DNA from: an uncultured Lachnospiraceae bacterium
Lineage (GTDB): Bacteria > Bacillota > Clostridia > Lachnospirales > Lachnospiraceae
Assembly (NCBI GenBank): GCA_944384125.1
Contig: CALWSF010000003.1
Location: 42,651-106,650, forward strand
Direction of reading: 5' to 3'
DNA length: 64,000 bases
Shown here: piece after piece, positions 1 through 64,000 of the stretch
How positions within the stretch are numbered: the stretch's first letter is position 1
Layout: each line of letters starts with the position of its first letter
Made by a program: the position numbers and the translations under genes
The notes under the pieces: generated by a model
Seen by the model: only the letters and a program-made list of their open reading frames with translations
The model's database searches: none
Told to the model about the DNA's origin: nothing

Positions 1-824
1 TCCCCGTTAAGATAGCCAAACTCCTCTTCCGCTATTTCCTCATGACAGAATACCTTCACTACTTTCTGTCCCTGAATCGTCTCTTCAATATATCCATTTA
101 ATGCACCAAGTGCAGACTGCTGCGCAGAAAAGTATTTCTGGCTCCGGTTTGCCACAAATCCCCCTGCCTTCATCATCACAGGAATCATTATGAGGGTTAT
201 AACTGCCAGATAAATATTTGTATAAAGCATCAGAAACAGCGTTCCCAGTATACTGAGTGCTCCTGAAAAAAGCTGAATCAGGGTACTGCTCAGCATATTT
301 CCGATAGTATCCACATCATTGGTAAAACGACTCATCAGATCGCCATTGCTGTTCGTGTCGTAAAAACGAAGCGGCAGTTTCTGGAGCTTTACAAACAGAT
401 CTTCCCTTATCCGCTGAAGCGCATTCTGGGCAATCGTCAGCATTATCCGCGACTGGGCATAATTGGCTGCAACACTTATAAGATAAACCGATGCCATCAC
501 AAGTAAAGCCCGGAAAAGACCTGCCGGATCTCCTCTGCTGCCGTCCACCGGGACGATATAGCGGTTTATGACAGGCCGCAGCATATATGCTCCTGTCAGG
601 TTCGTGATCGTACTCACAATCACACAGAAGAAAGCGACTGCCATTCCGAGGCGATCCTTCCTCAGATATGACATCAGGCGGCGGACTGTATCTCTGCTGT
701 TCCTGGGGCGCCCGCCCCTGCCGGGAGACATACGGCGGCCCGGTCCGTGGCGCCTGACCGGCTCTTTTGCCACCCGGTTTCCATATCTTCTTTTAAGACT
801 GGCAATTCTTTTCTCGTCTATCAT
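1..824 (-). CDS. ABC exporter half-transporter, partial (second subunit of heterodimer)
   Basis: The N-terminal 274 codons of an ABC exporter subunit; the rest, including the nucleotide-binding domain, lies beyond the window edge. A basic, Arg-rich cytoplasmic leader (about residues 1-45) is followed by the transmembrane domain, with exporter-typical stretches such as RFYDTNSNGDLMSRFTNDVD and an IQGQKVVKVF motif. Its start ATG overlaps the stop of the upstream ABC gene (ATGA, 821-824), so the two are translationally coupled and probably form a heterodimer like BmrCD or LmrCD. With the MarR gene upstream this is the standard Firmicute drug-efflux cassette. The substrate cannot be told from sequence. 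Confidence 0.93.
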   Translation of the reverse strand, partial: MIDEKRIASLKRRYGNRVAKEPVRRHGPGRRMSPGRGGRPRNSRDTVRRLMSYLRKDRLGMAVAFFCVIVSTITNLTGAYMLRPVINRYIVPVDGSRGDPAGLFRALLVMASVYLISVAANYAQSRIMLTIAQNALQRIREDLFVKLQKLPLRFYDTNSNGDLMSRFTNDVDTIGNMLSSTLIQLFSGALSILGTLFLMLYTNIYLAVITLIMIPVMMKAGGFVANRSQKYFSAQQSALGALNGYIEETIQGQKVVKVFCHEEIAEEEFGYLNG

Positions 825-2557
825 GATACCGCCTCCTCCTTTCCGCCATACTGCGTTTCATAAATCTCCCGGTAAGCACTGCAGCTTTCCATGAGCTCTT
901 CATGGCTTCCCAGACCGATAATTCTGCCCTCATCAAGAACAATAATCCGATCTGCATTTTCCACTGAACTGATCCTCTGAGCAATGATAAATTTTGTCGT
1001 TCCGCTAAGCTCATCCCGAAACGCCTGACGGATAGCTGCCTCTGTGGCAGTATCCACCGCGCTGGTACTGTCATCAAGAATCAGAATGCGAGGTTTCTTA
1101 AGAAGAGCCCGCGCAATACACAAACGCTGTTTCTGCCCGCCTGAGACATTTACGCCGCCCTGCCCCATATCTGTATCATAGCCATCCGAAAATCCGGAAA
1201 CAAAACCATCCGCCTGCGCGTGATCTGCTGCCCTCTTTATCTCCTCCATAGACGCATTTTCATTTCCCCACTTGAGATTTTCCTCTATTGTTCCTGAAAA
1301 AAGAACATTTTTCTGAAGAACCATCCCGACTCCGTCACGAAGATTTTTAAGCGAGTATTCTCTGACATCCACACCATCTACCAGAACAGCGCCTTCCGAT
1401 ACATCATAAAGACGGGGAATAAGCTGAACCATCGAAGTTTTTCCGCTTCCCGTGGAACCGATAATTCCGATCGTCTCTCCCGGGTTGGCTTTAAAGTTTA
1501 TGTGCTCCAGGACCATATCCCTGCTTCCACCATAGGAAAAAGACACATTCTTAAACTCCACCTCCCCGCGTTCCACGCACAGATCCTTATGCGATGCACT
1601 TTCATCACTCAAATCAATATCTGTATTCATCACTTCATTAATTCGCTTTACTGAAGCCATTGCACGTGAACTCTGGAGAAAAACCATGGATAACATCATA
1701 AGAGACATCAGAATCTGGACAATATATGTGGTAAAAGCCGTCAGACTTCCCACCTCCATGTCTCCTGCAATAATAATATTTCCGCCGTACCAGACAACTG
1801 CCAGAGTCGTCACATTCATCGCCAGCATCATAACCGGCATGGTTGCGATCACAATCCGCATGGCACGCAGGCTGCTGTCCTTAAGTTCCCCGTTCATTCG
1901 GGAGAATTTTTCCTCCTCAAATTCCTCGCGCACAAAAGACTTTACAACCCGCACATTCATAAGAACCTCCTGAATCCCGTTATTCAGGACATCCAGTTTT
2001 TTCTGCATGAAAGTAAATCGAGGATATGCTGTTGTCAGGATAACGACGATGGCTCCTGTCAGAAGAGGGATCACTATCAGAATGATCACAGCCAGTCTCG
2101 CATTCATGGTAAAGGCCATAATAAGCGCTCCCACAAGCATTCCCGGAGCCCTGAGCATCATCCTAAGCCCCATCATCATCACATTCTGTACCTGCTGAAT
2201 ATCATTTGTGAGACGGGTAACAAGTGATCCTGTGCTGAATTCGTCAATATTTTTAAAAGAAAACTGCTGAACTTTTGCAAACAGATCTCTTCTTAAATCA
2301 CTTGTAAAAGAAATAGATGCTTTTGCTGCAAAATAAGAACCCAGCACACCGCCGACAGCCATAAAAACCGTGGTAAAAAGCATAAGAATTCCCATTTTCA
2401 GAATATATTCCGTGTCTTTAAAAGCCACCCCGTTATTAATGATCATAGACATAAATTTAGGAAGAAGAATCTCCCCCAGAACCTCCGTCAGCATCATCAG
2501 AGGTCCCAGAATAAAGGCGGCCAGATAAGGGAGAATATATTTTTTATATTTTCTCAT
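821..2557 (-). CDS. ABC exporter, ATP-binding/permease subunit (degenerate-site half of heterodimer)
   Basis: A full half-transporter of 578 residues: six-helix transmembrane domain (about 1-310) and nucleotide-binding domain (about 330-578). Walker A GSTGSGKT is near 367-374, signature SGGQ near 472-475, and Walker B ends ILDD near 493-496. The residue after the Walker B Asp is Asp rather than the catalytic Glu, the hallmark of the degenerate site in heterodimeric exporters. I chose the start at 2557 because AGGAGG sits just upstream; a longer reading from 2641 would run far into marR. The start overlaps the end of marR by 14 bases and the stop overlaps the partner subunit by 4, so the three genes form one operon. 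Role: probable multidrug or amphiphile export at the membrane. Confidence 0.93.
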   Translation of the reverse strand: MRKYKKYILPYLAAFILGPLMMLTEVLGEILLPKFMSMIINNGVAFKDTEYILKMGILMLFTTVFMAVGGVLGSYFAAKASISFTSDLRRDLFAKVQQFSFKNIDEFSTGSLVTRLTNDIQQVQNVMMMGLRMMLRAPGMLVGALIMAFTMNARLAVIILIVIPLLTGAIVVILTTAYPRFTFMQKKLDVLNNGIQEVLMNVRVVKSFVREEFEEEKFSRMNGELKDSSLRAMRIVIATMPVMMLAMNVTTLAVVWYGGNIIIAGDMEVGSLTAFTTYIVQILMSLMMLSMVFLQSSRAMASVKRINEVMNTDIDLSDESASHKDLCVERGEVEFKNVSFSYGGSRDMVLEHINFKANPGETIGIIGSTGSGKTSMVQLIPRLYDVSEGAVLVDGVDVREYSLKNLRDGVGMVLQKNVLFSGTIEENLKWGNENASMEEIKRAADHAQADGFVSGFSDGYDTDMGQGGVNVSGGQKQRLCIARALLKKPRILILDDSTSAVDTATEAAIRQAFRDELSGTTKFIIAQRISSVENADRIIVLDEGRIIGLGSHEELMESCSAYREIYETQYGGKEEAVS

Positions 2558-3101
2558 TGGACGGCTCCTCCTGCTCTTCTGTTTTTTTACTTCCTGACGA
2601 ATCGTATGCAGGCTCTTTTTCATTCCGGCAGTCCCCGCCATTTTCCTGCATAAGATATTCCAGATTCAGCCGGATCCGATCCAGAAAATTTTCAAACTGA
2701 TCTATTTCGATGTCAGTAAAGCCCCTGAACTGTGCCTCCTCCACACGGCTGAAAATATTTTTATTCTTCTCCACCGCCGCATGGCCTTTAGGGGTAAGAC
2801 AGATCTGATTGAACCGGTTATCCTGCTTATCTGCAGACCGGCTTATATATCCCCCCTTTTCCAGCTTTTTAAGCGATACGGCAATTGTGGCTGTGGAAAC
2901 ATGCTGCCGATCCGCAATCTCCCTCTGTGATGCATTGGGATACCTGGCAATATGCATTAATATCTGATTCTGACTCCGGTACACCCCGGAATGGTTCAGC
3001 TCTCTGTCCAGATACATCCTGTGCAGTTTCATTACCATCACATATTTTTCCGTCAGCACACGTTTTTTTGCATCAAAATCCACATTTCGATTATCACACA
3101 T
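2544..3101 (-). CDS. MarR-family transcriptional regulator
   Basis: A 185-residue winged-helix regulator. The helix-turn-helix is visible around NASQREIADRQHVSTATIAV, followed by the wing (KLEKGGYISR, then DNRFNQICLT) and a C-terminal dimerisation helix. AAGGAGG lies 8 bases before the ATG at 3101, preferred over an upstream ATG at 3128. It heads an operon with two ABC exporter subunits and most likely represses it, being relieved by an exported compound, as is usual for MarR/ABC cassettes. The acidic C-terminal tail is longer than average. Ligand unknown. Confidence 0.92.
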   Translation of the reverse strand: MCDNRNVDFDAKKRVLTEKYVMVMKLHRMYLDRELNHSGVYRSQNQILMHIARYPNASQREIADRQHVSTATIAVSLKKLEKGGYISRSADKQDNRFNQICLTPKGHAAVEKNKNIFSRVEEAQFRGFTDIEIDQFENFLDRIRLNLEYLMQENGGDCRNEKEPAYDSSGSKKTEEQEEPSNEKI

Positions 3102-3193
3102 GGCATCCTCCTTTTTCCAGATTTTCATGTCAGTTTCTTTCCTTTAAAATTTATCCTGACTGCATTCACTTCGCAGCCCCAATAATAAACTAT

Positions 3194-3222
3194 ATAATAA
3201 TTAGTTAGTTAATTCCTGTCAA
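3194..3222 (-). promoter_or_regulatory. Sigma-A promoter of the marR-ABC operon with operator-like repeat
   Basis: TTGACA (3217-3222), 17-base spacer and TATTAT (3194-3199) form a near-consensus promoter reading leftward into marR. The spacer holds AATTA-N6-TAATT, an inverted repeat with an internal TTAGTTAG direct repeat (3199-3214). A repressor there would block RNA polymerase, so it is the natural autoregulatory MarR site. Binding is inferred. Confidence 0.75.
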
Positions 3223-3351
3223 GGGTAATTTTTCGCAGAAAAACATGGCTGTCAGAGCGTCAGAAAAACTCTGCTTATCATCAATCAATGCATTTCTGAA
3301 TGTTCACTGTTAAACAAAACAGATGTATAATATACTCTGTCATCACAGCGG

Positions 3352-3503
3352 ACAGGCAGCGTTTCCAAAGTTGTCCCGATAGATAAATTAAGTATCGTCA
3401 TTACCCTGGTTTTAGCTTTCATGTTCCTGCATGAAGAAATCACGAAAAAAATCTGATAGGAAGTATCCTGATTACCGTTGGGACATTATTTATGGTAATG
3501 TAA
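3352..3503 (+). pseudogene. EamA/DMT-family transporter, C-terminal remnant with frameshift
   Basis: Reading rightward, the frame gives GSVSKVVPIDKLS, then a hydrophobic stretch and FLHEEITKK, the typical end of EamA (drug/metabolite) transporters. After the AAAAAAA run the frame is broken; continuing in another frame gives LIGSILITVGTLFMVM and a stop at 3501-3503, the expected C-terminus. Only about 50 of roughly 140-300 residues remain and no start or ribosome binding site is present. This is decayed debris, not a functional gene. The stretch from 3223 to 3351 shows nothing else coding. Confidence 0.7.
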
Positions 3504-3526
3504 TAAAACTGTTTATGCCTTATCTG

Positions 3527-3583
3527 CAAAAAATGCCACAGGCAATCAGCATATAACTGACAGCCTGTGGCATTTTTGCTTTT
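3527..3583. terminator. Bidirectional rho-independent terminator
   Basis: AAAATGCCACAGGC pairs with GCCTGTGGCATTTT (about 14 bp) around a 16-base loop, with A- and T-runs at the two ends. It ends the rnf operon coming from the right and would also have served the decayed EamA gene from the left. Confidence 0.85.
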
Positions 3584-3638
3584 TGATTATCTTTTTTCCG
3601 GAAAGAAAGGAATATTGCACCTTCTCCGAAAACCGGAA

Positions 3639-4430
3639 TTAAATAATAACCTTAACCGGGCACTTCTCCGCACATTTTCCGCAGTTCGTGCATTTGGAAT
3701 AATCGATAACCGCTACGTTATTATCCATATGGATGGCATCAAACTCGCACTGCTTTGTACACAGTGTACAGCCGATACAGCCGAAATCACATTTCGCCTT
3801 CACAGCCGGTCCTCTGTCATGAGAATTACACTGTACCAGGTGCTCCGCCTTATAAGGAACAAGGTCAATCAGGTGCTGCGGGCAGGCAGCTACACACTGG
3901 CCGCAGGCCACACATTTTTCCTTGTCAACTACCGCAATACCGTCCTCAATGTGGATGGCATCAAACTTACAGGCAGTTACACAGGAACCAAAGCCCATAC
4001 ATCCGTAGGAGCAGGCCTTGTCTCCGCCGCCCGGAACTACCGTTGCCTTCTTACAGTCTTTAATTCCATAGTAATTATACTGTGTTCTTGTGTGATCACA
4101 GGTTCCCTTACATTTTACAAATGCAACCATCTTCTCACTGGAACCGGCTTCCACACCCATGATAGCCGCAATTTTTTCGCCGACAGGAGCACCTCCTACC
4201 GGACAAGCGTTAACCGGTGCCTTACCCTCGGAAATAGCCTTTGCCAGACCGTCACATCCCGGGTAACCGCAGCCGCCGCAGTTATTTCCCGGCAGCTCCT
4301 CGCGGATTGCCGCTTCTTTCTCATCTACCTCAACCTTAAATTTCTCACCGAAAAGGCCAAGGCCGATACCAACTACAATGCCGACTACCGCAATAACGAC
4401 AGCCGCAATAAGAATCGAATACATATCCAT
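3639..4430 (-). CDS. rnfB: Rnf electron transport complex subunit B (iron-sulfur protein)
   Basis: RnfB takes electrons from reduced ferredoxin and passes them through several 4Fe-4S clusters to the membrane part of Rnf, which reduces NAD+ and pumps Na+ or H+. The 263-residue protein has an N-terminal membrane anchor (about 5-28), a four-Cys CGGCGYPGC motif typical of RnfB/NfnB, then CxxCxxCxxxCP clusters in the C-terminal half (CVACGQCVAACP, CIGCTLCTKQC, CTNCGKCAEKCP). It is the last gene of rnfCDGEAB, 15 bases after rnfA, with a terminator downstream. Length and gene order match clostridial Rnf. Confidence 0.97.
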   Translation of the reverse strand: MDMYSILIAAVVIAVVGIVVGIGLGLFGEKFKVEVDEKEAAIREELPGNNCGGCGYPGCDGLAKAISEGKAPVNACPVGGAPVGEKIAAIMGVEAGSSEKMVAFVKCKGTCDHTRTQYNYYGIKDCKKATVVPGGGDKACSYGCMGFGSCVTACKFDAIHIEDGIAVVDKEKCVACGQCVAACPQHLIDLVPYKAEHLVQCNSHDRGPAVKAKCDFGCIGCTLCTKQCEFDAIHMDNNVAVIDYSKCTNCGKCAEKCPVKVII

Positions 4431-4445
4431 CTTCGTCTCCTCCTT

Positions 4446-5024
4446 CTACAGTAATCCGGAAAATCCGAAAAATGCGATTGCCATAAGTCCTGCTGTTACA
4501 AGTACAATGGGAGAACCCTGGAAGTTATAGGGAATATCATTTCCTTCCATATGCTCACGGATACCGGCCAGAAGAACGATAGCGATCGTGTAGCCGATTG
4601 CCGTACCCACACCGTTTACCACGCTCTGTACAAAGCCGTAACCGCTCTGTACGTTTGTGATGGCAACACCCAGCACGGCACAGTTCGTCGTGATCAGCGG
4701 AAGGAACACACCCAGCGCATTGTAGAGAGATACCATACATTTTTTAAGGAACATCTCTACAATCTGCACCAGAGCTGCAATTACAAGAATAAATACAATC
4801 GTTTTCAGATAGTCCATTCCCAGCGGAGCCAGAACAAAATCATAAATCAGACTGGCTACAATGGAGGCAATGGTAATAACAAAGATAACCGCACCGCCCA
4901 TGCCGGCCGCGGTTTCCACCTTCTTGGAAACACCGACGAAGGAACAGATGCCGAGGAACTGGCTCAATACAACATTGCTGACCAGAGCTGAACTGATCGC
5001 AATAACGAGTAACTCTTTCATCAT
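4446..5024 (-). CDS. rnfA: Rnf complex subunit A (integral membrane)
   Basis: A 192-residue membrane protein with six predicted helices, homologous to NqrE. The conserved half-helix residues VLSQFLGICSFVG near the N-terminus and LITTNCAVLG in the middle carry the two Cys residues that bind the membrane-embedded Fe-S cluster shared with RnfE. The start ATGATG overlaps the rnfE stop; the second ATG (5021) has slightly better spacing to AGGAGG, so either may be used. Required for ion translocation and electron transfer across the membrane. Confidence 0.97.
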   Translation of the reverse strand: MMKELLVIAISSALVSNVVLSQFLGICSFVGVSKKVETAAGMGGAVIFVITIASIVASLIYDFVLAPLGMDYLKTIVFILVIAALVQIVEMFLKKCMVSLYNALGVFLPLITTNCAVLGVAITNVQSGYGFVQSVVNGVGTAIGYTIAIVLLAGIREHMEGNDIPYNFQGSPIVLVTAGLMAIAFFGFSGLL

Positions 5025-5713
5025 TTTTCCTCCTTACTTTCTTCCACATGTCCCGCACAGCTTAAGCAGTCGCCGCTGCATGCAGATTTTTTGCCCTTCT
5101 TCTTGGCTGAACCGTTCGTTGCAGAAGGAGCCTTCAGCTTATTCTGAAGCGCTGTAAGACCTGCAAGTACAAAGAATGCACCCGGAGCCAGAATAAAGAT
5201 GGAGATTGGCTGGTAGGAGGCCGGTGTTACCGTCACACCGAAGATTGTGCCTGCTCCGAGAATCTCACGGAAGGAACCGATGAGAACAAGAGCAATGGTA
5301 AATCCGAGACCCATACCGATTCCGTCAAATGCAGACAGGATCGGGCCGTTTTTCATGGCATATGCCTCCGCACGTCCCAGAATAATACAGTTAACAACGA
5401 TCAGAGGAATATAAAGTCCCAGAGAACTGTACAGGGAAGGAACAAAACCTTCCATCAGCATATCTACAATCGTTACGAAAGAAGCAACTACAACAATCTC
5501 AGCCGGAAGGCGGACTCCATCCGGAATAATCTTCCGCAGTGCAGCAATCAGAATATTTGCCGCAACAAGAACCGCCGTTGTGGAGAGACCCATTCCCAGA
5601 CCATTAATGGCAGAAGTTGTAACAGCCAGTGTGGGACACAGTCCCAGCATCTGAACGAAAATGGGATTTTCTTTCCAGATTCCGTTATATATACGTTCTA
5701 TATATTTATTCAT
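5021..5713 (-). CDS. rnfE: Rnf complex subunit E (integral membrane)
   Basis: Paralogue of RnfA and homologue of NqrD: multiple helices with LGLCPTLAV and IVVNCIILGRAEA holding the conserved Cys residues. I place the start at 5713 (MNKYIERIYNG), 9 bases after AGGAGGTGG and 13 bases after rnfG; an in-frame ATG at 5719 is too close to the ribosome binding site. The protein has 230 residues. The tail from about 195 is unusual: Lys- and Ser-rich with CSGDCLSCAGH, three Cys residues that could bind a metal but lie outside the core RnfE fold. Overlaps rnfA by 4 bases. Confidence 0.95.
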   Translation of the reverse strand: MNKYIERIYNGIWKENPIFVQMLGLCPTLAVTTSAINGLGMGLSTTAVLVAANILIAALRKIIPDGVRLPAEIVVVASFVTIVDMLMEGFVPSLYSSLGLYIPLIVVNCIILGRAEAYAMKNGPILSAFDGIGMGLGFTIALVLIGSFREILGAGTIFGVTVTPASYQPISIFILAPGAFFVLAGLTALQNKLKAPSATNGSAKKKGKKSACSGDCLSCAGHVEESKEEK

Positions 5714-5726
5714 TCTCATCCACCTC

Positions 5727-6335
5727 CTACTTCGCAATGCAGTTATTTACGAAATAAACTGCCGCATTCGTTGCATTTGTTACTGCAGAGGAAGTGATGG
5801 TCGCACCACTGATGGACTGAATCTGGTTATCAGCCGTGGGGGCCGTCTTTGTTACTTCAAGAAGCTCCGCATTCTTTCCAATGTACTGATCTTTAAACGC
5901 CGGCTCCTTTGCATTCATACCAAGACCGGGTGTATCGCTGATGCTTAAGAATCCGATGCCGGTAAGCGTTCCCTCAGAGGTAATGCCGACTGCAATCTGT
6001 ACGTCGCCTCCGTAACTCTCGGAGGAAGTGGAAGTAATCAGGTATCCGATCACATTGCCGCTGGCATCAAGAGCCTGCTGTGCATCATTTACCGTAACTT
6101 TCCCAAATCCCTGTGCTGAGATTTCTTCTGCACAGGCGGATACAGCGTCCGTGAGCTCCTGCGTCTTCTCAAAGCTGGCTGCATCGGGATATACCTCCTG
6201 ATATGTCGCGGTCGCAGCCGCCTCCTGTGCTTTTCTGATTGGTTCCAGCGTGATGTCATGAACCGCTCCGAGGCAGAAACCTGCTACAAGTGTGATAATA
6301 AAAAGAATTACTGTATTCTTGATTATTTTATTCAT
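5727..6335 (-). CDS. rnfG: Rnf complex subunit G (covalent FMN protein)
   Basis: RnfG is anchored by an N-terminal helix (about 7-26) with an extracytoplasmic FMN-binding domain. SGAT at 176-179 is the flavin attachment motif; FMN is linked to the Thr by the flavin transferase ApbE. The GIGFL..SDTPGLG segment around 126-140 is characteristic of the NqrC/RnfG fold. 202 residues, normal length. The start overlaps the rnfD stop by 4 bases. Confidence 0.96.
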   Translation of the reverse strand: MNKIIKNTVILFIITLVAGFCLGAVHDITLEPIRKAQEAAATATYQEVYPDAASFEKTQELTDAVSACAEEISAQGFGKVTVNDAQQALDASGNVIGYLITSTSSESYGGDVQIAVGITSEGTLTGIGFLSISDTPGLGMNAKEPAFKDQYIGKNAELLEVTKTAPTADNQIQSISGATITSSAVTNATNAAVYFVNNCIAK

Positions 6336-7273
6336 TTTTTACTACCTCCCTTTCCAAATGCAGTGGGAAGCGTTGCTTTTTCAATCAGCGGAACCAGAAG
6401 GTTGCTCAGAATAATTGCATAGGAAACTCCCTCCGGAGAAGCTCCCCACAGACGGAAGGTTCCCGTCAGAACACCGAGAATAATTCCGTATACAACCTGA
6501 CCCTTTACGGTAAGCGGACTCGTCACATAATCCGTAGCCATAAAGAAAGCACCAAAAATCAGACCACCTGCACAGATCTCGCTGAGTGTATAGGTTACGT
6601 CAAAGCCGCCGAATACAAAGATAAATACGGCAACCGTACCTATGTAAATCAGCGGAATTCTGGGGCTGATAACCTTGCGCACGATCATGTAAACCGCACC
6701 AATCAGAAGTGCAATGACAGATACCTCGCCGATGGTTCCCGGAATCCGTCCGATAACCAGAGCTGCGAGATCAACCTCCTGACCTGCTCTCAGCTGTGCC
6801 AGAGGAGTTGCACCGGATACACTGTCAAAGCCGATGCTTGCAGCAGAAAAATCATTCATAAAACCTGCAAAGGAAATAAGCAGGAAACAGCGGGCAGCAA
6901 GAGCCGGGTTCATGAAGTTCTGTCCCAGACCACCATAAAGCTGTTTTACTACTACGATGGCAAAGACACCGCCCAGCATGGGAATCCATACCGGAATTTC
7001 CGGCGGCATATTAAGTGCCAGAATCATACCCGTTACAACAGCACTGCCATCTGTGATCGTAATCGGTTTTTTCATCAGCTTCTCATAAACATACTCAGAT
7101 AAAACACATGCAACAACCGTCGCAACCAGCACGAGAAGCGCATTAAATCCAAACTGCCATACACCGTATACACTGGCAGGAATCATCGCAATTACCACAT
7201 CGAACATAAGGTTCTGTGTCGTGATCCTGTCTCTTACATGAGGTGATGACGATACGTTAAATAATTTTCCCAT
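6332..7273 (-). CDS. rnfD: Rnf complex subunit D (membrane, covalent FMN)
   Basis: NqrB-like membrane subunit, 313 residues, with eight or more hydrophobic segments. SGAT at 153-156 is the second covalent FMN attachment site, on an extracytoplasmic loop. Conserved GGLGQNFMNPAL and FFMATDYVTSP stretches identify the family. RnfD is a main ion-conducting part of the complex. ATGA overlap with rnfG and a 13-base gap from rnfC indicate one transcript. Confidence 0.97.
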   Translation of the reverse strand: MGKLFNVSSSPHVRDRITTQNLMFDVVIAMIPASVYGVWQFGFNALLVLVATVVACVLSEYVYEKLMKKPITITDGSAVVTGMILALNMPPEIPVWIPMLGGVFAIVVVKQLYGGLGQNFMNPALAARCFLLISFAGFMNDFSAASIGFDSVSGATPLAQLRAGQEVDLAALVIGRIPGTIGEVSVIALLIGAVYMIVRKVISPRIPLIYIGTVAVFIFVFGGFDVTYTLSEICAGGLIFGAFFMATDYVTSPLTVKGQVVYGIILGVLTGTFRLWGASPEGVSYAIILSNLLVPLIEKATLPTAFGKGGSKK

Positions 7274-7286
7274 TTCTTCACACCTC

Positions 7287-8612
7287 CTACTTTCTGCGGC
7301 TGGCCGCCACTGCTTTACGCATTTCCTTAAATGCCTGTGTCAGAGGCCTCTTTGCCGGACATGTATAGGCACAGCAGCCGCACTCAACACATTCCATACC
7401 GTTCAGACTCTGGAATTTCTCCAGATCGTTCCGAAGGGAGGCCGACATCATAAGAGGAGGTACAAGGTGCTCCGGACAAACGCTCACACAGCGTCCGCAG
7501 CGAATACAGGGAGTCGGCTCCATAGCCGCAACCTGATCCTTCGTAAACGTCGTCAGAGCAGAAGATGTTTTTGCCACCGGGAAATCAAGGCTGAAAAGTG
7601 CCTGTCCCATCATCGGACCTCCGGATATCATCTTCTCCGGCTCTGTCTTGAAACCGCCTGCTGCATCAACCAGTCTCTGGTAATTTGTTCCCAGTCTTAC
7701 CTCGAAATTCTGCGGCTCAGCCACAGCATCTCCCGTAACTGTGATAATTTTTCTGATCAGCGGCGTAGTTCTGCAGACTGCATTATAAATAGAAGCAACT
7801 GTATCAATGTTATCAACAACGCATCCCGCATCCGCCGGAAGCATGGAGGAATTAATCTCCCGTCCCGTAACTGCATATATCAGGGTACGCTCTCCACCCT
7901 GCGGATACTTGGTAAGCAGCGGACGAACCTCAATCCTCGGCTCATCCTTTACCATTTCCGTCAGCTTCTTGATTGCCTGCGGCTTATTGTTTTCAATACC
8001 GATAATTCCCCTGGCATTGTCAAAAAGCTGAAGAATAACCTTGAGTCCGGCAATAATCTCTTCCGGACGCTCCATCATTACCCGGTAGTCACTGGTCAGA
8101 TACGGCTCACACTCAGCGCCATTTACAATTACATAATCAATTGCATTTTCATCCTTGGGAGTAAGCTTTACATGCGTCGGGAATCCGGCACCACCAAGTC
8201 CGACAATTCCGGCATCCTTTATAATCTGCCGGATTTCTTCTTTTGAAAGTTTCGTGAAATCCCGTTCCGTGCCGAAACCTTCAATCGCCTCTTCCTCTCC
8301 GTCATTCTCCACAATGATCGACTGAACCATCGCACCATTGGCAACAAGCCGGGGCTCGATACCCTTTACCGTACCCGAAACAGAACAGAGCACATTAGCA
8401 GAAATAAATCCGCCGGCCTCTGCAATGATCTGGCCCTTCAGCACATGATCTCCCTTGGCAACCAGTGGTTTTGCAGGCGCACCAATATGCTGGGACAGCG
8501 GATAAACCATTGTCTCGCCCTTTTCAGATGCAAGCACTTTGATTGGCTTATCCTCAGACAGTTCTTTTCCCTCGTATGGATGAATGCCGCCTATAAACGT
8601 AGCCAAACCCAT
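7287..8612 (-). CDS. rnfC: Rnf complex subunit C (NADH/flavin-binding, peripheral)
   Basis: First gene of the rnf operon. RnfC binds NAD(H) and FMN and carries two 4Fe-4S clusters, forming the exit site where NAD+ is reduced. In 441 residues one sees an N-terminal barrel-sandwich part (GGIHPYEGK, HIGAPAKPLV), the GLGGAGFPTHVK dinucleotide-binding loop, and two C-terminal cluster motifs (CIRCGRCVSVCP and CVECGCCAYTCP). The start ATG at 8612 is 8 bases from AGAGGG; a TTG immediately before it is a less likely start. Clostridial RnfC lacks the long C-terminal extension of the Proteobacterial protein, as here. Confidence 0.97.
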   Translation of the reverse strand: MGLATFIGGIHPYEGKELSEDKPIKVLASEKGETMVYPLSQHIGAPAKPLVAKGDHVLKGQIIAEAGGFISANVLCSVSGTVKGIEPRLVANGAMVQSIIVENDGEEEAIEGFGTERDFTKLSKEEIRQIIKDAGIVGLGGAGFPTHVKLTPKDENAIDYVIVNGAECEPYLTSDYRVMMERPEEIIAGLKVILQLFDNARGIIGIENNKPQAIKKLTEMVKDEPRIEVRPLLTKYPQGGERTLIYAVTGREINSSMLPADAGCVVDNIDTVASIYNAVCRTTPLIRKIITVTGDAVAEPQNFEVRLGTNYQRLVDAAGGFKTEPEKMISGGPMMGQALFSLDFPVAKTSSALTTFTKDQVAAMEPTPCIRCGRCVSVCPEHLVPPLMMSASLRNDLEKFQSLNGMECVECGCCAYTCPAKRPLTQAFKEMRKAVAASRRK

Positions 8613-8737
8613 CAATTAAACCCTCTTTCTCTAGCTTATTTTTCCGTCTTCCCGCGATGCCGAATCCCTCATTTCGACAGGTGCGTTTTATGCTGTTGCC
8701 TCGTGATTTATATCGCACCGTGGAGACAGAATCTACC
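8613..8737 (-). promoter_or_regulatory. Structured 5' leader of the rnf operon (possible riboswitch, class unknown)
   Basis: About 125 bases separate the predicted transcription start from rnfC, long for this genome's operons. The leader can fold GGTGCG against CGCACC around a roughly 28-base purine-rich loop, followed by a G-rich segment (GGGATTCGGCATCGCGGGAA). I see no terminator before rnfC, so any control would act on translation. It does not match a riboswitch class I can name by eye. Confidence 0.35.
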
Positions 8738-8743
8738 GGATAT

Positions 8744-8772
8744 AGTATAGCATAGGTAAAACTATTTAACAA
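8744..8772 (-). promoter_or_regulatory. Sigma-A promoter of the rnf operon
   Basis: TTGTTA (8767-8772), 17-base spacer and TATACT (8744-8749), reading leftward into rnfC. The 200 bases further right (8773-8973) show no gene or other clear element. Confidence 0.75.
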
Positions 8773-8973
8773 TTGGAAAATTGAAGTTCTCATCCACTCT
8801 TTTTGTATAAAAACAAATACACCTGTCTTTTTTCTTATGCCACTTTCGTACACAAACCACAAAATTCGTTAAAAATCCGATAAAATATCTCCCGAAACTG
8901 CCTGTCAAATCCCCTTTTTTACAGTATTTTTTCGGATTTCAGCAAATTGTTTTTTCCCATGCGCACCGCACGA

Positions 8974-9014
8974 AAACAGGGGCTTTCCGCCGTATTTCCG
9001 GCGGAAAGCCCCTG
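8974..9014 (-). terminator. Rho-independent terminator after the Na+ symporter gene
   Basis: A perfect 15-bp stem (CAGGGGCTTTCCGCC with its complement) around an 8-base loop, followed leftward by TTTT. It closes the nucleoside/symporter transcript before the rnf promoter. Confidence 0.88.
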
Positions 9015-9109
9015 CAGTTCATCTCGTTTTTCAATTAAATTATCACTTCCATATTTCGCCTTTTTTTGCCATGTTTTCACAACAAAAAAGTCTCTTCACA
9101 CAGATAAAA

Positions 9110-10480
9110 TCAGCCTGCAAACTTGGACCAGTATCCCTGAATGAAAATAAACAGGATAATGACAGGAATCACATAGGAAACATATCCCTTTACCCATCTC
9201 GGGAAACGCAGGCCTTCTCCCGCATTGGCCTCCTTAAGGAAATTCTCAAAGCCCCAGCCATACCGGCTTGTACAGAACAGCAGATACACCAGACTTCCGA
9301 TGGGAAGCAGGTTATTGCTGACAAGAAAATCCTCCAGGTCAAGAATCGTAGATCCCTCTCCGAAGGGCGCAAAGCTGCTCCATGCATTAAAGCCCAGAAC
9401 GCATGGAATGGAGAGTGCAATAATTACAAATGTATTGACCAGGACGGCCTTCTTTACGGAGCATCCCGTCAGGTCCGTCGCAAATGATACAATATTCTGG
9501 AAAACGGCAATAACCGTTGACGCAGCCGCAAAGGACATAAACACAAAAAACAGCGTTCCCCAGAACTGACCTCCGGGCATGTTGTTAAACACATTGGGCA
9601 GCGTGATAAAAATCAGACTGGGACCCTGTCCCGCTTCAATATTATAGGCAAAGCAGGCCGGAAAAATTATAAGTCCCGCCATAAATGCCACAAACGTGTC
9701 AAGAACAAGCACATTGATGGCCTCTCCTGCCAGTCTCCGCTCTCTTCCGATATAGCTGCCGAAAATAGCCAGTGCACCGATTCCGATACTCAGAGTGAAA
9801 AACGACTGGCCAAGGGCCGCAAACACAACCTCTCCCAGTCCGGCTTCCCTGATTTTGGAAAAATCCGGTTTCAGATAAAACTCCAGTCCGGGACCGCCGC
9901 CTTCCATGCGAACAGAATTAACAGCCAGGGCAATCATCAGAAACAGAAGACAAACCATCATAAGCTTTGTGATCTTTTCCACACCATTCTGCAGTCCCAT
10001 GGCACAGATTGAGAAACACAGAACCACACAGATTACCATAAAGCCAATCATAAGCGTCGGATTTGCAAGAACACTGTTAAACTCAGCGGCCACTCCTTCC
10101 GCATCAAGTCCCGTGAAATCTCCAAGTGCCATCTTGACTACATAGAGGAACAGCCAGCCGGCAACCGTAGTGTAAAACATCATCAGAATATAATTGCCCG
10201 CCATGGCAAACCATTTTTCAATATGCCATTTTGTTCCTTTCGGTTCCAGCACATCAAAAGAAAGCGCCGCACTTTTCTGACTTGCTCTTCCGACCGCAAA
10301 CTCCATCACAATGATGGGAAGTCCCAGAAGAATCAGAAATGCCACATAAATCAGTACAAAAGCCGCGCCCCCATACTGCCCGACTATATAGGGAAAACGC
10401 CAGACATTCCCCAGACCAATGGCACAGCCTGCAGAAATCAGAATAAATCCCAGCCGGGAGGAAAACTTTTCTCTACCCAT
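9110..10480 (-). CDS. Neurotransmitter:sodium symporter (NSS/SNF) family transporter
   Basis: Na+-coupled importer of the LeuT fold, 456 residues with about 11-12 helices. The N-terminus has the family signature GCAIGLGNVWRFPY (unwound helix 1, sodium and substrate site), then GGAAFVLIY and GLPIIVMEFAVGR. Bacterial members (MhsT, Tyt1, TnaT) carry hydrophobic or aromatic amino acids, so an amino acid is the likely substrate. It follows the ribokinase gene across a terminator-like hairpin (10502-10550) and has little room for its own promoter, so it is probably expressed by read-through of the upstream operon. Na+ coupling fits a cell with Rnf. Confidence 0.93.
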   Translation of the reverse strand: MGREKFSSRLGFILISAGCAIGLGNVWRFPYIVGQYGGAAFVLIYVAFLILLGLPIIVMEFAVGRASQKSAALSFDVLEPKGTKWHIEKWFAMAGNYILMMFYTTVAGWLFLYVVKMALGDFTGLDAEGVAAEFNSVLANPTLMIGFMVICVVLCFSICAMGLQNGVEKITKLMMVCLLFLMIALAVNSVRMEGGGPGLEFYLKPDFSKIREAGLGEVVFAALGQSFFTLSIGIGALAIFGSYIGRERRLAGEAINVLVLDTFVAFMAGLIIFPACFAYNIEAGQGPSLIFITLPNVFNNMPGGQFWGTLFFVFMSFAAASTVIAVFQNIVSFATDLTGCSVKKAVLVNTFVIIALSIPCVLGFNAWSSFAPFGEGSTILDLEDFLVSNNLLPIGSLVYLLFCTSRYGWGFENFLKEANAGEGLRFPRWVKGYVSYVIPVIILFIFIQGYWSKFAG

Positions 10481-10501
10481 TTCCTACCATACTCCTTTTA
10501 C

Positions 10502-10550
10502 GAAAATATGGTAACGCCGCAGCCCCATCCGGGACGCCGCAGCGTTACCA
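10502..10550 (-). terminator. Hairpin between ribokinase and NSS genes, likely partial terminator
   Basis: TGGTAACGC pairs with GCGTTACCA around a GC-rich interior that can itself pair partly, followed leftward by ATATTTTC. Only about 20 bases then remain before the symporter gene, so complete termination would leave that gene without a visible promoter. Confidence 0.6.
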
Positions 10551-10599
10551 TACAACATCTTACTATAATTCACTTTAAAAGGCAAGCAAAACAGCCCTG

Positions 10600-11514
10600 T
10601 TATTCATTCCGCTCCTGCAAAAATGCCTCTACCTGAGCTCTGTCCGGAACCGAGGGAGCCGCCCCCGCTTTTGAAACCGCAATCGCAGAAGCCGCAGCAG
10701 CATATCTGAGCGCCTCTCCCGCAGGCTGTCCCTTCTGAAGACCACCAATAAAATATCCGGTAAAAGTATCTCCGGCCGCTGTTGTATCCACAACAGGAAC
10801 CTTAAAGATTCCCTGCCGCAGCTGTTTATCCCCGTCCCGGTACACAGAACCGTCGCCTCCAAGGGTGAGAACAATCCGCGCATCCGGGAAACGCTTTACC
10901 AGCTCATCCATCAGCTTTTGCGGCTCTTCTTCCTGTCCCATTCCGCAGATATCTGATGCCTCAACCTCATTGAGAAGGAAATAGTCCACAAACTCCAGAG
11001 GATAGGATGCAATTTTTTCATCCATAGGCGACGGATTCAGCACAATCTTCATTCCCCGTGCATGGGCCTGTTCCATAATATAGGCAATCTCGCTTATCTC
11101 ATTCTGAAGAATCAGAAAATCTCCTTCTGAAAAGTTTTCCAGCACTCTGTCCGCCATTTCACGATCTATCTTCTGATTGGCACCTCCATACAGCATGATA
11201 CAGTTTTGTCCATCCGGATCCCTCTGAATGATGGCATGGCCTGTCTGTCCCTCCGTATGAAAAATAAAATCCGTGTGAACTCCGGCCCCTTCAAGCTCCC
11301 GTATCAGGAATTCTCCATCCGAAGCCCCCACTGCCCCGGCATGCCATACCTGGGCTCCAGCTTTACTCAGAGCAATTGACTGATTCAGTCCTTTGCCTCC
11401 GCTGAATACACCAAGCGAATTCGAAGACATGGTTTCCCCGGCCCGGACAAAATGAGGCACCTGATAAGTATAATCAATATTGAGCGAGCCGAAATTTAAT
11501 ATTTTCAATATCAT
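10600..11514 (-). CDS. PfkB-family sugar kinase, probable ribokinase
   Basis: Phosphorylates ribose, or possibly the nucleoside itself, with ATP. The 304-residue protein shows the N-terminal substrate loop (FGSLNIDYTY, GGKGLNQSIALSKAG) and the C-terminal PfkB signature DTTAAGDTFTGYF with the catalytic Asp; LNPSPMD and LLNEVEAS are also ribokinase-like. Context supports ribose: a nucleoside ABC importer and a nucleoside hydrolase lie in the same operon. The start ATG overlaps the LacI-family stop by 4 bases. Confidence 0.88.
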   Translation of the reverse strand: MILKILNFGSLNIDYTYQVPHFVRAGETMSSNSLGVFSGGKGLNQSIALSKAGAQVWHAGAVGASDGEFLIRELEGAGVHTDFIFHTEGQTGHAIIQRDPDGQNCIMLYGGANQKIDREMADRVLENFSEGDFLILQNEISEIAYIMEQAHARGMKIVLNPSPMDEKIASYPLEFVDYFLLNEVEASDICGMGQEEEPQKLMDELVKRFPDARIVLTLGGDGSVYRDGDKQLRQGIFKVPVVDTTAAGDTFTGYFIGGLQKGQPAGEALRYAAAASAIAVSKAGAAPSVPDRAQVEAFLQERNE

Positions 11515-12530
11515 TCCCTCCTTGCCGTGCTGTCCCGGACAACCAGCTCCGGTTCAAATATGACAGGCTCCAAAAGTCGCTCTCCCGACTTTACCTGCCT
11601 GAGAAGCCGGCGTACCGATTCCATTCCCATTTCATAAACCTGCTGACGTACTGTTGTAAGAGGTACCTCCAGCATCTGTGCATAAAATACGTCATCATAG
11701 CCCACGACAGAAACCTCATCCGGCACCCGTTTTCCATAAAATTTAAGCCGCTGGCACACACCGTAGGCTGAGGCATCATTGCAGGCAAATATGGCTGTGA
11801 AATCTCTGCTGATAAGCTGATCAACCGCTGCCGCGCCTCCCCTGGGCGTATACTCGCCCGTACATACAAGGGAACTATCCACCGCAACTCCTGCCTCTTT
11901 CATCGCCCGGCAGTATCCCCGGAAACGCGCCTCCGAATCCATCTGGGTTTTGGGCGGTCCCATAACGCAGGCAATCCGCCGATGCCCCAGCTCAATCAGA
12001 TATTTGGTGGCCAGATACCCTCCCACCTCATGATCTGTTCCGATTCCGGGACATCCGCATCCGGACGGAATTCTGTCCAGCACAATATAAGGCACCCTCA
12101 GTTCTTCCAGAAGCTCCAGCGCCCTCCGGGCCATCTCCCTGGTGTTATCCTTGGCCATAATAAAAATGATTCCATCTGCCCCTTTGTCCGCAAGCAGATT
12201 AATATACTCTATATCCCTTTCATGGCGGTCAGATGTATTGCAGAGGATAACGCTCCAGCCGCTCTCACTGCACGCCTCATCGATCGCCCGCGCCATATTG
12301 GCGAAATACACATTTGCAATATCCGGCACGATCAATCCGATTGATTTGCTTCTTTTTTTTACAAGACTGACCGCCAGCTGATTCGGTCTGTAATTCATCC
12401 GTTCCGCGGCATCCAGAATCCTTTTTTTGGTCTCAGCCGATATCTTATGGCCTTTTCCGTTGAGGACGAGAGAAATCGTCGTGACAGAAAATCCTGTCAG
12501 CGTCGCAATATCCTTGATCGTCGTTCTCAA
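11511..12530 (-). CDS. LacI-family transcriptional regulator
   Basis: 339 residues: N-terminal LacI helix-turn-helix (TIKDIATLTGFSVTTISLVLNG, about 3-24), hinge helix (PNQLAVSLVKK), then a periplasmic-binding-protein-like effector domain (IGLIVPDIANVYFA onward). It lies inside the nucleoside-salvage operon, overlapping both neighbours by 4 bases, so it is probably a local repressor induced by ribose or a nucleoside. CG-centred palindromes near the bmpA promoter (21645-21691) are its natural targets. Confidence 0.92.
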   Translation of the reverse strand: MRTTIKDIATLTGFSVTTISLVLNGKGHKISAETKKRILDAAERMNYRPNQLAVSLVKKRSKSIGLIVPDIANVYFANMARAIDEACSESGWSVILCNTSDRHERDIEYINLLADKGADGIIFIMAKDNTREMARRALELLEELRVPYIVLDRIPSGCGCPGIGTDHEVGGYLATKYLIELGHRRIACVMGPPKTQMDSEARFRGYCRAMKEAGVAVDSSLVCTGEYTPRGGAAAVDQLISRDFTAIFACNDASAYGVCQRLKFYGKRVPDEVSVVGYDDVFYAQMLEVPLTTVRQQVYEMGMESVRRLLRQVKSGERLLEPVIFEPELVVRDSTARRE

Positions 12531-13672
12531 TCCGCCACCTCCGCCGTAATCAGATCCGTCAGAATATCTATTGCCTTCTGATATTTTTTCAGCTCAACTC
12601 TCTCATTAGGCTTGTGCGCCATATCCGCTTCTCCCGGTCCGAACAAAAGAACAGCCATATCTTCACGGCCTCTGGTCAGAATTGATGCATCCGTAAAATA
12701 ATTGATCCCTGTAAGTCCCGGCTCAAGACCCTGAGCTTCTATACATCTTTTAAGACGTCCGGCAAACGGATGAGCAGGATCCAGTTCTATGGCACGCCGA
12801 TCATTTCTGACAGAGAACTCTGCCCGGAGCACACCTTTTGTTCCGGCCTGCCGCTCATTGGCCATCTCTTTTGCTTTTTCCAGAATCATCTGAGATGTCA
12901 GTCCCGGTGTCAGACGCATATCCATCAGAAGAACACATTCGTCCGGTGTCATATTGGGTGCCACTCCACCGGTAATCTGCGTAATCTGAGCTGTAGATTT
13001 TCCAAGCACCGGATGAGAAAAGCTCTCCGCATATTTTCGCAGTCCGTCTGCCAGAGAAACTGCTTCCTCCACCGCATTGCAGCCTTCCTGCGGATACGCG
13101 CCGTGACTGGTGCGTCCCATAACATGCATTTCCAGCCACAGACAGCCCTTCTGAGCCACTCCCATCCGACAGCCCGTAGGCTCTCCCACAAGAAGCTCAC
13201 AGGCTGTTTCCGGCATGACGTTCAAAAGCGCATGCTCCGCTCCCAGACCATTTTTCTCTTCATCACAGGTCCCAATAAAATAAATGGTGCGGGAGGCCTC
13301 CCGGCCGGAATGGAAAAAGGAACAGAGAGCGTAAACCATGGCGGCCAGACCACTCTTCATATCGCTGGCTCCCCTTGCACATATGAAACCATCCTTCTGG
13401 ACCGGACAGGCCGGATCTGTACTCCACTCCTCTATCTTCCCGTAAGGGACCGTATCCAGGTGTCCGTTCCAGATCATGGGCGGCTTTGTATCATCGCCCC
13501 TGAGAACTGCCATCACATTGGCATGCCTGTCATCAATCCTGTCCAGTCTGGCCGGAATTCCCGCTTCATTAAAATAACGGTACAGATATTCCGCCACCGC
13601 GCCCTCATCATCCCGTCCGTTCACACTGGGTATTGAAAGCAGATCATTTAAAAGTTTCAGCGCCTTTTCCAT
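12527..13672 (-). CDS. M20-family metallohydrolase (ArgE/DapE/CPG2-like)
   Basis: A dinuclear zinc hydrolase of 381 residues that cleaves an amide bond of an N-acyl, peptide or carbamoyl substrate. Metal ligands are in GHLDTVP, ARGASDMKSG, CDEEKNGLGA (catalytic Glu pair) and GEPTGC, with a lid dimerisation domain (about 175-290). It overlaps lacI by 4 bases, and GAGGAG directly precedes its ATG. A second, only distantly similar M20 gene lies 2 kb upstream in the same operon. The substrate is unknown; the surroundings suggest an amide-bearing purine or pyrimidine derivative or an N-acyl amino acid. Confidence 0.9.
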   Translation of the reverse strand: MEKALKLLNDLLSIPSVNGRDDEGAVAEYLYRYFNEAGIPARLDRIDDRHANVMAVLRGDDTKPPMIWNGHLDTVPYGKIEEWSTDPACPVQKDGFICARGASDMKSGLAAMVYALCSFFHSGREASRTIYFIGTCDEEKNGLGAEHALLNVMPETACELLVGEPTGCRMGVAQKGCLWLEMHVMGRTSHGAYPQEGCNAVEEAVSLADGLRKYAESFSHPVLGKSTAQITQITGGVAPNMTPDECVLLMDMRLTPGLTSQMILEKAKEMANERQAGTKGVLRAEFSVRNDRRAIELDPAHPFAGRLKRCIEAQGLEPGLTGINYFTDASILTRGREDMAVLLFGPGEADMAHKPNERVELKKYQKAIDILTDLITAEVAD

Positions 13673-13738
13673 CTCCTCATCGCCTCCTGGCCGACGGCCG
13701 TCCCGGCGGGGCGGCCGTTTATAATCATTTGCTGTATG

Positions 13739-14485
13739 CTATTTTCTTGTCAGCCATGCAGCAATGTTCTGCCACAGTTTATTGTAATACTCCCACTCAC
13801 AGAATTCCGGCGGAGCCCAGTGAGGAGCACAGTCAGTCGTTACAACAGCACTTCTGCCTTTTCCATACTCTCCGAAAGCAATGAAAGGATCTCCCTCAAC
13901 CGTAACAGGAACTGAAGCCTCCGCTTTCGCGATTACTTTATTATATCCCAGAACTTCAGGCCATTCTCCCGGAAGGCCTGCAAGAGCCTCGTGCTCTGCA
14001 ACCGTAACAGGTTTTACACCCTCACAATGCTCCATGCGGTCGTCAACTGTGAGCACCTCAACCGGCAGAACTTCCTGAACGGCCGTGTCATGCCACTTTC
14101 CTTTGGCGTCCACTCCCGAGAATGTAAGATATCCTCCCACCATCAGAAGTGCCCCTCCGTCCAGCACATAATCACGGATCAGGTTGCAGCGGTTGGGCAT
14201 CTTCTCACTGCGCGTAAAAGTTGCTCCCGGAAGAAGAAGGGTATTTGCCCCGATATCTGAAAGAATTACCATTTCATACTCTTTGAGTTCTTCCATAGTA
14301 AACGGAAACTCCTCATTTGCCAGATGATTGGGAAGGAAGGTCACTTCATACCCGCCTGCCTCCAGCGCCGCCTTAAGCCATTTTTCTCCTGTCTCATAGG
14401 TTGATGTATAGAATGAATCAAATCCTTTTACATGTGTTGTATAGCTCATCCAGGATTCTCCTGCCAGCAACACTTTTCTGCTCAT
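13739..14485 (-). CDS. GATase1-like protein (class I glutamine amidotransferase fold)
   Basis: 248 residues resembling the GATase1_like group related to COG5426 and ThuA. Visible features are an N-terminal LLAGESW, MVILSDIGANTLLLPG, RDYVLDGGALLMVGGYLTFSG and a C-terminal GRSAVVTTDCAPHWAP. The position where a true amidotransferase has its nucleophilic Cys (GGALLMVGG) has none, so glutaminase activity is unlikely; a carbohydrate or nucleoside-ligand role is possible but unproven. It sits between two M20 hydrolases with short gaps and its own AAGGAGG. Function not established. Confidence 0.7.
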   Translation of the reverse strand: MSRKVLLAGESWMSYTTHVKGFDSFYTSTYETGEKWLKAALEAGGYEVTFLPNHLANEEFPFTMEELKEYEMVILSDIGANTLLLPGATFTRSEKMPNRCNLIRDYVLDGGALLMVGGYLTFSGVDAKGKWHDTAVQEVLPVEVLTVDDRMEHCEGVKPVTVAEHEALAGLPGEWPEVLGYNKVIAKAEASVPVTVEGDPFIAFGEYGKGRSAVVTTDCAPHWAPPEFCEWEYYNKLWQNIAAWLTRK

Positions 14486-14570
14486 ATTACTTTCCTCCTT
14501 ATTTCATGGTGCGTTTTCTCATATTCCGCACAAATCTTTGCATTAAACTCTTATTTTCCGTGCCCCGCTT

Positions 14571-15845
14571 TTATTTTACCTTACCCCATTCAAGGATCAG
14601 TCCGGCGTAGACAAGAATCGATTCCAGGTAAGAATCCAGGCTGATCCACTCGTCAACCGCATGGCACTGGGCTCCTCCGCCGGGGCCAAACTGGATCGTA
14701 GGACAACCGGCAATATTTCTCCACAGACGCGAGTCGCATCCGAAATGCGATCCCGCAACCCGGGCCTTCCGTCCCAGAGTATCCGCATACACCTTTTTAA
14801 ATTCATCTACCAGAGGATGCTCTTCATCCATCTCAAATCCATGGCCGGTCTGATAAATCGATATGACAGGAGGATGCTTCTCCATCCAGGCATCAGCCCT
14901 TGCCGCCCGTTCCACTGTCTCCGTAAATTCAGCTACCACCTGCTCCTGACTCATCATCCCCGGAATGTAATGGACACATGTGGAAAAACTGCAGTCTCCC
15001 GGCACCGTGGAACCGGCTGTTCCTCCCGATATCACTCCGATATTCAGACTGGGAGGAGGAAGCAGCGGGTGTTTGTATGTAAGAAGCCACCCGTGCTCCA
15101 TCTCATTCAGTGCATCTATTACCTTGATTGCCTTTTCGATAGCACTGACTCCGTTTTTCTTTTCTCCGGAATGACAGGCCAGACCCGTAAAATCCACTTT
15201 GAAAAACACCCAGCCCATATGAGCAAGAATAAGGGTATCATCTGTAGGCTCACAGTTTACCACTCCATCTGCCTTAAGTCCTCTCATGACAGCCTGAATG
15301 GAACCGTTTCCGCCGCCTTCCTCGTCACACACGGATGTAATGATAACATCTCCGGGAATCTCAGCACCGGCATCCTGCAGAAGACGGACTGCCATCACGG
15401 AAGCCATCAGGCCTCCCTTCATATCAGCGGCTCCCCGCCCGTAAAGCTTTCCGTCACGGATAACAGGCTCAAACGGCGGATTTGTCCAGCCGTCCGCCGC
15501 ATCAGCCGGCATCACATCAATATGACCGTTAAAAAGAAGACTTCTTCCTCCGGATTTGCCTCTGAACGAAGCATACACGTTCATACGGTTTTCCTGATTA
15601 TGTCCGGTATTGCCCTCCTGGTATTTTTCCAGACTTTCCAGAATAACAGACTCACTCATGGGATCCGTCTCAATGGAATCAGCTCCCATGGAACGGAGCA
15701 TTTCAACCAGATACTCCTGCCCTTCCTTTTCAAGCCCGCCTCCGATACCATGGCCGATATCATGTGTATCTATGGCCACAAAATCTTTCAGCGCCTTTAT
15801 ATATGTCTCTCTGTTCTTCTCCAGAGTTTCGCGCAAATTCTTCAT
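14571..15845 (-). CDS. M20-family metallohydrolase (ArgE/acetylornithine-deacetylase-like)
   Basis: 424 residues with GHIDVMP, GRGAADMKGG, CDEEGGGNGS and NCEPTDD, the zinc-binding and catalytic motifs of M20A hydrolases, plus the dimerisation lid between about 205 and 320. The N-terminal DTHDIGHG..GG-E segment is unlike DapE and closer to ArgE-type proteins of unknown specificity. It starts 15 bases after the nucleoside hydrolase stop, so both are expressed together. It probably deacylates an imported compound; the exact substrate cannot be read from sequence. Confidence 0.88.
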   Translation of the reverse strand: MKNLRETLEKNRETYIKALKDFVAIDTHDIGHGIGGGLEKEGQEYLVEMLRSMGADSIETDPMSESVILESLEKYQEGNTGHNQENRMNVYASFRGKSGGRSLLFNGHIDVMPADAADGWTNPPFEPVIRDGKLYGRGAADMKGGLMASVMAVRLLQDAGAEIPGDVIITSVCDEEGGGNGSIQAVMRGLKADGVVNCEPTDDTLILAHMGWVFFKVDFTGLACHSGEKKNGVSAIEKAIKVIDALNEMEHGWLLTYKHPLLPPPSLNIGVISGGTAGSTVPGDCSFSTCVHYIPGMMSQEQVVAEFTETVERAARADAWMEKHPPVISIYQTGHGFEMDEEHPLVDEFKKVYADTLGRKARVAGSHFGCDSRLWRNIAGCPTIQFGPGGGAQCHAVDEWISLDSYLESILVYAGLILEWGKVK

Positions 15846-15860
15846 ATTTCCGCCTCCGGT

Positions 15861-16793
15861 CTAATTATATTTTCTCAGCCCGTCCTCGATAATGTTCCAG
15901 AACTTCTCCACATCAATGTCAATTGCCACATCAGCTGTGGGCTCAAGCTTCTGATAACCGAAATAATCACAGTTGGTCCGTCCGTAAGACTGTGTACTGC
16001 GGATATCAATTTCCGCATGCATCGGCTTTACCGTCAGAACAGAAGGATCAATCAGATATGCAATCGTGATGGGATCATGAAGCGGGCCTCCCTCCCAGCC
16101 GAATACTTCTTTCTGGCTCTTGCAGAAATGACGCATCAAATCAACAAAAAGCTGCGATGCCTTGTTTCCCACCTTTTCCATGCGCTCCACAACAGACGGA
16201 TAGCACAGAGCCTTCCTCGTTACATCCAGACCAACCATTGTAATGGGACGGCCGCTGGTAAAACATACATATGCAGCATCCGCATCCGCAATAATATTAA
16301 ATTCCGCAGCCGGCGTTACATTTCCGTTTGTATAGGCGCCTCCCATTAAAACTATCTGCCGGATTTTGGGAATGATAGCCGGCTCCATACGCATAGCCAT
16401 GGCGAGATTTGTCATCGGCCCCGTGGTTACCATGGTAATATCGCCATCTGAATCAAGAAGTGTCCGTATGATAAAGTTTACTGCATGTTCCGGCTCAAGC
16501 TCCTTTGTCAGAGGCTCAAATACAGGGCCGTCAAGTCCTGTCTCACCGTGAATATCTGCAGCTACCATTTTTTCGCGGATCATAGGCTGACCGCATCCCG
16601 CATACACCGGCACATCAAGTCCGACACACTGGCAGACATTCCGTGCATTTACCTGCGTTTTCTCAAGTGTCTGATTTCCTGCCACTACCGTGATCCCCAG
16701 CAGATCGATTTTTTCACTTTTTCCCGCCAGAAGAATCGCCACTGCATCATCATGTCCCGGATCGCAGTCGAGAATAATTTTTGTTTTCTCCAT
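15861..16793 (-). CDS. Inosine-uridine-preferring nucleoside hydrolase (IUNH)
   Basis: Hydrolyses the N-glycosidic bond of purine or pyrimidine ribonucleosides to free base and ribose. The Ca2+-binding signature DCDPGHDDA is at the N-terminus, with TTGPMTNLAMAM, LMGGAY..GN and AEFNIIADADAA later; LHDPITIAYLIDP supplies the C-terminal active-site His-Asp. The start at 16793 is 8 bases from AAAGGAG and preferred over an upstream ATG, giving 310 residues, the family norm. The nucleoside ABC transporter is directly upstream and a ribokinase downstream, forming a complete import-cleave-phosphorylate route. Confidence 0.95.
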   Translation of the reverse strand: MEKTKIILDCDPGHDDAVAILLAGKSEKIDLLGITVVAGNQTLEKTQVNARNVCQCVGLDVPVYAGCGQPMIREKMVAADIHGETGLDGPVFEPLTKELEPEHAVNFIIRTLLDSDGDITMVTTGPMTNLAMAMRMEPAIIPKIRQIVLMGGAYTNGNVTPAAEFNIIADADAAYVCFTSGRPITMVGLDVTRKALCYPSVVERMEKVGNKASQLFVDLMRHFCKSQKEVFGWEGGPLHDPITIAYLIDPSVLTVKPMHAEIDIRSTQSYGRTNCDYFGYQKLEPTADVAIDIDVEKFWNIIEDGLRKYN

Positions 16794-16846
16794 ATGTCTG
16801 TCTCCTTTACTGTTGTCATTCATTTAACCGTTCTGTTTCATGTTCA

Positions 16847-16901
16847 TGCCGCAGATGCGGCACTTATCCATCCGGAAACTGTTCTCTTTCTCAGTTTCCG
16901 G
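16847..16901 (-). other. Two intergenic stem-loops without U-tracts
   Basis: CCGGAAACTG with its perfect complement (10-bp stem, 16872-16901) overlaps the stop of the upstream permease gene, and TGCCGCA-N2-TGCGGCA follows at 16847-16862. Neither has a T-run, so they are more likely mRNA-stabilising or processing structures than terminators. Confidence 0.55.
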
Positions 16902-17841
16902 AATGAAGTGCTGATTCTCTCTTCCGACCTGCCGACAGCTTCGCCACCATAGAGATAGAAAGAACCGCTACCGTCACAATATAAGGCATCATAAGTACGA
17001 ACTGGGACGGTATGCCGTAAGCCTGCAGTCTTGCTCCAATGGAATCTGAAAAACCGAACAGGAGGCATCCAAGAGCTGTAAACACAGGATTTGCACCGCC
17101 GAAATACATGGCAGCAACTCCCATAAATCCTCTGTTGTTCGTCATATTTTCAATAAACTGTGTGCTGTATCCCAGAGAAAGATGCGCTCCGGCAAGTCCT
17201 CCGATAAGTCCGGAGATCAGCATTGCCTGATATTTTACTGAATTTACTCTGATTCCCGCTGTTTTTGCCGCCTCCGGGAACTGGCCTACCGCTCTGAGTC
17301 TGAGACCCCAGACTGTTTTATAAAATAAGAACTGAAGGAAAATAATCAGTATAATTGCAAACCATTCTGTGACGCACCAGTCATTGAACAGCTCCCCAAG
17401 AACAGGAATACTGTCAAGAAATGCAAGATTTACTCTGGGAATAGCTTTAATATCCGGGCTTGAAAAACTTCCCGTACTGTTAAAGATTGCTTTAACCAGG
17501 AACTTGGTAATTGCCAGCGCCAGCATATTAATTCCCATACCGATGGCACAAATCTCAGAATTATAACGGATATGGCCCACCGCCATAATCATGGAAATAA
17601 TGGCTCCGGCAATCATGGCAGCCACAATTCCCAGAAACCAGCTTCCGGAAAAATAACTTACTGTAACAGCCGTAAAAGCACCGACCAGCATGATACCTTC
17701 CGTACCGATATTCAGGATGTTGGCCTGCTGCGTGATAGCCGCACAGAGGGCGGCAAAAATAATCGGCGTTGCCGAACGGAATGTCGCATATACAAGCGAC
17801 ACATTAAAAATCTTATCAAAATTTTCTAAAATCGCATTCAT
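16891..17841 (-). CDS. Nucleoside ABC transporter permease (NupQ/YufQ-like)
   Basis: 316-residue permease of the BPD_transp_2 family with 8-10 helices. The N-terminal LCAAITQQANILNIGTEG motif and LRAVGQFPEAAKTAGI (the loop contacting the ATPase) match the second permease of BmpA/PnrA-type nucleoside importers such as B. subtilis NupQ. The start overlaps the upstream permease stop by 4 bases. It forms the membrane channel with the NupP-like partner. Confidence 0.92.
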   Translation of the reverse strand: MNAILENFDKIFNVSLVYATFRSATPIIFAALCAAITQQANILNIGTEGIMLVGAFTAVTVSYFSGSWFLGIVAAMIAGAIISMIMAVGHIRYNSEICAIGMGINMLALAITKFLVKAIFNSTGSFSSPDIKAIPRVNLAFLDSIPVLGELFNDWCVTEWFAIILIIFLQFLFYKTVWGLRLRAVGQFPEAAKTAGIRVNSVKYQAMLISGLIGGLAGAHLSLGYSTQFIENMTNNRGFMGVAAMYFGGANPVFTALGCLLFGFSDSIGARLQAYGIPSQFVLMMPYIVTVAVLSISMVAKLSAGRKRESALHSGN

Positions 17842-18881
17842 GCCGTCTCCTCCTTTCCTTTCTTCTGAGCCTTTCTCTTCTTCGCAAACTGGAAGGCCGT
17901 CTCCATAGTTGCAATGATAATGAACACAGCTGTTATGGTATCAACAAGTGCCTTCGGAACTCCGGTTGCCTGCTGCATACCCATGGCACCTGATTTCAGA
18001 ACAGACAGGAAGAAGGCCATGAAAGGAGTGAACGCCATATTATTTTTTACAATCAGGGATGCAAGCATGCCGTTGCTTCCAAGTCCTGTCGCGAAGTTGT
18101 TGAGGAAATATCCGTGAACACCCAGTACCTCAATGCACCCCGCGATACCTCCCAGCATACCGGAAAGCATCATTGCACTGATAAATACACGCTTTGAATT
18201 GATTCCTACATAATCTGCATGGCTGGGATTAAAACCTACTGTTCTGATCTTATATCCCCAGCTCGTTTTATTAAGCATCAATATTACAAGGACAACCACT
18301 GCAATGGCAATGAAAATTCCCACATTGGCACTGCTGGGCTTCATAAACTGATAAAGTGTTACAGTAACGGGAAGCGACTGTGCATTGGCCGTTCCGGCAC
18401 TCATGGGACCGCTTACCAGGTAAGATGTAATATAGAGTGCCACTGTATTCATAAGAATTGTCGTACACACTTCATTTACGCCGTAATACGCTCTGAGCGC
18501 TGCCGGAATAAAAGCCCAGGCTGCAGCCACCGCCATTGCTCCCGCAAAGCATGCAAGATAGAGCATTGGCCTTGGAAGAAATGTCCAGTTAATGCCTATA
18601 TAGGCAGCCGTAATACCGCCCAGGAACACTTCTCCCTCAACACCTACGTTAAAAGCTCCCGCCTTGGCAGCTATCGCAAATGCAATGGATGTCAGAAGAA
18701 GCGGAGTAAAACCTGCCAGCGTCGTTCCAAGACGCAGCTTTCCGTCAAAAGCTCCTTTAAACAGAGCCACATATGCGTCAACAGGATTTTCTCCTATGGC
18801 CAGAATAAGCAGTGCTCCGATACCGAGCGCCAGCACCATAGTAAGAAGGATCCGTCGGATACTGTTTACCGTTTGATTCAT
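17838..18881 (-). CDS. Nucleoside ABC transporter permease (NupP/YufP-like)
   Basis: 347-residue permease of the same family as its downstream partner. FAIAAKAGAFNVGVEG and IRTVGFNPSHADYVGI are the conserved blocks; NEVCTTILMN is typical of BmpA-linked permeases. It has 4-base overlaps with both the ATPase gene and the second permease, so the three membrane components are made together. Confidence 0.92.
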   Translation of the reverse strand: MNQTVNSIRRILLTMVLALGIGALLILAIGENPVDAYVALFKGAFDGKLRLGTTLAGFTPLLLTSIAFAIAAKAGAFNVGVEGEVFLGGITAAYIGINWTFLPRPMLYLACFAGAMAVAAAWAFIPAALRAYYGVNEVCTTILMNTVALYITSYLVSGPMSAGTANAQSLPVTVTLYQFMKPSSANVGIFIAIAVVVLVILMLNKTSWGYKIRTVGFNPSHADYVGINSKRVFISAMMLSGMLGGIAGCIEVLGVHGYFLNNFATGLGSNGMLASLIVKNNMAFTPFMAFFLSVLKSGAMGMQQATGVPKALVDTITAVFIIIATMETAFQFAKKRKAQKKGKEETA

Positions 18882-20416
18882 ACTGCCTTTTCACCGTCCT
18901 TCCCCGCATCACTGCCTCCCATCATCAGGAGGCCCAGATTGTTTTCATTTGCCTCGCTCGCCATCATCTCTCCCGTTATACGCCCTTCATGAATAACAAT
19001 GATTCTGTCGGACAGAGAGATAATCTCCTCCAGCTCCGCCGATACAAGAAGAACGCCCGCTCCTTCTTTTTTAGCCTTCTCCAGTGTATTCCGGATAAGC
19101 TCAATGGCTCCGATATCAACACCTCGGGTCGGCTGTGATGCCACAAGAAGTTTCTTCTTCATGGATACTTCCCGTGCCACTACTACCTTCTGGGCATTTC
19201 CTCCTGACAGTGAGGATGTAGGCAGATGATAATCCGTAGGCCTTATATCAAACTGCTCTACCATGTCTTTGGAGTAAGCGTCCTGCCCCTCACGGCTCAG
19301 GAGTATTCCTTTTGTAAATGGCGCCTCATCCAGACGGACTGCGACCAGATTCTCTTCTATACTCATGGAGCGGTTGAGACCCCTTGTATTCCTGTCCTCA
19401 GGAATATGTGCCAGACCGCTGTTTCTGATCCTGCGCGGACTTTTATTGGTTATATCTTCGCCATTCAGTATTATGCGGCCCTTTTCCACTCTTCTGAGAC
19501 CTGTAATTGCCTCAACCAGCTCACTCTGACCGTTTCCGTCAATACCGGCAATTCCCACAATTTCTCCTTCTCTCACATGAAGAGACATGCCGCGGATTTT
19601 TGACGTCTCTTTCTGGCTGGGAATCCATACGTCTTCGATCTTCAGAATAGTCTCCCCTGCCTTTGAATAGTCCTTGTCAATATTCAGGAACACCTCCCGG
19701 CCAATCATCCGCTTTGTCAGATCCAGCGGTGACGTCTCGTCCTTGTTTACGGTGCCCATATAGCCACCCTGGCGCATAACAGAGATCCGATCGGAGATCT
19801 CCATTACTTCGTTTAATTTATGAGAAATGAAAACAAGAGATTTTCCGTCCTGCTTCAGGTTATTCAAAATTTCAAAAAGTCTGCGTGCCTCCTGAGGCGT
19901 GAGCACAGCTGTCGGCTCATCCAGAATAATTATATCAGCGCCGCGCATCAGCGTCTTGATAATCTCCACCCTCTGCGCTTCTCCTACTGATATCTGGCTG
20001 ACCTTTTTATCGAGCTGTACTTCCATGTTATACTGATTGATATACTGCTCAACATCTTTTCTGGCCTTATCAAAATCAATGGTCAGGCCTTTCTTTGGTT
20101 CAAATCCGAGAATGATATTTTCCAGCACTGTCAGCTCATTTACCAGCATGAATTCCTGGTGTACCATGCCGATTCCGTGTTCAATGGCAATCTTTGGAGA
20201 AAGCGTCTTCATAGCCTCTCCCTTTACGGTAATCTCTCCCTCATCAATGGGATACATTCCGTACAGAAGCTTCATCATTGTAGATTTTCCAGCTCCGTTT
20301 TCACCTATGAGGGAGTGGATCTCCCCTTTGCGAAGGTTAAATTCCCCGTGCTTGACCGCCTGAACCTGGCCAAAATTTTTGACAATTCCCTTCATCTCCA
20401 CTACATATTCATTCAT
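18878..20416 (-). CDS. Nucleoside ABC transporter ATP-binding protein (NupO/YufO-like)
   Basis: A double-domain ATPase of 512 residues. The first domain has GENGAGKST, an atypical signature SVGEAQRVEI and ILDEPTAVL; the second has a poor Walker A region (GIDGNGQSEL) but a good signature SLSGGNAQKVVVAR and the sugar/nucleoside-type PTRGVD. This asymmetry is normal for ribose and nucleoside importers. It follows bmpA across a terminator-like hairpin and overlaps the first permease by 4 bases. Confidence 0.94.
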   Translation of the reverse strand: MNEYVVEMKGIVKNFGQVQAVKHGEFNLRKGEIHSLIGENGAGKSTMMKLLYGMYPIDEGEITVKGEAMKTLSPKIAIEHGIGMVHQEFMLVNELTVLENIILGFEPKKGLTIDFDKARKDVEQYINQYNMEVQLDKKVSQISVGEAQRVEIIKTLMRGADIIILDEPTAVLTPQEARRLFEILNNLKQDGKSLVFISHKLNEVMEISDRISVMRQGGYMGTVNKDETSPLDLTKRMIGREVFLNIDKDYSKAGETILKIEDVWIPSQKETSKIRGMSLHVREGEIVGIAGIDGNGQSELVEAITGLRRVEKGRIILNGEDITNKSPRRIRNSGLAHIPEDRNTRGLNRSMSIEENLVAVRLDEAPFTKGILLSREGQDAYSKDMVEQFDIRPTDYHLPTSSLSGGNAQKVVVAREVSMKKKLLVASQPTRGVDIGAIELIRNTLEKAKKEGAGVLLVSAELEEIISLSDRIIVIHEGRITGEMMASEANENNLGLLMMGGSDAGKDGEKAV

Positions 20417-20431
20417 TTCATCACCCTCTTT

Positions 20432-20466
20432 AAAAAAACAGGGACCTGAAAAAACAGATCCCTGTT
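20432..20466 (-). terminator. Attenuator-type terminator between bmpA and the ABC genes
   Basis: AACAGGGATCTG pairs with CAGGTCCCTGTT (12 bp, one mismatch) over a U6 loop, followed by TTTTTTT. It lies between the binding-protein gene and the rest of its operon, with no other promoter visible before the ATPase gene. Partial read-through would make binding protein in excess, a known arrangement in ABC import operons. Confidence 0.82.
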
Positions 20467-20488
20467 CTTCGATTGCTATGCCTGTCGA

Positions 20489-21619
20489 TTATGCCTGCGG
20501 TCCAAATCCTTCGTAGTTTTCTACAACAATCTCACCTGATTTGATCTTTTCAGCAAGCTCATTGCAGGTATCTACAATATCCTGCGGGAACTGATCGCCA
20601 AGAGCTTCCTTCATAACAGAGAAATCTGTCAGGCTGACACCACCCTCTGCCAGAGTGAGGTACTTCGTGGAGCCGCCCTCAAAAGTTCCGTTTACAACAG
20701 ACTCAATAACCAGATAGCATGCATTGTCAACTCTCTTAACCATGGAGGTAAGTACGTGACCCGGCTGATCGCCATCCTGATTCAGGTCAACACCGATAGC
20801 ATACTTGTCCGCTTCCTTTGCTGCCTCAAGAATACCTACACCGGTACCTGATGCAACGTTCATAACAATATCAGCACCCTGCTCATACTGAGCCAGTGTA
20901 AGCTCCTTGCCCTTTAACGGATCGGTCCAGGATCCTGCAAATGCCTGAAGAATCTGGATGTCCGGATCAATGTATTTCGCACCCTGCTCATAACCGGTAT
21001 AGAAATCATGAAGAACCGGAATATCCATACCGCCTACCCAGCCGATGATCTTCTCTTCATTTACGTTCTTAATGTCTGTCTTCTGCGTAAACAGAGCTGC
21101 TGCTGCACCTGCCAGGAAAGATCCCTCATTCTGTGCAAAGCTGATGGATTCAACATTGGGCAGATCTACCGTCGTATCAATTACAGCAAATTTAATATCC
21201 GGATAGTTGGGGCCATGCTCCGTAATATAATCCGCAATATTGGAGGAAGCACCGATAATCAGATCATATCCTTCCTCACAGGCGGCAACCAGATTGGCCT
21301 CCCACTCCTCTGCCGTTGTTCCTTCCAGGCTCTTAAGTTCAATTCCGAAATCCTCAACAGCCTTCTCAGCACCCATGTTGCAGGAATCATTGTAGCTCTT
21401 GTCTCCCAGGTTTCCTGTGTATACTACGCACACACGAATCGGATCGCCTGACTGTTCGCCCTCTGCTGCCTGCTCGCCTCCTGCGGCTTCTGTCTCTCCT
21501 CCGGCTGCGTCTCCTCCGGCTGCCTCAGTCTCGGCAGGTGCCTCTGAGCTGCTTCCGCAGGCTGTCATGCTCACACATAACGCTGCCATGAGCACCACGC
21601 TTAACATTCTTTTTTTCAT
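20489..21619 (-). CDS. BmpA/PnrA-family nucleoside-binding lipoprotein
   Basis: Extracytoplasmic receptor of the nucleoside ABC importer. It has a lipoprotein signal with lipobox SMTAC (Cys 21), a low-complexity Glu/Ala/Gly spacer (about 25-58), then a periplasmic-binding fold beginning RVCVVYTGNLGDKSYND, the BMP-family start. ATG at 21619 is 8 bases after AGGAGG; an upstream ATG lacks a ribosome binding site. 376 residues. It is first in the operon and followed by an attenuator. Family members bind purine nucleosides. Confidence 0.94.
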   Translation of the reverse strand: MKKRMLSVVLMAALCVSMTACGSSSEAPAETEAAGGDAAGGETEAAGGEQAAEGEQSGDPIRVCVVYTGNLGDKSYNDSCNMGAEKAVEDFGIELKSLEGTTAEEWEANLVAACEEGYDLIIGASSNIADYITEHGPNYPDIKFAVIDTTVDLPNVESISFAQNEGSFLAGAAAALFTQKTDIKNVNEEKIIGWVGGMDIPVLHDFYTGYEQGAKYIDPDIQILQAFAGSWTDPLKGKELTLAQYEQGADIVMNVASGTGVGILEAAKEADKYAIGVDLNQDGDQPGHVLTSMVKRVDNACYLVIESVVNGTFEGGSTKYLTLAEGGVSLTDFSVMKEALGDQFPQDIVDTCNELAEKIKSGEIVVENYEGFGPQA

Positions 21620-21644
21620 TCTCTTTTCCTCCTTTTTAATATTT

Positions 21645-21691
21645 GAAACACGTTTTCCGTCTGCCGAATCCATCAGGTAAAACGTTTTTCC
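21645..21691. promoter_or_regulatory. Pair of CG-centred palindromes, putative LacI-family operators
   Basis: GGTAAAACGTTTTTCC (21676-21691, one mismatched pair) and GAAACACGTTTTC (21645-21657, imperfect) lie 32 bases apart centre to centre, about three helical turns, between the bmpA promoter and start codon. LacI-family proteins typically bind AAACGTTT-type sites. The operon encodes one LacI-family regulator. The assignment is inferred. Confidence 0.5.
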
Positions 21692-21749
21692 TTACGCTCA
21701 AAAAAAATAGGCTGAAGGGAATGTCCCTCATTTCCATTTCTTTACAAAT

Positions 21750-21779
21750 ATTTTACTATTTTATCTTCCGTTTTGTCAA
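21750..21779 (-). promoter_or_regulatory. Sigma-A promoter of the nucleoside-salvage operon
   Basis: TTGACA (21774-21779), 18-base spacer and TAAAAT (21750-21755). The transcript starts near 21743, leaving a 120-base leader. From 21780 to 22016, upstream of the divergent CDF gene, I see only short hairpins (for example GCAGAAT/ATTCTGC at 21829-21850) and no convincing plus-strand promoter or known riboswitch. Confidence 0.75.
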
Positions 21780-22016
21780 TAAATTTCGTCATAAAGCAAA
21801 TATTTTTCTATACATTGATAATTTTTTAGCAGAATTCCTCTCTATTCTGCACGAAAGCGAGATCTTCACATACAGAAAAATCAACCTCCCCGCAATGGCA
21901 GAACTTTTTCCAGTTCTTTCACATAAGATGTGGTATCCCTTATGGAGCCATTAGTGCGATGCTTATAAGAGATATTACGCCGTCCCGCATACGGCAGGAA
22001 ACAGGAGGATTCTTTT

Positions 22017-22961
22017 ATGAAATCTATAAAACCGAAACGGACCGACCCTGTTTTATTTCCGAAACCGTCGGACGAAACCGCCATAATAAGGAGACTGTCC
22101 CTCGTCAGCATTATCGGAAATACGATTCTCTCCGCTTTTAAAATGGCCGCAGGAATTACCGGGCATTCCGGGGCAATGATTTCCGATTCCATTCACTCCT
22201 TTTCCGATGTCTTTACTACTCTGATTGCATGGATTTTCGTCAGGATCTCGAAAAAAGCTCCTGACGAAAATCATCCTTACGGACATGATCGTTTTGAATG
22301 TGCGGCATCCCTGATACTTGGCTTTATTCTGCTGCTAACCGGCATTTCAATCGGAAAAGCCGGCATACAGACAATTCTTTCCGGAAGCTACCATCAGCTT
22401 TCCTCTCCCGGAATCATTGCCCTTGTTGCCGCAATTCTTTCAATCACTGTTAAAGAGGCCATGTTCTGGTATACCCGGCACTATGCCCTGCTGATCCGCT
22501 CTTCTGCTTTTATGGCAGATGCCTGGCATCACCGTTCTGATGCGTTTTCCTCAGTAGGATCGCTTCTGGGCATCGGAGGCGCCATCTGCGGTTTTCCCGT
22601 TCTTGACCCCGCAGCCAGTGTATTGATCTGTCTGTTTATCATAAAAGCGGCATGGGATATTCTAAAAGATTCCCTCGTAAAAATGCTGGATACTTCCTGC
22701 GGAAAAGAATATGAAAAAAAACTGGAATGCTTTATTGCATCCCAGAAAGATGTGCTCTGTATTGATATGCTCCGCTCCCGGATGTTCGGCAGCAAAATTT
22801 ACATTGATCTGGAAATCGGAGTGGATGCAGGCAAATCTCTGTACGAAGCACATGAGATTGCAGAACGCGTCCACTCCAATGTAGAAAAAACATTTCCTGA
22901 TATAAAACATATTATGATTCATGTAAATCCCGCAGACACCGGCGAAGGCGCATGTCAGTAA
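22017..22961 (+). CDS. Cation diffusion facilitator (CDF) family metal exporter
   Basis: A 314-residue secondary exporter that exchanges a divalent metal (Mn, Zn, Fe, Co or Ni) for protons. Six helices span about 30-215, with metal-site motifs SDSIHSFSDV (helix 2) and DAWHHRSDAFSS (helix 5), and HPYGHDRFE in the cytosolic loop. The C-terminal cytoplasmic domain (about 225-310) has the ferredoxin-like dimerisation fold with IHVNP near the end. AGGAGG is 8 bases from the ATG. An Asp rather than His in helix 2 fits Mn2+ or Fe2+ better than Zn2+, but this is weak. Its end overlaps the convergent gene by 7 bases. Confidence 0.93.
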   Translation: MKSIKPKRTDPVLFPKPSDETAIIRRLSLVSIIGNTILSAFKMAAGITGHSGAMISDSIHSFSDVFTTLIAWIFVRISKKAPDENHPYGHDRFECAASLILGFILLLTGISIGKAGIQTILSGSYHQLSSPGIIALVAAILSITVKEAMFWYTRHYALLIRSSAFMADAWHHRSDAFSSVGSLLGIGGAICGFPVLDPAASVLICLFIIKAAWDILKDSLVKMLDTSCGKEYEKKLECFIASQKDVLCIDMLRSRMFGSKIYIDLEIGVDAGKSLYEAHEIAERVHSNVEKTFPDIKHIMIHVNPADTGEGACQ

Positions 22962-25900
22962 GACAGCGCCCCTGTGCGGTATGTTTCTTTCCCCTGTTTC
23001 TTTCCGGAGGAAGCCGTCTTGCCTTCCTCTGATATCTCCGGCTCTCCGGCTGCCACTGCAGCCGTCTGTTTTCCTCTGACATTCATGATCAGCATCTGAA
23101 GCCGGTTTTCTATGTTGGCAAAGCTGACATCCGGATCATAGTCCAGCGGGAGAATCTGTGCATCGGGATAAAATTCCTTAAGTTTTTTGACGATACCTCT
23201 CCCCACCACATGGTTGGGCAGACAGCCGAATGGCTGAAGTATGACAAAAGCACGGCAGCCTTCTTTTGCATGATGGAGAATCTCCCCGGGAATCAGCACG
23301 CCCTCTCCCGCATCAAAGGTATGAGGGATAATGGGGTCGCTCTCCTCTACAAGTCTGGGGAGCCGGCATACCGGGCGGTACAGAGGATGTTCCCCCGCTA
23401 TTTTGTCCGCTGCATCATGGGCACGCTCAAAAAAGTGCTCTGCCATCCCGAGCCATGCCTTCTTTGATATCTCTTTTTTAAGTCCAAAACGCCTGATCTG
23501 TTCAGCCTGACAAAAATAAGTTTTCCGGATCACGTCTGTCATTCTGGCCTCTATAATCTCAAATCCGTTCTTCTCCAGATATCTCTCAATCTCATGATTG
23601 GCCCCCGGGTGAAAATTCAGAAGATATTCTCCCACAATCAGCACCCTGGGCTTTCTTGCTGAAGCATCATAAGGAATCCTCTTCATGATGGAAATCGCAC
23701 GTTTAAATCCTCTCCTGGCTCCGGGGACACCATGGGACTCAAGGCCGGACACAACCTGATCAAGAGCTTCATCAAATGCCCGGTCCGCACTTCCCGTCTG
23801 AAGCTCATAGGGGCGTATCCTGCGCAGCAGTTCTTCCAGAATATCAATCATCGGAAGAGCCGACGCAAGCCGGAGAGCCGACAGAAGATTCATTCTGAAT
23901 CCCGGATGAAGCCTGTGGTAATCCACATCATCATTCGTCAGGATCGGCACGTTTCCATAGCCCGCATCATCCAGAGCCTTGCGCAGAAGCGCACTGTAAT
24001 GGGTCAGACGACAGTCCCCTATATATTTGCCCATTCCGATCGCCACACGATCCCTGTCATACTTTCCCTCCCGGAGAGCTGCCAGCGCTTCGCCGATCAC
24101 AATCTGGGCGGGAAAACAGATATCATTATGTACATACTGCTTTCCAAGGCGGATAGCTTCCTCTCTTCCAACCTCAAGAGGCACGGCACGGATTCCCTGC
24201 CCCGAAAGTGCCGCAGACATAATGCGGCAGAAAGCATGGGATGTATTGGGAACCAGCACCGTCCGCTCTCTCCGATCCGCAGGGAGGAATTTGACCGGAT
24301 ACGGATCCGGAAGTGCATGAATTTCTCTTTTCTGTCCCAGACGCCTGCGCATGCTGATTGTTTCGATAAAAGAACGGACACGTATGCGCAGAGGTCCCTG
24401 AATCTCACTTTCATCCATCTTCAGTATCAGCGGTGCCTTGCCGGAAATCTCTTTCATCATGCGCTGTATCTCATCAGACAGGTATGCGTCATGTCCGCAG
24501 CCAAAACTCACTATCTGCACATACTCCAGATTATCATTCCCGGCCGCCATAATCGCCGAGGACAGCATTCTGCCGTGATAGTTATTGACCACATCCAGAC
24601 GGCTGCGGGAGAGATCCGTTTTTTCTGCTCCCCAAAGTGAATCAGCCGTCAGTACGGGAATTCCAAACTCTGTAAAAAGCTCCGGAAGTCCATGATTGAC
24701 CAGACTGTCATTCTGATACGGGCGTGAAGCCAGAACAACCGCATAACTTTTGTCCTTTTTCACTTTCTCCAGGACATTCTGCCCCGCTTCCCTGAGCTCC
24801 CGGCGAAATGTTTCCATGGCTGCATCCCCGGCTTCAATCGCTTCCAGGGTCTCCCGCTCCCCCACTGAAAATGTATCCCGCATAAATGCAGTCAGCTGTC
24901 TCTTCCTGTCTTCCGGTCTGTACCAGTAAAACAGGGGTGCATCAAAGGGAACATTCCACTGCTCAGCCGGATTATCTGAATTTTTAATCACAAGAGGATA
25001 TCCCTTTACCACAGCACAGACTGATTCACTGGTTTTTTCTGTATTTTCCGACTGCATCGCCGCGATAGACGGAAGGAAAATACGGCTTGCCCCACGGCGC
25101 ACCAGATCCCGGATATGGCCATGAACCAGCTTGGCAGGGAAACAGACTGTATCTGATGAGACGGCACCAAGCCCTGTCTCATAGAGAGCATGGCTGCTGG
25201 GAGAAGAAATTCTGACTGTAAATCCCAGCTGTCTCCAGAACGTCGTCCAGAATGGCATCATATCCCAGAACATAAAGACTCTCGGAAGTCCAATTACCGT
25301 ATCCCGCCTGGACGCGGGTGTTTCCCTCTCTGTTATGGGATATTCCTTAAAAAGAAGCTTTTCCCTGAGCCGGTACAGATTCGGAATTTTCTCTCTGTTC
25401 TGAGAGGTCACACGCAGTTTTTCCTTTACGTCCTCTTTGCCCGGATCGCCGAGAATTTCTCCCCGTTCACACCGGTTATTCGTAATCCATGAGCTTCCGT
25501 TTGAAAATGAAACCACACTGCGCCGGCAATGATTTGCACAAAAAGGACATGGGATGTTTGCCTCCTGGCGATAGGAAAAGTTCTCCAGACTGTCAAGCCC
25601 TGTGAAGCTTCTCACAGAAGATGCCTCCGCCTCCTCTTTCGCGATCAGAGCAGCCCCTATGGCTCCCATGATTCCCGGATAAGGTGCGCGGAATACCTGT
25701 CTTCCCACATACTGCTCCAGAGCACATAAAACCGCATCATTTTCAAAAGTGCCCCCCTGCACTACAATCGTATCGCCCAGGGAGTCCAGATTGGAAATGC
25801 GTATTACCTTTGTAAATACATTCTCAATAATAGAACGGCACAGCCCCGCCATAATATCTTCCGGCAGCTTTCCGTTTCTCTGTTCCGTTACAATGCTGCT

Positions 25901-27433
25901 GTTCATAAATACTGTGCAGCGGCTTCCAAGCACCGCAGGGTTTTTGGAAGCAAAAGCGCGATCCGCTATCTCACTGACCGGAATATGAAGAGACGATGCA
26001 AAATTCTCAAGAAACGAACCGCAGCCGGATGAGCAGGCCTCATTTACCACAATATTGGTAATAATCCCGTGGTCCAGCCAGATAGCCTTCATATCCTGTC
26101 CGCCTATATCCAGAAGGAATGTTGCGCCAGGCACATATTTTTCCGCTGCGCGTGCGTGGGCTACCGTCTCCACCGCATGGGACTCGGTCGAAAATGCTTT
26201 GGCAAACAGCATCTCTCCGTATCCCGTCGTGCCGGCTGCTATGATATCCAGTCTGGCTCCCCGTTTTCTCCACCGATCGCGCATTTTAATCAGTGCTTCC
26301 TTTGCCACTGCAAGGGGATCTCCCCGGTTCGGCGCATAAAAAGAATCGAGAATATTTTCCTTCTCATCTATAAGCACAAATTTTGTTGTGGTACTTCCGG
26401 AATCAATTCCCAGAAAAGCACGTATCGTCTGTCCGGGCACAGTCTTTACTGCTGCACGTTCGGGGAGAGAATGAGATTTTCTGAATTTTTCCATTTCCTG
26501 TATATTTTCAAAGAACGGCTTCCCGCCTTTCCCGCTCTCATTTTTTCTCTGACTTCTGACTTTTTTAAGTCTCTCCTCGATTTTTTCAGCTGTAATCTGT
26601 GAGTCGACGGACGGAAACATAGTCTGTGCCGCCAGGGCAGCCCCAAGTGCGATCATGATCTCAGGCTGTTTTGGCCGCAGAATTTCGCTTTCCTTAAGAC
26701 CGATCCGCTCTGCAAATACCCGAACGAGAGTTTTATGAAAAGTAAGAGGTCCGCCCTCAAACACAACAGGTCTTCTGATCTCCAGTCCCTGAGCCAGCCC
26801 TCCGATAGTCTGCTTCGCAATTGCATGAAAAGAAGACAGAGCCAGATCTGCCCTTGAAACTCCCTGATTTAAAAGCGGCTGAATATCGGTCTTGGCATAT
26901 ACGCCGCACCTTCCTGAGATATCATACACATTTTTTCCCTGTGAAGCCAGCGCATCAAACTCCTCAACCGGCACCTTGAGAATCGCGGCAATCTCATCGA
27001 TAAAAGCTCCCGTACCGCCCGCACAGCTGCCGTTCATGCGCATATCCGCCACATTCAGCTCGCCTGTTTTTGCATCGCGTCCGAAAAAAATGATCTTTGC
27101 ATCCTGTCCGCCCAGTTCAATAGCCGTACCGACATCCGAATAACATTCCCTGAGAGCTATGGAATTTGCCACTACCTCCTGCACATACGAAAGCTTAAGC
27201 TCCTCCGACAGATTTTTTGCGCCGGATCCCGTCAGAGCCGTGCGGAAAACAGCTCCCGGGAATCTCTCTTTCACAAGATTTAGGGCTCTCTCCACACTTC
27301 TTATCTGATCGGCATGATGTCTCTCATAATCCGAAAAAAGGATATCCCGGGTTTTTGCGTCAGCCACCACTACTTTCGTCGTTGTTGAACCCACATCGAT
27401 CCCCACCAAAACTGCTGCCTTATCTCTCTGCAT
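22955..27433 (-). CDS. Giant fused 2-hydroxyacyl-CoA dehydratase activase/HgdB-like protein
   Basis: About 1,490 residues fusing two ASKHA ATPase activase domains, a DUF2229-type domain and a C-terminal HgdB/BcrBC-like cluster domain. Domain 1 (about 10-280) has GIDVGSTTTKVVV, GGQDAKII and SCAGGTGAF; domain 2 (about 330-610) has GIDSGSTTTKFVL, GGQDMKAIW and ACSSGCGSF. Each contributes the Cys residues that normally hold one 4Fe-4S cluster between two activase monomers, so the fusion is a built-in dimer. CPFCANHC follows near 640, and FGCGHDAYLS and LQPFGCLPNH mark the C-terminal part. Such proteins drive ATP-dependent low-potential electron transfer, but the acceptor of these long fusions is not known. 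ATG at 27433 is 15 bases from AAGGAG; a GTG at 27463 is an alternative. Confidence 0.85.
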   Translation of the reverse strand: MQRDKAAVLVGIDVGSTTTKVVVADAKTRDILFSDYERHHADQIRSVERALNLVKERFPGAVFRTALTGSGAKNLSEELKLSYVQEVVANSIALRECYSDVGTAIELGGQDAKIIFFGRDAKTGELNVADMRMNGSCAGGTGAFIDEIAAILKVPVEEFDALASQGKNVYDISGRCGVYAKTDIQPLLNQGVSRADLALSSFHAIAKQTIGGLAQGLEIRRPVVFEGGPLTFHKTLVRVFAERIGLKESEILRPKQPEIMIALGAALAAQTMFPSVDSQITAEKIEERLKKVRSQRKNESGKGGKPFFENIQEMEKFRKSHSLPERAAVKTVPGQTIRAFLGIDSGSTTTKFVLIDEKENILDSFYAPNRGDPLAVAKEALIKMRDRWRKRGARLDIIAAGTTGYGEMLFAKAFSTESHAVETVAHARAAEKYVPGATFLLDIGGQDMKAIWLDHGIITNIVVNEACSSGCGSFLENFASSLHIPVSEIADRAFASKNPAVLGSRCTVFMNSSIVTEQRNGKLPEDIMAGLCRSIIENVFTKVIRISNLDSLGDTIVVQGGTFENDAVLCALEQYVGRQVFRAPYPGIMGAIGAALIAKEEAEASSVRSFTGLDSLENFSYRQEANIPCPFCANHCRRSVVSFSNGSSWITNNRCERGEILGDPGKEDVKEKLRVTSQNREKIPNLYRLREKLLFKEYPITERETPASRRDTVIGLPRVFMFWDMMPFWTTFWRQLGFTVRISSPSSHALYETGLGAVSSDTVCFPAKLVHGHIRDLVRRGASRIFLPSIAAMQSENTEKTSESVCAVVKGYPLVIKNSDNPAEQWNVPFDAPLFYWYRPEDRKRQLTAFMRDTFSVGERETLEAIEAGDAAMETFRRELREAGQNVLEKVKKDKSYAVVLASRPYQNDSLVNHGLPELFTEFGIPVLTADSLWGAEKTDLSRSRLDVVNNYHGRMLSSAIMAAGNDNLEYVQIVSFGCGHDAYLSDEIQRMMKEISGKAPLILKMDESEIQGPLRIRVRSFIETISMRRRLGQKREIHALPDPYPVKFLPADRRERTVLVPNTSHAFCRIMSAALSGQGIRAVPLEVGREEAIRLGKQYVHNDICFPAQIVIGEALAALREGKYDRDRVAIGMGKYIGDCRLTHYSALLRKALDDAGYGNVPILTNDDVDYHRLHPGFRMNLLSALRLASALPMIDILEELLRRIRPYELQTGSADRAFDEALDQVVSGLESHGVPGARRGFKRAISIMKRIPYDASARKPRVLIVGEYLLNFHPGANHEIERYLEKNGFEIIEARMTDVIRKTYFCQAEQIRRFGLKKEISKKAWLGMAEHFFERAHDAADKIAGEHPLYRPVCRLPRLVEESDPIIPHTFDAGEGVLIPGEILHHAKEGCRAFVILQPFGCLPNHVVGRGIVKKLKEFYPDAQILPLDYDPDVSFANIENRLQMLIMNVRGKQTAAVAAGEPEISEEGKTASSGKKQGKETYRTGALSY

Positions 27434-27513
27434 GTTGCACCAACCGCACTCCTTCCCACTCACAACCTGTCTTTTTATTTCTTAACATCTTTTTTACACG
27501 TTTTTACATGCTA

Positions 27514-27551
27514 ATAAGAGGTATACAGGAATATACCTGCATACCTCTTAT
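27514..27551. other. Strong palindromic hairpin between iron-ADH and activase genes
   Basis: ATAAGAGGTAT..CAGG pairs with CCTG..ATACCTCTTAT (15 of 16 pairs, 6-base loop). No T-run follows on the minus strand, so it is a weak terminator at best. The rest of 27434-27692 has no gene. Confidence 0.5.
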
Positions 27552-27692
27552 CTCTGCCATTCTATGCCATATATCTGTCTTATCACGATCAGTTTTTCCG
27601 GCTCATATGCCACATTTTAGCAAATTATGCCGAAAATGTCAAATTTCCTTCTGTCCGTCCGGACTTTCCCGTTCGTTTTCCCGACCCTGCCA

Positions 27693-28841
27693 TTAAAATG
27701 CTTTTTTATAAAGTGCAATCATATCCTTTACGGTGGACTGTCTCGGATTGGCCGGAATATTTCCGCTCTTCATGGCGTCCTCAGCCATCTGGGGAATCTT
27801 ATCCTCTGTTACTCCCACCTCTGAGAGTGATTTCGGGATTCCCAGATCAGCATTCAGCTTGCGTATCTCATCGATAAGCATCTGGGGACGGAAATCAGAA
27901 GCCGGTTCCTTCTTTTCCCGGATATAATTGTAAATTTTCTCATAGCGCCCCTGATCCGCAATAGCATTATATTCTATTACAGTAGGAAGAATAACCGCAT
28001 TTGCCACGCCGTGAGGCACATTGAAATACGCGCTTACCGGATGACTCATGGCATGTACATTCCCCAGTCTCGCCCATGCAAAGGAAATTCCCGCAAAATT
28101 GGAGCCCGCCATCATGGCGCATGCTGCCTCCTTATCCTGGCGGTTTGCCACAAACCGGCGGATATTTTTTCCGATGAGTTCCATTGCCTTCTCCGCCATG
28201 GCATCAGAAAACGGGGTTGCATTGTTGGAAATGTATGCTTCCATAGCATGAATCAGGGCATCGATCCCGCAGGATGCGGCAATGGACGCCGGAGCCGTCA
28301 TAATAAGCTCGGGATCAAGAATTGCATACCTGGGAAGAATTTCATAGCTGAAAACCGTAAGTTTATAATTCCTGGACTCATCCGTTATAACAGCGGACGC
28401 CGTAACCTCACTTCCCGTACCGGCTGTCGTTGGTATGGCAATCATGGGAACAATGGGACCGGGAACTTTATGATTTCCCTCATAATCCGTAATTTTCCCG
28501 CCGAAATTTGCCAGTACTCCCACAGCCTTTGCCACATCCATGGAACTTCCGCCGCCGAGAGCCACAATGCTGGTGGCTTTGCATTCTTTATAAAGAGCTG
28601 CTGCCGTGTCCACAACCGCAATGGTCGGATTTGGTATTACATCGAGAAACGCAGTGCAGCGGATCTGTCCTGCCTCTATAATATCCTGAATTTTTTTAAC
28701 AACCCCGATGCTTTCAAGACCGCGATCGGAAATCAGAAATACATGATCGGAATTACTTTCCCTCAGTATTTCAGGAAGCTTTTTTAAGCTGCCCAGTCCA
28801 AACTCAATGTTCTGCGGAATTTTAAAACTGAAATCCTTCAT
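27693..28841 (-). CDS. Iron-containing alcohol dehydrogenase
   Basis: NAD(P)H-dependent group III dehydrogenase, 382 residues. The N-terminal Rossmann-like part has GGGSSMDVAKA and PTTAGTGSEVT (nucleotide and phosphate binding); the helical C-terminal part has metal-ligand segments CGIDALIHAMEAYIS and NVHAMSHPVSAYFNVPHG. The start at 28841 follows GGAGGGG by 7 bases. It lies 113 bases behind a diol-dehydratase-like glycyl radical enzyme, the arrangement of C. butyricum dhaB1-dhaB2-dhaT, where the dehydrogenase reduces the product aldehyde and re-oxidises NADH. Substrate is inferred from context only. Confidence 0.92.
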   Translation of the reverse strand: MKDFSFKIPQNIEFGLGSLKKLPEILRESNSDHVFLISDRGLESIGVVKKIQDIIEAGQIRCTAFLDVIPNPTIAVVDTAAALYKECKATSIVALGGGSSMDVAKAVGVLANFGGKITDYEGNHKVPGPIVPMIAIPTTAGTGSEVTASAVITDESRNYKLTVFSYEILPRYAILDPELIMTAPASIAASCGIDALIHAMEAYISNNATPFSDAMAEKAMELIGKNIRRFVANRQDKEAACAMMAGSNFAGISFAWARLGNVHAMSHPVSAYFNVPHGVANAVILPTVIEYNAIADQGRYEKIYNYIREKKEPASDFRPQMLIDEIRKLNADLGIPKSLSEVGVTEDKIPQMAEDAMKSGNIPANPRQSTVKDMIALYKKAF

Positions 28842-28954
28842 TATTTTTCCCCTCCGTTTTATCATTTCTGTCTGCCTTTTGTGCAGAAACAGCTTACAGG
28901 CATTTCTGTTTTGCCGTATCCGCCGGACAGATTTTATATATTCCCCGTTTTATT

Positions 28955-31435
28955 CTAAAAATGAAGCTCCGTGCGCTGTATCAGATCCTTCTGAAGTGGT
29001 TTTCCCAGCTCCACAAAATAAGCGCTGTAACCAGCCACGCGCACAAGCATATCCTTATAGTCCTCCGGCTTTTTCTGGGCGGCACGCATGGTAGCGGCAC
29101 TCATAATATTGAACTGGACATGCATGGCCTGCTTTGCCAGATATTCGTCAATGAAGCTTATAAGATTATCTCTTCCCTCTGTTCCGGCAACAGCCTCCTG
29201 GGGGAAGCGCAGATTCATAAGAGTTCCGTTGGTCGCCAGGCTGTGATCCACTTTCGTCAGAGAATTCGTGATAGCTGTGGGACCGTTTACATCATGGGAG
29301 CCCGCATCTGTGTGAACCGGTCCCATATTGTCAGAGATCGCCTCGCCCTTTTTGCGTCCGTCCACAGAAGCATTGGTATTGAGTCCCATTGCCACATTGG
29401 CATTAACGGAATATACGCCCGGGCTGAACTCCCCGCCCCTTAAATTCTTTCTTCCGTGAATATGACGGCAGTAGCACTCAAACATAAATTTAAAGAGTTC
29501 GTCTGCATAATCATCGTCATTTCCATAATGATGCACCTTGGAGCTGTTCACAAGAGCATAAAGCTTCTCATGCCCTGCCCAGTTATCCTTAACAGCCTGC
29601 AGAAGCTCCGCTCCCGTGCAGCGTTTCTCGTCAAATACCAGCTGTTTGATAGAAGCCAGAGAGTCAGCACAGGTAGCCATGCCGCTTGCCTGCGGTCCGA
29701 TTCCATTGTACTTTGCGCCCCCCTCTGTCAGATCATGGCCGGAAGCCATGCAGTCCTCATAAAATGCAGACACATAGGGAAGGGGTTTTCTCTCTCTCTG
29801 AGCGCTGTCGATGATATTCAAACTGCTGCACATCTGATCGGACCAGTACTCAAACTGTCTGTCAACACTTTCCAGAACCTCGTCAAAGCTTGTGTATGTA
29901 TCCAGGCTTCCCGTATCCGGACCAAGCTGTTTTCCGGTATTAAGACTCCGTCCGCCGTTTAAAACCATCTCCATCATCTTTGGCGTATTCACATAAGCCG
30001 CATCATGGAATCCATACTCTTTTCCCGGAAGATCGATCTCCACACAGCCTACCACGCAGTAATCTCTCGCCTCTTCAAGCGTCATTCCCTTGCGCATCAT
30101 TCCCTTTATGGCCGGTCCGTCATTGAAAATCTTGGGATGACCATAGCCGGCGCGAATGCACTCCACCGTCTTTACCTTAAGCTCATAAGGTGTATTCTCA
30201 TGCATGCGCACACACACCCAGGGATTCATCATACGTGTGTGGGCGGAAGCTTCCAGCATAAGCATTGTCAGATCGTTTGTAGCATCTTTCCCCTCCCGGT
30301 CAACACCGCCGATGGTCAGACTTTCTCCTCCGAAGCCGCGGCCGTTTCTTACCGCCATACTTCCCTTGTCTTTAAGCTTTGTCGGATTGTTCATCTTCAC
30401 ATACTCAACTTCAAGAAGCTCAAGAGCAAATTCCTTTGTGATTGCTCCGCTCTTTATATCCGCCTCATAGTAGGGATACAGCCACTGATCCATGCGTCCG
30501 TAGGAAATGGAGTGTCCATTGCTCTCCACCTGAATCAGGGTCGTTGCGATATTAAAGAGCTGAAGTGCCTGCCAGAAGGATTTAGGGGCGCCTCCCGCAA
30601 TCTGGCGGCAGTTTTCCGCCATAGCCTGAAGCTCTCCCTTCCTCTTTTCGTCCGTCTCTTTCTCTGCCATGCTCTCCGCCAGATCCGCATAGCGTGCAAT
30701 ATATTTTTTGGCAGCCTCCAGAGAGATAATCATTGCCTGATAGAAATCTCTCTTGTCCGCATACTCCGGATCTCTTTTTGAGAGACCCTCAAGGCCAGCC
30801 TTCGCCTCGGCGATAAGCCCGTCATATCCCAGTTTCATGAGCTTTGCGTAATCAATCGCCAGATGGCCGACGCCGGCATAGTGATAAAGATTTGTCTGAA
30901 AGATTTTTTCTCCTACCTCAGAACCTTTGAGCTGGTCATACTCGAGCCGGGAATTAATCAGATCCTCCACTGTTTTTCCCTTCCACCAGGCACAGAGTTC
31001 CAGAATTTCCTGGCGCTCCTCTTCATTCCTGATGTAAAACTGGTCGTGTTCCCGCTCCTCAAAGGGAGAATGAAGAATTTCATCGATAATCCAGTTTACC
31101 GAAAATTCCGGATAGATCGGAGCTGCTTTCGCCGGAGCTGCAATTTCTCCCACAATCAGATCGTCATCATAGATATAGAGACTTGTATTCAGAAGAACAT
31201 TTTCAAACGCGTAGGCACACTGGAGCTTCTTCGGGCATACCTCATGCTTTTTGTATGCTTCCGTAACGAGTCTCAGTCTCTCCACGTCAATATCATAATT
31301 CCGATCCAGAAATGTCTGACGCAGACGGTTTACCCGCGGAAACGGAGACCAGTCGTCATGATGTACCTGATAGCCCAGACTGTATGTCTGATCATAGCTC
31401 TCAGTTCCACGCGCCTGTGTGTGTACAGTACCCAT
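28955..31435 (-). CDS. Glycyl radical enzyme, diol-dehydratase-like
   Basis: 826 residues of the PFL/glycerol dehydratase superfamily. The glycyl radical is in RVAGYSAYF (Gly 802) and the thiyl Cys in VVGCVE (Cys 464). The residues that define B12-independent glycerol dehydratase are present in order: His 191 (GVGH), His-Ser 308-309 (NGHSIS), Glu 466 two after the Cys, and Asp 478 in GFHD. Elimination of water (or another leaving group) from a 1,2-diol-type substrate is therefore the best guess. After GCVE the usual Pro-Gln is Ile-Asp, so it is not a plain DhaB1; dihydroxypropanesulfonate dehydratase (HpfG-type) is one alternative. No microcompartment genes are nearby. Confidence 0.9.
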   Translation of the reverse strand: MGTVHTQARGTESYDQTYSLGYQVHHDDWSPFPRVNRLRQTFLDRNYDIDVERLRLVTEAYKKHEVCPKKLQCAYAFENVLLNTSLYIYDDDLIVGEIAAPAKAAPIYPEFSVNWIIDEILHSPFEEREHDQFYIRNEEERQEILELCAWWKGKTVEDLINSRLEYDQLKGSEVGEKIFQTNLYHYAGVGHLAIDYAKLMKLGYDGLIAEAKAGLEGLSKRDPEYADKRDFYQAMIISLEAAKKYIARYADLAESMAEKETDEKRKGELQAMAENCRQIAGGAPKSFWQALQLFNIATTLIQVESNGHSISYGRMDQWLYPYYEADIKSGAITKEFALELLEVEYVKMNNPTKLKDKGSMAVRNGRGFGGESLTIGGVDREGKDATNDLTMLMLEASAHTRMMNPWVCVRMHENTPYELKVKTVECIRAGYGHPKIFNDGPAIKGMMRKGMTLEEARDYCVVGCVEIDLPGKEYGFHDAAYVNTPKMMEMVLNGGRSLNTGKQLGPDTGSLDTYTSFDEVLESVDRQFEYWSDQMCSSLNIIDSAQRERKPLPYVSAFYEDCMASGHDLTEGGAKYNGIGPQASGMATCADSLASIKQLVFDEKRCTGAELLQAVKDNWAGHEKLYALVNSSKVHHYGNDDDYADELFKFMFECYCRHIHGRKNLRGGEFSPGVYSVNANVAMGLNTNASVDGRKKGEAISDNMGPVHTDAGSHDVNGPTAITNSLTKVDHSLATNGTLMNLRFPQEAVAGTEGRDNLISFIDEYLAKQAMHVQFNIMSAATMRAAQKKPEDYKDMLVRVAGYSAYFVELGKPLQKDLIQRTELHF

Positions 31436-31488
31436 AAATTACTCCTCCTCTTGCTTTTTATTGACATATAATAAATTCTGCTGTTTTC

Positions 31489-32439
31489 TTATTCTTTTTC
31501 TTTTGTCCCTACCAGGCAGTGAATTCCCCGGCCATTAAAATATTCTGCAATCTCCTCCACATGCCGCTGGAACGCTTTTCTGTTAATTTTGACATCCTCC
31601 ATGGGGTACGGAATCCCCAGAGACTCATATTTTTCTTCTCCCAGGCGCATAAAGCTTAAAAGCTGCAGTGTCCTGAGTCTTCCTCCCAGCTCATTCAGGA
31701 TAAAATCAGCCGTTGCCTCTGTGTTTTCTCTGCTGTCATTCACATCCGGTATTACCGGAATGCGCAGAATCATCTCTTTTCCTGTCTCTGAAAGTTTTTT
31801 CAGGTTTTCCAGGATACGTTCATTCCCGTCTCCCGTGTACTTTCTGTGCATTTCTGAATCCATATGCTTGATGTCCGAAATCAGAATATCTGTGTACGGA
31901 AGAACCTTTTCAACCTCTTCCCATCCGACATGGAAGGTAGACTCACAGCAGGTCTGAATTTTTTCTTCCGTGCAGGCCTTAAAAAGCTCTGCCACAAAAT
32001 CGCTCTGAAGAAGCGGTTCTCCTCCCGAAACCGTGACGCCTCCCCCGGAACGCTCATAATATCCTCTGTCCTTGCGGATAATGTCCATGCACTCTTCCAC
32101 AGACATTTCCTCCCCCCATTTTTTGATGGCATCAGAGGGACAGGCATCCTGACAGGACAGGCAGTTGAGGCACCGGCTTCTGTCAATGGCAGCCAGTTTT
32201 CCGCGATAAAACTGAAGCACATCCCCCTGCGGGCAGGCATCCTCACAGGCGCCGCACTTTTTCCTGGAAATACATTTTTTGCGGTATACACCAGGCTGAA
32301 CAAATGCCATCCAGCTCTCAGGGTTGCTGCACCATCTGCAGCGCAGCGGACATCCTTTTAAGAACAGTTCCGTGCGAAGTCCCGGCCCGTCGTGAATGGT
32401 AAAACGCTGAATATTAAAAACGATTCCCTTCTGTGACAA
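31489..32439 (-). CDS. Glycyl radical enzyme activase (radical SAM)
   Basis: Generates the glycyl radical on its partner using S-adenosylmethionine. CxxxCxxC is at Cys 30/34/37 (GCPLRCRWC), preceded by the family signature IQRFTIHDGPG. A ferredoxin-like insert (about 55-105) adds two further four-Cys clusters, as in activases of dehydratase-type GREs but not of PFL. GGEPLLQ is the SAM-binding GGE motif. The start codon is TTG, 4 bases from GGGAGGG; no ATG gives a full domain. First gene of the GRE operon, 53 bases before the enzyme gene. Confidence 0.95.
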   Translation of the reverse strand: MSQKGIVFNIQRFTIHDGPGLRTELFLKGCPLRCRWCSNPESWMAFVQPGVYRKKCISRKKCGACEDACPQGDVLQFYRGKLAAIDRSRCLNCLSCQDACPSDAIKKWGEEMSVEECMDIIRKDRGYYERSGGGVTVSGGEPLLQSDFVAELFKACTEEKIQTCCESTFHVGWEEVEKVLPYTDILISDIKHMDSEMHRKYTGDGNERILENLKKLSETGKEMILRIPVIPDVNDSRENTEATADFILNELGGRLRTLQLLSFMRLGEEKYESLGIPYPMEDVKINRKAFQRHVEEIAEYFNGRGIHCLVGTKEKE

Positions 32440-32490
32440 TTTTCCCTCCCTCCTCCGGATATTCAGATATTTCTGTATCTTACTGTTAAA

Positions 32491-32559
32491 AGTATATCGA
32501 TCCTGCCTTTGGAAATAAATGGGACACAGGTACTATATCGTATAGGGAACATTCCCTAT
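32491..32559 (-). promoter_or_regulatory. GRE operon promoter region with perfect palindrome
   Basis: TATACT (32491-32496) is a good -10 but no good -35 is found at 16-18 bases, suggesting activator dependence. Upstream lies the perfect inverted repeat ATAGGGAA-N2-TTCCCTAT (32542-32559), centred about 66 bases before the predicted start, a classic activator position. The LuxR-type gene next door is the obvious candidate. A second possible -10, TATAGT at 32532-32537, would put the palindrome over the promoter and imply repression. Confidence 0.5.
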
Positions 32560-32576
32560 TTTTCCGTACCCGGATA

Positions 32577-32625
32577 CGCAAAAGGCACAGCACACGGTTT
32601 GTCTCCCATGCACTGTGCCTTTTCC
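32577..32625 (-). terminator. Terminator after the LuxR-family gene
   Basis: AAAAGGCACAG pairs with CTGTGCCTTTT (11 bp) around a 22-base loop, with a short T-run leftward. It separates the regulator transcript from the GRE operon. Confidence 0.8.
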
Positions 32626-32671
32626 TGATATGTAAGCTTCTAATTAAATCATTCCGGCATTTTTCGCCGCC

Positions 32672-33778
32672 TCATGCTTCCCGTTCCTCCAGCCATTTAT
32701 ACAGCTCGTATCTGCTGTTTACGCCGCATTTGGCATATATATTCTGAACATGCTTTTTGACAGTGTGATAGCTGACAACCAGTTCATCTGCAATCGCCCT
32801 GTATGTCAGCCCCCCGTACATCAGTTCCGCCACTTTCTGTTCCGCAGGAGTAAGCACCGTATCCGTCTCAGAAGGCTCAAAAACCCGCTCCTGCTCTTTT
32901 TTTGATATGGTAATCCAGTGATACCGATCCACAATACCGTTAGAGTAAGTGCGATCATACGTATACACCTTAAAAACATAATCTTTGACTGTGCGGGTCA
33001 GAACGTGATCCTTTGAAGCATCCTCTTCTCCCCCCAGCAGAAAAGGAAGCCACGTACACGGCCTGTCACTGCCGAACTCCTTTGCAGCAGCGGCTCCCAG
33101 AAGATCCTCCAGATAATCTCTGGCCGTTTCATTGTAACTCATTACATGCATGAAGTCGTCTGTTACCAGATAGGCTCTCTCTCCCGATGCCACTACCTGC
33201 CCCTGTATGCTGGCGATAATCTGGGCCTGCTCATACTTTTTGAAAATTTTATATGAATTGGCCACATACACGTATATCTCCCTCAGCTGCTCCATCTCCT
33301 GACCGGTAAAATCTCCGTCCGCCCGGTTTTTAAAAAACGCCACCTGAATATACGCATTTATTCCAAACGCCATAGTCACGCTGTAATGAGCCCTGAAATT
33401 TTCCTCCAGAAAGCGAACATAGGAAGAATGCTCATAATCAGCGGGGCCTATGATATCCGTAGAACGGTACAGCCTGGGAGTTACATTGAAATATGTCAGG
33501 CGATCCCTTACCGCCTCCTGGTAAATTATGTTTCGTACAACGTCGCCGGAAGCAAATTCCCGGTACGGATGATCCGCACTGTCAGTTCTGACTCCTTCCG
33601 GCGTCGTCCATGCGAGAAAATTCCCCAGAGTATCGAAATAAAAGATCAGAACATCTTTTACATCAAAATTTCTGCGCAGAGAATCAAGCAGAGTCGTCGA
33701 AAAAAACTCCCGCGTCGTGATCTGATATTCCGACATTTCCGAGAAAAATCCCGTCTGCCCTCTATTCTCATACAGCAT
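32672..33778 (-). CDS. LuxR-family regulator with N-terminal sensor domain
   Basis: 368 residues. The C-terminal GerE/LuxR helix-turn-helix spans about 310-365 (LTPAEQKVAELMYGGLTY, then HTVKKHVQNIYAK). The first 300 residues are an unclassified, GAF/PAS-like sensor part without visible receiver motifs, so it is probably a ligand-responsive one-component activator. I start at 33778, 4 bases after GGGGGGAG; a longer reading from 33829 lacks a ribosome binding site. A TATACT -10 at 33867-33872 probably drives it. Position and orientation point to control of the GRE operon just downstream. Confidence 0.85.
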   Translation of the reverse strand: MLYENRGQTGFFSEMSEYQITTREFFSTTLLDSLRRNFDVKDVLIFYFDTLGNFLAWTTPEGVRTDSADHPYREFASGDVVRNIIYQEAVRDRLTYFNVTPRLYRSTDIIGPADYEHSSYVRFLEENFRAHYSVTMAFGINAYIQVAFFKNRADGDFTGQEMEQLREIYVYVANSYKIFKKYEQAQIIASIQGQVVASGERAYLVTDDFMHVMSYNETARDYLEDLLGAAAAKEFGSDRPCTWLPFLLGGEEDASKDHVLTRTVKDYVFKVYTYDRTYSNGIVDRYHWITISKKEQERVFEPSETDTVLTPAEQKVAELMYGGLTYRAIADELVVSYHTVKKHVQNIYAKCGVNSRYELYKWLEEREA

Positions 33779-33916
33779 AAAACTCCCCCCGCCTTCCGTT
33801 CCTTTTCCCTCCGCCCCCATATCTTCCATACAAAGAAAACATGGGCACGGACTGCTCTTTTCGTTAAGTATACCACAAAATACGGAAGGAGTAATGATCT
33901 ATTTCCCGCTTTATCA

Positions 33917-34168
33917 TTATATGGCAGAAATCTTCTCCGGAGAGAAACGATCAAAGGAAAGCTCACAGCCGCCTGCTGCCCTGCGGCAGATATTTACCGC
34001 TGCTCCCATCACTTCTGAAAAAATGCCGTCCTTTGTTGTAACAAAGAGATAAGCTCTGTCCTCTGTTATCGCTGCACTTTTCAGATTTTCAAGTTCTCTC
34101 ATTTTCCTCAGAATTTCTTCCGATTCTTCTTTTGAAACAGTTTTAGAAAAATGATAATATCTTCCCAT
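33917..34168 (-). CDS. Small HMA-like domain protein lacking metal-binding cysteines
   Basis: 83 residues, start at 34168 with AAGGAG 7 bases upstream. The predicted beta-alpha-beta-beta-alpha-beta order (YYHFSKTVSKEESEEILRK, then LENLKSAAI and AYLFVTT) resembles a heavy-metal-associated ferredoxin-like domain, but the usual CxxC is absent and the only Cys residues are near the C-terminus. Metal binding is doubtful. It stands alone between nrdD's terminator and luxR. Function unknown. Confidence 0.7.
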   Translation of the reverse strand: MGRYYHFSKTVSKEESEEILRKMRELENLKSAAITEDRAYLFVTTKDGIFSEVMGAAVNICRRAAGGCELSFDRFSPEKISAI

Positions 34169-34257
34169 CTGACGCTCCTTTTCCCGATTTTTCCGCCGCA
34201 ATATTGAATATCGGGCGGTACGAAAATATATATTTCTATTCTTTACATTTTCCAGGA

Positions 34258-34300
34258 AAAATAAACCGCCCCGCCGGTTTAATCTCCGGCAGGACGGTTT
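34258..34300 (-). terminator. Terminator after nrdD
   Basis: AAACCGTCCTGCCGG pairs with CCGGCGGGGCGGTTT (about 15 bp with small mismatches) around an 8-base loop, followed leftward by ATTTTTCC. Confidence 0.85.
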
Positions 34301-34364
34301 TTGGGGATTCATACTATTTTTAAAATAAAATCTGCTGCTTTTGCAAAGAGAGATTCCGGAAAAC

Positions 34365-36842
34365 TTACCTGTTATTCTCTGCATACTTCCGGATTCCGGA
34401 TGCATTCACGTATTTTTCTGCGGTTCCGTCTTCATTTATTTTCACGAGCGTGGGAGCCTGCATAATATGATACTGCTCCGCAAGTTCAGGGGATTCTTCT
34501 GCATCCACTGTCTGATACTCCATACCTTTGAGAAATTCCTTCGCTATCCTGCAGTTAGGACATGTCTTTGTAGTAAAGAGCATCAGCTTCCCGCTCTCCA
34601 CAGCCACTGCCGTTTTCTGCTTCTTTGCCTCCTTTGGAAGGGTGTCTGAAAGAGTTCCGGCTGCTCTGCCTGAAGCAGAATTCTGAATGCCGGATTCCCC
34701 TGTCTTGCACTCTCTGTCCTTTTCATAACACTCAGGCTGAAGAATAAAGGTTTTTCCCCGCTTTAACACAGAGCGGCCCACTTCATAATTCTTTCTGTCA
34801 CGATACTCCTGAGTCTTTCCCTCATTCCAGTTCTGTACCGGGCGATAATAACCGGTAATGCGGCTGTACACCTCCGCCTTTTTCCCGCACAGCGGACATG
34901 TAAAGTGCTCGCCTATCAGATATCCGTGATCACTGCAGATGGAATAGGTAGGCGAAAGCGTATAATACGGCAGCCTGTAATTTTCCGCAATCGTGCGGAC
35001 AAGGCTGGCAGCCGCCTTCCAGTCAGGCAGCTTCTCTCCCAGGAACGCATGAAACACCGTTCCTGATGTATAGAGAGTCTGTAACTCATCCTGTATGTCA
35101 AGAGCGTCAAAAATATCAGCGGTATATCCCACCGGCAGATGGGAGCTGTTGGTATAGTAGGGCGTCCCGTCCGCCTCTCCCGATGTTATGATGTCCGGAT
35201 ACCGCTTTTTGTCATGCTTTGCGAGGCGGTAGGATGTGGATTCGGCAGGTGTCGCCTCCAGATTATAGAGATCCCCGTACATCTCCTGATAATCTGACAG
35301 TCTCTCCCGCATGTGATTCAGCACGTCTTTTGTAAACTGCTGAGTCTTCGGGCTCGTCATATCCGCCCGAAGCCACCTTGCATTCAGTCCTGCTTCATTC
35401 ATACCTACCAGACCGATGGTGGAAAAATGATTCTCGAAGGTTCCCAGATACCGCTTTGTATACGGATACAGTCCGTTGTCCATAAGACGGGTAATTACTT
35501 CCCTCTTGGTTTTGAGTGAGCGGGCCGCCACATCCATCATGTGATCCAGGCGGCGGTAGAAATCCGCCTCATCTACAGCGAGATAGGCAATGCGCGGCAT
35601 ATTGATCGTTACCACACCCACTGAGCCCGTACTCTCGCCTGAGCCGAAAAAGCCGCCCGTTTTCTTGCGCAGCTCTCTCAGATCGAGACGGAGACGGCAG
35701 CACATGCTCCGCACATCGCTGGGCTGCATGTCACTGTTGATATAATTGGAAAAATAGGGAGTGCCATACTTGGATGTCATTTCAAAGAGAAGTCTGTTAT
35801 TCTCCGTATCAGACCAGTCAAAATCCTTTGTAATGGAGTATGTGGGAATCGGATACTGAAATCCCCGCCCATTGGCATCTCCCTCTATCATCGTCTCAAT
35901 AAAGGCGCGGTTTATCATATCCATCTCTTTTTTGCAGTCCTTATATTTAAAATCCATCTCACGGCCGCCGACAATGGCATTCAGCTCAGCCATATCATCG
36001 GGAACTGTCCAGTCCAGCGTAATGTTGGAAAAGGGCGCCTGAGTTCCCCAGCGGCTGGGCGTGTTGACACCGTAAACGAATGACTCAATGCATTTTTTTA
36101 CCGCATCATAAGAAAGGTTGTCCGTTTTTACAAAGGGGGCAAGATATGTGTCAAAGGATGAAAACGCCTGGGCACCGGCCCACTCATTCTGCATAATACC
36201 GAGAAAATTGACCATCTGGTTGCACAGAACTGACAGATGCTTTGCCGGAGAGGACGTGATCTTTCCCGGAATTCCTCCCAGCCCCTCAAGCAGAAGCTGC
36301 TTTAAGGACCAGCCGGCGCAATATCCGGTCAGCATGGACAGATCATGCAGATGGATATCCGCATTCCGGTGAGCGTCCGCCACCTCCTGATCATATATCT
36401 CAGACAGCCAGTAATTGGCCGTAACAGCCCCCGAGTTGCTGAGGATCAGACCGCCTACCGAGTAAGTAACCGTGGAATTTTCCTTAACACGCCAGTCCTC
36501 CACCTTTACATAGCTGTTGACCACATCCTTATAGTCAAGGATCGTTGTCTTCATATTGCGGATTTTTTCCCTCTGTTTGCGGTACAGAATGTATGCCTTT
36601 GCCACCTCCGTATATCCGGTCTGCTCCAGAACGTGCTCTACACTGTCCTGGATCTGCTCCACACTTATCTTTCCATCCGCCATCTTGGACTGAAAATCTG
36701 CCGTAACACGAAGGGAAAGCAGCTCCAGAATCTCCTGGCTGTAATCATTCTTCGTCGCCTTAAATGCTTTTTTTATCGCATTCGTAATTTTCCCCAGATT
36801 AAACTCCGCATTTTCGCCGTCTCTTTTTATTACTGTAATCAT
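34365..36842 (-). CDS. nrdD: Anaerobic (class III) ribonucleoside-triphosphate reductase with C-terminal redoxin domain
   Basis: Makes deoxyribonucleotides without oxygen. In 825 residues: an N-terminal ATP-cone allosteric domain (about 1-90, MITVIKRDG), the NrdD barrel with RSMCCRL..LRELRKKTGG and GSGESTGSVG, a C-terminal zinc site beginning CPLCGKKA, and the glycyl radical loop RITGYYRPVQNW (Gly about 664). After a 60-residue linker comes a thioredoxin/glutaredoxin-like domain with CPNC (Cys 761 and 764) and a cis-Pro QAPTLVK. This tethered redoxin could replace a separate reductant. Start at 36842 chosen by homology and AGGGG. No nrdG activase lies nearby. Two NrdR boxes precede it. Confidence 0.95.
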   Translation of the reverse strand: MITVIKRDGENAEFNLGKITNAIKKAFKATKNDYSQEILELLSLRVTADFQSKMADGKISVEQIQDSVEHVLEQTGYTEVAKAYILYRKQREKIRNMKTTILDYKDVVNSYVKVEDWRVKENSTVTYSVGGLILSNSGAVTANYWLSEIYDQEVADAHRNADIHLHDLSMLTGYCAGWSLKQLLLEGLGGIPGKITSSPAKHLSVLCNQMVNFLGIMQNEWAGAQAFSSFDTYLAPFVKTDNLSYDAVKKCIESFVYGVNTPSRWGTQAPFSNITLDWTVPDDMAELNAIVGGREMDFKYKDCKKEMDMINRAFIETMIEGDANGRGFQYPIPTYSITKDFDWSDTENNRLLFEMTSKYGTPYFSNYINSDMQPSDVRSMCCRLRLDLRELRKKTGGFFGSGESTGSVGVVTINMPRIAYLAVDEADFYRRLDHMMDVAARSLKTKREVITRLMDNGLYPYTKRYLGTFENHFSTIGLVGMNEAGLNARWLRADMTSPKTQQFTKDVLNHMRERLSDYQEMYGDLYNLEATPAESTSYRLAKHDKKRYPDIITSGEADGTPYYTNSSHLPVGYTADIFDALDIQDELQTLYTSGTVFHAFLGEKLPDWKAAASLVRTIAENYRLPYYTLSPTYSICSDHGYLIGEHFTCPLCGKKAEVYSRITGYYRPVQNWNEGKTQEYRDRKNYEVGRSVLKRGKTFILQPECYEKDRECKTGESGIQNSASGRAAGTLSDTLPKEAKKQKTAVAVESGKLMLFTTKTCPNCRIAKEFLKGMEYQTVDAEESPELAEQYHIMQAPTLVKINEDGTAEKYVNASGIRKYAENNR

Positions 36843-36936
36843 CTTTCTTATCCCCTCTCCCAACTGCAAGCCGGCAGACCTCACGACCGGAAAATCTGTC
36901 CGCACCTGTACCGACGTCTCACTGTCAAGTGTCCCT

Positions 36937-37006
36937 ATTATACCAAAATAAAAAGAAATATACAATATCTGGAAGCTATTTTTAAAACTTTCCCTATATA
37001 TTGTAT
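36937..37006 (-). promoter_or_regulatory. nrdD: nrdD promoter with two NrdR boxes
   Basis: The upstream box (36991-37006) has the core CAATATATAG, fitting the NrdR consensus. The second (36960-36975, core CCAGATATTG, 8 of 10) is weaker. Their centres are 31 bases apart, the three-turn spacing usual for NrdR tandem sites. TATAAT is at 36937-36942 and the second box covers the -35 position, so NrdR would repress when dATP is plentiful. Confidence 0.75.
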
Positions 37007-37022
37007 ATTTCTTTTATTTTCA

Positions 37023-38300
37023 TCAGTTTTCCTGCTGATTGGGAGAACCGGAATTCATCAGGCCTGCATACAGCTCAACCGGAACATACGCCGTAACGGC
37101 AATCCCGTCTTCTTTGTATTCCTCTGTGAGGAGCTGACCATACTTGCGGATCGTCTGTATCTTCCCTGCATCCCGGTATGAAAAAACCTGCTCAAGGTAT
37201 ATCTTTCTGGAACGCAGAATTGATTCCAGTATCTCCTCCAGCGCGTCAATTCCTTCCCCGGTCTTTGCGGATATGCGCACCTGGTAATCTGCCTGCAGAT
37301 CGCGAAGCGTTTCTGTCTGCGCCAGACGATCGATTTTATTGAAAACCGTAATAACCGTTTTATCGCCAATCTCAAGCTGGCGAAGCGTCTCATACACAGT
37401 ATGAATCTGGGCATCCATCTGAGGATTGGAGCAGTCGGCCACATGAAGAATAATATCGCTGTATCTCGCTTCCTCCAGCGTACTGCGAAAAGCCTCGATA
37501 AGATGATGGGGAAGCTTGCGGATAAAGCCTACTGTATCAGTAAGCAGAATCTCCTGTCCGCTTGGAAGACGCATACTTCGCGTAGTCGGATCAAGTGTGG
37601 CAAAAAGCTTATCCTCCGCCAGAATTCCCGCTCCCGTCAGCCTGTTTAAAAGCGTGGATTTTCCCGCATTGGTATATCCCACAATGGCCGCCGATATCGT
37701 ATAGTCCCTGCTTCTCTGCTTTCTTGCCGTCTCTCTGTGCCTCTTTACATTCTCCAGTTCTTCCTTAAGCTGTCCGATCCTGTCATGAATCAGACGCCTG
37801 TCCATCTCCAGTTTTTTCTCTCCCGGGCCTCTCGTTCCGATTCCGCCTCCCAGACGGGACAGTGAACTTCTGAGTCCAACCAGCCGGGCTGCACGATATT
37901 TAAGCTGCGCCAGCTCTACCTGAATTTTTCCCTCGCTGGTTGTGGCATGTGCAGCAAAAATATCAAGAATGACCATGGTCCGATCCATGATCTTTGTCTC
38001 CAGTGCATCCTCCAGATTTCTGAGCTGTGCCGGAGAGAGCTCATCATCCGTTACAATTCCGGTAGCATCAGACTCCCATATTTTCTCCTTCAGCTCCTCT
38101 ATCTTTCCCTTTCCCAGGTACGTGCCGGGATGAATGCTTTCCCGGTTCTGTATAAGACGGCCCACACAGACGGCCCCTGCTGTATCGATCAGCTCCTCCA
38201 GCTCGTCCAGTGACTCATTTGCGTCATCCTGATCGGAAGTGCTGACCGCTACCAGAATAACCCTCTCCTGCGCTTCTTTTAATTCTATAAGCTCCGCCAT
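37023..38300 (-). CDS. hflX: Ribosome-associated GTPase HflX
   Basis: 425 residues. The N-terminal HflX domain (about 1-190) includes RIESIHPGTYLGKGKI-like and GGIGTRGPGE segments; the G domain has GYTNAGKSTLLN (G1), DTVGFIRKLP (G3) and NKID (G4). HflX binds the 50S subunit and splits stalled or hibernating ribosomes under stress. I place the start at 38300, 5 bases after GGAGG, though an ATG at 38315 overlapping the upstream stop is possible. Last gene of dut-TPR lipoprotein-hflX. Confidence 0.95.
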   Translation of the reverse strand: MAELIELKEAQERVILVAVSTSDQDDANESLDELEELIDTAGAVCVGRLIQNRESIHPGTYLGKGKIEELKEKIWESDATGIVTDDELSPAQLRNLEDALETKIMDRTMVILDIFAAHATTSEGKIQVELAQLKYRAARLVGLRSSLSRLGGGIGTRGPGEKKLEMDRRLIHDRIGQLKEELENVKRHRETARKQRSRDYTISAAIVGYTNAGKSTLLNRLTGAGILAEDKLFATLDPTTRSMRLPSGQEILLTDTVGFIRKLPHHLIEAFRSTLEEARYSDIILHVADCSNPQMDAQIHTVYETLRQLEIGDKTVITVFNKIDRLAQTETLRDLQADYQVRISAKTGEGIDALEEILESILRSRKIYLEQVFSYRDAGKIQTIRKYGQLLTEEYKEDGIAVTAYVPVELYAGLMNSGSPNQQEN

Positions 38301-38311
38301 GTCTTCCTCCG

Positions 38312-39139
38312 TCATCGGCTCTCTAAAAATGCAATTTCTTTTTCCAGCTCAGGCGTCATCTCTCCTGAGGCGGCACACTCTCTGAATATTTCCAGCGCTC
38401 CGGCAAAATCGCCCTGACGCTCATACAGCGTGCCCATATTCATACGGATGATCTGTGCCATATCACTGTCCGCCAGAGAAAGTCCTTCTTCAAAATAAGT
38501 AATGGCTTCTCCGTAATTACCCTCTTCCATCAGGCTCATACCCATCTGATTGAAAAGCTCTGCTCCCGACAGCCCTCTGGATATGGCTTCACGGCAGTAT
38601 TCCGAGGCCTTCGCTCCATCCCCTGCATCGCGGGCCGCAGATGCCAGAGATGTGAGTGCAAGAGCCTCTCCCGGCACGCTTTCTCCATTTCCGGACGATT
38701 CTCCCGCCATACTCTCTGCCTGCGCAAAATCTGTTTCCGCACTGTCAAGACTTCCTGAGAGTGCCTCACATGCTGCCTTATAATAATAATACTCCGGATG
38801 TCCCTCATCCACCTCACACAGGATACCATAAGTATGAGCCGCTGCTGTGTAATCCTCAAGCCTGTATTCCGCCTCCGCCCTGTATTTAAGTATATCCAGT
38901 TCAAAAGCATTTACAATTCCATCCGACTGATCAAGTGCTGTCTCGAAGGCTGCGATCGCATCCGCATAATTCCCTGCTTCCAGCTGGCTGATTCCCTGAA
39001 TCCGGGATTCCTTTGCCTCCTGCGATTCACTGCAGCCGCAAATCAGGGCAGTCGCAAACGCCAGAGCCAGAACACGCCTCAGCTGTCCCGGCCTCCTGCA
39101 CATAGCCCTGAGACTGAATCCTCTCTTCGATCTGTGCAT
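38312..39139 (-). CDS. TPR-repeat lipoprotein
   Basis: 275 residues: basic N-terminus, hydrophobic segment and lipobox LICGC, so exported and lipid-anchored. The body has several tetratricopeptide repeats (for example QLEAGNYADAIAAFETAL, EEGNYGEAITYFEEGLSLA and QGDFAGALEIF), a protein-interaction scaffold. ATG at 39139 is 5 bases from GGAGG; a longer reading from 39220 is unlikely. It lies 16 bases after dut and its stop lies 12 bases inside hflX's upstream alternative start. Partner unknown. Confidence 0.88.
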   Translation of the reverse strand: MHRSKRGFSLRAMCRRPGQLRRVLALAFATALICGCSESQEAKESRIQGISQLEAGNYADAIAAFETALDQSDGIVNAFELDILKYRAEAEYRLEDYTAAAHTYGILCEVDEGHPEYYYYKAACEALSGSLDSAETDFAQAESMAGESSGNGESVPGEALALTSLASAARDAGDGAKASEYCREAISRGLSGAELFNQMGMSLMEEGNYGEAITYFEEGLSLADSDMAQIIRMNMGTLYERQGDFAGALEIFRECAASGEMTPELEKEIAFLESR

Positions 39140-39155
39140 CTTCTCCTCCGTTCTG

Positions 39156-39587
39156 TCAGTTCTTTCCGGTGCTGCCGTAGCCGCCCCGATCCTCATGTCC
39201 CAGTGAGGATGTCTCATCAAATTCTATGACCGGCTGATGTTCCATAATACGGAACTGACAAATGCGATCATTCATGTGAATTACCGTGTCACGAAGCGCA
39301 TACGCGGGGAAAAACCACTGATCATTGTCCCCGCAGTATGTCTCATCAATAATACCCATGTGATTCGTCTGGATAATCCCGAAATTTTTAAAAGTACTGC
39401 TGCGCGGTACAATATGAGCCTCATAGCCCTTGGGAAGCTCCATCGCTATCCCCAGGGGAATGAGTCCATATTCTCCCTTTTTAAGAGACACCTCTTTTGC
39501 AGCCCTTAAATCAATCCAGTCCGATTTTCCATCTATGTATGTCAGACGCTCCAGCTCATCAGAAAAATATTTGATTTTTATATGCAT
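39156..39587 (-). CDS. dut: dUTP diphosphatase
   Basis: Hydrolyses dUTP to dUMP and PPi, keeping uracil out of DNA. 143 residues with the five trimeric-dUTPase motifs visible: IDLRAA (I), [10 protein letters not shown] (II), [11 protein letters not shown] (III, catalytic Asp and Tyr), RICQFRIME (IV) and [10 protein letters not shown] (V, C-terminal lid). First gene of its operon behind a good promoter at 39672-39700. Close to nrdD on the map, consistent with deoxynucleotide metabolism, but on a separate transcript. Confidence 0.96.
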
Positions 39588-39671
39588 TCTTCAACAATCC
39601 CTTCTTAAACTGCAGATTCTGCGGCGAATTTTTTCCGAATCCGGAACAAAAATTCTCCGCCAAGTGTTCTT

Positions 39672-39700
39672 ATTATACTATGGTTTCCACTTTATGAAAA
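39672..39700 (-). promoter_or_regulatory. Sigma-A promoter of the dut operon
   Basis: TTTTCA (39695-39700), 17-base spacer and TATAAT (39672-39677), with the start codon about 80 bases downstream. Confidence 0.7.
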
Positions 39701-39734
39701 CACCTAAATAACTTTCCGATTCCATTACAGCAGA

Positions 39735-39774
39735 CAAAAGCCGGTCTTCTGCACTTTTATGCAGAAAGACCGGC
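39735..39774 (-). terminator. Terminator after gltS
   Basis: GCCGGTCTTTCTGC pairs with GCAGAAGACCGGC (one bulge) around an 8-base loop, then TTTTG leftward. Confidence 0.87.
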
Positions 39775-39829
39775 CCGCATGATGTGAGTCCGAAATGGAG
39801 ACAGTTGTCAAAATAATCTGTTCCTGCAG

Positions 39830-41011
39830 TTACAGAAGGTTCATAAATGTAGTAAGAACCATGGAATTAAAGAAGTCAACAAACAGACTTCCAACCAGAG
39901 GAACAATGAAGAACGCCCTGGGTGCAGGACCATAGCGCTCGGTAAGCGCTCTCATATTTGCCATGGCATTGGGGGTAGCTCCCATACCGAAACCGCAGAA
40001 CGCCGTTGTCATGGCCGCCGCTTCAAAATCACGGCCCATTACATTAAATACTACAAAGTTAGCATAGAGGAACATAATAATTGTCTGAATCAGAAGAATT
40101 ACAATCATCGGAAGCGCCAGCGCCGCCAGTTCCCAGAGCTTCAGGCTCATCATTGCCATCGCAAGGAACAGATTCAGAGACAGACCGCCAAGCGCATCAA
40201 TTTCTTCCATCGGAAGCTCCGCACGCTTCACATCCCAGATATTGCGGATTGCCGCCGCCGCAAGCATGGCACCGATATAAGTCGGAAATGTAAGACCAAT
40301 GCTCTTAAAGAAGGCAAAAATAAATGTTCCCGCTCCTATTGCCACAGCCAGAAAAACCGCTGCCGTCGTAAACTTCTGTCCGTCAATGGGGGATGAAACT
40401 TCTTCCTGTGCATTTCCCTCCTCCGCAGCTGTTGACTTAAGATGATGGCGCTCCACACGGGCACGGGCAATCGGCCCTCCCATCATGCTGCCGGACACAA
40501 GCCCGTATGTAGCAGCTGCCAGCGCAACTGTCGTAGCTCCCGCTACTGCATAATCACTCTCCAGAAGCGGTCCGAAAGAACCACTCGTACCATGACCACC
40601 CACAAGAGGCATGGATCCCATGCAGAGTCCCAGAAGCGGATCCAGTCCAAAGGCGGCAGCCAGAGCGCTTCCCACCCCGTCCTGAATCACGCAGATCAGA
40701 ATTGCGAGCGCCAGGAAAATAAACACCTGAACTCCGCCCTTTCTCAAAAGACGGAAACATGCCGTAAAACCGACGCTGCAGAAGAAAATTGTCATAAATA
40801 CAGTCTGTAATGTTGTGTCAAATGAAATCTCCAGAATTCCGGTTCCATAAAGAGCAAGATGCACAAAAGCAAACACAATGCCTCCCGCCACCGGAGCCGG
40901 AATACAATACTTGCTGAGGAAAGCCAGCTTTTTTACCATAAACCTTCCAAGACAATAAACAAGAGCCCCCAGTGCGCATGCCTGATACATATCAAGCTGA
41001 ATTGACGCCAT
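39830..41011 (-). CDS. gltS: Sodium/glutamate symporter
   Basis: 393-residue Na+-driven glutamate importer of the ESS family. Two inverted five-helix repeats are visible; conserved pieces include PAPVAGGIVFA, FFCSVGFTACFR, GGHGTSGSFGP (substrate hairpin, first repeat) and CGFGMGATPNAMANM (second repeat). A hydrophilic loop near residues 205-225 lies between the halves. ATG at 41011 is 8 bases after AGGAGG. Monocistronic, with a terminator downstream. Glutamate uptake could feed fermentation, and Na+ coupling matches the Rnf ion gradient. Confidence 0.94.
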   Translation of the reverse strand: MASIQLDMYQACALGALVYCLGRFMVKKLAFLSKYCIPAPVAGGIVFAFVHLALYGTGILEISFDTTLQTVFMTIFFCSVGFTACFRLLRKGGVQVFIFLALAILICVIQDGVGSALAAAFGLDPLLGLCMGSMPLVGGHGTSGSFGPLLESDYAVAGATTVALAAATYGLVSGSMMGGPIARARVERHHLKSTAAEEGNAQEEVSSPIDGQKFTTAAVFLAVAIGAGTFIFAFFKSIGLTFPTYIGAMLAAAAIRNIWDVKRAELPMEEIDALGGLSLNLFLAMAMMSLKLWELAALALPMIVILLIQTIIMFLYANFVVFNVMGRDFEAAAMTTAFCGFGMGATPNAMANMRALTERYGPAPRAFFIVPLVGSLFVDFFNSMVLTTFMNLL

Positions 41012-41170
41012 ACCCAAATCCTCCTTTTCTTTTTGTTGGCTATATTTTTTCACAGCAACTACAAAAAGTAACAGAATAATACTGTGCCGTACCGTTAAGG
41101 AAATGATAAGGCTGCCTGAGAGCTCATCCTATTTGATTTATCGTTTTTTTAACTTTACACTCTTTTTTTA

Positions 41171-41785
41171 TTACTCGTTCTCTGTCCCGGGCATATCAGA
41201 GACACTCTCCCCCTCCAGATGAAGTTCCTCTTCCACCTCCAGGCGGAATTCATCCATTCTTGCCGGCTCCGGTTCGGGCAGTTCTTTAGTCGAACCCACC
41301 CCAAAGCGTCTCAGAAATTCCTCTGTTGTCGCAAAAAGCGCCGGACGCCCGGGTGCATCAAGCCTCCCCACCTCATAAACCAGATTATACTCAATCAGAC
41401 GGTTAACCGCATGATCCGATTTGACACCGCGAATCTTCTCAATCTCCAGTTTGGTAACAGGCTGCTTGTAGGCAATAATAGAAAGCGTCTCCAGAACCAC
41501 ATCCGTCAGCACCTGTTTCTTCGGCGCAGCCGCCACACGAATCAGATTTTCATAATACTCCTTTCGGGTACACATCTGCCAGCTGTCCTCCAGCTGAGTG
41601 ATCTGTATTCCCCGTTTTTCTGTCTCGTATCTCTGTTTCAGGCGCAGAACCACTTCCCGGGCCGCTTCTGTATCCCGCCCCAGCGCAGCAGCAAGCTGAC
41701 GCAGTTCAACCGCCTTTCCCATCGTGAAAAGAACTGCTTCCACAATGGCCTCTTCCTCTGTAAAAATCATATTTTCCTGTTCCAT
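41171..41785 (-). CDS. scpB: Segregation and condensation protein B
   Basis: 204 residues with two winged-helix domains: EAIVEAVLFTMGKAVELRQLA (N-terminal) and ETLSIIAYKQPVTKLEIEKIRGVKSDHAV (C-terminal), then GRLDAPGRPALFATTEEFLRRFG. ScpB dimers bind ScpA and Smc to compact and separate chromosomes. The ATG lies 1 base after the scpA stop, so it is translationally coupled; an ATG at 41770 is an alternative. An acidic tail extends beyond the fold. Confidence 0.95.
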   Translation of the reverse strand: MEQENMIFTEEEAIVEAVLFTMGKAVELRQLAAALGRDTEAAREVVLRLKQRYETEKRGIQITQLEDSWQMCTRKEYYENLIRVAAAPKKQVLTDVVLETLSIIAYKQPVTKLEIEKIRGVKSDHAVNRLIEYNLVYEVGRLDAPGRPALFATTEEFLRRFGVGSTKELPEPEPARMDEFRLEVEEELHLEGESVSDMPGTENE

Positions 41786-41786
41786 T

Positions 41787-42593
41787 CTACTGTTCCTGCT
41801 CCTTGAAATCATCCAGCCCGTCCAGATCCGGCACCTCCATATCCTTGTCAGTCTCCAGGGCTTCTATGTACATATCATCAAACAGCTGCTCCTGACGCAG
41901 GCTGATCTTTCCCATCTTCATAAGTTCCAGCACGGCAAGAAAAGTCACAACTACCTCCAGGCGATCTGTCTGGCGCTCCAGAAGCTCCCGAAACCGGAAT
42001 GACCGGTGCTGCTTCGCATAGGAAACCAGAGAACCTATTTTCTGCTCCAGACTGATTGGCTCCTTGCGTATTGTTCCGAAACCGCTTCTGACCGGATCCC
42101 TTTTGTATTCTTTCCGTTTCATCACGGAATCAAAAATTTTCTGAAGTCTTGCCAGTGTAAGGCCATCCAGAAGCGCATCCAGATCAATGGGAGGCTCGTA
42201 TTTTGCCACCTCCCGCGGAATTGTGGGCTCCTTAAAAAACTGCTGTCCCGCTTCCTGTTCCCGTTCTTCCAGCTCCTGAGCCATATATTTATACATCTTA
42301 TATTCCAGAAGGCGGCGTACCAGATCTGCTCTGGGATCCTCCTCTTCCTCATCCTTCTCCTCCTCTGCCGGCAGAAGCATGCGGGATTTGATGTCAAGGA
42401 GAGTCGCTGCCATCACAAGGAATTCACTGACAACATCCAGATCTTCCTGCTCCATGCCGCTTACATACTCCAGATACTGTTCCGTAATCAGGACAATCGG
42501 AATATCATAAATGCTTACTTTATTTTTTTCTATCAGATGGAGGAGCAAATCCAGCGGCCCCTCAAAATTTTCCAGTTTATAGGAAATCTCCAT
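41787..42593 (-). CDS. scpA: Segregation and condensation protein A
   Basis: 268-residue kleisin that bridges the Smc heads. The start YKLENFEGPLDLLLHLIEKNKV and IYDIPIVLITEQYL are strongly conserved; the C-terminal winged helix (about 190-250) contains VVTFLAVLELMKMGKI. The ATG overlaps the upstream phosphoesterase stop by one base. Operon: DUF523, phosphoesterase, scpA, scpB. Confidence 0.96.
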   Translation of the reverse strand: MEISYKLENFEGPLDLLLHLIEKNKVSIYDIPIVLITEQYLEYVSGMEQEDLDVVSEFLVMAATLLDIKSRMLLPAEEEKDEEEEDPRADLVRRLLEYKMYKYMAQELEEREQEAGQQFFKEPTIPREVAKYEPPIDLDALLDGLTLARLQKIFDSVMKRKEYKRDPVRSGFGTIRKEPISLEQKIGSLVSYAKQHRSFRFRELLERQTDRLEVVVTFLAVLELMKMGKISLRQEQLFDDMYIEALETDKDMEVPDLDGLDDFKEQEQ

Positions 42594-43501
42594 TATACTT
42601 CCTCTTCCCTCCGGCTTTCCGCTTTCCCCGGCTCAGCCGTTCCCTCCAGCGTAATCCATACCAGCTGAGGACGATTATTAAGCCGTATATTGACAGAATG
42701 CGTTCCAAGTCCTCTTCCCACGATCATTGTCTGTTCTCCTCTGTCGAAACGTCCCGCACACCAGGGCAGAAAAAACTGATACTGGGGAGTCATAACTCCC
42801 CCCAGGAACGGAATGCGTATGGTTCCCCCGTGAAAATGACCGCACAGAGTCAGATCAGCCCCCCACCGGCAGCATTCATCAAAAAAGAGGGGCGAATGGA
42901 GAAGCAGTATCTGATAATGCCGGCTGTCCCGCTTTCCCACATGACGCTCCAGTTCTCCGGCGGGCAGCTTCGGAACCGTAAATCTGTGACGGTAATATTT
43001 TTCATCCAGATTACACCCGGTAATACGGATATAGGAATCCAGATCGATTCCCGAATCAGAAAGATACACTACGCCGAGGCGCTTCAGTTCCCGTACAAAG
43101 CTGTCGTACCGGCTGCCGTATATTTCCCGTTCCCGTTTCATCCGCTCCTCATGATTCCCGTTCCCATAAAAAACAGGAAAATCTCCTGTGAGATTTTCCA
43201 GAAGCTTTACGGTAACCGAAAGATCCGCTTTTCCTTTGGACACCATCATGTCTCCGCCAATGAGCACCGCATCCGGAGAAATCTTCCGGATCCTGTCAAT
43301 CAGACTGCTGTTTTCCAAAGAAAACTGCTTGTCATGCAGATCTGTAAGAAACACAAAATTTCTTCTGATGCCGGACGGAATCCTGGATGAGGTAATCCTG
43401 AACTGCTCTGTCACAAAACTATTTTTTTCATATTCCGAACGGGCTGCGAGCCCCACTGCCACTGCCGCTCCCGCCAGCAGACCCATTCCCAGATACGGCA
43501 T
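42593..43501 (-). CDS. Calcineurin-like metallophosphoesterase (YkuE-like), membrane-anchored
   Basis: 302 residues. An N-terminal hydrophobic segment (about 2-20) anchors it; the catalytic domain has the metal motifs FLTDLHD (D-x-H), GGD, GNHE, LLLHSP and GHFHGG in order. Related proteins (YkuE, YaeI) are phosphodiesterases or phospholipid-head hydrolases outside the membrane. It lies between the DUF523 gene and scpA. Substrate not predictable. Confidence 0.9.
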   Translation of the reverse strand: MPYLGMGLLAGAAVAVGLAARSEYEKNSFVTEQFRITSSRIPSGIRRNFVFLTDLHDKQFSLENSSLIDRIRKISPDAVLIGGDMMVSKGKADLSVTVKLLENLTGDFPVFYGNGNHEERMKREREIYGSRYDSFVRELKRLGVVYLSDSGIDLDSYIRITGCNLDEKYYRHRFTVPKLPAGELERHVGKRDSRHYQILLLHSPLFFDECCRWGADLTLCGHFHGGTIRIPFLGGVMTPQYQFFLPWCAGRFDRGEQTMIVGRGLGTHSVNIRLNNRPQLVWITLEGTAEPGKAESRREEEV

Positions 43502-43543
43502 CTTCGCTCCTCCTTATGGTTTGATTTCTCCGTTTCTTTTCCT

Positions 43544-43990
43544 TCACTCTGCGCCTTTTCCCAATGCGCTCTCTCCCATCACAGTCAAACCTTTCTCCTT
43601 CAGAAGACGGGCTGCTATTCCATCTCCCGGAATCAGCCTTTTCTCAAAGCTTCCATCATACACAAACCCGTTTCCACATGAAGGACTCCTCTCCTTGAGA
43701 ATGGCAATATGACAGCCTTCCTCTGCTGCCGTCTCTGCAGCAGCCTCCGCTCCCTGTACAAATGCTTCTGTAACATCCCTTCCGGTTCGCGTTACCACAC
43801 GTTCCCCCTTTATCTCAGCCGGCTCCCTCGGCGTGGAAAGACCTCCCATTACCTCCGGACACACCGGTACTGCTTCTGCTTTTCTTTCTCTCAGGTATTC
43901 TGTCACACTTTCACAGTAATTGGATTCTCCGCTGTATTTGCAGGGCTGTCCCAGCAGGCAGGCACTTACCAGTATCTTTTCTCTCTCCAT
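43544..43990 (-). CDS. DUF523 / TudS-type thiouracil desulfidase
   Basis: 148 residues of the DUF523 family, of which TudS is a characterised 4Fe-4S enzyme that removes sulfur from thiouracil-type substrates. Key Cys residues are 11 and 17 (SACLLGQPCKYSG), VPVCPEVMGG, and KERSPSCG. It is a single-domain form without the extra DUF1722 domain. Promoter at 44024-44052; it heads the operon leading to scpAB. Physiological substrate probably thiolated pyrimidines, inferred from the family. Confidence 0.88.
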   Translation of the reverse strand: MEREKILVSACLLGQPCKYSGESNYCESVTEYLRERKAEAVPVCPEVMGGLSTPREPAEIKGERVVTRTGRDVTEAFVQGAEAAAETAAEEGCHIAILKERSPSCGNGFVYDGSFEKRLIPGDGIAARLLKEKGLTVMGESALGKGAE

Positions 43991-44023
43991 ACCTCAAATC
44001 CTTCCCCTGTCCATAATATTCTT

Positions 44024-44052
44024 ATCTTACCACAGCGTCTTTACTTCCGCAA
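44024..44052 (-). promoter_or_regulatory. Sigma-A promoter of the DUF523-scpAB operon
   Basis: TTGCGG (44047-44052), 17-base spacer and TAAGAT (44024-44029), reading leftward. Confidence 0.65.
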
Positions 44053-44095
44053 CCGCCGGCTTTTTCTTCCCGGCAGTCAAATCCCCCTTCCATTC

Positions 44096-44124
44096 TTGCT
44101 ATTTTTTCTGCATAATGGTAATAT
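44096..44124 (+). promoter_or_regulatory. Sigma-A promoter of the YihY gene
   Basis: TTGCTA (44096-44101), 17-base spacer and TAATAT (44119-44124), reading rightward, diverging from the DUF523 promoter. Confidence 0.65.
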
Positions 44125-44163
44125 TATTAATTATATCTGCAATTTATTTTCGGGGAGTAGCTC

Positions 44164-44985
44164 ATGCTTTATTTTGTTATAGAAGGAAAGAAAATATATG
44201 ATCACTTTGTAAAGGATGAGATAACCGTATATGCGGCACAGGCATCCTTTTTCATCGTTCTCTCTTCCTTCCCTTTCATTATGATTCTGCTCACACTGAT
44301 CCAGCTTATTCCGTCCGTCAGTCAGAGTGATCTGCTTTTCCTCATCTCCCGCTTTATACCTGACAGAGGGTATCCTCTGGTGGAAACAGTCATCACAGAC
44401 CTGTATACCTCGGCGCCGGCGGCCCTTCTGTCCGCCACAACAATCGCAACCATCTGGTCCGCTTCCAAGGGAATGATGGGAATTGAGCGGGGACTCAACC
44501 GCATTGTAGGCTGCAGGAAACGGAGAGGCTATATTATCAGCCGCCTTATCAACTCCGGCTACACCGTTATTTTTATACTGGTATGTATCCTTTCCCTGAT
44601 ACTGATGGTGTTCGGCTCCACTCTCCAGGACATTCTTCTTCGCTATCTGCCATTTTTAAAACGGATGGCCCCCTATCTCATCGGCCTGCGGGCGCTTGCT
44701 GCTCTGGCAATTTTAAGTGCCTTCTTTATGGCGCTGTACACTTACCTTCCCTATGACCGGCAAAAGCTAAAAAAACAGCTGCCGGGAGCTCTGTTCTCCA
44801 CTCTCGGATGGCTTCTGTGCTCCTATGGTTTTTCCATTTATTTCCGTCATTTCAGCCGCTTTTCCTACATGTACGGAAGTCTTGCTGCCGTCGTCATTCT
44901 CATGCTCTGGATTTATTTCTGTATCTGCATTCTTTTCCTGGGAGCTGAGGTAAACCGGCACTGGGGAAAAAACGGAAAGGGTTAA
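44164..44985 (+). CDS. YihY/BrkB-family inner membrane protein
   Basis: 273 residues, six predicted helices. Family features include AAQASFFIVLSSFPFIMILLTL near the N-terminus, IWSASKGMMGIERGLNRI in the middle and YGSLAAVVILMLWIYFCICILFLGAEVN at the end. GGGGAG lies 6 bases before the ATG. The family was once called RNase BN in error; its real role is unknown, perhaps transport. Single gene with its own promoter; its stop codon lies within the terminator stem. Confidence 0.92.
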   Translation: MLYFVIEGKKIYDHFVKDEITVYAAQASFFIVLSSFPFIMILLTLIQLIPSVSQSDLLFLISRFIPDRGYPLVETVITDLYTSAPAALLSATTIATIWSASKGMMGIERGLNRIVGCRKRRGYIISRLINSGYTVIFILVCILSLILMVFGSTLQDILLRYLPFLKRMAPYLIGLRALAALAILSAFFMALYTYLPYDRQKLKKQLPGALFSTLGWLLCSYGFSIYFRHFSRFSYMYGSLAAVVILMLWIYFCICILFLGAEVNRHWGKNGKG

Positions 44986-45029
44986 GCAGACTGCACTTTG
45001 CTGCAGAGCTGCTCAACCCTTCTTTTTTA
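44977..45029 (+). terminator. Terminator of the YihY gene
   Basis: AAGGGTTAAGCAG pairs with CTGCTCAACCCTT (one mismatch) around a 19-base loop, followed by CTTTTTTA. Confidence 0.85.
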
Positions 45030-45049
45030 TCATATTTCCGTAACTGTCT

Positions 45050-45916
45050 TTATTCAGAATCTGCCGCCCGCATCAGGCACTCCTTTACTGCTGACAGATA
45101 GCCCCCCGCATATATGCTCACAGAAGCCACAGCATCACTTGCATACCCCGATTCATCGAGAAGTCCTTTCTCTGACTGGTGTGATACAATATAACCTGCA
45201 AGCTCATCTGCCTGCTCCGACCAGAGAGGACCGCCTTCCCGCATTGTATACTGCCCGCTCTCTGAAAGTTCCCTTTTCCCTGTCCGGGTTTCCATGTTAA
45301 TAGAATCCCAGGTAAGAGATACAAGCCTGTGATCCTTTACAGTCAGCTCAATATAATCATGATATCCGTTTTCGTCTCCCTCCTCCTGCAGATACGTATA
45401 GTCTCCGTCCGGCACCTCTTTTAAAAGTGCCTCAACAGAAGGGGATTCATCTGACTTTTCGGCCTGACGTGCAAGTTCGATTTGCTTTGCCAGAGGATTA
45501 TTTTCCATGGATGCCTGAAGAATACAGTCCTCCATGGAACGCAGAACCGCACCGCTTGTTGCAGTAGCACCCGCTACCGCGTCCACATAACAGGTCTGCT
45601 TTTTCCGGATTTCCGCAGCCAGCCTGACCGCCGCCGCACCGCCAACCTCAGGTGTCTCTTCCGGAGCCGATACCGTTACCTTCTCTATCCCGTACTCTGA
45701 AAATTCCGCATTGACCGTCACATCTCCCCCGTAACCCCGGCTGACGCTTTCATATACTCCCGGCCTGTAAACCGGCACATCTGAATAGGGAATACTTTTT
45801 CTCTCAATCCAGTCGTAAACCGGTTTTGCAGATATTACAAAAACACCTGAAATAACCAGCATAATAACAGCCCGCACTGTTACCGGAACATGCAGGTTCC
45901 TCTCTTTTTTCTTCAA
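45050..45916 (-). CDS. Membrane-anchored FMN-binding protein with two FMN_bind-type repeats
   Basis: 288 residues: N-terminal helix (about 13-30), then an extracytoplasmic part. The first FMN_bind domain (about 52-130) ends DAVAGAT (112-118) followed by ATS, a flavin attachment motif close to the SGAT of RnfG, so ApbE could attach FMN at Thr 118. A second repeat (about 165-280) ends DAVASVS (261-267), where the Gly-Ala-Thr is lost, so it should not carry covalent flavin. The start codon is TTG with a poor ribosome binding site. Likely role: extracytoplasmic electron transfer. Lies 114 bases downstream of lgt. Confidence 0.82.
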   Translation of the reverse strand: MKKKERNLHVPVTVRAVIMLVISGVFVISAKPVYDWIERKSIPYSDVPVYRPGVYESVSRGYGGDVTVNAEFSEYGIEKVTVSAPEETPEVGGAAAVRLAAEIRKKQTCYVDAVAGATATSGAVLRSMEDCILQASMENNPLAKQIELARQAEKSDESPSVEALLKEVPDGDYTYLQEEGDENGYHDYIELTVKDHRLVSLTWDSINMETRTGKRELSESGQYTMREGGPLWSEQADELAGYIVSHQSEKGLLDESGYASDAVASVSIYAGGYLSAVKECLMRAADSE

Positions 45917-46030
45917 AATCCAACACCCTTTCTTTCTGAAGGAAAAACTGCAGTCTCAACAAGATACCCATTGCTATTCATTATTCCCAAACAGTCGCCT
46001 CTCATAACAGATAATGAGCAAATATCCCTT

Positions 46031-46798
46031 TTACTGCTCTGCTTCCTTCTTTTTTTGCTTCAGGCAGAATACAAGCATCACAATACCTGCCGCAAAAATA
46101 AAGATTGAAATAAACTGAGAAGTCGAAAGACTGCCCACAGCGCCGCGAATCAGATCGCCGCGGAAAAATTCCAGGACAAAACGGCCTGCACTGTAGCAGA
46201 TAAGATACAGTGCCGCAACACATCCATCGGATTTGAATTTAGTTGAGGCCCATATCAGCAGAGCGCAGTGAAGGAAATCAAGACCGCTGGAGATAAGCTG
46301 AGTCGGGACAAGCGGAATGCCGTTAGGCGCAAAATCTGACTGCGTAAAAACAATCGCCAACGGGCCGTCGCTTGGAAGACCATAGCAGCAGCCTGCCAGA
46401 AAACACCCAATCCGCCCGAATCCCTGAGCCAGAGCCACTGATGGCATCACAAGATCCGCATAGCGCAGAAATGGCAGTTTTTTCATGCGGCTTAATACAT
46501 AACCGCCCAGCACACCGCCAATAATACCGCCATACACAACGAATCCGTCTCCCAGATCCAGAAGCTTTCCGGGATCCTCCAATATCTGATCAAAAATGGT
46601 AATATAATATAAAAGCTTGGCGCCAATCAGACCTCCGGCAACTCCCCATATGGCAATGGAAACAAGTACATCACTGTCCATCCCTTTTTTATTTGCCCTG
46701 TATTCCGTCAGGAAATATGCGGCAATAATACCCAGCCCGATCATCAGGCCATACCCGTGAATGGTAAGACCGCCGATAGTAAATAAATCGTTTTTCAT
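46031..46798 (-). CDS. lgt: Prolipoprotein diacylglyceryl transferase
   Basis: Transfers diacylglycerol from phosphatidylglycerol to the lipobox Cys of prolipoproteins. 255 residues, seven helices. Conserved pieces: IHGYGLMIGLG, YGGIIGGVLGGY, GQGFGR-type AQGFGRIGCFLAGCCYG with the catalytic Arg, and YSAGRFVLEFFRGD. GGAGG lies just before the ATG. It would act on the lipoproteins in this window (BmpA, TPR protein, 58294-58938). Confidence 0.96.
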   Translation of the reverse strand: MKNDLFTIGGLTIHGYGLMIGLGIIAAYFLTEYRANKKGMDSDVLVSIAIWGVAGGLIGAKLLYYITIFDQILEDPGKLLDLGDGFVVYGGIIGGVLGGYVLSRMKKLPFLRYADLVMPSVALAQGFGRIGCFLAGCCYGLPSDGPLAIVFTQSDFAPNGIPLVPTQLISSGLDFLHCALLIWASTKFKSDGCVAALYLICYSAGRFVLEFFRGDLIRGAVGSLSTSQFISIFIFAAGIVMLVFCLKQKKKEAEQ

Positions 46799-46830
46799 TG
46801 CATCCTCCGTTCCTGTCTGAGCTAATCATT

Positions 46831-46871
46831 AAAAACAAAAACAGCGCCGGCCGTTCGCCGGTCGGCGCCGA
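46831..46871 (-). terminator. Terminator of the metal-ATPase operon
   Basis: GGCGCCGACCGG with CCGGCCGGCGC-type complement (one mismatch), followed leftward by TTTTTGTTTTT. Confidence 0.87.
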
Positions 46872-46907
46872 ATCTGCAATGACTCCATCATACCTTATTT
46901 TTCCCGT

Positions 46908-49019
46908 TCATGCAATGGGAATCTGTTCCGGAAGAAGATTTGTCATACTTTTTATCCCCACTGCAAGTGTGGAACTGTTGTGAAGAAACGCTGAGGTCGC
47001 AGGCGTGATAATTCCTCCTATTCCTAAAAGAATAAGTCCCAGATTAAAACCGATTACGAAACGATAATTTGCATTTACCCGCTTCATCAGAGCCTGGCTC
47101 AGCCTTCTCAGCACCACAAGCTGCATAAGGGAATCTCCCGCTATCGTGATATCCGCAATTTCCCTCGCAAGTGCTGCTCCCTCGCTTACTGCAATCCCGG
47201 CATCCGCAGCAGACAACGCAGGCGAGTCATTAATTCCGTCGCCCGTCATCACTACTTTACGTCCTTTTTTCTTTTCCTCTTCAACAAAACGTGCTTTGTC
47301 CTCAGGAAGAACCTCTGAAAAACAGTCGTCCACTCCAATCCGCTGTGCAACTGACGCTGCTGTTTTTTCACTGTCTCCCGTCATCATAACAATTCTATCA
47401 AATCCCAGTTTCCTGAGCTCTTTTACCACATCGCCGGCTTCCTCACGGATGGGATCTTCTATACAGATAACCGCCGCAAGACACCCCCCGATAGCCATGT
47501 ACAGATGAGAATACTCCTCCGGAAGAGATGCATATTTCTCTTTTCCATTTTCAGGAAGAACACATTTTTCATCTTCAAACACAAAATGATGACTCCCGAT
47601 AACGATTCTCTCTTCTCCCACATAGGTCGCAATTCCATGAGCCACAACATAATCCACTCTGGAGTGCATTTCCTCATGAACCAGCCCCCTGGACACTGCC
47701 TCATGCACAACTGCACTGGCTATTGAATGCGGAAAATGTTCTTCCAGGCAGGCGGCAATTCGAAGCAGCTCATTTTCTTCCATTCCATTAAACGATACGA
47801 TACGGGCCACAACCGGTTTTGCCTTCGTCAGAGTTCCCGTTTTGTCAAAAACAATTGTTTTTGCATCCGCCACAGCTTCCAGATACTTTCCGCCTTTTAC
47901 TGTAATCCGGTACCGGGTTGCCTCCCGCATGGCTGATAAAACCGCCAGAGGCATGGCAAGCTTAAGAGCACAGGAAAAGTCTACCATGAGCACAGAAAGC
48001 GCTTTTGCCGCATTTCCGGTAATCAGGCCGACCGCTGCCGTAGCCCCAAGACTCCAGGGGACAAGCGCATCTGCCAGACCGGCAGCTTTTCCTTCCACCG
48101 AAGACTTCATTCTCTCAGAATTCTCAATCATCCTGACAATGCGATCATAGCGGGTAGTTCCCGCTGATGTTTTAACCCGAAAGGTAATCTCCCCTTCTTC
48201 AACTACAGTTCCTGCATAAACACAGACTCCTTTTTCCTTCCGGACAGGAACAGATTCTCCCGTCATGGAAGCCTGATTAACCATAGCCTCCCCTTCCTGC
48301 ACAACTCCGTCCAGAGGAATGACATTTCCCATCCGCACGGTAATATCATCCCCCGGCAAAATCCGGGATATTGGAACCAGAACCTCTGTTTCTCCCACTC
48401 TTTTCCAGACCTTCTCCACATTCAGCGACATACTCCGCGCAAGATCTCCTACTGATTTCTTGTGAGTCCATTCTTCCAGAAGTTCCCCTATCCCCAGAAG
48501 AAACATCACAGAACCAGCCGTCTTAAAATCCCGCCGCAGCAGGGAAACCGTAATTGCGGTCGCATCCAGAACTTCAACCCGGAGCCTGCGAAACCGCAGG
48601 GCACGGTACCCTTTTGCAATATAATGCACAGCCCGAAATGATACATACAGGGAACGAAGAGGAGCAGGAAAAAAATTTTTCGTAACCAACCGTATAAGTA
48701 TTTTCAGCAGCATTTTCTCCCGGAACTCCTGATTTAATCTTCTTGTGCTGCTTTGTATGGCCGGTTCATATTCACGCTTTTCTTCTCCTGAATATTCTTT
48801 TATCCCCTGAAGCAAAACCTCTCTGCTTCCATCATACAGAATGGCTGCCCCGGCTGTTCTCTCATAGATCTTTACCCCCGTCACGCCCGGAAGTGCCAGC
48901 AGATACTGTTCCAGACAATCCGCCTCCCTGACAGTCAGATATTTCTGTGCCAGACTGATTCGGATACGTCCCCTGATTTCATGTCTGATAATAAATTTCA
49001 TTTCTGATTTTAACGGCAC
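46908..49019 (-). CDS. P1B-type heavy-metal-transporting ATPase with SCA membrane motif
   Basis: 703 residues. The N-terminal domain (about 7-75) is HMA-like but has no CxxC. The pump core has TGES (253-256), phosphorylation site DKTGT (Asp 392), EEHFPHSIAS in place of the usual HP motif, and GDGINDSPAL. The metal-coordinating transmembrane motif is SCA (349-351, DFSCALKLAMP) instead of CPC, so this is not a typical copper or cadmium pump; Zn2+, Mn2+ or Fe2+ export is more likely. The start is GTG at 49019 or ATG at 49001; AGGAGG is far from both. It follows a small membrane protein and a Fur-like regulator, forming a metal-defence operon. Confidence 0.93.
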   Translation of the reverse strand: MPLKSEMKFIIRHEIRGRIRISLAQKYLTVREADCLEQYLLALPGVTGVKIYERTAGAAILYDGSREVLLQGIKEYSGEEKREYEPAIQSSTRRLNQEFREKMLLKILIRLVTKNFFPAPLRSLYVSFRAVHYIAKGYRALRFRRLRVEVLDATAITVSLLRRDFKTAGSVMFLLGIGELLEEWTHKKSVGDLARSMSLNVEKVWKRVGETEVLVPISRILPGDDITVRMGNVIPLDGVVQEGEAMVNQASMTGESVPVRKEKGVCVYAGTVVEEGEITFRVKTSAGTTRYDRIVRMIENSERMKSSVEGKAAGLADALVPWSLGATAAVGLITGNAAKALSVLMVDFSCALKLAMPLAVLSAMREATRYRITVKGGKYLEAVADAKTIVFDKTGTLTKAKPVVARIVSFNGMEENELLRIAACLEEHFPHSIASAVVHEAVSRGLVHEEMHSRVDYVVAHGIATYVGEERIVIGSHHFVFEDEKCVLPENGKEKYASLPEEYSHLYMAIGGCLAAVICIEDPIREEAGDVVKELRKLGFDRIVMMTGDSEKTAASVAQRIGVDDCFSEVLPEDKARFVEEEKKKGRKVVMTGDGINDSPALSAADAGIAVSEGAALAREIADITIAGDSLMQLVVLRRLSQALMKRVNANYRFVIGFNLGLILLGIGGIITPATSAFLHNSSTLAVGIKSMTNLLPEQIPIA

Positions 49020-49051
49020 TAAATACCGTTTTCCGCCTCCTGCCCTGTGTT

Positions 49052-49369
49052 TTAATTTTCTGTCTGCTGCACATTCATTGATGCTTTTTCTTCTCCATTC
49101 GCGTCGGACGATGAAATATCATCCCCGTCAAAGCCCTCATATCCTCTCTGACGGTTAATCTCCTTCGCTTCGGCCAGAATATCATCTGCATTTTCCTGAA
49201 TAGATGCCGCTGTCGTCACAGCACAGTTCCGGACTCTCAGTCCCGCTGCCACACAGTTTGTATATACTTTTTTTGCGTCTTCGCTTGCCAGTATTTTCAC
49301 TCCCACTGTCCCAAAAAGAACACCGCCGGCAAAAATTCCCAATCTCTTCCACTTAAGTAAATCCATCAT
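49052..49369 (-). CDS. Small membrane protein, DUF6110-like, partner of the P1B ATPase
   Basis: 105 residues: one N-terminal helix (GIFAGGVLFGTVGVKIL, about 11-27), a conserved amphipathic middle (DAKKVYTNCVAAGLRV..., then ADDILAEAKEIN) and a variable acidic, Ser-rich tail. The layout resembles mycobacterial PacL proteins (DUF1490), membrane metallochaperones encoded beside P1B pumps, including the FADVLAEA-like segment, though the tail lacks the Asp/Glu-His metal motif. Two adjacent ATGs (49369, 49366) follow AAGGAGG. I recall the family as DUF6110, common beside such ATPases in Clostridia. Chaperone or scaffold role is inferred. Confidence 0.78.
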   Translation of the reverse strand: MMDLLKWKRLGIFAGGVLFGTVGVKILASEDAKKVYTNCVAAGLRVRNCAVTTAASIQENADDILAEAKEINRQRGYEGFDGDDISSSDANGEEKASMNVQQTEN

Positions 49370-49371
49370 TT

Positions 49372-49482
49372 TTAATCCTCCTTATTTTCCAATCTTTTTG
49401 CAGCTTTAAGCCCTGTTTCACACAAATCGTAACAATCATTTTCAAGGTAGTCAAATCTAACCCTTGTTGTTGAGACTTTTTC
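49372..49482 (-). other. 36-codon open frame following the Fur-like gene's UGA, in the same frame
   Basis: After the TGA ending the Fur-like gene the same frame stays open to a TAA at 49372-49374, 2 bases before the next gene's ATG. It reads EKVSTTRVRFDYLENDC then YDLCETGLKAAKRLENKED, with a CxxxC. No ATG, GTG or TTG start lies near its beginning in this frame, but an ATG 6 bases earlier in another frame would join it if one A were lost from the AAAAA run (MRKVSTTRV). Its tight fit to the downstream gene and sensible composition suggest real coding: a short frameshifted gene, or the tail of the regulator. Confidence 0.45.
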
Positions 49483-49758
49483 TCATTTTCCCAAAAACGG
49501 CGTTATAAGAAATCCATCCCCATTTTCCAGAGAATACTGCCGGCACCGGTTCAGCACCCCCATATCTTCCAGAAGTGCAACCATACGATATACGGTTGCC
49601 TTTCCGATTCCCGGATCTCTTTTTGATACCTCATAATAAATTTCCTTACAGCTCGTCCACTTTCCGTCCAAAATCACATCCAGCATAACCTCCCTCTGGC
49701 GGGTAATTCTCCGTCCGCTCTTTCTAAGCTCCAGAAGAATTTTATCTTTTTGCTCCAT
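49483..49758 (-). CDS. Short Fur-family regulator, DNA-binding domain only
   Basis: 91 residues matching the N-terminal winged helix of Fur/Zur/PerR (RRITRQREVMLDVIL, then CKEIYYEVSKRDPGIGKATVYRMVALLEDMGVLNR). Ordinary Fur proteins have 130-150 residues; the whole metal-binding dimerisation domain (HHH...C..C) is missing, and the frame ends at TGA after FLITPFLGK. It may sense metal differently, or depend on the small ORF downstream. It heads the operon to the P1B ATPase and probably autoregulates through the TTAG-N6-CTAA sites upstream. Confidence 0.8.
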   Translation of the reverse strand: MEQKDKILLELRKSGRRITRQREVMLDVILDGKWTSCKEIYYEVSKRDPGIGKATVYRMVALLEDMGVLNRCRQYSLENGDGFLITPFLGK

Positions 49759-49790
49759 ATGCCATCCCTCTCTTTTCCCGGTGCTTTTGA

Positions 49791-49935
49791 TTAGTAATCG
49801 CTAACCTCACATTAAAAATATTATGCCGCAGACCGTATCCTGCAGGCGGCATTTTACAGTTAGTTATTCATAATTTTAGTTAGCATTTTCTAACTAACTA
49901 TTGTACAGATTACCTCTTATTTCCATCTGTGTCAA
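49791..49935 (-). promoter_or_regulatory. Promoter, twin operators and leader hairpin of the Fur-like/P1B operon
   Basis: TTGACA (49930-49935), 17-base spacer and TAATCT (49907-49912) form the promoter. Just downstream, over the start site, is TTAGTTAG-N6-CTAACTAA (49876-49897, perfect). A second TTAG-N6-CTAA copy lies at 49791-49804 next to the ribosome binding site. Between them ATGCCGC..GCGGCAT (49823-49852) followed by AATATTTTT looks like a leader terminator. The two matching sites suggest a repressor, probably the Fur-like protein. Confidence 0.6.
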
Positions 49936-50006
49936 TGCATTTTAAAAATATATTTGATTTTCCATTTTAATCGTGTTACTCTCAGTATACAAAGGAGGTT
50001 CTGAAA

Positions 50007-50516
50007 ATGAAATTTAAAGAGATAACAGCCGAGGAACTGAACATCAACCCATTTACAAAAATCGGTTCGGAATGGATGCTTATTACAGCCGGAAACAGAG
50101 ATAAATTCAATACCATGACGGCCAGCTGGGGAGGCGTAGGCGTATTCTGGGGAAAAAATGTCGCCACCTGCTATATTCGTCCCCAGCGCTACACAAAGGA
50201 ATTTGTAGACAGCAATGATTCCTTTACTATTTCATTCTATAAGCCGGAATATCACAGCGCCCTGCAGCTGTGCGGCAGCGTCTCCGGACGGGATCGCGAT
50301 AAAATCGCTGAATCCGGCCTCACACCATACTTTACAGACGGGGTTCCGGCCTTTGAGGAAGCGTCTCTTATTCTCGTCTGCCGGAAACTTTACCGCGCTC
50401 CAATGAAACCGGAAGATTTTATTGCGAAAGAGAATGATGAAAAGTTCTATCCCAATAAGGACTATCACGATCTGTACATATCTGAAATTACAAAAATTCT
50501 TATCGCAGAAGAATAA
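50007..50516 (+). CDS. Flavin reductase-like domain protein
   Basis: 169 residues of the flavin reductase/FMN-binding split-barrel family. Visible motifs are NTMTASWGGVGVFWGKN (FMN phosphate contacts) and RPQRYTKEFVDSNDSFTISFY; ALQLCGSVSGRD follows. It probably binds FMN and reduces flavin or an iron(III) or quinone-like acceptor with NAD(P)H. AAAGGAGG precedes the ATG. It diverges from the metal-ATPase operon and shares its regulatory region; a weak TTGATT-17-TACTCT promoter lies at 49954-49982. Confidence 0.9.
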   Translation: MKFKEITAEELNINPFTKIGSEWMLITAGNRDKFNTMTASWGGVGVFWGKNVATCYIRPQRYTKEFVDSNDSFTISFYKPEYHSALQLCGSVSGRDRDKIAESGLTPYFTDGVPAFEEASLILVCRKLYRAPMKPEDFIAKENDEKFYPNKDYHDLYISEITKILIAEE

Positions 50517-50525
50517 AGATTGCCT

Positions 50526-50565
50526 GAAAAAGGGAAACCCGGCAGCTTCCGGATTTCCCTTTTTG
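50526..50565. terminator. Bidirectional terminator
   Basis: AAAAAGGGAAA-CCGG pairs with CCGG-TTTCCCTTTTT around a 6-base loop. It serves the flavin reductase from the left and the anti-sigma gene from the right. Confidence 0.88.
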
Positions 50566-50610
50566 TTCTTCATAAAACCTTTTTCTGAATCATTTATTAT
50601 CAATCCCGCA

Positions 50611-51504
50611 TTATTTTGCAATAATTTCTTTTGCCATCTGAAGAAGCTCCTCCGGAGTTCCCCCTTCTTTCATTGTTATCAGACAATAGGTAAGTCCGTC
50701 ATCCTCCCAGAATGCGCCAATGCTCGTTTTCCGTTCAGCCTTATCAGTACCATAGCTTATCTCCAGCTTTCCCTCTTCTTCAAGTTTCAGATCCGCTTCA
50801 TCCGGTTCCTGATCCGGGGGAAGAAACAGATAATCCATGACAGAGACCTCTATTTCAACATCCTCATATGTTTCCGAGAGAACGGCCGGGTATGCCTGGC
50901 CCGCTGCTCCCTCCAGAGGATCGGAAATATCCAGGAAATATTCGCCGCTGTAATCAATGGAAATGGACGGGTATGTGCCTATTTCCACACCATTCTCATC
51001 CTGCGCGGAAACATTCACGTCAAAACCTCTCACAAATTTCGCGCCGTTGGAAAACTCATCCACTGCCCTGGCCTTTTTATACAGGCTATCGCTGGCCTCT
51101 ACCTCCTGTGCATTTTTGTAGTCCACCTGATCTGTTCTGGTTGAACTGGAGAGGGAAGCTATTTTTCCCGATGCAAACGCAGTTCCCACTCCCAGTACTG
51201 CGATAGCCGCCGCTGCTGCCGCAACTTTAATTTTACGATATCCGGACTGTTCCATTATCTTTCTCCTTTCATCAATCGAACTGTGTATGGAATTTAAAAG
51301 TTCCTTTTCTTCCTTCTGAGTCAGCCCGCCGCTTCCGGCAAGTTTCCGGATCTCCTCCCGAAGCAGGTTTTCTTCTGAGACATACTTCTCTTTTCCATGC
51401 ACCTGTGCTTTATCCATTCTGTCCATTTTCCCGCCGGCTCCATCCTGCATATCCGCTCCCGTTATTCCTTCGCCTCCGGACTGTGTCTTCTCATACCATC
51501 TCAT
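50611..51504 (-). CDS. Membrane protein, putative anti-sigma factor of the adjacent ECF sigma
   Basis: 297 residues: a cytoplasmic N-terminal part (about 1-90) with a Ser/Glu helical segment, one transmembrane helix (about 92-111, IKVAAAAAAIAVLGVGTAFA) and an extracytoplasmic domain of about 185 residues resembling DUF4367-type sensors (FWEDDGLTYCLIT near the end). It overlaps the sigma gene by 14 bases with AGGAGG before its ATG. Location and topology suggest it holds the sigma factor at the membrane; the sensed signal is unknown. Confidence 0.75.
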   Translation of the reverse strand: MRWYEKTQSGGEGITGADMQDGAGGKMDRMDKAQVHGKEKYVSEENLLREEIRKLAGSGGLTQKEEKELLNSIHSSIDERRKIMEQSGYRKIKVAAAAAAIAVLGVGTAFASGKIASLSSSTRTDQVDYKNAQEVEASDSLYKKARAVDEFSNGAKFVRGFDVNVSAQDENGVEIGTYPSISIDYSGEYFLDISDPLEGAAGQAYPAVLSETYEDVEIEVSVMDYLFLPPDQEPDEADLKLEEEGKLEISYGTDKAERKTSIGAFWEDDGLTYCLITMKEGGTPEELLQMAKEIIAK

Positions 51505-52108
51505 ATTCCCGCCTCCTTTTCGTCTCCGAACTTCCCTCTTTTAAATTATTTAAATATACTCTGAGGTTTTCTCTTCCCTTATGAAGCCGCGATTTGACTG
51601 TGCCTTCCAGGCTTCCCGTAATGCGCGCAATGTCTCTGACTGAAAGCTCATTATAATAATAGAGCACAATTACCGTTCTCTGTTTAACCTCCAGGGATGA
51701 AACTGCTTCGCGAAGCTTCTCCTGTTCCTCTCTCAGAATAACTTCTTCCAGAGGCTGAAGAGTGTCTCTGTCAATCTGTATCCATTCGCCGCTGTATTTC
51801 TCCCCGTCCTGCTCCAGCATCTCATCAAATGAGCAGTCCTTCGGTCTGCGCTTTACATATCTCCAGGCAGTACGGACCATTATCCGGAAAAGCCAGTTTT
51901 CAAAAGCTCTCTCATCGCGGATTGTATCCTTTCTCAGAAAACATTTCACAAATGTTTCCTGAACAATATCCTCACTGTCCGATCTGCTGCCGCTGATTAA
52001 ATATGCCGCGCTGTACAGCTTTTTCACATATATCTCATACAGACTGTCAAAGGCCTCTTCATCTCCGTTTTTCATCCTTTCTACCAGCCCTGTGATGACG
52101 TCATTCAT
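51491..52108 (-). CDS. ECF-family RNA polymerase sigma factor
   Basis: 205 residues. Region 2 spans about 20-90 (DEEAFDSLYEIYVKKLYSAAY, SDSEDIVQETFVK, FENWLFRIMVRTAWRYVKRR) and region 4 about 130-185 (LEVKQRTVIVLYYYNELSVRDIA, GSLEGTVKSRLHKGRENLR). A basic tail of about 15 residues follows. First of a two-gene operon with a membrane anti-sigma candidate. A TATAAT lies about 45 bases upstream of the start without a clear -35. Confidence 0.93.
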   Translation of the reverse strand: MNDVITGLVERMKNGDEEAFDSLYEIYVKKLYSAAYLISGSRSDSEDIVQETFVKCFLRKDTIRDERAFENWLFRIMVRTAWRYVKRRPKDCSFDEMLEQDGEKYSGEWIQIDRDTLQPLEEVILREEQEKLREAVSSLEVKQRTVIVLYYYNELSVRDIARITGSLEGTVKSRLHKGRENLRVYLNNLKEGSSETKRRREYEMV

Positions 52109-52209
52109 ATCAGCTCATTCTCCGTCCTTTTGTTCAATGTTTTTCGATGCATCTATTATATAAGAGTCTTCGTTTTTTTCATCGGTTCACCGCAAATAAA
52201 AAAAAGTTC

Positions 52210-52242
52210 CCAAAAAGAGGGCGCTCTGCGCGCCCTCTTTCC
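52210..52242 (-). terminator. Terminator after hsp20
   Basis: AAAGAGGGCGC pairs with GCGCCCTCTTT (11 bp perfect) around a 5-base loop, followed leftward by TTGGGAAC after a T-run. Confidence 0.88.
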
Positions 52243-52270
52243 GGAAACATATTTGCATATTGATTGTGCA

Positions 52271-52735
52271 TTATCCTTCAATGGAAATATAACGTTTTTC
52301 TTCTACAGCCGGCTTTTCTTCCTTCTTAGGAATCGACAGCTTCAGGATACCATGCTTAAATTCAGCTTTTATCTCATCCTGAGTAACATTCTCGCCCACA
52401 TAAAAGCTTCTCTCGCATGCCCCGGCATACCGCTCTCTGCGGATATAACGTCCTGTCTTCTTCTCCTGCTCATCCTGATCAAGCCCTTTTGCCGCCTGAA
52501 TCGTCAGATAACCGTCCTTTAAAGAAACCTGAATCTCATCTTTCTTAAAGCCGGGAAGATCAACTTCCATCTCGTAGCTTTCATCGGTCTCACGAATATC
52601 TGTTTTCATCAGATTATGTCCATGTCTTCCGTACAGTTTCTTCTCAATCCTTCTCTCATTTCTGTCATCATAGAACGGAAAATCATTAAAAAATTCATCA
52701 AACAAATTTTCTCCAAAAATACTAGGCATTAACAT
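52271..52735 (-). CDS. Small heat-shock protein (Hsp20/alpha-crystallin)
   Basis: 154 residues. The alpha-crystallin domain spans about 42-140: TDIRETDESYEMEVDLPGFKKDEIQVSL, GRYIRRERYAGACERSFYV and HGILKLSIPK, with the C-terminal IxI-type tail YISIEG. It holds unfolding proteins in an ATP-independent way. The strong promoter upstream is embedded in a CIRCE element, so HrcA should repress it until heat stress. Confidence 0.96.
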   Translation of the reverse strand: MLMPSIFGENLFDEFFNDFPFYDDRNERRIEKKLYGRHGHNLMKTDIRETDESYEMEVDLPGFKKDEIQVSLKDGYLTIQAAKGLDQDEQEKKTGRYIRRERYAGACERSFYVGENVTQDEIKAEFKHGILKLSIPKKEEKPAVEEKRYISIEG

Positions 52736-52859
52736 AAATCATCTCTCCTTTACTAAAAGCATATGCATATTTACCTTGTTTCTTTGGAACCGGGATGTTT
52801 CAGGGACTTTTCGGGTATCCTGTGATACTCTTTTTATCCCCTTCCTTTGTTCTATCTGT

Positions 52860-52902
52860 GTTATAACACATATTGTTAGCACTGTCAAGAGGTAAGTGCT
52901 AA
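52860..52902 (-). promoter_or_regulatory. CIRCE element (HrcA operator) overlapping the hsp20 promoter
   Basis: TTAGCACTG-N9-AAGTGCTAA (52876-52902) matches CIRCE (TTAGCACTC-N9-GAGTGCTAA) with one change per arm. TTGACA (52883-52888) lies within it and TATAAC (52860-52865) follows at 17 bases, so bound HrcA blocks polymerase. Confidence 0.88.
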
Positions 52903-52995
52903 TTTTTTTGTGAAAAATGTGTGAACGTTAATCGGAGAAGCTGTAAAGCGTTGTGGTAGTCCGCTTTCATGAACAGGGTACCAGTGCTTATTCAT
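52885..52995 (-). CDS. Short 36-codon ORF, possibly a truncated gene start
   Basis: The ATG overlaps the preceding gene's stop (ATGA) and the frame (MNKHWYPVHESGLPQ, then RFTASPINVHTFF) ends at a TGA inside the CIRCE/-35 sequence of hsp20. The coupling suggests that it was the start of a third gene whose remainder was lost when this junction formed. It may still be translated. No function can be proposed. Confidence 0.3.
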   Translation of the reverse strand: MNKHWYPVHESGLPQRFTASPINVHTFFTKKLALTS

Positions 52996-53546
52996 ATATA
53001 TCTTTTTTGCCATGCGGCCCATTCGTTTTCTTTTAGAAACATAGGTTTGCTGACAGGTATTATAATAGGGCTCAATGCTTGGTATAACTTTGAAAGTCTG
53101 TCAAACAGCACATCTTTTTCCGGTTCAAACAGCGCCCCATTGCTATGATCCAATACATCCAACAGCACTCCGCTGTCTAACTGCACACAATGGAATTCAC
53201 TTTGATTTACTGCATCTTTTACAGGTAACCACAATTTACTGGATAGAAACTGAATGATATTAGGACAACAGATTCCGTCATTTGCAACGAGTCTGTAATA
53301 AGGATTGAGCCATTCTGTCCATTCACTATTTGCATATTTCACAGTTTGCAGGAACTTCAGGCTATAGGCTGCACTGCCCGGATACCAAAAATCGTTGCTG
53401 ACAACATCATAACCCGCACTTGCAAATTGCAGATTCAGAATTTTGTTTACATTACGTATAAAAGAAATTATAGTGTCCCATTCTATATCAATCATACAGT
53501 TTATCAGAATGTAGCCTGGCATTTTTCCGGGATTCCACAAATTCAT
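52992..53546 (-). CDS. Hypothetical protein, unrecognised
   Basis: 184 residues, no signal peptide or membrane segment; rich in Trp, Tyr and Asn (FWYPGSAAY, EWTEWLNPYYRLVAND, GICCPNIIQFL). AGGGGA lies before the ATG. GC content looks several points lower than its neighbours, hinting at acquisition. Size, composition and pairing with another orphan gene would suit an immunity-type protein, but I recognise no family and see no toxin gene. Confidence 0.6.
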   Translation of the reverse strand: MNLWNPGKMPGYILINCMIDIEWDTIISFIRNVNKILNLQFASAGYDVVSNDFWYPGSAAYSLKFLQTVKYANSEWTEWLNPYYRLVANDGICCPNIIQFLSSKLWLPVKDAVNQSEFHCVQLDSGVLLDVLDHSNGALFEPEKDVLFDRLSKLYQALSPIIIPVSKPMFLKENEWAAWQKRYI

Positions 53547-53603
53547 ATATATCCCCTGAAATGAAATCTTAAATTCCGCATCCCCGGCTAAGCGCAGATA
53601 TAT

Positions 53604-54257
53604 CTATGCAATCCACCACGCACCATCTGCCGCCTGGTACAGGGATCCTGCCTCTTCAGAAAGCTTTCTCCCCATATAATCTCTGACAATTATCCTGTTA
53701 TAATATTTATACTGATCGGTTGCGCAGTTCTTTTCCTCGTCCCACCCCTCTTCAATCCAGGCCTCAAAATATATCTTACGATCTTCTATAAGAACAGCCG
53801 TTTCATTGCCCGCTGCAGTGAAAGATATTTTTTCAGGGTAATAGCATTCAAAATTTTCATCCTGGCTGACAATATGCACAGGGTTGCCTGTAATCCGCAG
53901 ATTATACAGATTGACTTCTTCCGCATTCAGTTCTGTAATCTTTTCCGGGTTCTGTTCCGGAATATACCGGTATAAGATAATTTTCTTTTCATCATAATCG
54001 CCCTGTAAGAAATAATAAAATCCCTCCGCGTAAACGGGATCACTGTAAACGACATTTCGTTTTTTTGCGAACGGCCTGTATACATTGCCCGTTTCAAAGT
54101 CAAAAAACATGATAACAGACCCCTGATATCCTCCTGATTTCGACCATTCAATCAGATCAAAAAAATCATTTGTATCTGAATGGGCAAAAGCCAGTCTGTC
54201 CTGGCCTGCTATTTTTTCTATGTATCTTCCCTCAGTCTCTCTGAAGCGTCTTATCAT
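53604..54257 (-). CDS. Hypothetical protein, unrecognised
   Basis: 217 residues, soluble, rich in aromatic and acidic residues, with repeating beta-hairpin-like units (GSVIMFFDFETGNVYRPF, EGFYYFLQGDYDEKKIILYRYI). The pattern suggests a small beta-propeller or beta-sandwich. AGGAGA precedes the ATG by 9 bases. It lies 49 bases behind the SGNH gene and 57 before the next orphan, so it may be in the MBOAT/SGNH operon. Function unknown. Confidence 0.65.
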   Translation of the reverse strand: MIRRFRETEGRYIEKIAGQDRLAFAHSDTNDFFDLIEWSKSGGYQGSVIMFFDFETGNVYRPFAKKRNVVYSDPVYAEGFYYFLQGDYDEKKIILYRYIPEQNPEKITELNAEEVNLYNLRITGNPVHIVSQDENFECYYPEKISFTAAGNETAVLIEDRKIYFEAWIEEGWDEEKNCATDQYKYYNRIIVRDYMGRKLSEEAGSLYQAADGAWWIA

Positions 54258-54306
54258 ATATTTTATCTCCTGATAACTTTAAATAAACCGCTGCCGTGTT
54301 CTGCAG

Positions 54307-55242
54307 TCATTTTTCCTGAAGCCACTTTACCCAGTCAGCATAATATTTCCCCAGTATATGAGAACCATCCACTGAGTATTCTTTTGCCAGATTTCCGCTT
54401 CCATCATCGAATTTTTCATTGATATCAATATATTTACAGTCCATCTCCCGGCTGATTCTTTCTATTTCATCATTTACTTCATTGATTTTCCGGTTATTAA
54501 ATATATTGCTGGACGCAGACTGCTTTTCCGTGACATGCAGATTTGCTCCCAGAACAATTACTGCCTGCGGCTGCATATCCCTGATCTTTCCCACCGCTTC
54601 CCTGTATTTTTCCGCGATCAGATCCATCGAATATCCCAGCTCATTGATTCCCAGCATCAGATGAATCGTCTGATAACTCTTTTGTGACAGAATCTGCTGC
54701 AGTGTTACCCTCTGTCCGCCGGAATTTACCTCACTGCTCCAGAGATTAAATACGCTCATCCCGCTGTCCGCGAATACGTCAGCGCTTTCAAGATGTCCGT
54801 ATTCATGCAGCCCGACGGTTCTGGAGTCTCCGATGAACAGTGTCCCCTGGAATTTATCAGGAAAAAGTTTCTCCGTTTCCACTGCTTTTGTTTCTTCCGG
54901 TGTATCCGTCTTCGCCCCGTCTGTTCCTGCAAGGATATCTGCTCCGCTTTCAATCGTCTCAGCAGTTTCTTCTGCCCCTCCGGTTACCTGCTCTGCTGTG
55001 GATGACTCCGTTTCAGCTTTTGTCGTATTTGCTTCCCGTTCAGGTTTTTCCTCCTGATATACGGCATCTGTCTTCACAGTTTCTGTTTCCGAAGCAGCCG
55101 GAATTTTCCCGTCTCCTTTTTCCCGGTCTGCAAATAACTGAAATGCCGCTCCCGCATTTTCATATATAACAGTTCCGTTTGTCCATAACAGGTATGCTGT
55201 CAGGCTGACAGACAGAAACAAACTGTACCAGCACCGTTTCAT
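54307..55242 (-). CDS. Secreted/anchored SGNH (GDSL) hydrolase, putative O-acetyltransferase partner
   Basis: 311 residues: an N-terminal signal/anchor helix (about 6-22), a long Glu/Thr/Ala-rich linker (about 45-125), then an SGNH catalytic domain with GDSRTVG (Ser 140), LGINELG (oxyanion Asn) and DGSH (Asp 292, His 295). It directly follows an MBOAT acyltransferase gene (25-base gap). This MBOAT plus SGNH pair is the design of PatA/PatB and AlgI/AlgJ systems, in which the membrane protein exports acetyl groups and the SGNH enzyme places them on an extracellular polymer. Hydrolysis instead of transfer cannot be excluded. Confidence 0.88.
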   Translation of the reverse strand: MKRCWYSLFLSVSLTAYLLWTNGTVIYENAGAAFQLFADREKGDGKIPAASETETVKTDAVYQEEKPEREANTTKAETESSTAEQVTGGAEETAETIESGADILAGTDGAKTDTPEETKAVETEKLFPDKFQGTLFIGDSRTVGLHEYGHLESADVFADSGMSVFNLWSSEVNSGGQRVTLQQILSQKSYQTIHLMLGINELGYSMDLIAEKYREAVGKIRDMQPQAVIVLGANLHVTEKQSASSNIFNNRKINEVNDEIERISREMDCKYIDINEKFDDGSGNLAKEYSVDGSHILGKYYADWVKWLQEK

Positions 55243-55267
55243 AACGCCCCATCCCTTTCATAATATT

Positions 55268-56680
55268 TCAGAAGCGAAAATATAAAAACGGGTCATCCAT
55301 TCCCATCTTCATACAATAAACGCATCCCCAGAAAACTGCCAGCAGTACCAGTGCCGAGGCGGCAGAATTCTTCCACCGGCTGTAAATTTTTCTGGGTACC
55401 GGTGTCATAAAAATAATACCGGCGCACAGAGATACGGCATAAATCCCGGCATATTTGAGATAGTCCCCGGCAAAATAAACATATTTTTCGTTTTGTCCGA
55501 AAAATGGAAACAGACGGTAAAAATAGATCATTATCTGATTTAAGTCTGTCACGGCAAATATCATCCAGGTCAGAGGGATCACAAACAGCATATAGAGATG
55601 CCCCAGGAAACGTATCCGCGTCAGAATCTTTCCGAATCCCAGTTTCTCAATAAATATCAGGAAAAACAGCACAAGCCCCCACAGGATAAAATTCCAGCTT
55701 GCCCCGTGCCAGAATCCTGTCAGAACCCAGACTGCCAGAAGATTCCGGAATGTTTTAAGTTTTCCCTTCCTGTTTCCGCCCAGAGGAACATATACATAGT
55801 CACGAAACCAGTTTCCCAGCGTCATATGCCATCTTCTCCAGAATTCCGTTACCGAAAGCGACATGTACGGATGCGCAAAGTTGTCCGGAAGATGGAATCC
55901 CATCATACTTCCCAGCCCCTTTGCCATAAGAGAATAGCCGTAAAAATCAAAGTATATCTGCAGGCTGAACGCAATAAGGCCCAGCCATGCCAGCTGAGTC
56001 GAAATGCTCTCAAATCCGATTGCCTCCACATTTTTCCACAGTCCGCCAATCTGATTGGCAATCAGAACCTTTAAGCCCAGTCCTATTGTAAATTCTCTCA
56101 GTCCCTCCTCAATTCCCGAAAGAGAAAGCTTCCGTCTTCCAATCTGATTTCTCACAGATGAATACGTAACAATCGGCCCGGCTATCAGCTGCGGGAACAT
56201 GCTGATATACATTCCGAAATTAACAAAGGAGCGCTCACAGGAAACATCTCTCCTGTAAACATCAATCAGATAGGATACTGCCTGAAAGGTATAAAAACTG
56301 ATTCCTATGGGCAGTGCCGGTTCAAACACAGGTATTTGGGCGGATATTCCCATCCATGCCAGAAGCTGTCCCAGATTCTGAAGCAGAAACCCGGAATATT
56401 TAAACAATATCAGCCAGAAAAAATTATAAATACAGCCGGTTACCAGCCATTTCTTTCTTTTGCTTTTCCTTCCTGAAATTTTCAGACCGATTCTGTAATT
56501 TACCCAAATCGAAGCCAGAAAGAGCAGCAGATACAGAGGCTGGTCCTTTACCCCATAAAAATAAAACAGCACACTTCCTGCAAAAAGGCAGAGATTTTTC
56601 CATCCGGAGGGACATATCACATAGACAAGGAAAAAAACAGGCAGAAACCTGAAAATAAAATCAATACTGCTGAAAACCAT
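55268..56680 (-). CDS. MBOAT-family O-acyltransferase (PatA/AlgI/DltB-like)
   Basis: 470 residues with about 10-12 helices. The N-terminus (MVFSSIDFIFRFLP) is typical of the AlgI group; conserved core motifs are PIGISFYTFQAVSYLIDVYR, FWRRWHMTLGNWFRDYVYVPLGGNR and FWHGASWNFILWG with the presumed catalytic His. It moves acetyl groups across the membrane for transfer to peptidoglycan or another wall polymer by the SGNH partner. No clear ribosome binding site precedes the ATG. An ECF-type promoter lies at 56750-56778. Confidence 0.92.
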   Translation of the reverse strand: MVFSSIDFIFRFLPVFFLVYVICPSGWKNLCLFAGSVLFYFYGVKDQPLYLLLFLASIWVNYRIGLKISGRKSKRKKWLVTGCIYNFFWLILFKYSGFLLQNLGQLLAWMGISAQIPVFEPALPIGISFYTFQAVSYLIDVYRRDVSCERSFVNFGMYISMFPQLIAGPIVTYSSVRNQIGRRKLSLSGIEEGLREFTIGLGLKVLIANQIGGLWKNVEAIGFESISTQLAWLGLIAFSLQIYFDFYGYSLMAKGLGSMMGFHLPDNFAHPYMSLSVTEFWRRWHMTLGNWFRDYVYVPLGGNRKGKLKTFRNLLAVWVLTGFWHGASWNFILWGLVLFFLIFIEKLGFGKILTRIRFLGHLYMLFVIPLTWMIFAVTDLNQIMIYFYRLFPFFGQNEKYVYFAGDYLKYAGIYAVSLCAGIIFMTPVPRKIYSRWKNSAASALVLLAVFWGCVYCMKMGMDDPFLYFRF

Positions 56681-56749
56681 AATAAACGCGCTCGCTTGAC
56701 TTAATCTTTTGTATTTAGGTGTCGGGTATGCACTTTACCCCCTGTTATT

Positions 56750-56778
56750 TAGACTAACGAGCCGCCTGAAAAGTTGCA
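56750..56778 (-). promoter_or_regulatory. ECF sigma-type promoter of the MBOAT/SGNH operon
   Basis: TGCAAC (56773-56778, followed by TTTT), 18 bases, then GTCTA (56750-56754). The same -35, TTTT run and 18-base spacing occur before the sigma-V-like gene (60426-60454). AAC-type -35 elements are typical of ECF sigmas. No sigma-A promoter is evident here. Confidence 0.6.
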
Positions 56779-56799
56779 GTTTATTTAAAACAATTTATT

Positions 56800-58122
56800 T
56801 TATTTTGTTTTCCTGTTTCTTTTTCCTGAAAGAAATGCCAGTCCTGTAAGCGAGACAATAGCCTCCGCAGCCGGGAAAGACATCCACACTCCTGTAATGC
56901 CCATTGTTAAGGACAGCAGCACCGTAAGCGGAACGATAAGCACAAATCCCCTCAAAAGGGATATGATCTGTGCCGGCAGGGCACGCTCCATTGACGTAAA
57001 GTAAATTGAAAGAATAATATTAAAGCCGGCAAAAGGAACAGCGGTAAAATAAATGCGCATGCCGGATACGGCCAGCTCCCCCAGCTGTCTGTTATTCTCA
57101 CTGTTAAAAGCTGCAGCAATCTGAGCGGCAAATACTGAAATGAGCGGGTAAATAACCGCCGTCAGAATGACCACTGAACAGATGCCGAAAAAAAACGTAT
57201 ACCGGCTTTCATCCATACGCCCGCGTCCGTAAGAGCGGCTTAAGATAGGCTGCATTCCCTGCGCTACTCCCGTGTAGACAGCGATTACCACCAGAGAAAT
57301 ATTGGCAATAACTCCGTAAGCGGCTACTCCCGTATTTCCCTGAAGCCTGAGAATAATCATATTAAACACAACAATTACCAGACCGGATGACACTTCCGTG
57401 ACAAGAGACGGAAAGCCCAGAGAAAATATAGAGCCCGGCATCGCAGCCCTCCACTCTCCCCGTTCAGGTCTGAAATGATTCTTTTTCCGTATAAAATAAG
57501 ATGACATGACTGCCATGCTTATAAGTGGCGCCATACCGGTAGCCAGAACGGCTCCGAATATTCCCATGTTCATTGGAAAAATGAAAATATAATCCAGCAG
57601 AATATTTGACATGCTTCCGGTAAGCATGGCTGTCATGGACAGACGCGGATTCCCGTCGTTTCTGACAAAACAAAGCAAAATGTCATTGAGCAGAAAAGCA
57701 GGTGCAAACAGAAGAATAACCTTCAGATACGTTTCCGTCATGGAAAAAACAGCTTCATCCGCTCCCAGAAAAGAAGCAATTTTCTCAGACAGAAACAGAC
57801 CGGATGACATATATGCCGCCATAAAACAGACTGAAAGACAGAGGGTAACAAAAAAAACTCTGTTCCCGTTGGAATCCGCCCCCTGTCCTCTGAAAATAGC
57901 GTACCGTGTCGCGCCTCCCATTCCCAGCATCAGTCCGGTGCCATGTACAAGGCTGTAAACCGGTATCGCAAGATTAAGGGCGGCAAGTCCGTCTGCTCCA
58001 AGACCTGTTGCCACAAAAAAGGTATCGGCCAGTATGTAGCATGACAGCCCTATCATACCCGAAACATTCATCAGCGCATACCGAAGAAACTCTCCCAGAC
58101 ATTTTTTCTGCTCTGTTTTCAT
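56800..58122 (-). CDS. MATE-family efflux transporter (MepA-like)
   Basis: 440 residues, 12 helices, cation-driven exporter of organic cations. Typical blocks are ALMNVSGMIGLSCYILADTFFVATGLGADGLAALN-like helix 1-2 (split here as LADTFFVATGLG and GLAALNLAIP), GMGGATRYAI and VAQGMQPILSRSYGRG. Start at 58122, 8 bases after GGAGG. Its leader carries what appears to be a guanidine-IV riboswitch, so it probably exports guanidinium or a related compound. Confidence 0.93.
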   Translation of the reverse strand: MKTEQKKCLGEFLRYALMNVSGMIGLSCYILADTFFVATGLGADGLAALNLAIPVYSLVHGTGLMLGMGGATRYAIFRGQGADSNGNRVFFVTLCLSVCFMAAYMSSGLFLSEKIASFLGADEAVFSMTETYLKVILLFAPAFLLNDILLCFVRNDGNPRLSMTAMLTGSMSNILLDYIFIFPMNMGIFGAVLATGMAPLISMAVMSSYFIRKKNHFRPERGEWRAAMPGSIFSLGFPSLVTEVSSGLVIVVFNMIILRLQGNTGVAAYGVIANISLVVIAVYTGVAQGMQPILSRSYGRGRMDESRYTFFFGICSVVILTAVIYPLISVFAAQIAAAFNSENNRQLGELAVSGMRIYFTAVPFAGFNIILSIYFTSMERALPAQIISLLRGFVLIVPLTVLLSLTMGITGVWMSFPAAEAIVSLTGLAFLSGKRNRKTK

Positions 58123-58146
58123 TTTGTTTTCCTCCGTTTTTACAGA

Positions 58147-58240
58147 ACAAAAAACGCCATACATCCCCTCTCCTGAGACCTGCCGAGGGAATGTGTGACG
58201 TTTAACTCCCCTACCCGGTGGCAGGGGAAACGATTCTGTA
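58147..58240 (-). promoter_or_regulatory. Guanidine-IV (mepA motif) riboswitch with terminator
   Basis: The leader folds as CGTTT-CCCCT-loop-AGGGG-AGTT-AAACG, with loop GCCACCGGGT, followed by a long terminator hairpin (TCACACATTCCCTC against GAGGGGATGTATGG) and TTTTTTG. CCTGCC of the first hairpin can pair with GGCAGG in the terminator loop. These two hairpins with a loop-loop contact, the CCACCGGGTAGGGGAG consensus as I recall it, and the MATE gene match the mepA motif, shown to be a guanidine-sensing ON switch. Class assignment is from memory. Confidence 0.72.
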
Positions 58241-58253
58241 TTTTGTTTTTGAC

Positions 58254-58282
58254 AGTATATCATAAACAGATACAGGGGGCAA
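58254..58282 (-). promoter_or_regulatory. Sigma-A promoter of the riboswitch-MATE transcript
   Basis: TTGCCC (58277-58282), 17-base spacer and TATACT (58254-58259), with transcription starting about 8 bases before the riboswitch. Confidence 0.7.
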
Positions 58283-58293
58283 GAAAATTTCTG

Positions 58294-58938
58294 TTAATAA
58301 TTTATTCCTGAAACTGCCAGCTTGCCGTCCCGGACACCGAATACAATATTAGCTGCTCCGTTTTCCTCTGACAGAACAAAACCTGCCATGCTGGGAGAAA
58401 GGCTCGTTTCATCCGCTGATGCCACAGAATCTTTCAGGTCCTGTGTAAATATTTTCTCAGCTCCTATCGCCGTAAATTCATCACTGCTTGCTACTGTTTT
58501 TCCTCCCTCCGGAAATCCCACATACAGCGGATAAGCGGCCAGCTCAGCCAGAGCATCCAAATCTTCATTTGCGACTGCCTCTTTGACCTTTTTCCCGAAT
58601 TCAGCTGAAGCAGCACTGTCTACAGAAAAATTGTCATCATATCCTTCCTGAGCACTGTTTCCGGAACTGTCCGCGCTCTTTTCTTTAACGGCTTCCGGTG
58701 CTGCTTCCGCTTTTTTATCCTCTTTTTCCTCTTCTGTTTTGTCTGCGCCCTCTTCCTGCTGTTCCTCTGCTGTTTCCTCCGCGCTTTCAGTCTGCTTAGT
58801 TTCTTCCTCGGTGGTTTCAGTACTTTCTATCTCCTGTATCTCCTCCATCGGTGCAGTTTCCGAACTGCTCCCCTGACCGCATCCGGCCAGCGCCAGTGCC
58901 ATAATACCTGCTGCTAAAATCATTTTTCTTCTTTTCAT
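58294..58938 (-). CDS. Lipoprotein of unknown function, acidic linker
   Basis: 214 residues: lipoprotein signal with lipobox LAGC (Cys about 20), a highly acidic Glu/Thr/Lys-rich linker (about 28-100), then a compact C-terminal domain of about 110 residues (FGKKVKEAVANEDLDALAELAAYPLYVGF..., IVFGVRDGKLAVSGINY). The last part resembles small wall-associated domains that follow sigma-factor operons, but I recognise no family. It lies 71 bases behind the RsiV-like gene with no terminator between, so it may belong to that operon and to the same envelope-stress response. Confidence 0.8.
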   Translation of the reverse strand: MKRRKMILAAGIMALALAGCGQGSSSETAPMEEIQEIESTETTEEETKQTESAEETAEEQQEEGADKTEEEKEDKKAEAAPEAVKEKSADSSGNSAQEGYDDNFSVDSAASAEFGKKVKEAVANEDLDALAELAAYPLYVGFPEGGKTVASSDEFTAIGAEKIFTQDLKDSVASADETSLSPSMAGFVLSEENGAANIVFGVRDGKLAVSGINY

Positions 58939-59009
58939 TATACTTTCCCTTCCTTTTTCATCTTTTATAAAACAATGGTATCTCCATTTGCTTTATCTGA
59001 ATACTTTTA

Positions 59010-59897
59010 TCAGTTCTCTCCGGAGACAATCTCAAATTCCGGAGTCCCTTCCGAACCGGGTGCAATCTCATACTTTTCAAAAAACACAACCGGATTGCCT
59101 GATTCATTCATGTAAAAGCTCGTGTCTTCTGTAACGCCTTTAAACTCTTCCGGCCAGAACATTGCTCCCTCCGCCGTCCTCTCCTGCATCTGATTCCGGA
59201 TGCTTTCATCCGCAATCTGCGCATAATTTTCTCCCAGAACATCTTTCAGAGTGATTATCTTTCCTTCCTTCAAATCAAAATTATAATATCTCGTCTCACT
59301 GTAGGCAGATGTCCAGTTTTCTGCTCCCATCACAGCCAGAGACAGATACTGATCGGTCTGGGATTTTACCTCATACCATACCTTTATTTCAATGTTATGG
59401 GCCGCCCACTGCTCCTCTGTCCCTCCTGTATCGAGAAATGCCTGACGGTATTCCATGGCTCTCTCCTCTGCCTCTCTGGCGTATTCTTCACAGAGCGCAT
59501 GGATTTCCTCATTTACTGATTTCTCCAGCCCGCTGAAATCCTCATTTACCATTTCGATACTCGGAATATCTACCGCTATTTTCATATCCGTCGTTTCTTT
59601 TTCATAAGAGCGGAATGTCAGCACCCGGGCCACCGTACCTATTACCGGAATCGTACTGACCGTCTCTGCAAAAACAGTATTTGTATTCAGCATTACCATA
59701 AATACAACCGCCAGCGATGCGGCCGCAGCTGATACTCCTCTGGCAATACGTCTCCACCCTCTCCGGTTTATGACAGGTTTTCTCTCCGTTTTCCTGCGCA
59801 TATCCGCGCGCCTGATTTCCTGCATAACCCGTTCTGACAACTCGTCCGGTATAGGAATACTCTCATACCGTTTTTTCGCATTTTCCATCTGGTTCAT
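59010..59897 (-). CDS. RsiV-like anti-sigma factor (DUF3298 sensor domain)
   Basis: 295 residues: a cytoplasmic N-terminal sigma-binding part (about 1-50), one transmembrane helix (about 52-71) and an extracellular domain with the DUF4163/DUF3298 arrangement (IPSIEMVNEDFSGLEKSVNEEI, NFDLKEGKIITLKDVLG, FYMNESGNPVVFFEKYEIAPG). B. subtilis RsiV has this layout and is a lysozyme receptor: lysozyme binding triggers its cleavage and frees sigma-V. It overlaps the sigma gene by 4 bases. Confidence 0.88.
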   Translation of the reverse strand: MNQMENAKKRYESIPIPDELSERVMQEIRRADMRRKTERKPVINRRGWRRIARGVSAAAASLAVVFMVMLNTNTVFAETVSTIPVIGTVARVLTFRSYEKETTDMKIAVDIPSIEMVNEDFSGLEKSVNEEIHALCEEYAREAEERAMEYRQAFLDTGGTEEQWAAHNIEIKVWYEVKSQTDQYLSLAVMGAENWTSAYSETRYYNFDLKEGKIITLKDVLGENYAQIADESIRNQMQERTAEGAMFWPEEFKGVTEDTSFYMNESGNPVVFFEKYEIAPGSEGTPEFEIVSGEN

Positions 59898-60385
59898 ACA
59901 TCCACCTCCTGCATTACTACCTTCAATGCTTTTAAACCCCGGTACATCTTTGCCTTTACTGTATTTAAATTCATTTCCATAACCTGTGAAATTTCCCTAA
60001 GAGTCATTTCCTCATAATAATGGAGTTTGATAACGCTCTGTACATCCTCATCCAGGCGGGATATCTGTTCATAAAGACTGTCCTGTATCTCAAAACCAGG
60101 CTCTTCATAAACAATCTCTCTGTCCGCACCGTCCTCATCCAGGACAAATCTTTTATTTTTTCTCAGAAAAAGAAGACTCTCATTAACCAGTATCCTGTAA
60201 AACCAGGTTTTCATGGCATCCGCGTTTCTCAGTTCGCCGCTGTGCTCTAAAGCCCTGCAGACTGCATTCTGTACGACATCCAGCGCATCCTCCTGATTGT
60301 GCATATAGCTGAAAGCCAGCCTGTAAAATTTATTCTGATTTTCGATTATGTAAGCTGTCAGCTTATCGTATAGATCTCTTTTCAT
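59894..60385 (-). CDS. ECF sigma factor, sigma-V-like
   Basis: 163 residues, typical size for sigma-V. Region 2: NQNKFYRLAFSYMHNQEDALDVVQNAVCRAL and MKTWFYRILVNESL-type segments (about 15-80); region 4: LDEDVQSVIKLHYYEEMTLREISQVM, then NTVKAKMYRGLKALK. Coupled to an RsiV-like anti-sigma. The upstream TGCAAC-N18-ATCTA promoter suggests autoregulation. Known relatives respond to lysozyme and control peptidoglycan O-acetylation and teichoic acid D-alanylation. Confidence 0.92.
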   Translation of the reverse strand: MKRDLYDKLTAYIIENQNKFYRLAFSYMHNQEDALDVVQNAVCRALEHSGELRNADAMKTWFYRILVNESLLFLRKNKRFVLDEDGADREIVYEEPGFEIQDSLYEQISRLDEDVQSVIKLHYYEEMTLREISQVMEMNLNTVKAKMYRGLKALKVVMQEVDV

Positions 60386-60425
60386 CGTGTATTCCTCACA
60401 GTGACATTTTTCTCTTTCTATATTA

Positions 60426-60454
60426 TAGATTCATTTAAGAAGAAAAAAGTTGCA
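60426..60454 (-). promoter_or_regulatory. ECF sigma-type promoter of the sigma-V/RsiV operon
   Basis: TGCAAC (60449-60454, followed by a T-run), 18 bases, ATCTA (60426-60430). It matches the MBOAT promoter in -35, T-run and spacing. A TATAAT-like sequence overlaps (ATCTATAAT), so sigma-A could also act. Confidence 0.6.
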
Positions 60455-60462
60455 GAAGCAAA

Positions 60463-60500
60463 AACATTTTCTGCCCGGATGTGTGTCCGGGCAGAAATAT
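60463..60500 (-). terminator. Terminator after the repeat-domain protein gene
   Basis: TTTCTGCCCGGA pairs with TCCGGGCAGAAA (12 bp perfect) around a 6-base loop, followed leftward by ATGTTTTTG. It lies just upstream of the sigma-V promoter. Confidence 0.87.
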
Positions 60501-60513
60501 GCGGCAATACTGA

Positions 60514-61377
60514 TCAGGCATTCAGCTTGGCCTTTACAAGATATGAGCCGCCGTCTACATTTCCAAACATATATTTGCCTTCCGCATTCGTCTTTGTGGT
60601 CGAAACGAGAATCTCTCTTGTCCCGCCCATTCCGTCATCTTCTGTTTTGTAAAGTCCGACAAAGCAGTCCGCAACTGTATAGCCGCTGCTGTTTTTGACA
60701 ATTCCGCTGACTGTTCCGTTATACGTTCTTGTGTCAATTCCCATTAAAAGAGTGATATTGGCAATTGATCCTCCTGAAATAGTAACAGCTGATGTTACGG
60801 AAATATAACCGTCAGCAGATGCAAACACCGTGTATACGCCGTCAGCCACATCATAAAATACAAACTCTCCGTCATCTGCTGAATAGGTTACAGCCACAGC
60901 TGCTCCGAGAGAATCCTGCAGAGTAATTTTAGCTCCCGCCAGAGGAGTTGTACCGGCAGGCAGCAGGCTGGCGGAAAGCACTCCGGCAATGGCACCAAGC
61001 GTGAGACTGACATCCTTCTGACAAAGCAGGTTGATTTCCGTTGTATCTCCGCCGATCAGTGTCACGTATTTCGGTTCACTGAGTCGGTAACCATCCGCTA
61101 CCGCACCCACACTGTATGTGCCGGCCAGAATATCGCTGATTGTATACGCACCGGTAATATCCGTCATAGTGTGCTTAAATGGCTGTCCGGCGCTGTCAAA
61201 TAATTTAACCGTCGCATTGGGAACAGGAAGTTCTCCGTCCGTGACAGTTCCATATACTACCGCAGAGAGCTCCGGAGCCGGCGGGAGAGTCAGATCAATA
61301 TTTTTTTCCTCAATTCCTTCAAGTGCAAAATTATCGCTGTACTGCAGACTTAAAAAGTCTTTAATTATATCTGCCAT
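60514..61377 (-). CDS. Carboxypeptidase-regulatory-like repeat protein without signal peptide
   Basis: 287 residues built from three beta-sandwich CarboxypepD_reg/CNA-B-like repeats at about 42-115, 128-210 and 218-287. Each has the pattern G-V..A.V.L....G......T...G.Y.F.(D/N)V..G.Y.V.A...GY (for example GAYTISDILAGTYSVGAVADGY and GKYMFGNVDGGSYLVKAKL). Such repeats normally sit on secreted or outer-surface proteins, yet the N-terminus (MADIIKDFLSLQYSD) is not a signal peptide and there is no anchor. It is 36 bases behind a small membrane-protein gene. A structural or adaptor role is possible; unproven. Confidence 0.8.
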   Translation of the reverse strand: MADIIKDFLSLQYSDNFALEGIEEKNIDLTLPPAPELSAVVYGTVTDGELPVPNATVKLFDSAGQPFKHTMTDITGAYTISDILAGTYSVGAVADGYRLSEPKYVTLIGGDTTEINLLCQKDVSLTLGAIAGVLSASLLPAGTTPLAGAKITLQDSLGAAVAVTYSADDGEFVFYDVADGVYTVFASADGYISVTSAVTISGGSIANITLLMGIDTRTYNGTVSGIVKNSSGYTVADCFVGLYKTEDDGMGGTREILVSTTKTNAEGKYMFGNVDGGSYLVKAKLNA

Positions 61378-61413
61378 ATCATTTTACTCCTATTTTATAA
61401 AATATTTTATACC

Positions 61414-61938
61414 CTACTGTTTTTTGTCTGCGGGACTTCCAATCAGAAAGCCCACACAGCCTGACACAAAATCTCTGAGCTGAGCCGCCACGGCAGATGT
61501 CCCGCCTCCGGATGCGGAAACAGATACATCCGCATTGCGGTAAATCAGCAGAACTAAAAGACAGAACAGACCGATTGCCGAGGCAATCAATACCTGCATT
61601 TTTGTTGATGAATCCGTGTCCTTTTCAGAAAAATCCTCTTCTGTTTCTCCCATACTCTGTACGGACAAATCTGTTTCTTTCCGGTTTTCTTCCGTCTCCC
61701 GGCTGTCTGAGCTGCGAATGAAATTGGCACTCAGAAAATATCCGAAAATCGCAGCCATCGAAGTCCGGACAATAATATCAATATGCTCCGCTTCCGCACT
61801 TACCGCACTGCCTGCAAAAAGGCTGTAAGCTGACTGCAGAAGCAGAACCAAAAAAAACGCAAGAAGACATTTATCTACCAGAGGAATCCCTGTAAACGGC
61901 TGTGTCAGCCATTTTCGTAATATTCCTTTTCCTTTCAA
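61414..61938 (-). CDS. Small membrane protein of unknown function
   Basis: 174 residues. Hydrophobic helices at about 22-44, 57-77 and 114-134 are separated by an acidic, Ser/Glu-rich cytoplasmic or external loop (78-110); the C-terminal QLRDFVSGCVGFLIG may form a short re-entrant segment. The start codon is TTG, 4 bases after GGAGGGGAG. It is the first gene of a pair with the repeat-domain protein and could anchor or export it. No family recognised. Confidence 0.7.
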   Translation of the reverse strand: MKGKGILRKWLTQPFTGIPLVDKCLLAFFLVLLLQSAYSLFAGSAVSAEAEHIDIIVRTSMAAIFGYFLSANFIRSSDSRETEENRKETDLSVQSMGETEEDFSEKDTDSSTKMQVLIASAIGLFCLLVLLIYRNADVSVSASGGGTSAVAAQLRDFVSGCVGFLIGSPADKKQ

Positions 61939-62108
61939 TTTTCTCCCCTCCTTCTGTGCAGATGCGCTGACTTTGGTTTCTCTATTCCGGAAATTTATCT
62001 TTTGTATTCTAATCTACCATATTCAGAATCAGGACATACGTGACACAACGCTTGTCCCATATCCCACAGATAAAAGCTGTGTTCTCTGGAATATCCGTAA
62101 AAAGGCAA

Positions 62109-62140
62109 GAAGACACCGGCCAAAATGGCCAGTGTCTTCT
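62109..62140. terminator. Terminator hairpin
   Basis: AAGACACTGGCC pairs with GGCCGGTGTCTT around a 5-base loop, leftward followed by CTTGCCTTTTTA. It ends the sigma/small-membrane-protein transcript. From 61939 to 62108 I see no gene. Confidence 0.8.
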
Positions 62141-62204
62141 CAGTTTTCCGATGTCGCCGGAAAAATCCTTTATAATATTTTCTGAAACTTTTTCTCAGCA
62201 AAAC

Positions 62205-62318
62205 TTAAAGCTCATCCTCGCCGTCTTCCACACCGATAAATTCTCTGAAAGACACACGTTTGCTTTCTCTTTCCTTCTCAATCATTCCGGAAATGAGTTC
62301 TTTGACTTCCTCACACTT
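62205..62318 (-). pseudogene. Short orphan coding fragment
   Basis: On the minus strand one frame reads KCEEVKELISGMIEKERES then KRVSFREFIGVEDGEDEL and stops, a plausible helical protein end. It opens right after a stop; a neighbouring frame upstream (KLQRLNIKS) would join it after a frameshift. An internal ATG at 62285 would give 26 residues but has no ribosome binding site. Probably debris of a lost small gene. Confidence 0.3.
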
Positions 62319-62355
62319 TTAATATTGAGCCTCTGCAGTTTATTCTCTCCGCAGT

Positions 62356-62682
62356 TTATGCATCACTCATCTCTTTGCGCCATTTTTTCTGCCTTTTTTT
62401 CCGATACCGGACATACACAGTGGTAATAATTACCGCCACCGTAAAAGCAGCTACCGCCAGCAGCACATAGCCCCCTGCTCCCTCACGAAGCAGCACAGAT
62501 CCATACATTCCGGAAACGTAAACCTGCATATGTCCGTTTTTCTTCTCAATAACCGCTGAAAGAAAAAAAGACAGAAGAACACACAGTACAGACAGACCGC
62601 ATATACAGCACTTGGCCTGCCGGCGCTGCCTTTTTCGTATCTGTCTTTTTACCAGTTTTACTCGCCTTTCTGTGTTATCCAT
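62356..62682 (-). CDS. Small two-helix membrane protein, paralogue of its neighbour
   Basis: 108 residues, ATG at 62682 with AGGGAG 7 bases before. A basic cytoplasmic N-terminus (about 1-26), helix 1 (about 27-43), a 28-residue external loop, helix 2 (GGYVLLAVAAFTVAVIITTVYV) and a basic tail. Size, topology and the G-Y-V...AF...VI.T....R.R pattern match the next gene upstream, so the two are tandem duplicates in a sigma-factor operon. Putative anti-sigma or accessory factor; no family recognised. Confidence 0.7.
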   Translation of the reverse strand: MDNTERRVKLVKRQIRKRQRRQAKCCICGLSVLCVLLSFFLSAVIEKKNGHMQVYVSGMYGSVLLREGAGGYVLLAVAAFTVAVIITTVYVRYRKKRQKKWRKEMSDA

Positions 62683-62843
62683 CTGAATTCTCCCTGCCTG
62701 CCTATTACCGTGAAATATGCTTTCACCTTCTGAGGTACAAATAACAGGAAAAACTCTCACTCAATCTGAAAATTCCCGAAAACTTTAAAAACTGCTGCCG
62801 GTATCCCTTAAGACATCAGACTAAAAAATATAAAATCGGACTG

Positions 62844-63197
62844 TTATTCATTTTTGTTTTCATCGTCCTGAGATTCCTCGTCACGCCAATATTCCCTGAG
62901 ACGAAAACAGAGAATCGTGACAATTACCCCCAACACAAACGCAAGAAATCCGATAATAACATACCCTGTCATATCACTTGCATATGACATGCTGGCCGCC
63001 GACTGAAATACGGTGTATTTCCCCGCCTCAAACCTGTCCGCAATATCCGGCATCGCCGCTGACAGCACAACAATCAGAATAAGGCTGGCAGCAACAGATA
63101 CCGCTGCAGCGATACGGCTGCGCTGTATTCTTTTCCTTCGTTCTAATTCTGTAATCCGACGTCTGACCTCCCTGATTCGATCTTCATGACTTCGCAC
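62844..63197 (-). CDS. Small two-helix membrane protein, putative anti-sigma factor
   Basis: 117 residues. The start is a GTG at 63197, overlapping the sigma gene's end by 14 bases, with GGGAGGG about 8 bases upstream. A charged helical N-terminus (RIREVRRRITELERRKR) faces the cytoplasm, followed by helix 1 (about 30-48), an external loop of about 30 residues and helix 2 (TGYVIIGFLAFVLGVIVTILCF), then an acidic tail. Overlap with the ECF gene makes it the likely sigma-binding partner. Unlike RsiV-type proteins it has almost no external sensor domain. Confidence 0.72.
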   Translation of the reverse strand: MRSHEDRIREVRRRITELERRKRIQRSRIAAAVSVAASLILIVVLSAAMPDIADRFEAGKYTVFQSAASMSYASDMTGYVIIGFLAFVLGVIVTILCFRLREYWRDEESQDDENKNE

Positions 63198-63729
63198 CGG
63201 AAATACCCTCCCTTTCCAGAAGTCCCCGTAGACTCTGCTTGCCGCGATAGACCATGTTCGTAATCTGCTTGACATTTTTCCCCATAACCTCGGCAGCCTC
63301 TGAATAACTCATATCTTCAAAATACGTCAGATAAAGCGCCTCCCGGTAACCGGGATTGAGCTGCTGCATACAGAAATGCAGAGTACGATTCTGCTCTTCC
63401 GTTTTAATAACCTCCTCTACCAGCATCCCGCTTTCCGGCTCTTCCTTAAGCTCATCCAGGCTGAAACAGGGGCGCAGCCTGCGCTTGTGACGCAGAGCCA
63501 TATGCCTCGCTGACTTATAAAGATATGCTTTAAGTCCTCCTGCCCGGATACGGGGTTTTTTGGTAAAAAGATATGCAAACACCTCTATCATCAGATCCTC
63601 TGCCTCATGAACATCGTGCAGATATCCGCTAATATATAAAATCAGAGGTGCGCCATATTTTCTCATCAGCTCATCAAGACCTTTTTCGTCGCCATTAAGG
63701 TAGCAGCAATAATATTCTTCATCCGTCAT
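63184..63729 (-). CDS. ECF-family RNA polymerase sigma factor (divergent)
   Basis: 181 residues, ATG at 63729 with AGGAGG 8 bases before. Region 2 (about 8-85) has GDEKGLDELMRKYGAPLILYISGYLHD, HEAEDLMIEVFAYLF and LKAYLYKSARHMALRHKRR; region 4 (about 125-178) has LNPGYREALYLTYFEDMSYSEAAEVM and KQITNMVYRGKQSLR. First gene of a three-gene operon with two small membrane proteins. The DLMIEVF in region 2.2 departs from the common DLVQEVF, so its regulon may be distinct. Confidence 0.9.
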   Translation of the reverse strand: MTDEEYYCCYLNGDEKGLDELMRKYGAPLILYISGYLHDVHEAEDLMIEVFAYLFTKKPRIRAGGLKAYLYKSARHMALRHKRRLRPCFSLDELKEEPESGMLVEEVIKTEEQNRTLHFCMQQLNPGYREALYLTYFEDMSYSEAAEVMGKNVKQITNMVYRGKQSLRGLLEREGISGAKS

Positions 63730-64000
63730 GCCTGCCGCCTCCTGTATTTTCAAATTCTATCCGCAATCCGAAAACTGTCGCTGTATTTTTATTATCGAGC
63801 CCATCACTAATAGTTTCCATCACGTTTATTATTATAACATATCTAATATTATACAGCCTGTCTCTGCAAATGTATATTGTTTTCTGTCCAAACGCCGGAT
63901 TACCGGAAAATCTTTCAGAATCTCAGTCGCCGCCACCCGTAAAACGGGCAATGTCGTCAACTTAAGTGTTATGCAGGTGTTTTTTTGAAATTCAATGGGA
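63730..64000. other. Gene-free upstream region
   Basis: No convincing gene. Two TATAAT -10 sequences read leftward toward the ECF gene (63831-63836 and 63848-63853), neither with a good -35. Short frames on the plus strand have no ribosome binding site or recognisable product. Confidence 0.5.

What the first reader, a model, noticed from the sequence alone, without database searches (positions are those of the whole stretch)
56750..60454. Sigma-V/RsiV-like pair and MBOAT/SGNH pair share an ECF promoter: a lysozyme-responsive wall O-acetylation regulon
Seen: TGCAAC-TTTT with exactly 18 bases to (A/G)TCTA occurs before the sigma gene (60426-60454) and before the MBOAT gene (56750-56778). Known: B. 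subtilis RsiV binds lysozyme and sigma-V induces the O-acetyltransferase OatA; PatA/PatB-type MBOAT plus SGNH pairs O-acetylate peptidoglycan. Inference: here the classical single-protein OatA is replaced by a split MBOAT/SGNH system under sigma-V control.
Basis: partly seen in the sequence, partly recalled or inferred. Interest (0 to 1): 0.7.

Follow-up and report, generated by a model that had tools for sequence, protein, structure and literature searches.

The report
SigV-type regulon drives envelope acylation pair
In a bacterium related to gut Lachnospiraceae, a stress sigma factor of the lysozyme-sensing kind and a two-protein machine that decorates the cell envelope carry the same rare switch sequence; comparison with related genomes supports a shared control circuit, but which of two related sigma factors is in charge, and which wall polymer is decorated, remain open.

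Summary
Observation confirmed. TGCAACTTTT with 18 bases from TGCAAC to (A/G)TCTA precedes both the sigma gene and the MBOAT gene; the pattern occurs four times in the 3.44-Mb genome. The other two sites precede exported-protein genes whose relatives lie in sigV operons elsewhere. Relatives support regulon membership in three ways: the promoter precedes orthologous MBOAT genes (6 of 28 others), MBOAT-SGNH lies inside a sig-rsiV-lipoprotein operon in two genomes, and MBOAT-SGNH-sig-rsiV occurs in five genomes of four genera. Seventeen of the 28 show neither link. The MBOAT ends in FLYFRF (FxYxxF acyl shuttle); the SGNH triad is intact.

Corrections: (1) A second SigV/RsiV pair (contig C21), not the window pair, passes the NCBIfam RsiV cut-off; its -10 class (GTCTA) fits the MBOAT promoter better than the neighbouring sigma's own ATCTA, while the -35 fits the neighbour. 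Which SigV drives MBOAT is unsettled. (2) Gram-positive MBOAT/SGNH pairs named in the papers seen act on teichoic acid, secondary wall polysaccharide or cellulose; a peptidoglycan target and replacement of OatA are plausible but unshown, and lysozyme as signal is inferred. The intervening MATE gene probably has its own promoter.

The parts
60426..60454 (-). ECF promoter of the sigma-rsiV-lipoprotein operon, TGCAAC-N18-ATCTA
   Evidence: same kind of element before sig in relatives
60468..60497 (-). intrinsic-terminator-like hairpin (12 pairs, T-run) after the upstream gene; would isolate the sigma operon
   Evidence: consensus match only
59894..60385 (-). ECF sigma factor (SigV1), 163 aa
   Evidence: Pfam Sigma70_r2/r4; best NCBIfam SigV 154.9 bits, below cut-off 190
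59010..59897 (-). RsiV-like anti-sigma factor, 295 aa: DUF3298 above cut-off; PdaC and DUF4179 matches below theirs
   Evidence: RsiV model 185 bits, below cut-off 250
58294..58938 (-). lipoprotein ('LIPO'), third gene of the operon, no Pfam match; related to the repeats of the C19 secreted protein
56750..56778 (-). ECF promoter of the MBOAT-SGNH operon, TGCAAC-N18-GTCTA
   Evidence: footprints in relatives
55268..56680 (-). MBOAT acyltransferase, 470 aa, ends in FLYFRF (FxYxxF acyl shuttle)
   Evidence: PF03062; DltB homology with FWHG motif; C-terminus
54307..55242 (-). SGNH protein, 311 aa, N-terminal membrane anchor by sequence, triad S140-D292-H295
   Evidence: PF13472; alignment A2; model mean pLDDT 80.6, ten-residue means of at least 96 across residues 131-310

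Best explanation
The MBOAT-SGNH pair is an effector operon of a SigV-type envelope-stress regulon. Resting state: SigV is held by membrane-bound RsiV-like anti-sigma factors. A wall-attacking ligand (by homology lysozyme) binds the outer DUF3298 domain, signal peptidase and a site-2 protease destroy the anti-sigma factor, and freed SigV transcribes its own operon (sig-rsiV-lipoprotein), MBOAT-SGNH, and on contig C19 a second lipoprotein and a secreted protein that heads an ABC-transporter gene set. MBOAT moves an acyl (probably acetyl) group across the membrane onto the Tyr of its C-terminal FLYFRF; the SGNH Ser takes it and passes it to an extracellular glycan. Two paralogous SigV/RsiV pairs (window, C21) probably share or divide these promoters. 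Shown: promoter sequences, homology, footprints, operon linkage, intact catalytic motifs. Inferred: sigma-promoter assignment, lysozyme as signal, acetyl as group, peptidoglycan or another wall glycan as target.
For: Four sites of the pattern genome-wide, each before an envelope or sigma operon. Promoter TG[AC]AACTT..GTCT 32-69 nt before MBOAT in 7 of 29 orthologues, own included (G003, G310, G391, G180, G311, G332). sig-rsiV-LIPO-MBOAT(70%, 69%)-SGNH in L214 and L219. MBOAT-SGNH-sig-rsiV in 5 of the same 29, four genera (L274, L278, L281, L282, L283); the three anti-sigmas scanned score 211-238 bits with the RsiV model. Relatives of the C19 lipoprotein sit near rsiV in 13 of 80 loci and in L060 and L066. 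Relatives of the C19 ABC genes (83-84%, 56-58%, 64-66% identity) follow rsiV directly in L063, L064 and L065, the last two 99.9% alike. The C19 secreted-protein orthologue in G003 has the promoter. FxYxxF ends 38 of 38 MBOATs; the triad is invariant in 32 of 32 SGNH; SGNH follows MBOAT in 29 of 29. Mechanisms: PMC5014341, PMC6066255, PMC12148441 (passages).
Against: 17 of the 29 MBOAT orthologues show neither the promoter nor a sig-rsiV pair next door; four of these genomes do have SigV pairs (G399, G150, G368, G105). Of the 7 promoter sites, G332's ends GTCTT, and no RsiV homologue was found there. FxYxxF also ends more distant MBOAT paralogues, and the pattern occurs 37 times elsewhere in the same proteins, so only its C-terminal place is telling. 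In L214 and L219 no such promoter precedes MBOAT, and in L214 a strong hairpin with a U-run (z -6.5; alike by eye in L219) stands between LIPO and MBOAT, so co-transcription would need read-through. Window RsiV and SigV miss the NCBIfam cut-offs; the Tyr261 equivalent is Ser. The SGNH profile finds esterases in the PDB, no named transferase. No expression data.
Confidence: 0.72

Rival explanations
1. Narrower version of the best explanation: the MBOAT-SGNH operon and the two C19 genes belong mainly to the second pair, SigV2/RsiV2 on contig C21; the neighbouring SigV1 controls essentially its own operon. Adjacency in the window is then a coincidence of two related regulons. (Compatible with the regulon claim, against the first reader's assignment.)
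For: SigV2-group autopromoters end in GTC in 11 of 11 with a motif, 6 without; in the 38-row clade that holds the window sigma ATC is found in 28 of 29 with a motif, 9 without; MBOAT and both C19 promoters have GTCTA, and all 7 MBOAT promoters have GTCT. G310 and G311 have the MBOAT promoter and only a SigV2-type RsiV was found. RsiV2 passes the NCBIfam cut-off (269.8 over 250) and matches the lysozyme-bound RsiV chain 5jen better (123.6 vs 72 bits), keeping P259 and Y261.
Against: Own-genome MBOAT and C19 promoters have TGCAAC like SigV1, whereas SigV2's own promoter has TGAAAC. G427 has MBOAT-SGNH in the SigV1 operon, and no second intact RsiV of this type was found there. C19-lipoprotein and LIPO relatives sit in SigV1 operons. 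16 of 69 SigV1-assigned autopromoters with a motif end in GTC (116 rows, 109 distinct sigmas).
Confidence: 0.45
2. The pair acylates a polymer other than peptidoglycan (teichoic or secondary wall polysaccharide, capsule), altering charge or access, as dlt does under SigV.
For: Dlt, PatA1B1 and CcsHI are the pairs named for such polymers in PMC12148441 (passages); SigV partly controls dlt in C. difficile (PMC9044953 passages); DltB is the only NCBIfam match (135.8 bits).
Against: The DltB cut-off is 375; no DltA, DltC or DltX-like gene recognised among the neighbours scanned; the shuttle motif is fused to the MBOAT. SigV regulons elsewhere also modify peptidoglycan (OatA in B. subtilis, PdaV in C. 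difficile; PMC9044953 passages).
Confidence: 0.45
3. The SGNH protein is an esterase that removes acyl groups rather than a transferase.
For: Best profile hits in the PDB are a sialate O-acetylesterase and other acylhydrolases (6njc 6.7e-17); none of the 44 sequences listed is named PatB, OatA, DltD or AlgX.
Against: SGNH gene next to MBOAT in 29 of 29 orthologues, N-terminal membrane anchor, acyl shuttle on the partner.
Confidence: 0.1
4. The shared motif is chance or a housekeeping element.
For: The pattern occurs 22 times in 60 other genomes, 4 of them in G030 without an RsiV homologue; one relaxed own-genome match lies antisense inside a small gene.
Against: Position before sigma genes in 65 of 65 and footprints before MBOAT.
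Confidence: 0.02

Closest known systems
Bacillus subtilis SigV/RsiV with OatA and dlt (PMC5014341, PMC6066255, PMC9044953; passages seen)
   Same: ECF sigma plus RsiV with DUF4179-like membrane-proximal part and DUF3298 domain, autoregulated; envelope-acylating effector
   Different: Effector is MBOAT+SGNH, not a fused AT3-SGNH OatA; window pair below curated cut-offs; lysozyme binding untested; second pair in the genome
Clostridioides difficile SigV (csfV) regulon (PMC9044953, passages)
   Same: Clostridial SigV/RsiV; dlt (itself with an MBOAT/SGNH pair) partly under SigV; no OatA
   Different: There the effectors named are PdaV deacetylase, LbpA and dlt; here a non-Dlt pair, two lipoprotein families and an ABC set
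PatA/PatB peptidoglycan O-acetyltransferase of Gram-negatives (PMC12148441, passages)
   Same: MBOAT with C-terminal FxYxxF and a conserved His, partnered with an extracellular SGNH protein
   Different: Gram-positive host; no Ape1-like gene recognised next to it; SGNH not matched to PatB by sequence profile; substrate unknown
Bacillus cereus PatA1/PatB1 (PMC12148441, PMC6174289, passages)
   Same: Gram-positive MBOAT/SGNH pair acting on the wall
   Different: Substrate there is secondary wall polysaccharide; no SigV control mentioned in the passages seen

Membership tests
SigV/RsiV | NCBIfam SigV equivalog cut-off (NF053879, 190 bits) | tested here: not met
   window sigma 154.9, best family; C21 sigma 162.7
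SigV/RsiV | NCBIfam RsiV equivalog cut-off (NF052658, 250 bits) | tested here: not met
   window 185; the C21 paralogue does meet it, 269.8
SigV/RsiV | DUF3298 outer domain above Pfam cut-off | tested here: met
   52 vs 24.1 bits
SigV/RsiV | Autoregulatory ECF promoter before sig | tested here: met
   (by sequence only)
SigV/RsiV | Lysozyme-contact positions S169, P259, Y261 | tested here: inconclusive
   aligned to A198, P280, S282 in the window protein; to G, P, Y in the C21 paralogue (counted by hand)
SigV/RsiV | Induction by lysozyme | not testable with these tools
   -
PatA/PatB-type peptidoglycan O-acetyltransferase | MBOAT with catalytic His and C-terminal FxYxxF | tested here: met
PatA/PatB-type peptidoglycan O-acetyltransferase | SGNH Ser-Asp-His triad in the partner | tested here: met
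   S140, D292, H295 invariant in 32 of 32
PatA/PatB-type peptidoglycan O-acetyltransferase | SGNH partner related to PatB by sequence or fold | tested here: inconclusive
   profile finds esterases, no chain named PatB at E up to 1; fold search never ran
PatA/PatB-type peptidoglycan O-acetyltransferase | Ape1 esterase in the operon | tested here: not met
   next gene 53604-54257 has no Pfam or NCBIfam match at E 0.01
PatA/PatB-type peptidoglycan O-acetyltransferase | Acetyl transfer to MurNAc | not testable with these tools
   -
OatA | AT3 domain fused to SGNH | tested here: not met
   the MBOAT matches PF03062 alone; own-genome PF01757 frames are 272-425 aa
Dlt system | DltB above NCBIfam cut-off with DltA/DltC/DltX | tested here: not met
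   135.8 vs 375; none recognised among the neighbours scanned

The most novel reading that the evidence does not exclude
Lachnospiraceae run two paralogous SigV/RsiV lysozyme-type sensors that trade one effector between them: a non-Dlt MBOAT-SGNH pair that does on the Gram-positive wall what OatA does in Bacillus. In some genomes the pair sits in the SigV1 operon, in others it carries a SigV2-type promoter, in others it is joined in one operon with a third SigV/RsiV-like pair. It would be a Gram-positive MBOAT/SGNH peptidoglycan O-acetylase, and a regulon in which the promoter class records the rewiring.
Probability: 0.3. Interest if true: 0.65.

Novelty: new variant of a known kind. Interest (0 to 1): 0.5.

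Why it matters
Gut Clostridia live with host lysozyme, and the papers seen say little about how those without OatA respond. A recognisable promoter plus recurrent operon linkage gives a testable list: MBOAT-SGNH, two exported-protein families without Pfam matches (LIPO, C19 lipoprotein) and an ABC set, all candidate effectors of one response. It also offers a natural test of how paralogous ECF sigma factors divide targets, because the -10 base (A or G) largely tracks the sigma clade.

Tried and rejected
MATE gene as part of the sigma operon: rejected as unlikely; it has a sigma-A-like promoter match of its own (58282-58254; such matches are frequent by chance) and a structured leader whose second hairpin is followed by a U-run. 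No Rfam family reaches its cut-off in the window (Guanidine-I 15.9 bits against 63). The only other MATE homologue over 38% identity in the loci held (L191) showed no alike leader by eye.

Relaxed promoter search added one own-genome site; it lies antisense inside a small gene and was dropped as chance.

Fused OatA: not found. Beta-lactam-type signal (SigP/RsiP of B. thuringiensis): considered; RsiP lacks DUF4179 (PMC8844934 passages), whereas the window anti-sigma gives a DUF4179 match below cut-off (25.2 vs 30.1), so it is less likely but not excluded. The SigP regulon does hold an SGNH gene (PMC8791391 passages). In E. faecalis SigV shares its promoter with pgdA and does not control oatA or dlt (PMC2836378, abstract and passages), so SigV effectors differ between species.

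Structure: the SGNH model was obtained; its fold search and the LIPO model never ran, as the machine was busy.
Full report
1. Observation. Both motifs are present at the stated coordinates with the stated 18-base spacing. The pattern TGCAACTTTTN{12,16}TCTA has 2 matches in the window and none in any of 100 shuffles, 4 in the 3,438,745-base genome and none for the reversed control. In 60 other genomes of the order it has 22 matches, 0.37 per genome, and the reversed control 8. Four in one genome has a Poisson probability of about 4e-4 (my arithmetic), but the counts are uneven: the incomplete genome G030 also has four and no RsiV homologue. What carries the case is position: the four own-genome sites lie 40, 69, 35 and 64 nt before the starts of a sigma gene, the MBOAT gene, a 208-aa lipoprotein gene and a 272-aa secreted-protein gene. 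With A allowed at the third base a fifth own-genome site appears, 23 nt before a second sigV gene on contig C21. Around 80 RsiV homologues, 65 of 65 sites of the wider element lie before sigma genes or remnants.

2. Anatomy. Minus strand: terminator-like hairpin (60497-60468), promoter, SigV1, RsiV-like, LIPO; then a MATE gene with a sigma-A-like promoter match and a structured leader; then the second ECF promoter, MBOAT and SGNH. The window anti-sigma keeps an AxA-like VFA site and the following IPVIGTVARVLTF stretch (F76, A77, P84 invariant in 12 of 12). In the alignment to 5jen this falls in the region that in B. subtilis shields RsiV from signal peptidase (PMC6066255, passages).

3. Other candidate members in the own genome. 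The C19 secreted protein has two repeats related to LIPO (E 1e-8 and 5e-8 for a single comparison). It is followed on the same strand by an ABC ATPase, a large secreted protein and a permease. Relatives of all three (83-84%, 56-58% and 64-66% identity) follow rsiV directly in L063, L064 and L065; L064 and L065 are 99.9% alike, so this is two independent cases. Relatives of the C19 lipoprotein lie in sig-rsiV operons in L060 and L066 and near rsiV in 13 of the 80 genome-contig loci (a 14th match, in L203, lies far off). LIPO-like ORFs of 150-260 aa and at least 30% identity were found in 51 of 80 loci, 50 of them on the strand of rsiV and after it or overlapping its end (L236 is the exception).

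4. Is MBOAT-SGNH truly linked to SigV? Three lines. The orthologue set is the 28 matches at E up to 1e-145 among 397 family genomes, own included, plus G003: 29. (a) Footprints: 7 of 29 have TG[AC]AACTT..GTCT 32-69 nt before MBOAT: own, G003, G310, G391, G180, G332, G311. G332's ends GTCTT, and no RsiV homologue was found in G332. In 5 of the 22 without a site the start was taken as called, and in one of these (L256) the gene runs to the contig end, so a site could be missed. Among 30 MBOAT loci from 61 relatives, mostly more distant, only the window and G003 have the TG[AC]AACTTT element close upstream. (b) SigV1 operons: in L214 (Eubacterium sp. S35_Bin1) and L219 (Lachnoclostridium sp. S30_Bin3) the order is promoter-sig-rsiV-LIPO-MBOAT-SGNH, MBOAT 70% and 69% identical; in L219 sig itself is broken; in L218 and L208 only pieces of MBOAT or SGNH were seen. 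Against full co-transcription, a strong hairpin with a U-run separates LIPO from MBOAT in L214 (z -6.5; alike by eye in L219). (c) MBOAT-SGNH followed at once by sig and an RsiV-like gene in five genomes of four genera (L274, L278, L281, L282, L283); the three anti-sigmas scanned score 211-238 bits with the RsiV model, cut-off 250. These five sigmas form a separate branch of the tree, and no motif was found before them. More distant MBOATs also lie near SigV2-type pairs in G003 and G007 (L136, L137) and near a SigV-type pair in G010 (L073). Against: 17 of the 29 have neither link.

5. Which SigV? Sigma genes with an adjacent RsiV-like gene were collected from 115 loci scanned (116 pairs, 109 distinct sigmas); 115 went into a tree (one short row dropped). 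Autopromoters of the SigV2 group end in GTC in 11 of 11 with a motif (6 without); SigV1-assigned ones in ATC in 53 of 69 (25 without). In the smallest starred clade that holds the window sigma (38 rows) it is ATC in 28 of 29 with a motif. MBOAT and C19 promoters are TGCAAC..GTCTA: the -35 of SigV1, the -10 of SigV2. In G180 the MBOAT promoter matches SigV2 on both counts; in G310 and G311 only a SigV2-type RsiV was found. Conversely G427, the genome of L214, has the pair in its SigV1 operon, and its matches to RsiV2 are the SigV1 anti-sigma itself (by coordinates) and a 75-aa piece. I read this as overlapping regulons with lineage-specific rewiring and do not assign MBOAT to one sigma.

6. Mechanism. 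The MBOAT ends in FLYFRF. In PatA a C-terminal FxYxxF Tyr is auto-acetylated and hands the group to PatB's Ser; in the Dlt system the separate DltX carries it (PMC12148441, passages). The motif ends 38 of 38 MBOATs examined, distant paralogues included; the same pattern occurs 37 times in the other 17,236 residues. So it supports the chemistry, not the substrate. The FWHG His aligns with DltB. SGNH residues S140, N200, D292 and H295 are invariant in 32 sequences; the model is confident across residues 131-310. The SGNH profile finds acetylesterases in the PDB and no named transferase; the LIPO profile finds nothing credible.

7. Signal and substrate. RsiV positions tested by mutation for lysozyme binding in B. 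subtilis include S169, P259 and Y261 (PMC5014341, passages; the single Y261A and P259A changes did not weaken binding there). Aligned residues are A198, P280, S282 in the window protein and G, P, Y in the C21 protein (counted by hand). Lysozyme sensing is plausible for both, more so for C21. For substrate, SigV in C. difficile controls PdaV and partly dlt (PMC9044953, passages), and the pairs named for Gram-positives in PMC12148441 act on polymers other than peptidoglycan. PMC6174289 (passages) lists OatA for Gram-positives and PatA/PatB for Gram-negatives and counts B. anthracis as not O-acetylating its peptidoglycan, while a 2011 title in its reference list claims such O-acetylation there. 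I put peptidoglycan near even odds.

8. Novelty. In the (capped) listings of nine paper searches I saw no title or abstract start describing SigV/RsiV control of a non-Dlt MBOAT/SGNH pair; passages of nine papers were opened, none read whole. SigV controlling an acylation pair is known through dlt, and split MBOAT/SGNH systems are known, so this is a new variant of a known kind. The check before this submission changed 'five genera' to four and added the hairpin, G030 and motif controls; I left the odds as they were, since the ABC linkage became firmer at the same time.

Noticed in passing
window 58120-58282 (-): MATE gene leader: sigma-A-like promoter match, two strong hairpins, the second followed by six U (z -5.6 against shuffles), a likely attenuator or riboswitch-like element with no Rfam match at the gathering cut-off.
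   Followed up: partly
window 50611-52108 (-): Another ECF sigma (best NCBIfam SigW, below cut-off) followed by a probable membrane anti-sigma that matches no Pfam or NCBIfam family at E 0.01.
   Followed up: no
window 62844-63753 (-): A third sigma-like ORF (189 aa) followed by a small protein with membrane spans; judged from the translation only.
   Followed up: no
L219:6728-6884: The sigma gene of this SigV1 operon is broken while rsiV, LIPO, MBOAT and SGNH stay open; in L218 and L208 only pieces of MBOAT or SGNH were seen.
   Followed up: partly
L062 and L141 (G022 contig C80): Two SigV/RsiV-type pairs on one contig, plus a further sigma-like ORF beside the first and an RsiV-like ORF beside the second.
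   Followed up: no
window 58294-58938; L005:9191-10009; L005:10186-10812: Exported proteins without Pfam matches that recur in SigV operons (LIPO-like ORFs in 51 of 80 loci; C19 lipoprotein relatives near rsiV in 13 of 80).
   Followed up: partly
L064 and L065 (G026 and G003): Over 13 kb 99.9% identical between genomes placed in different genera: recent transfer or a contaminated assembly.
   Followed up: no
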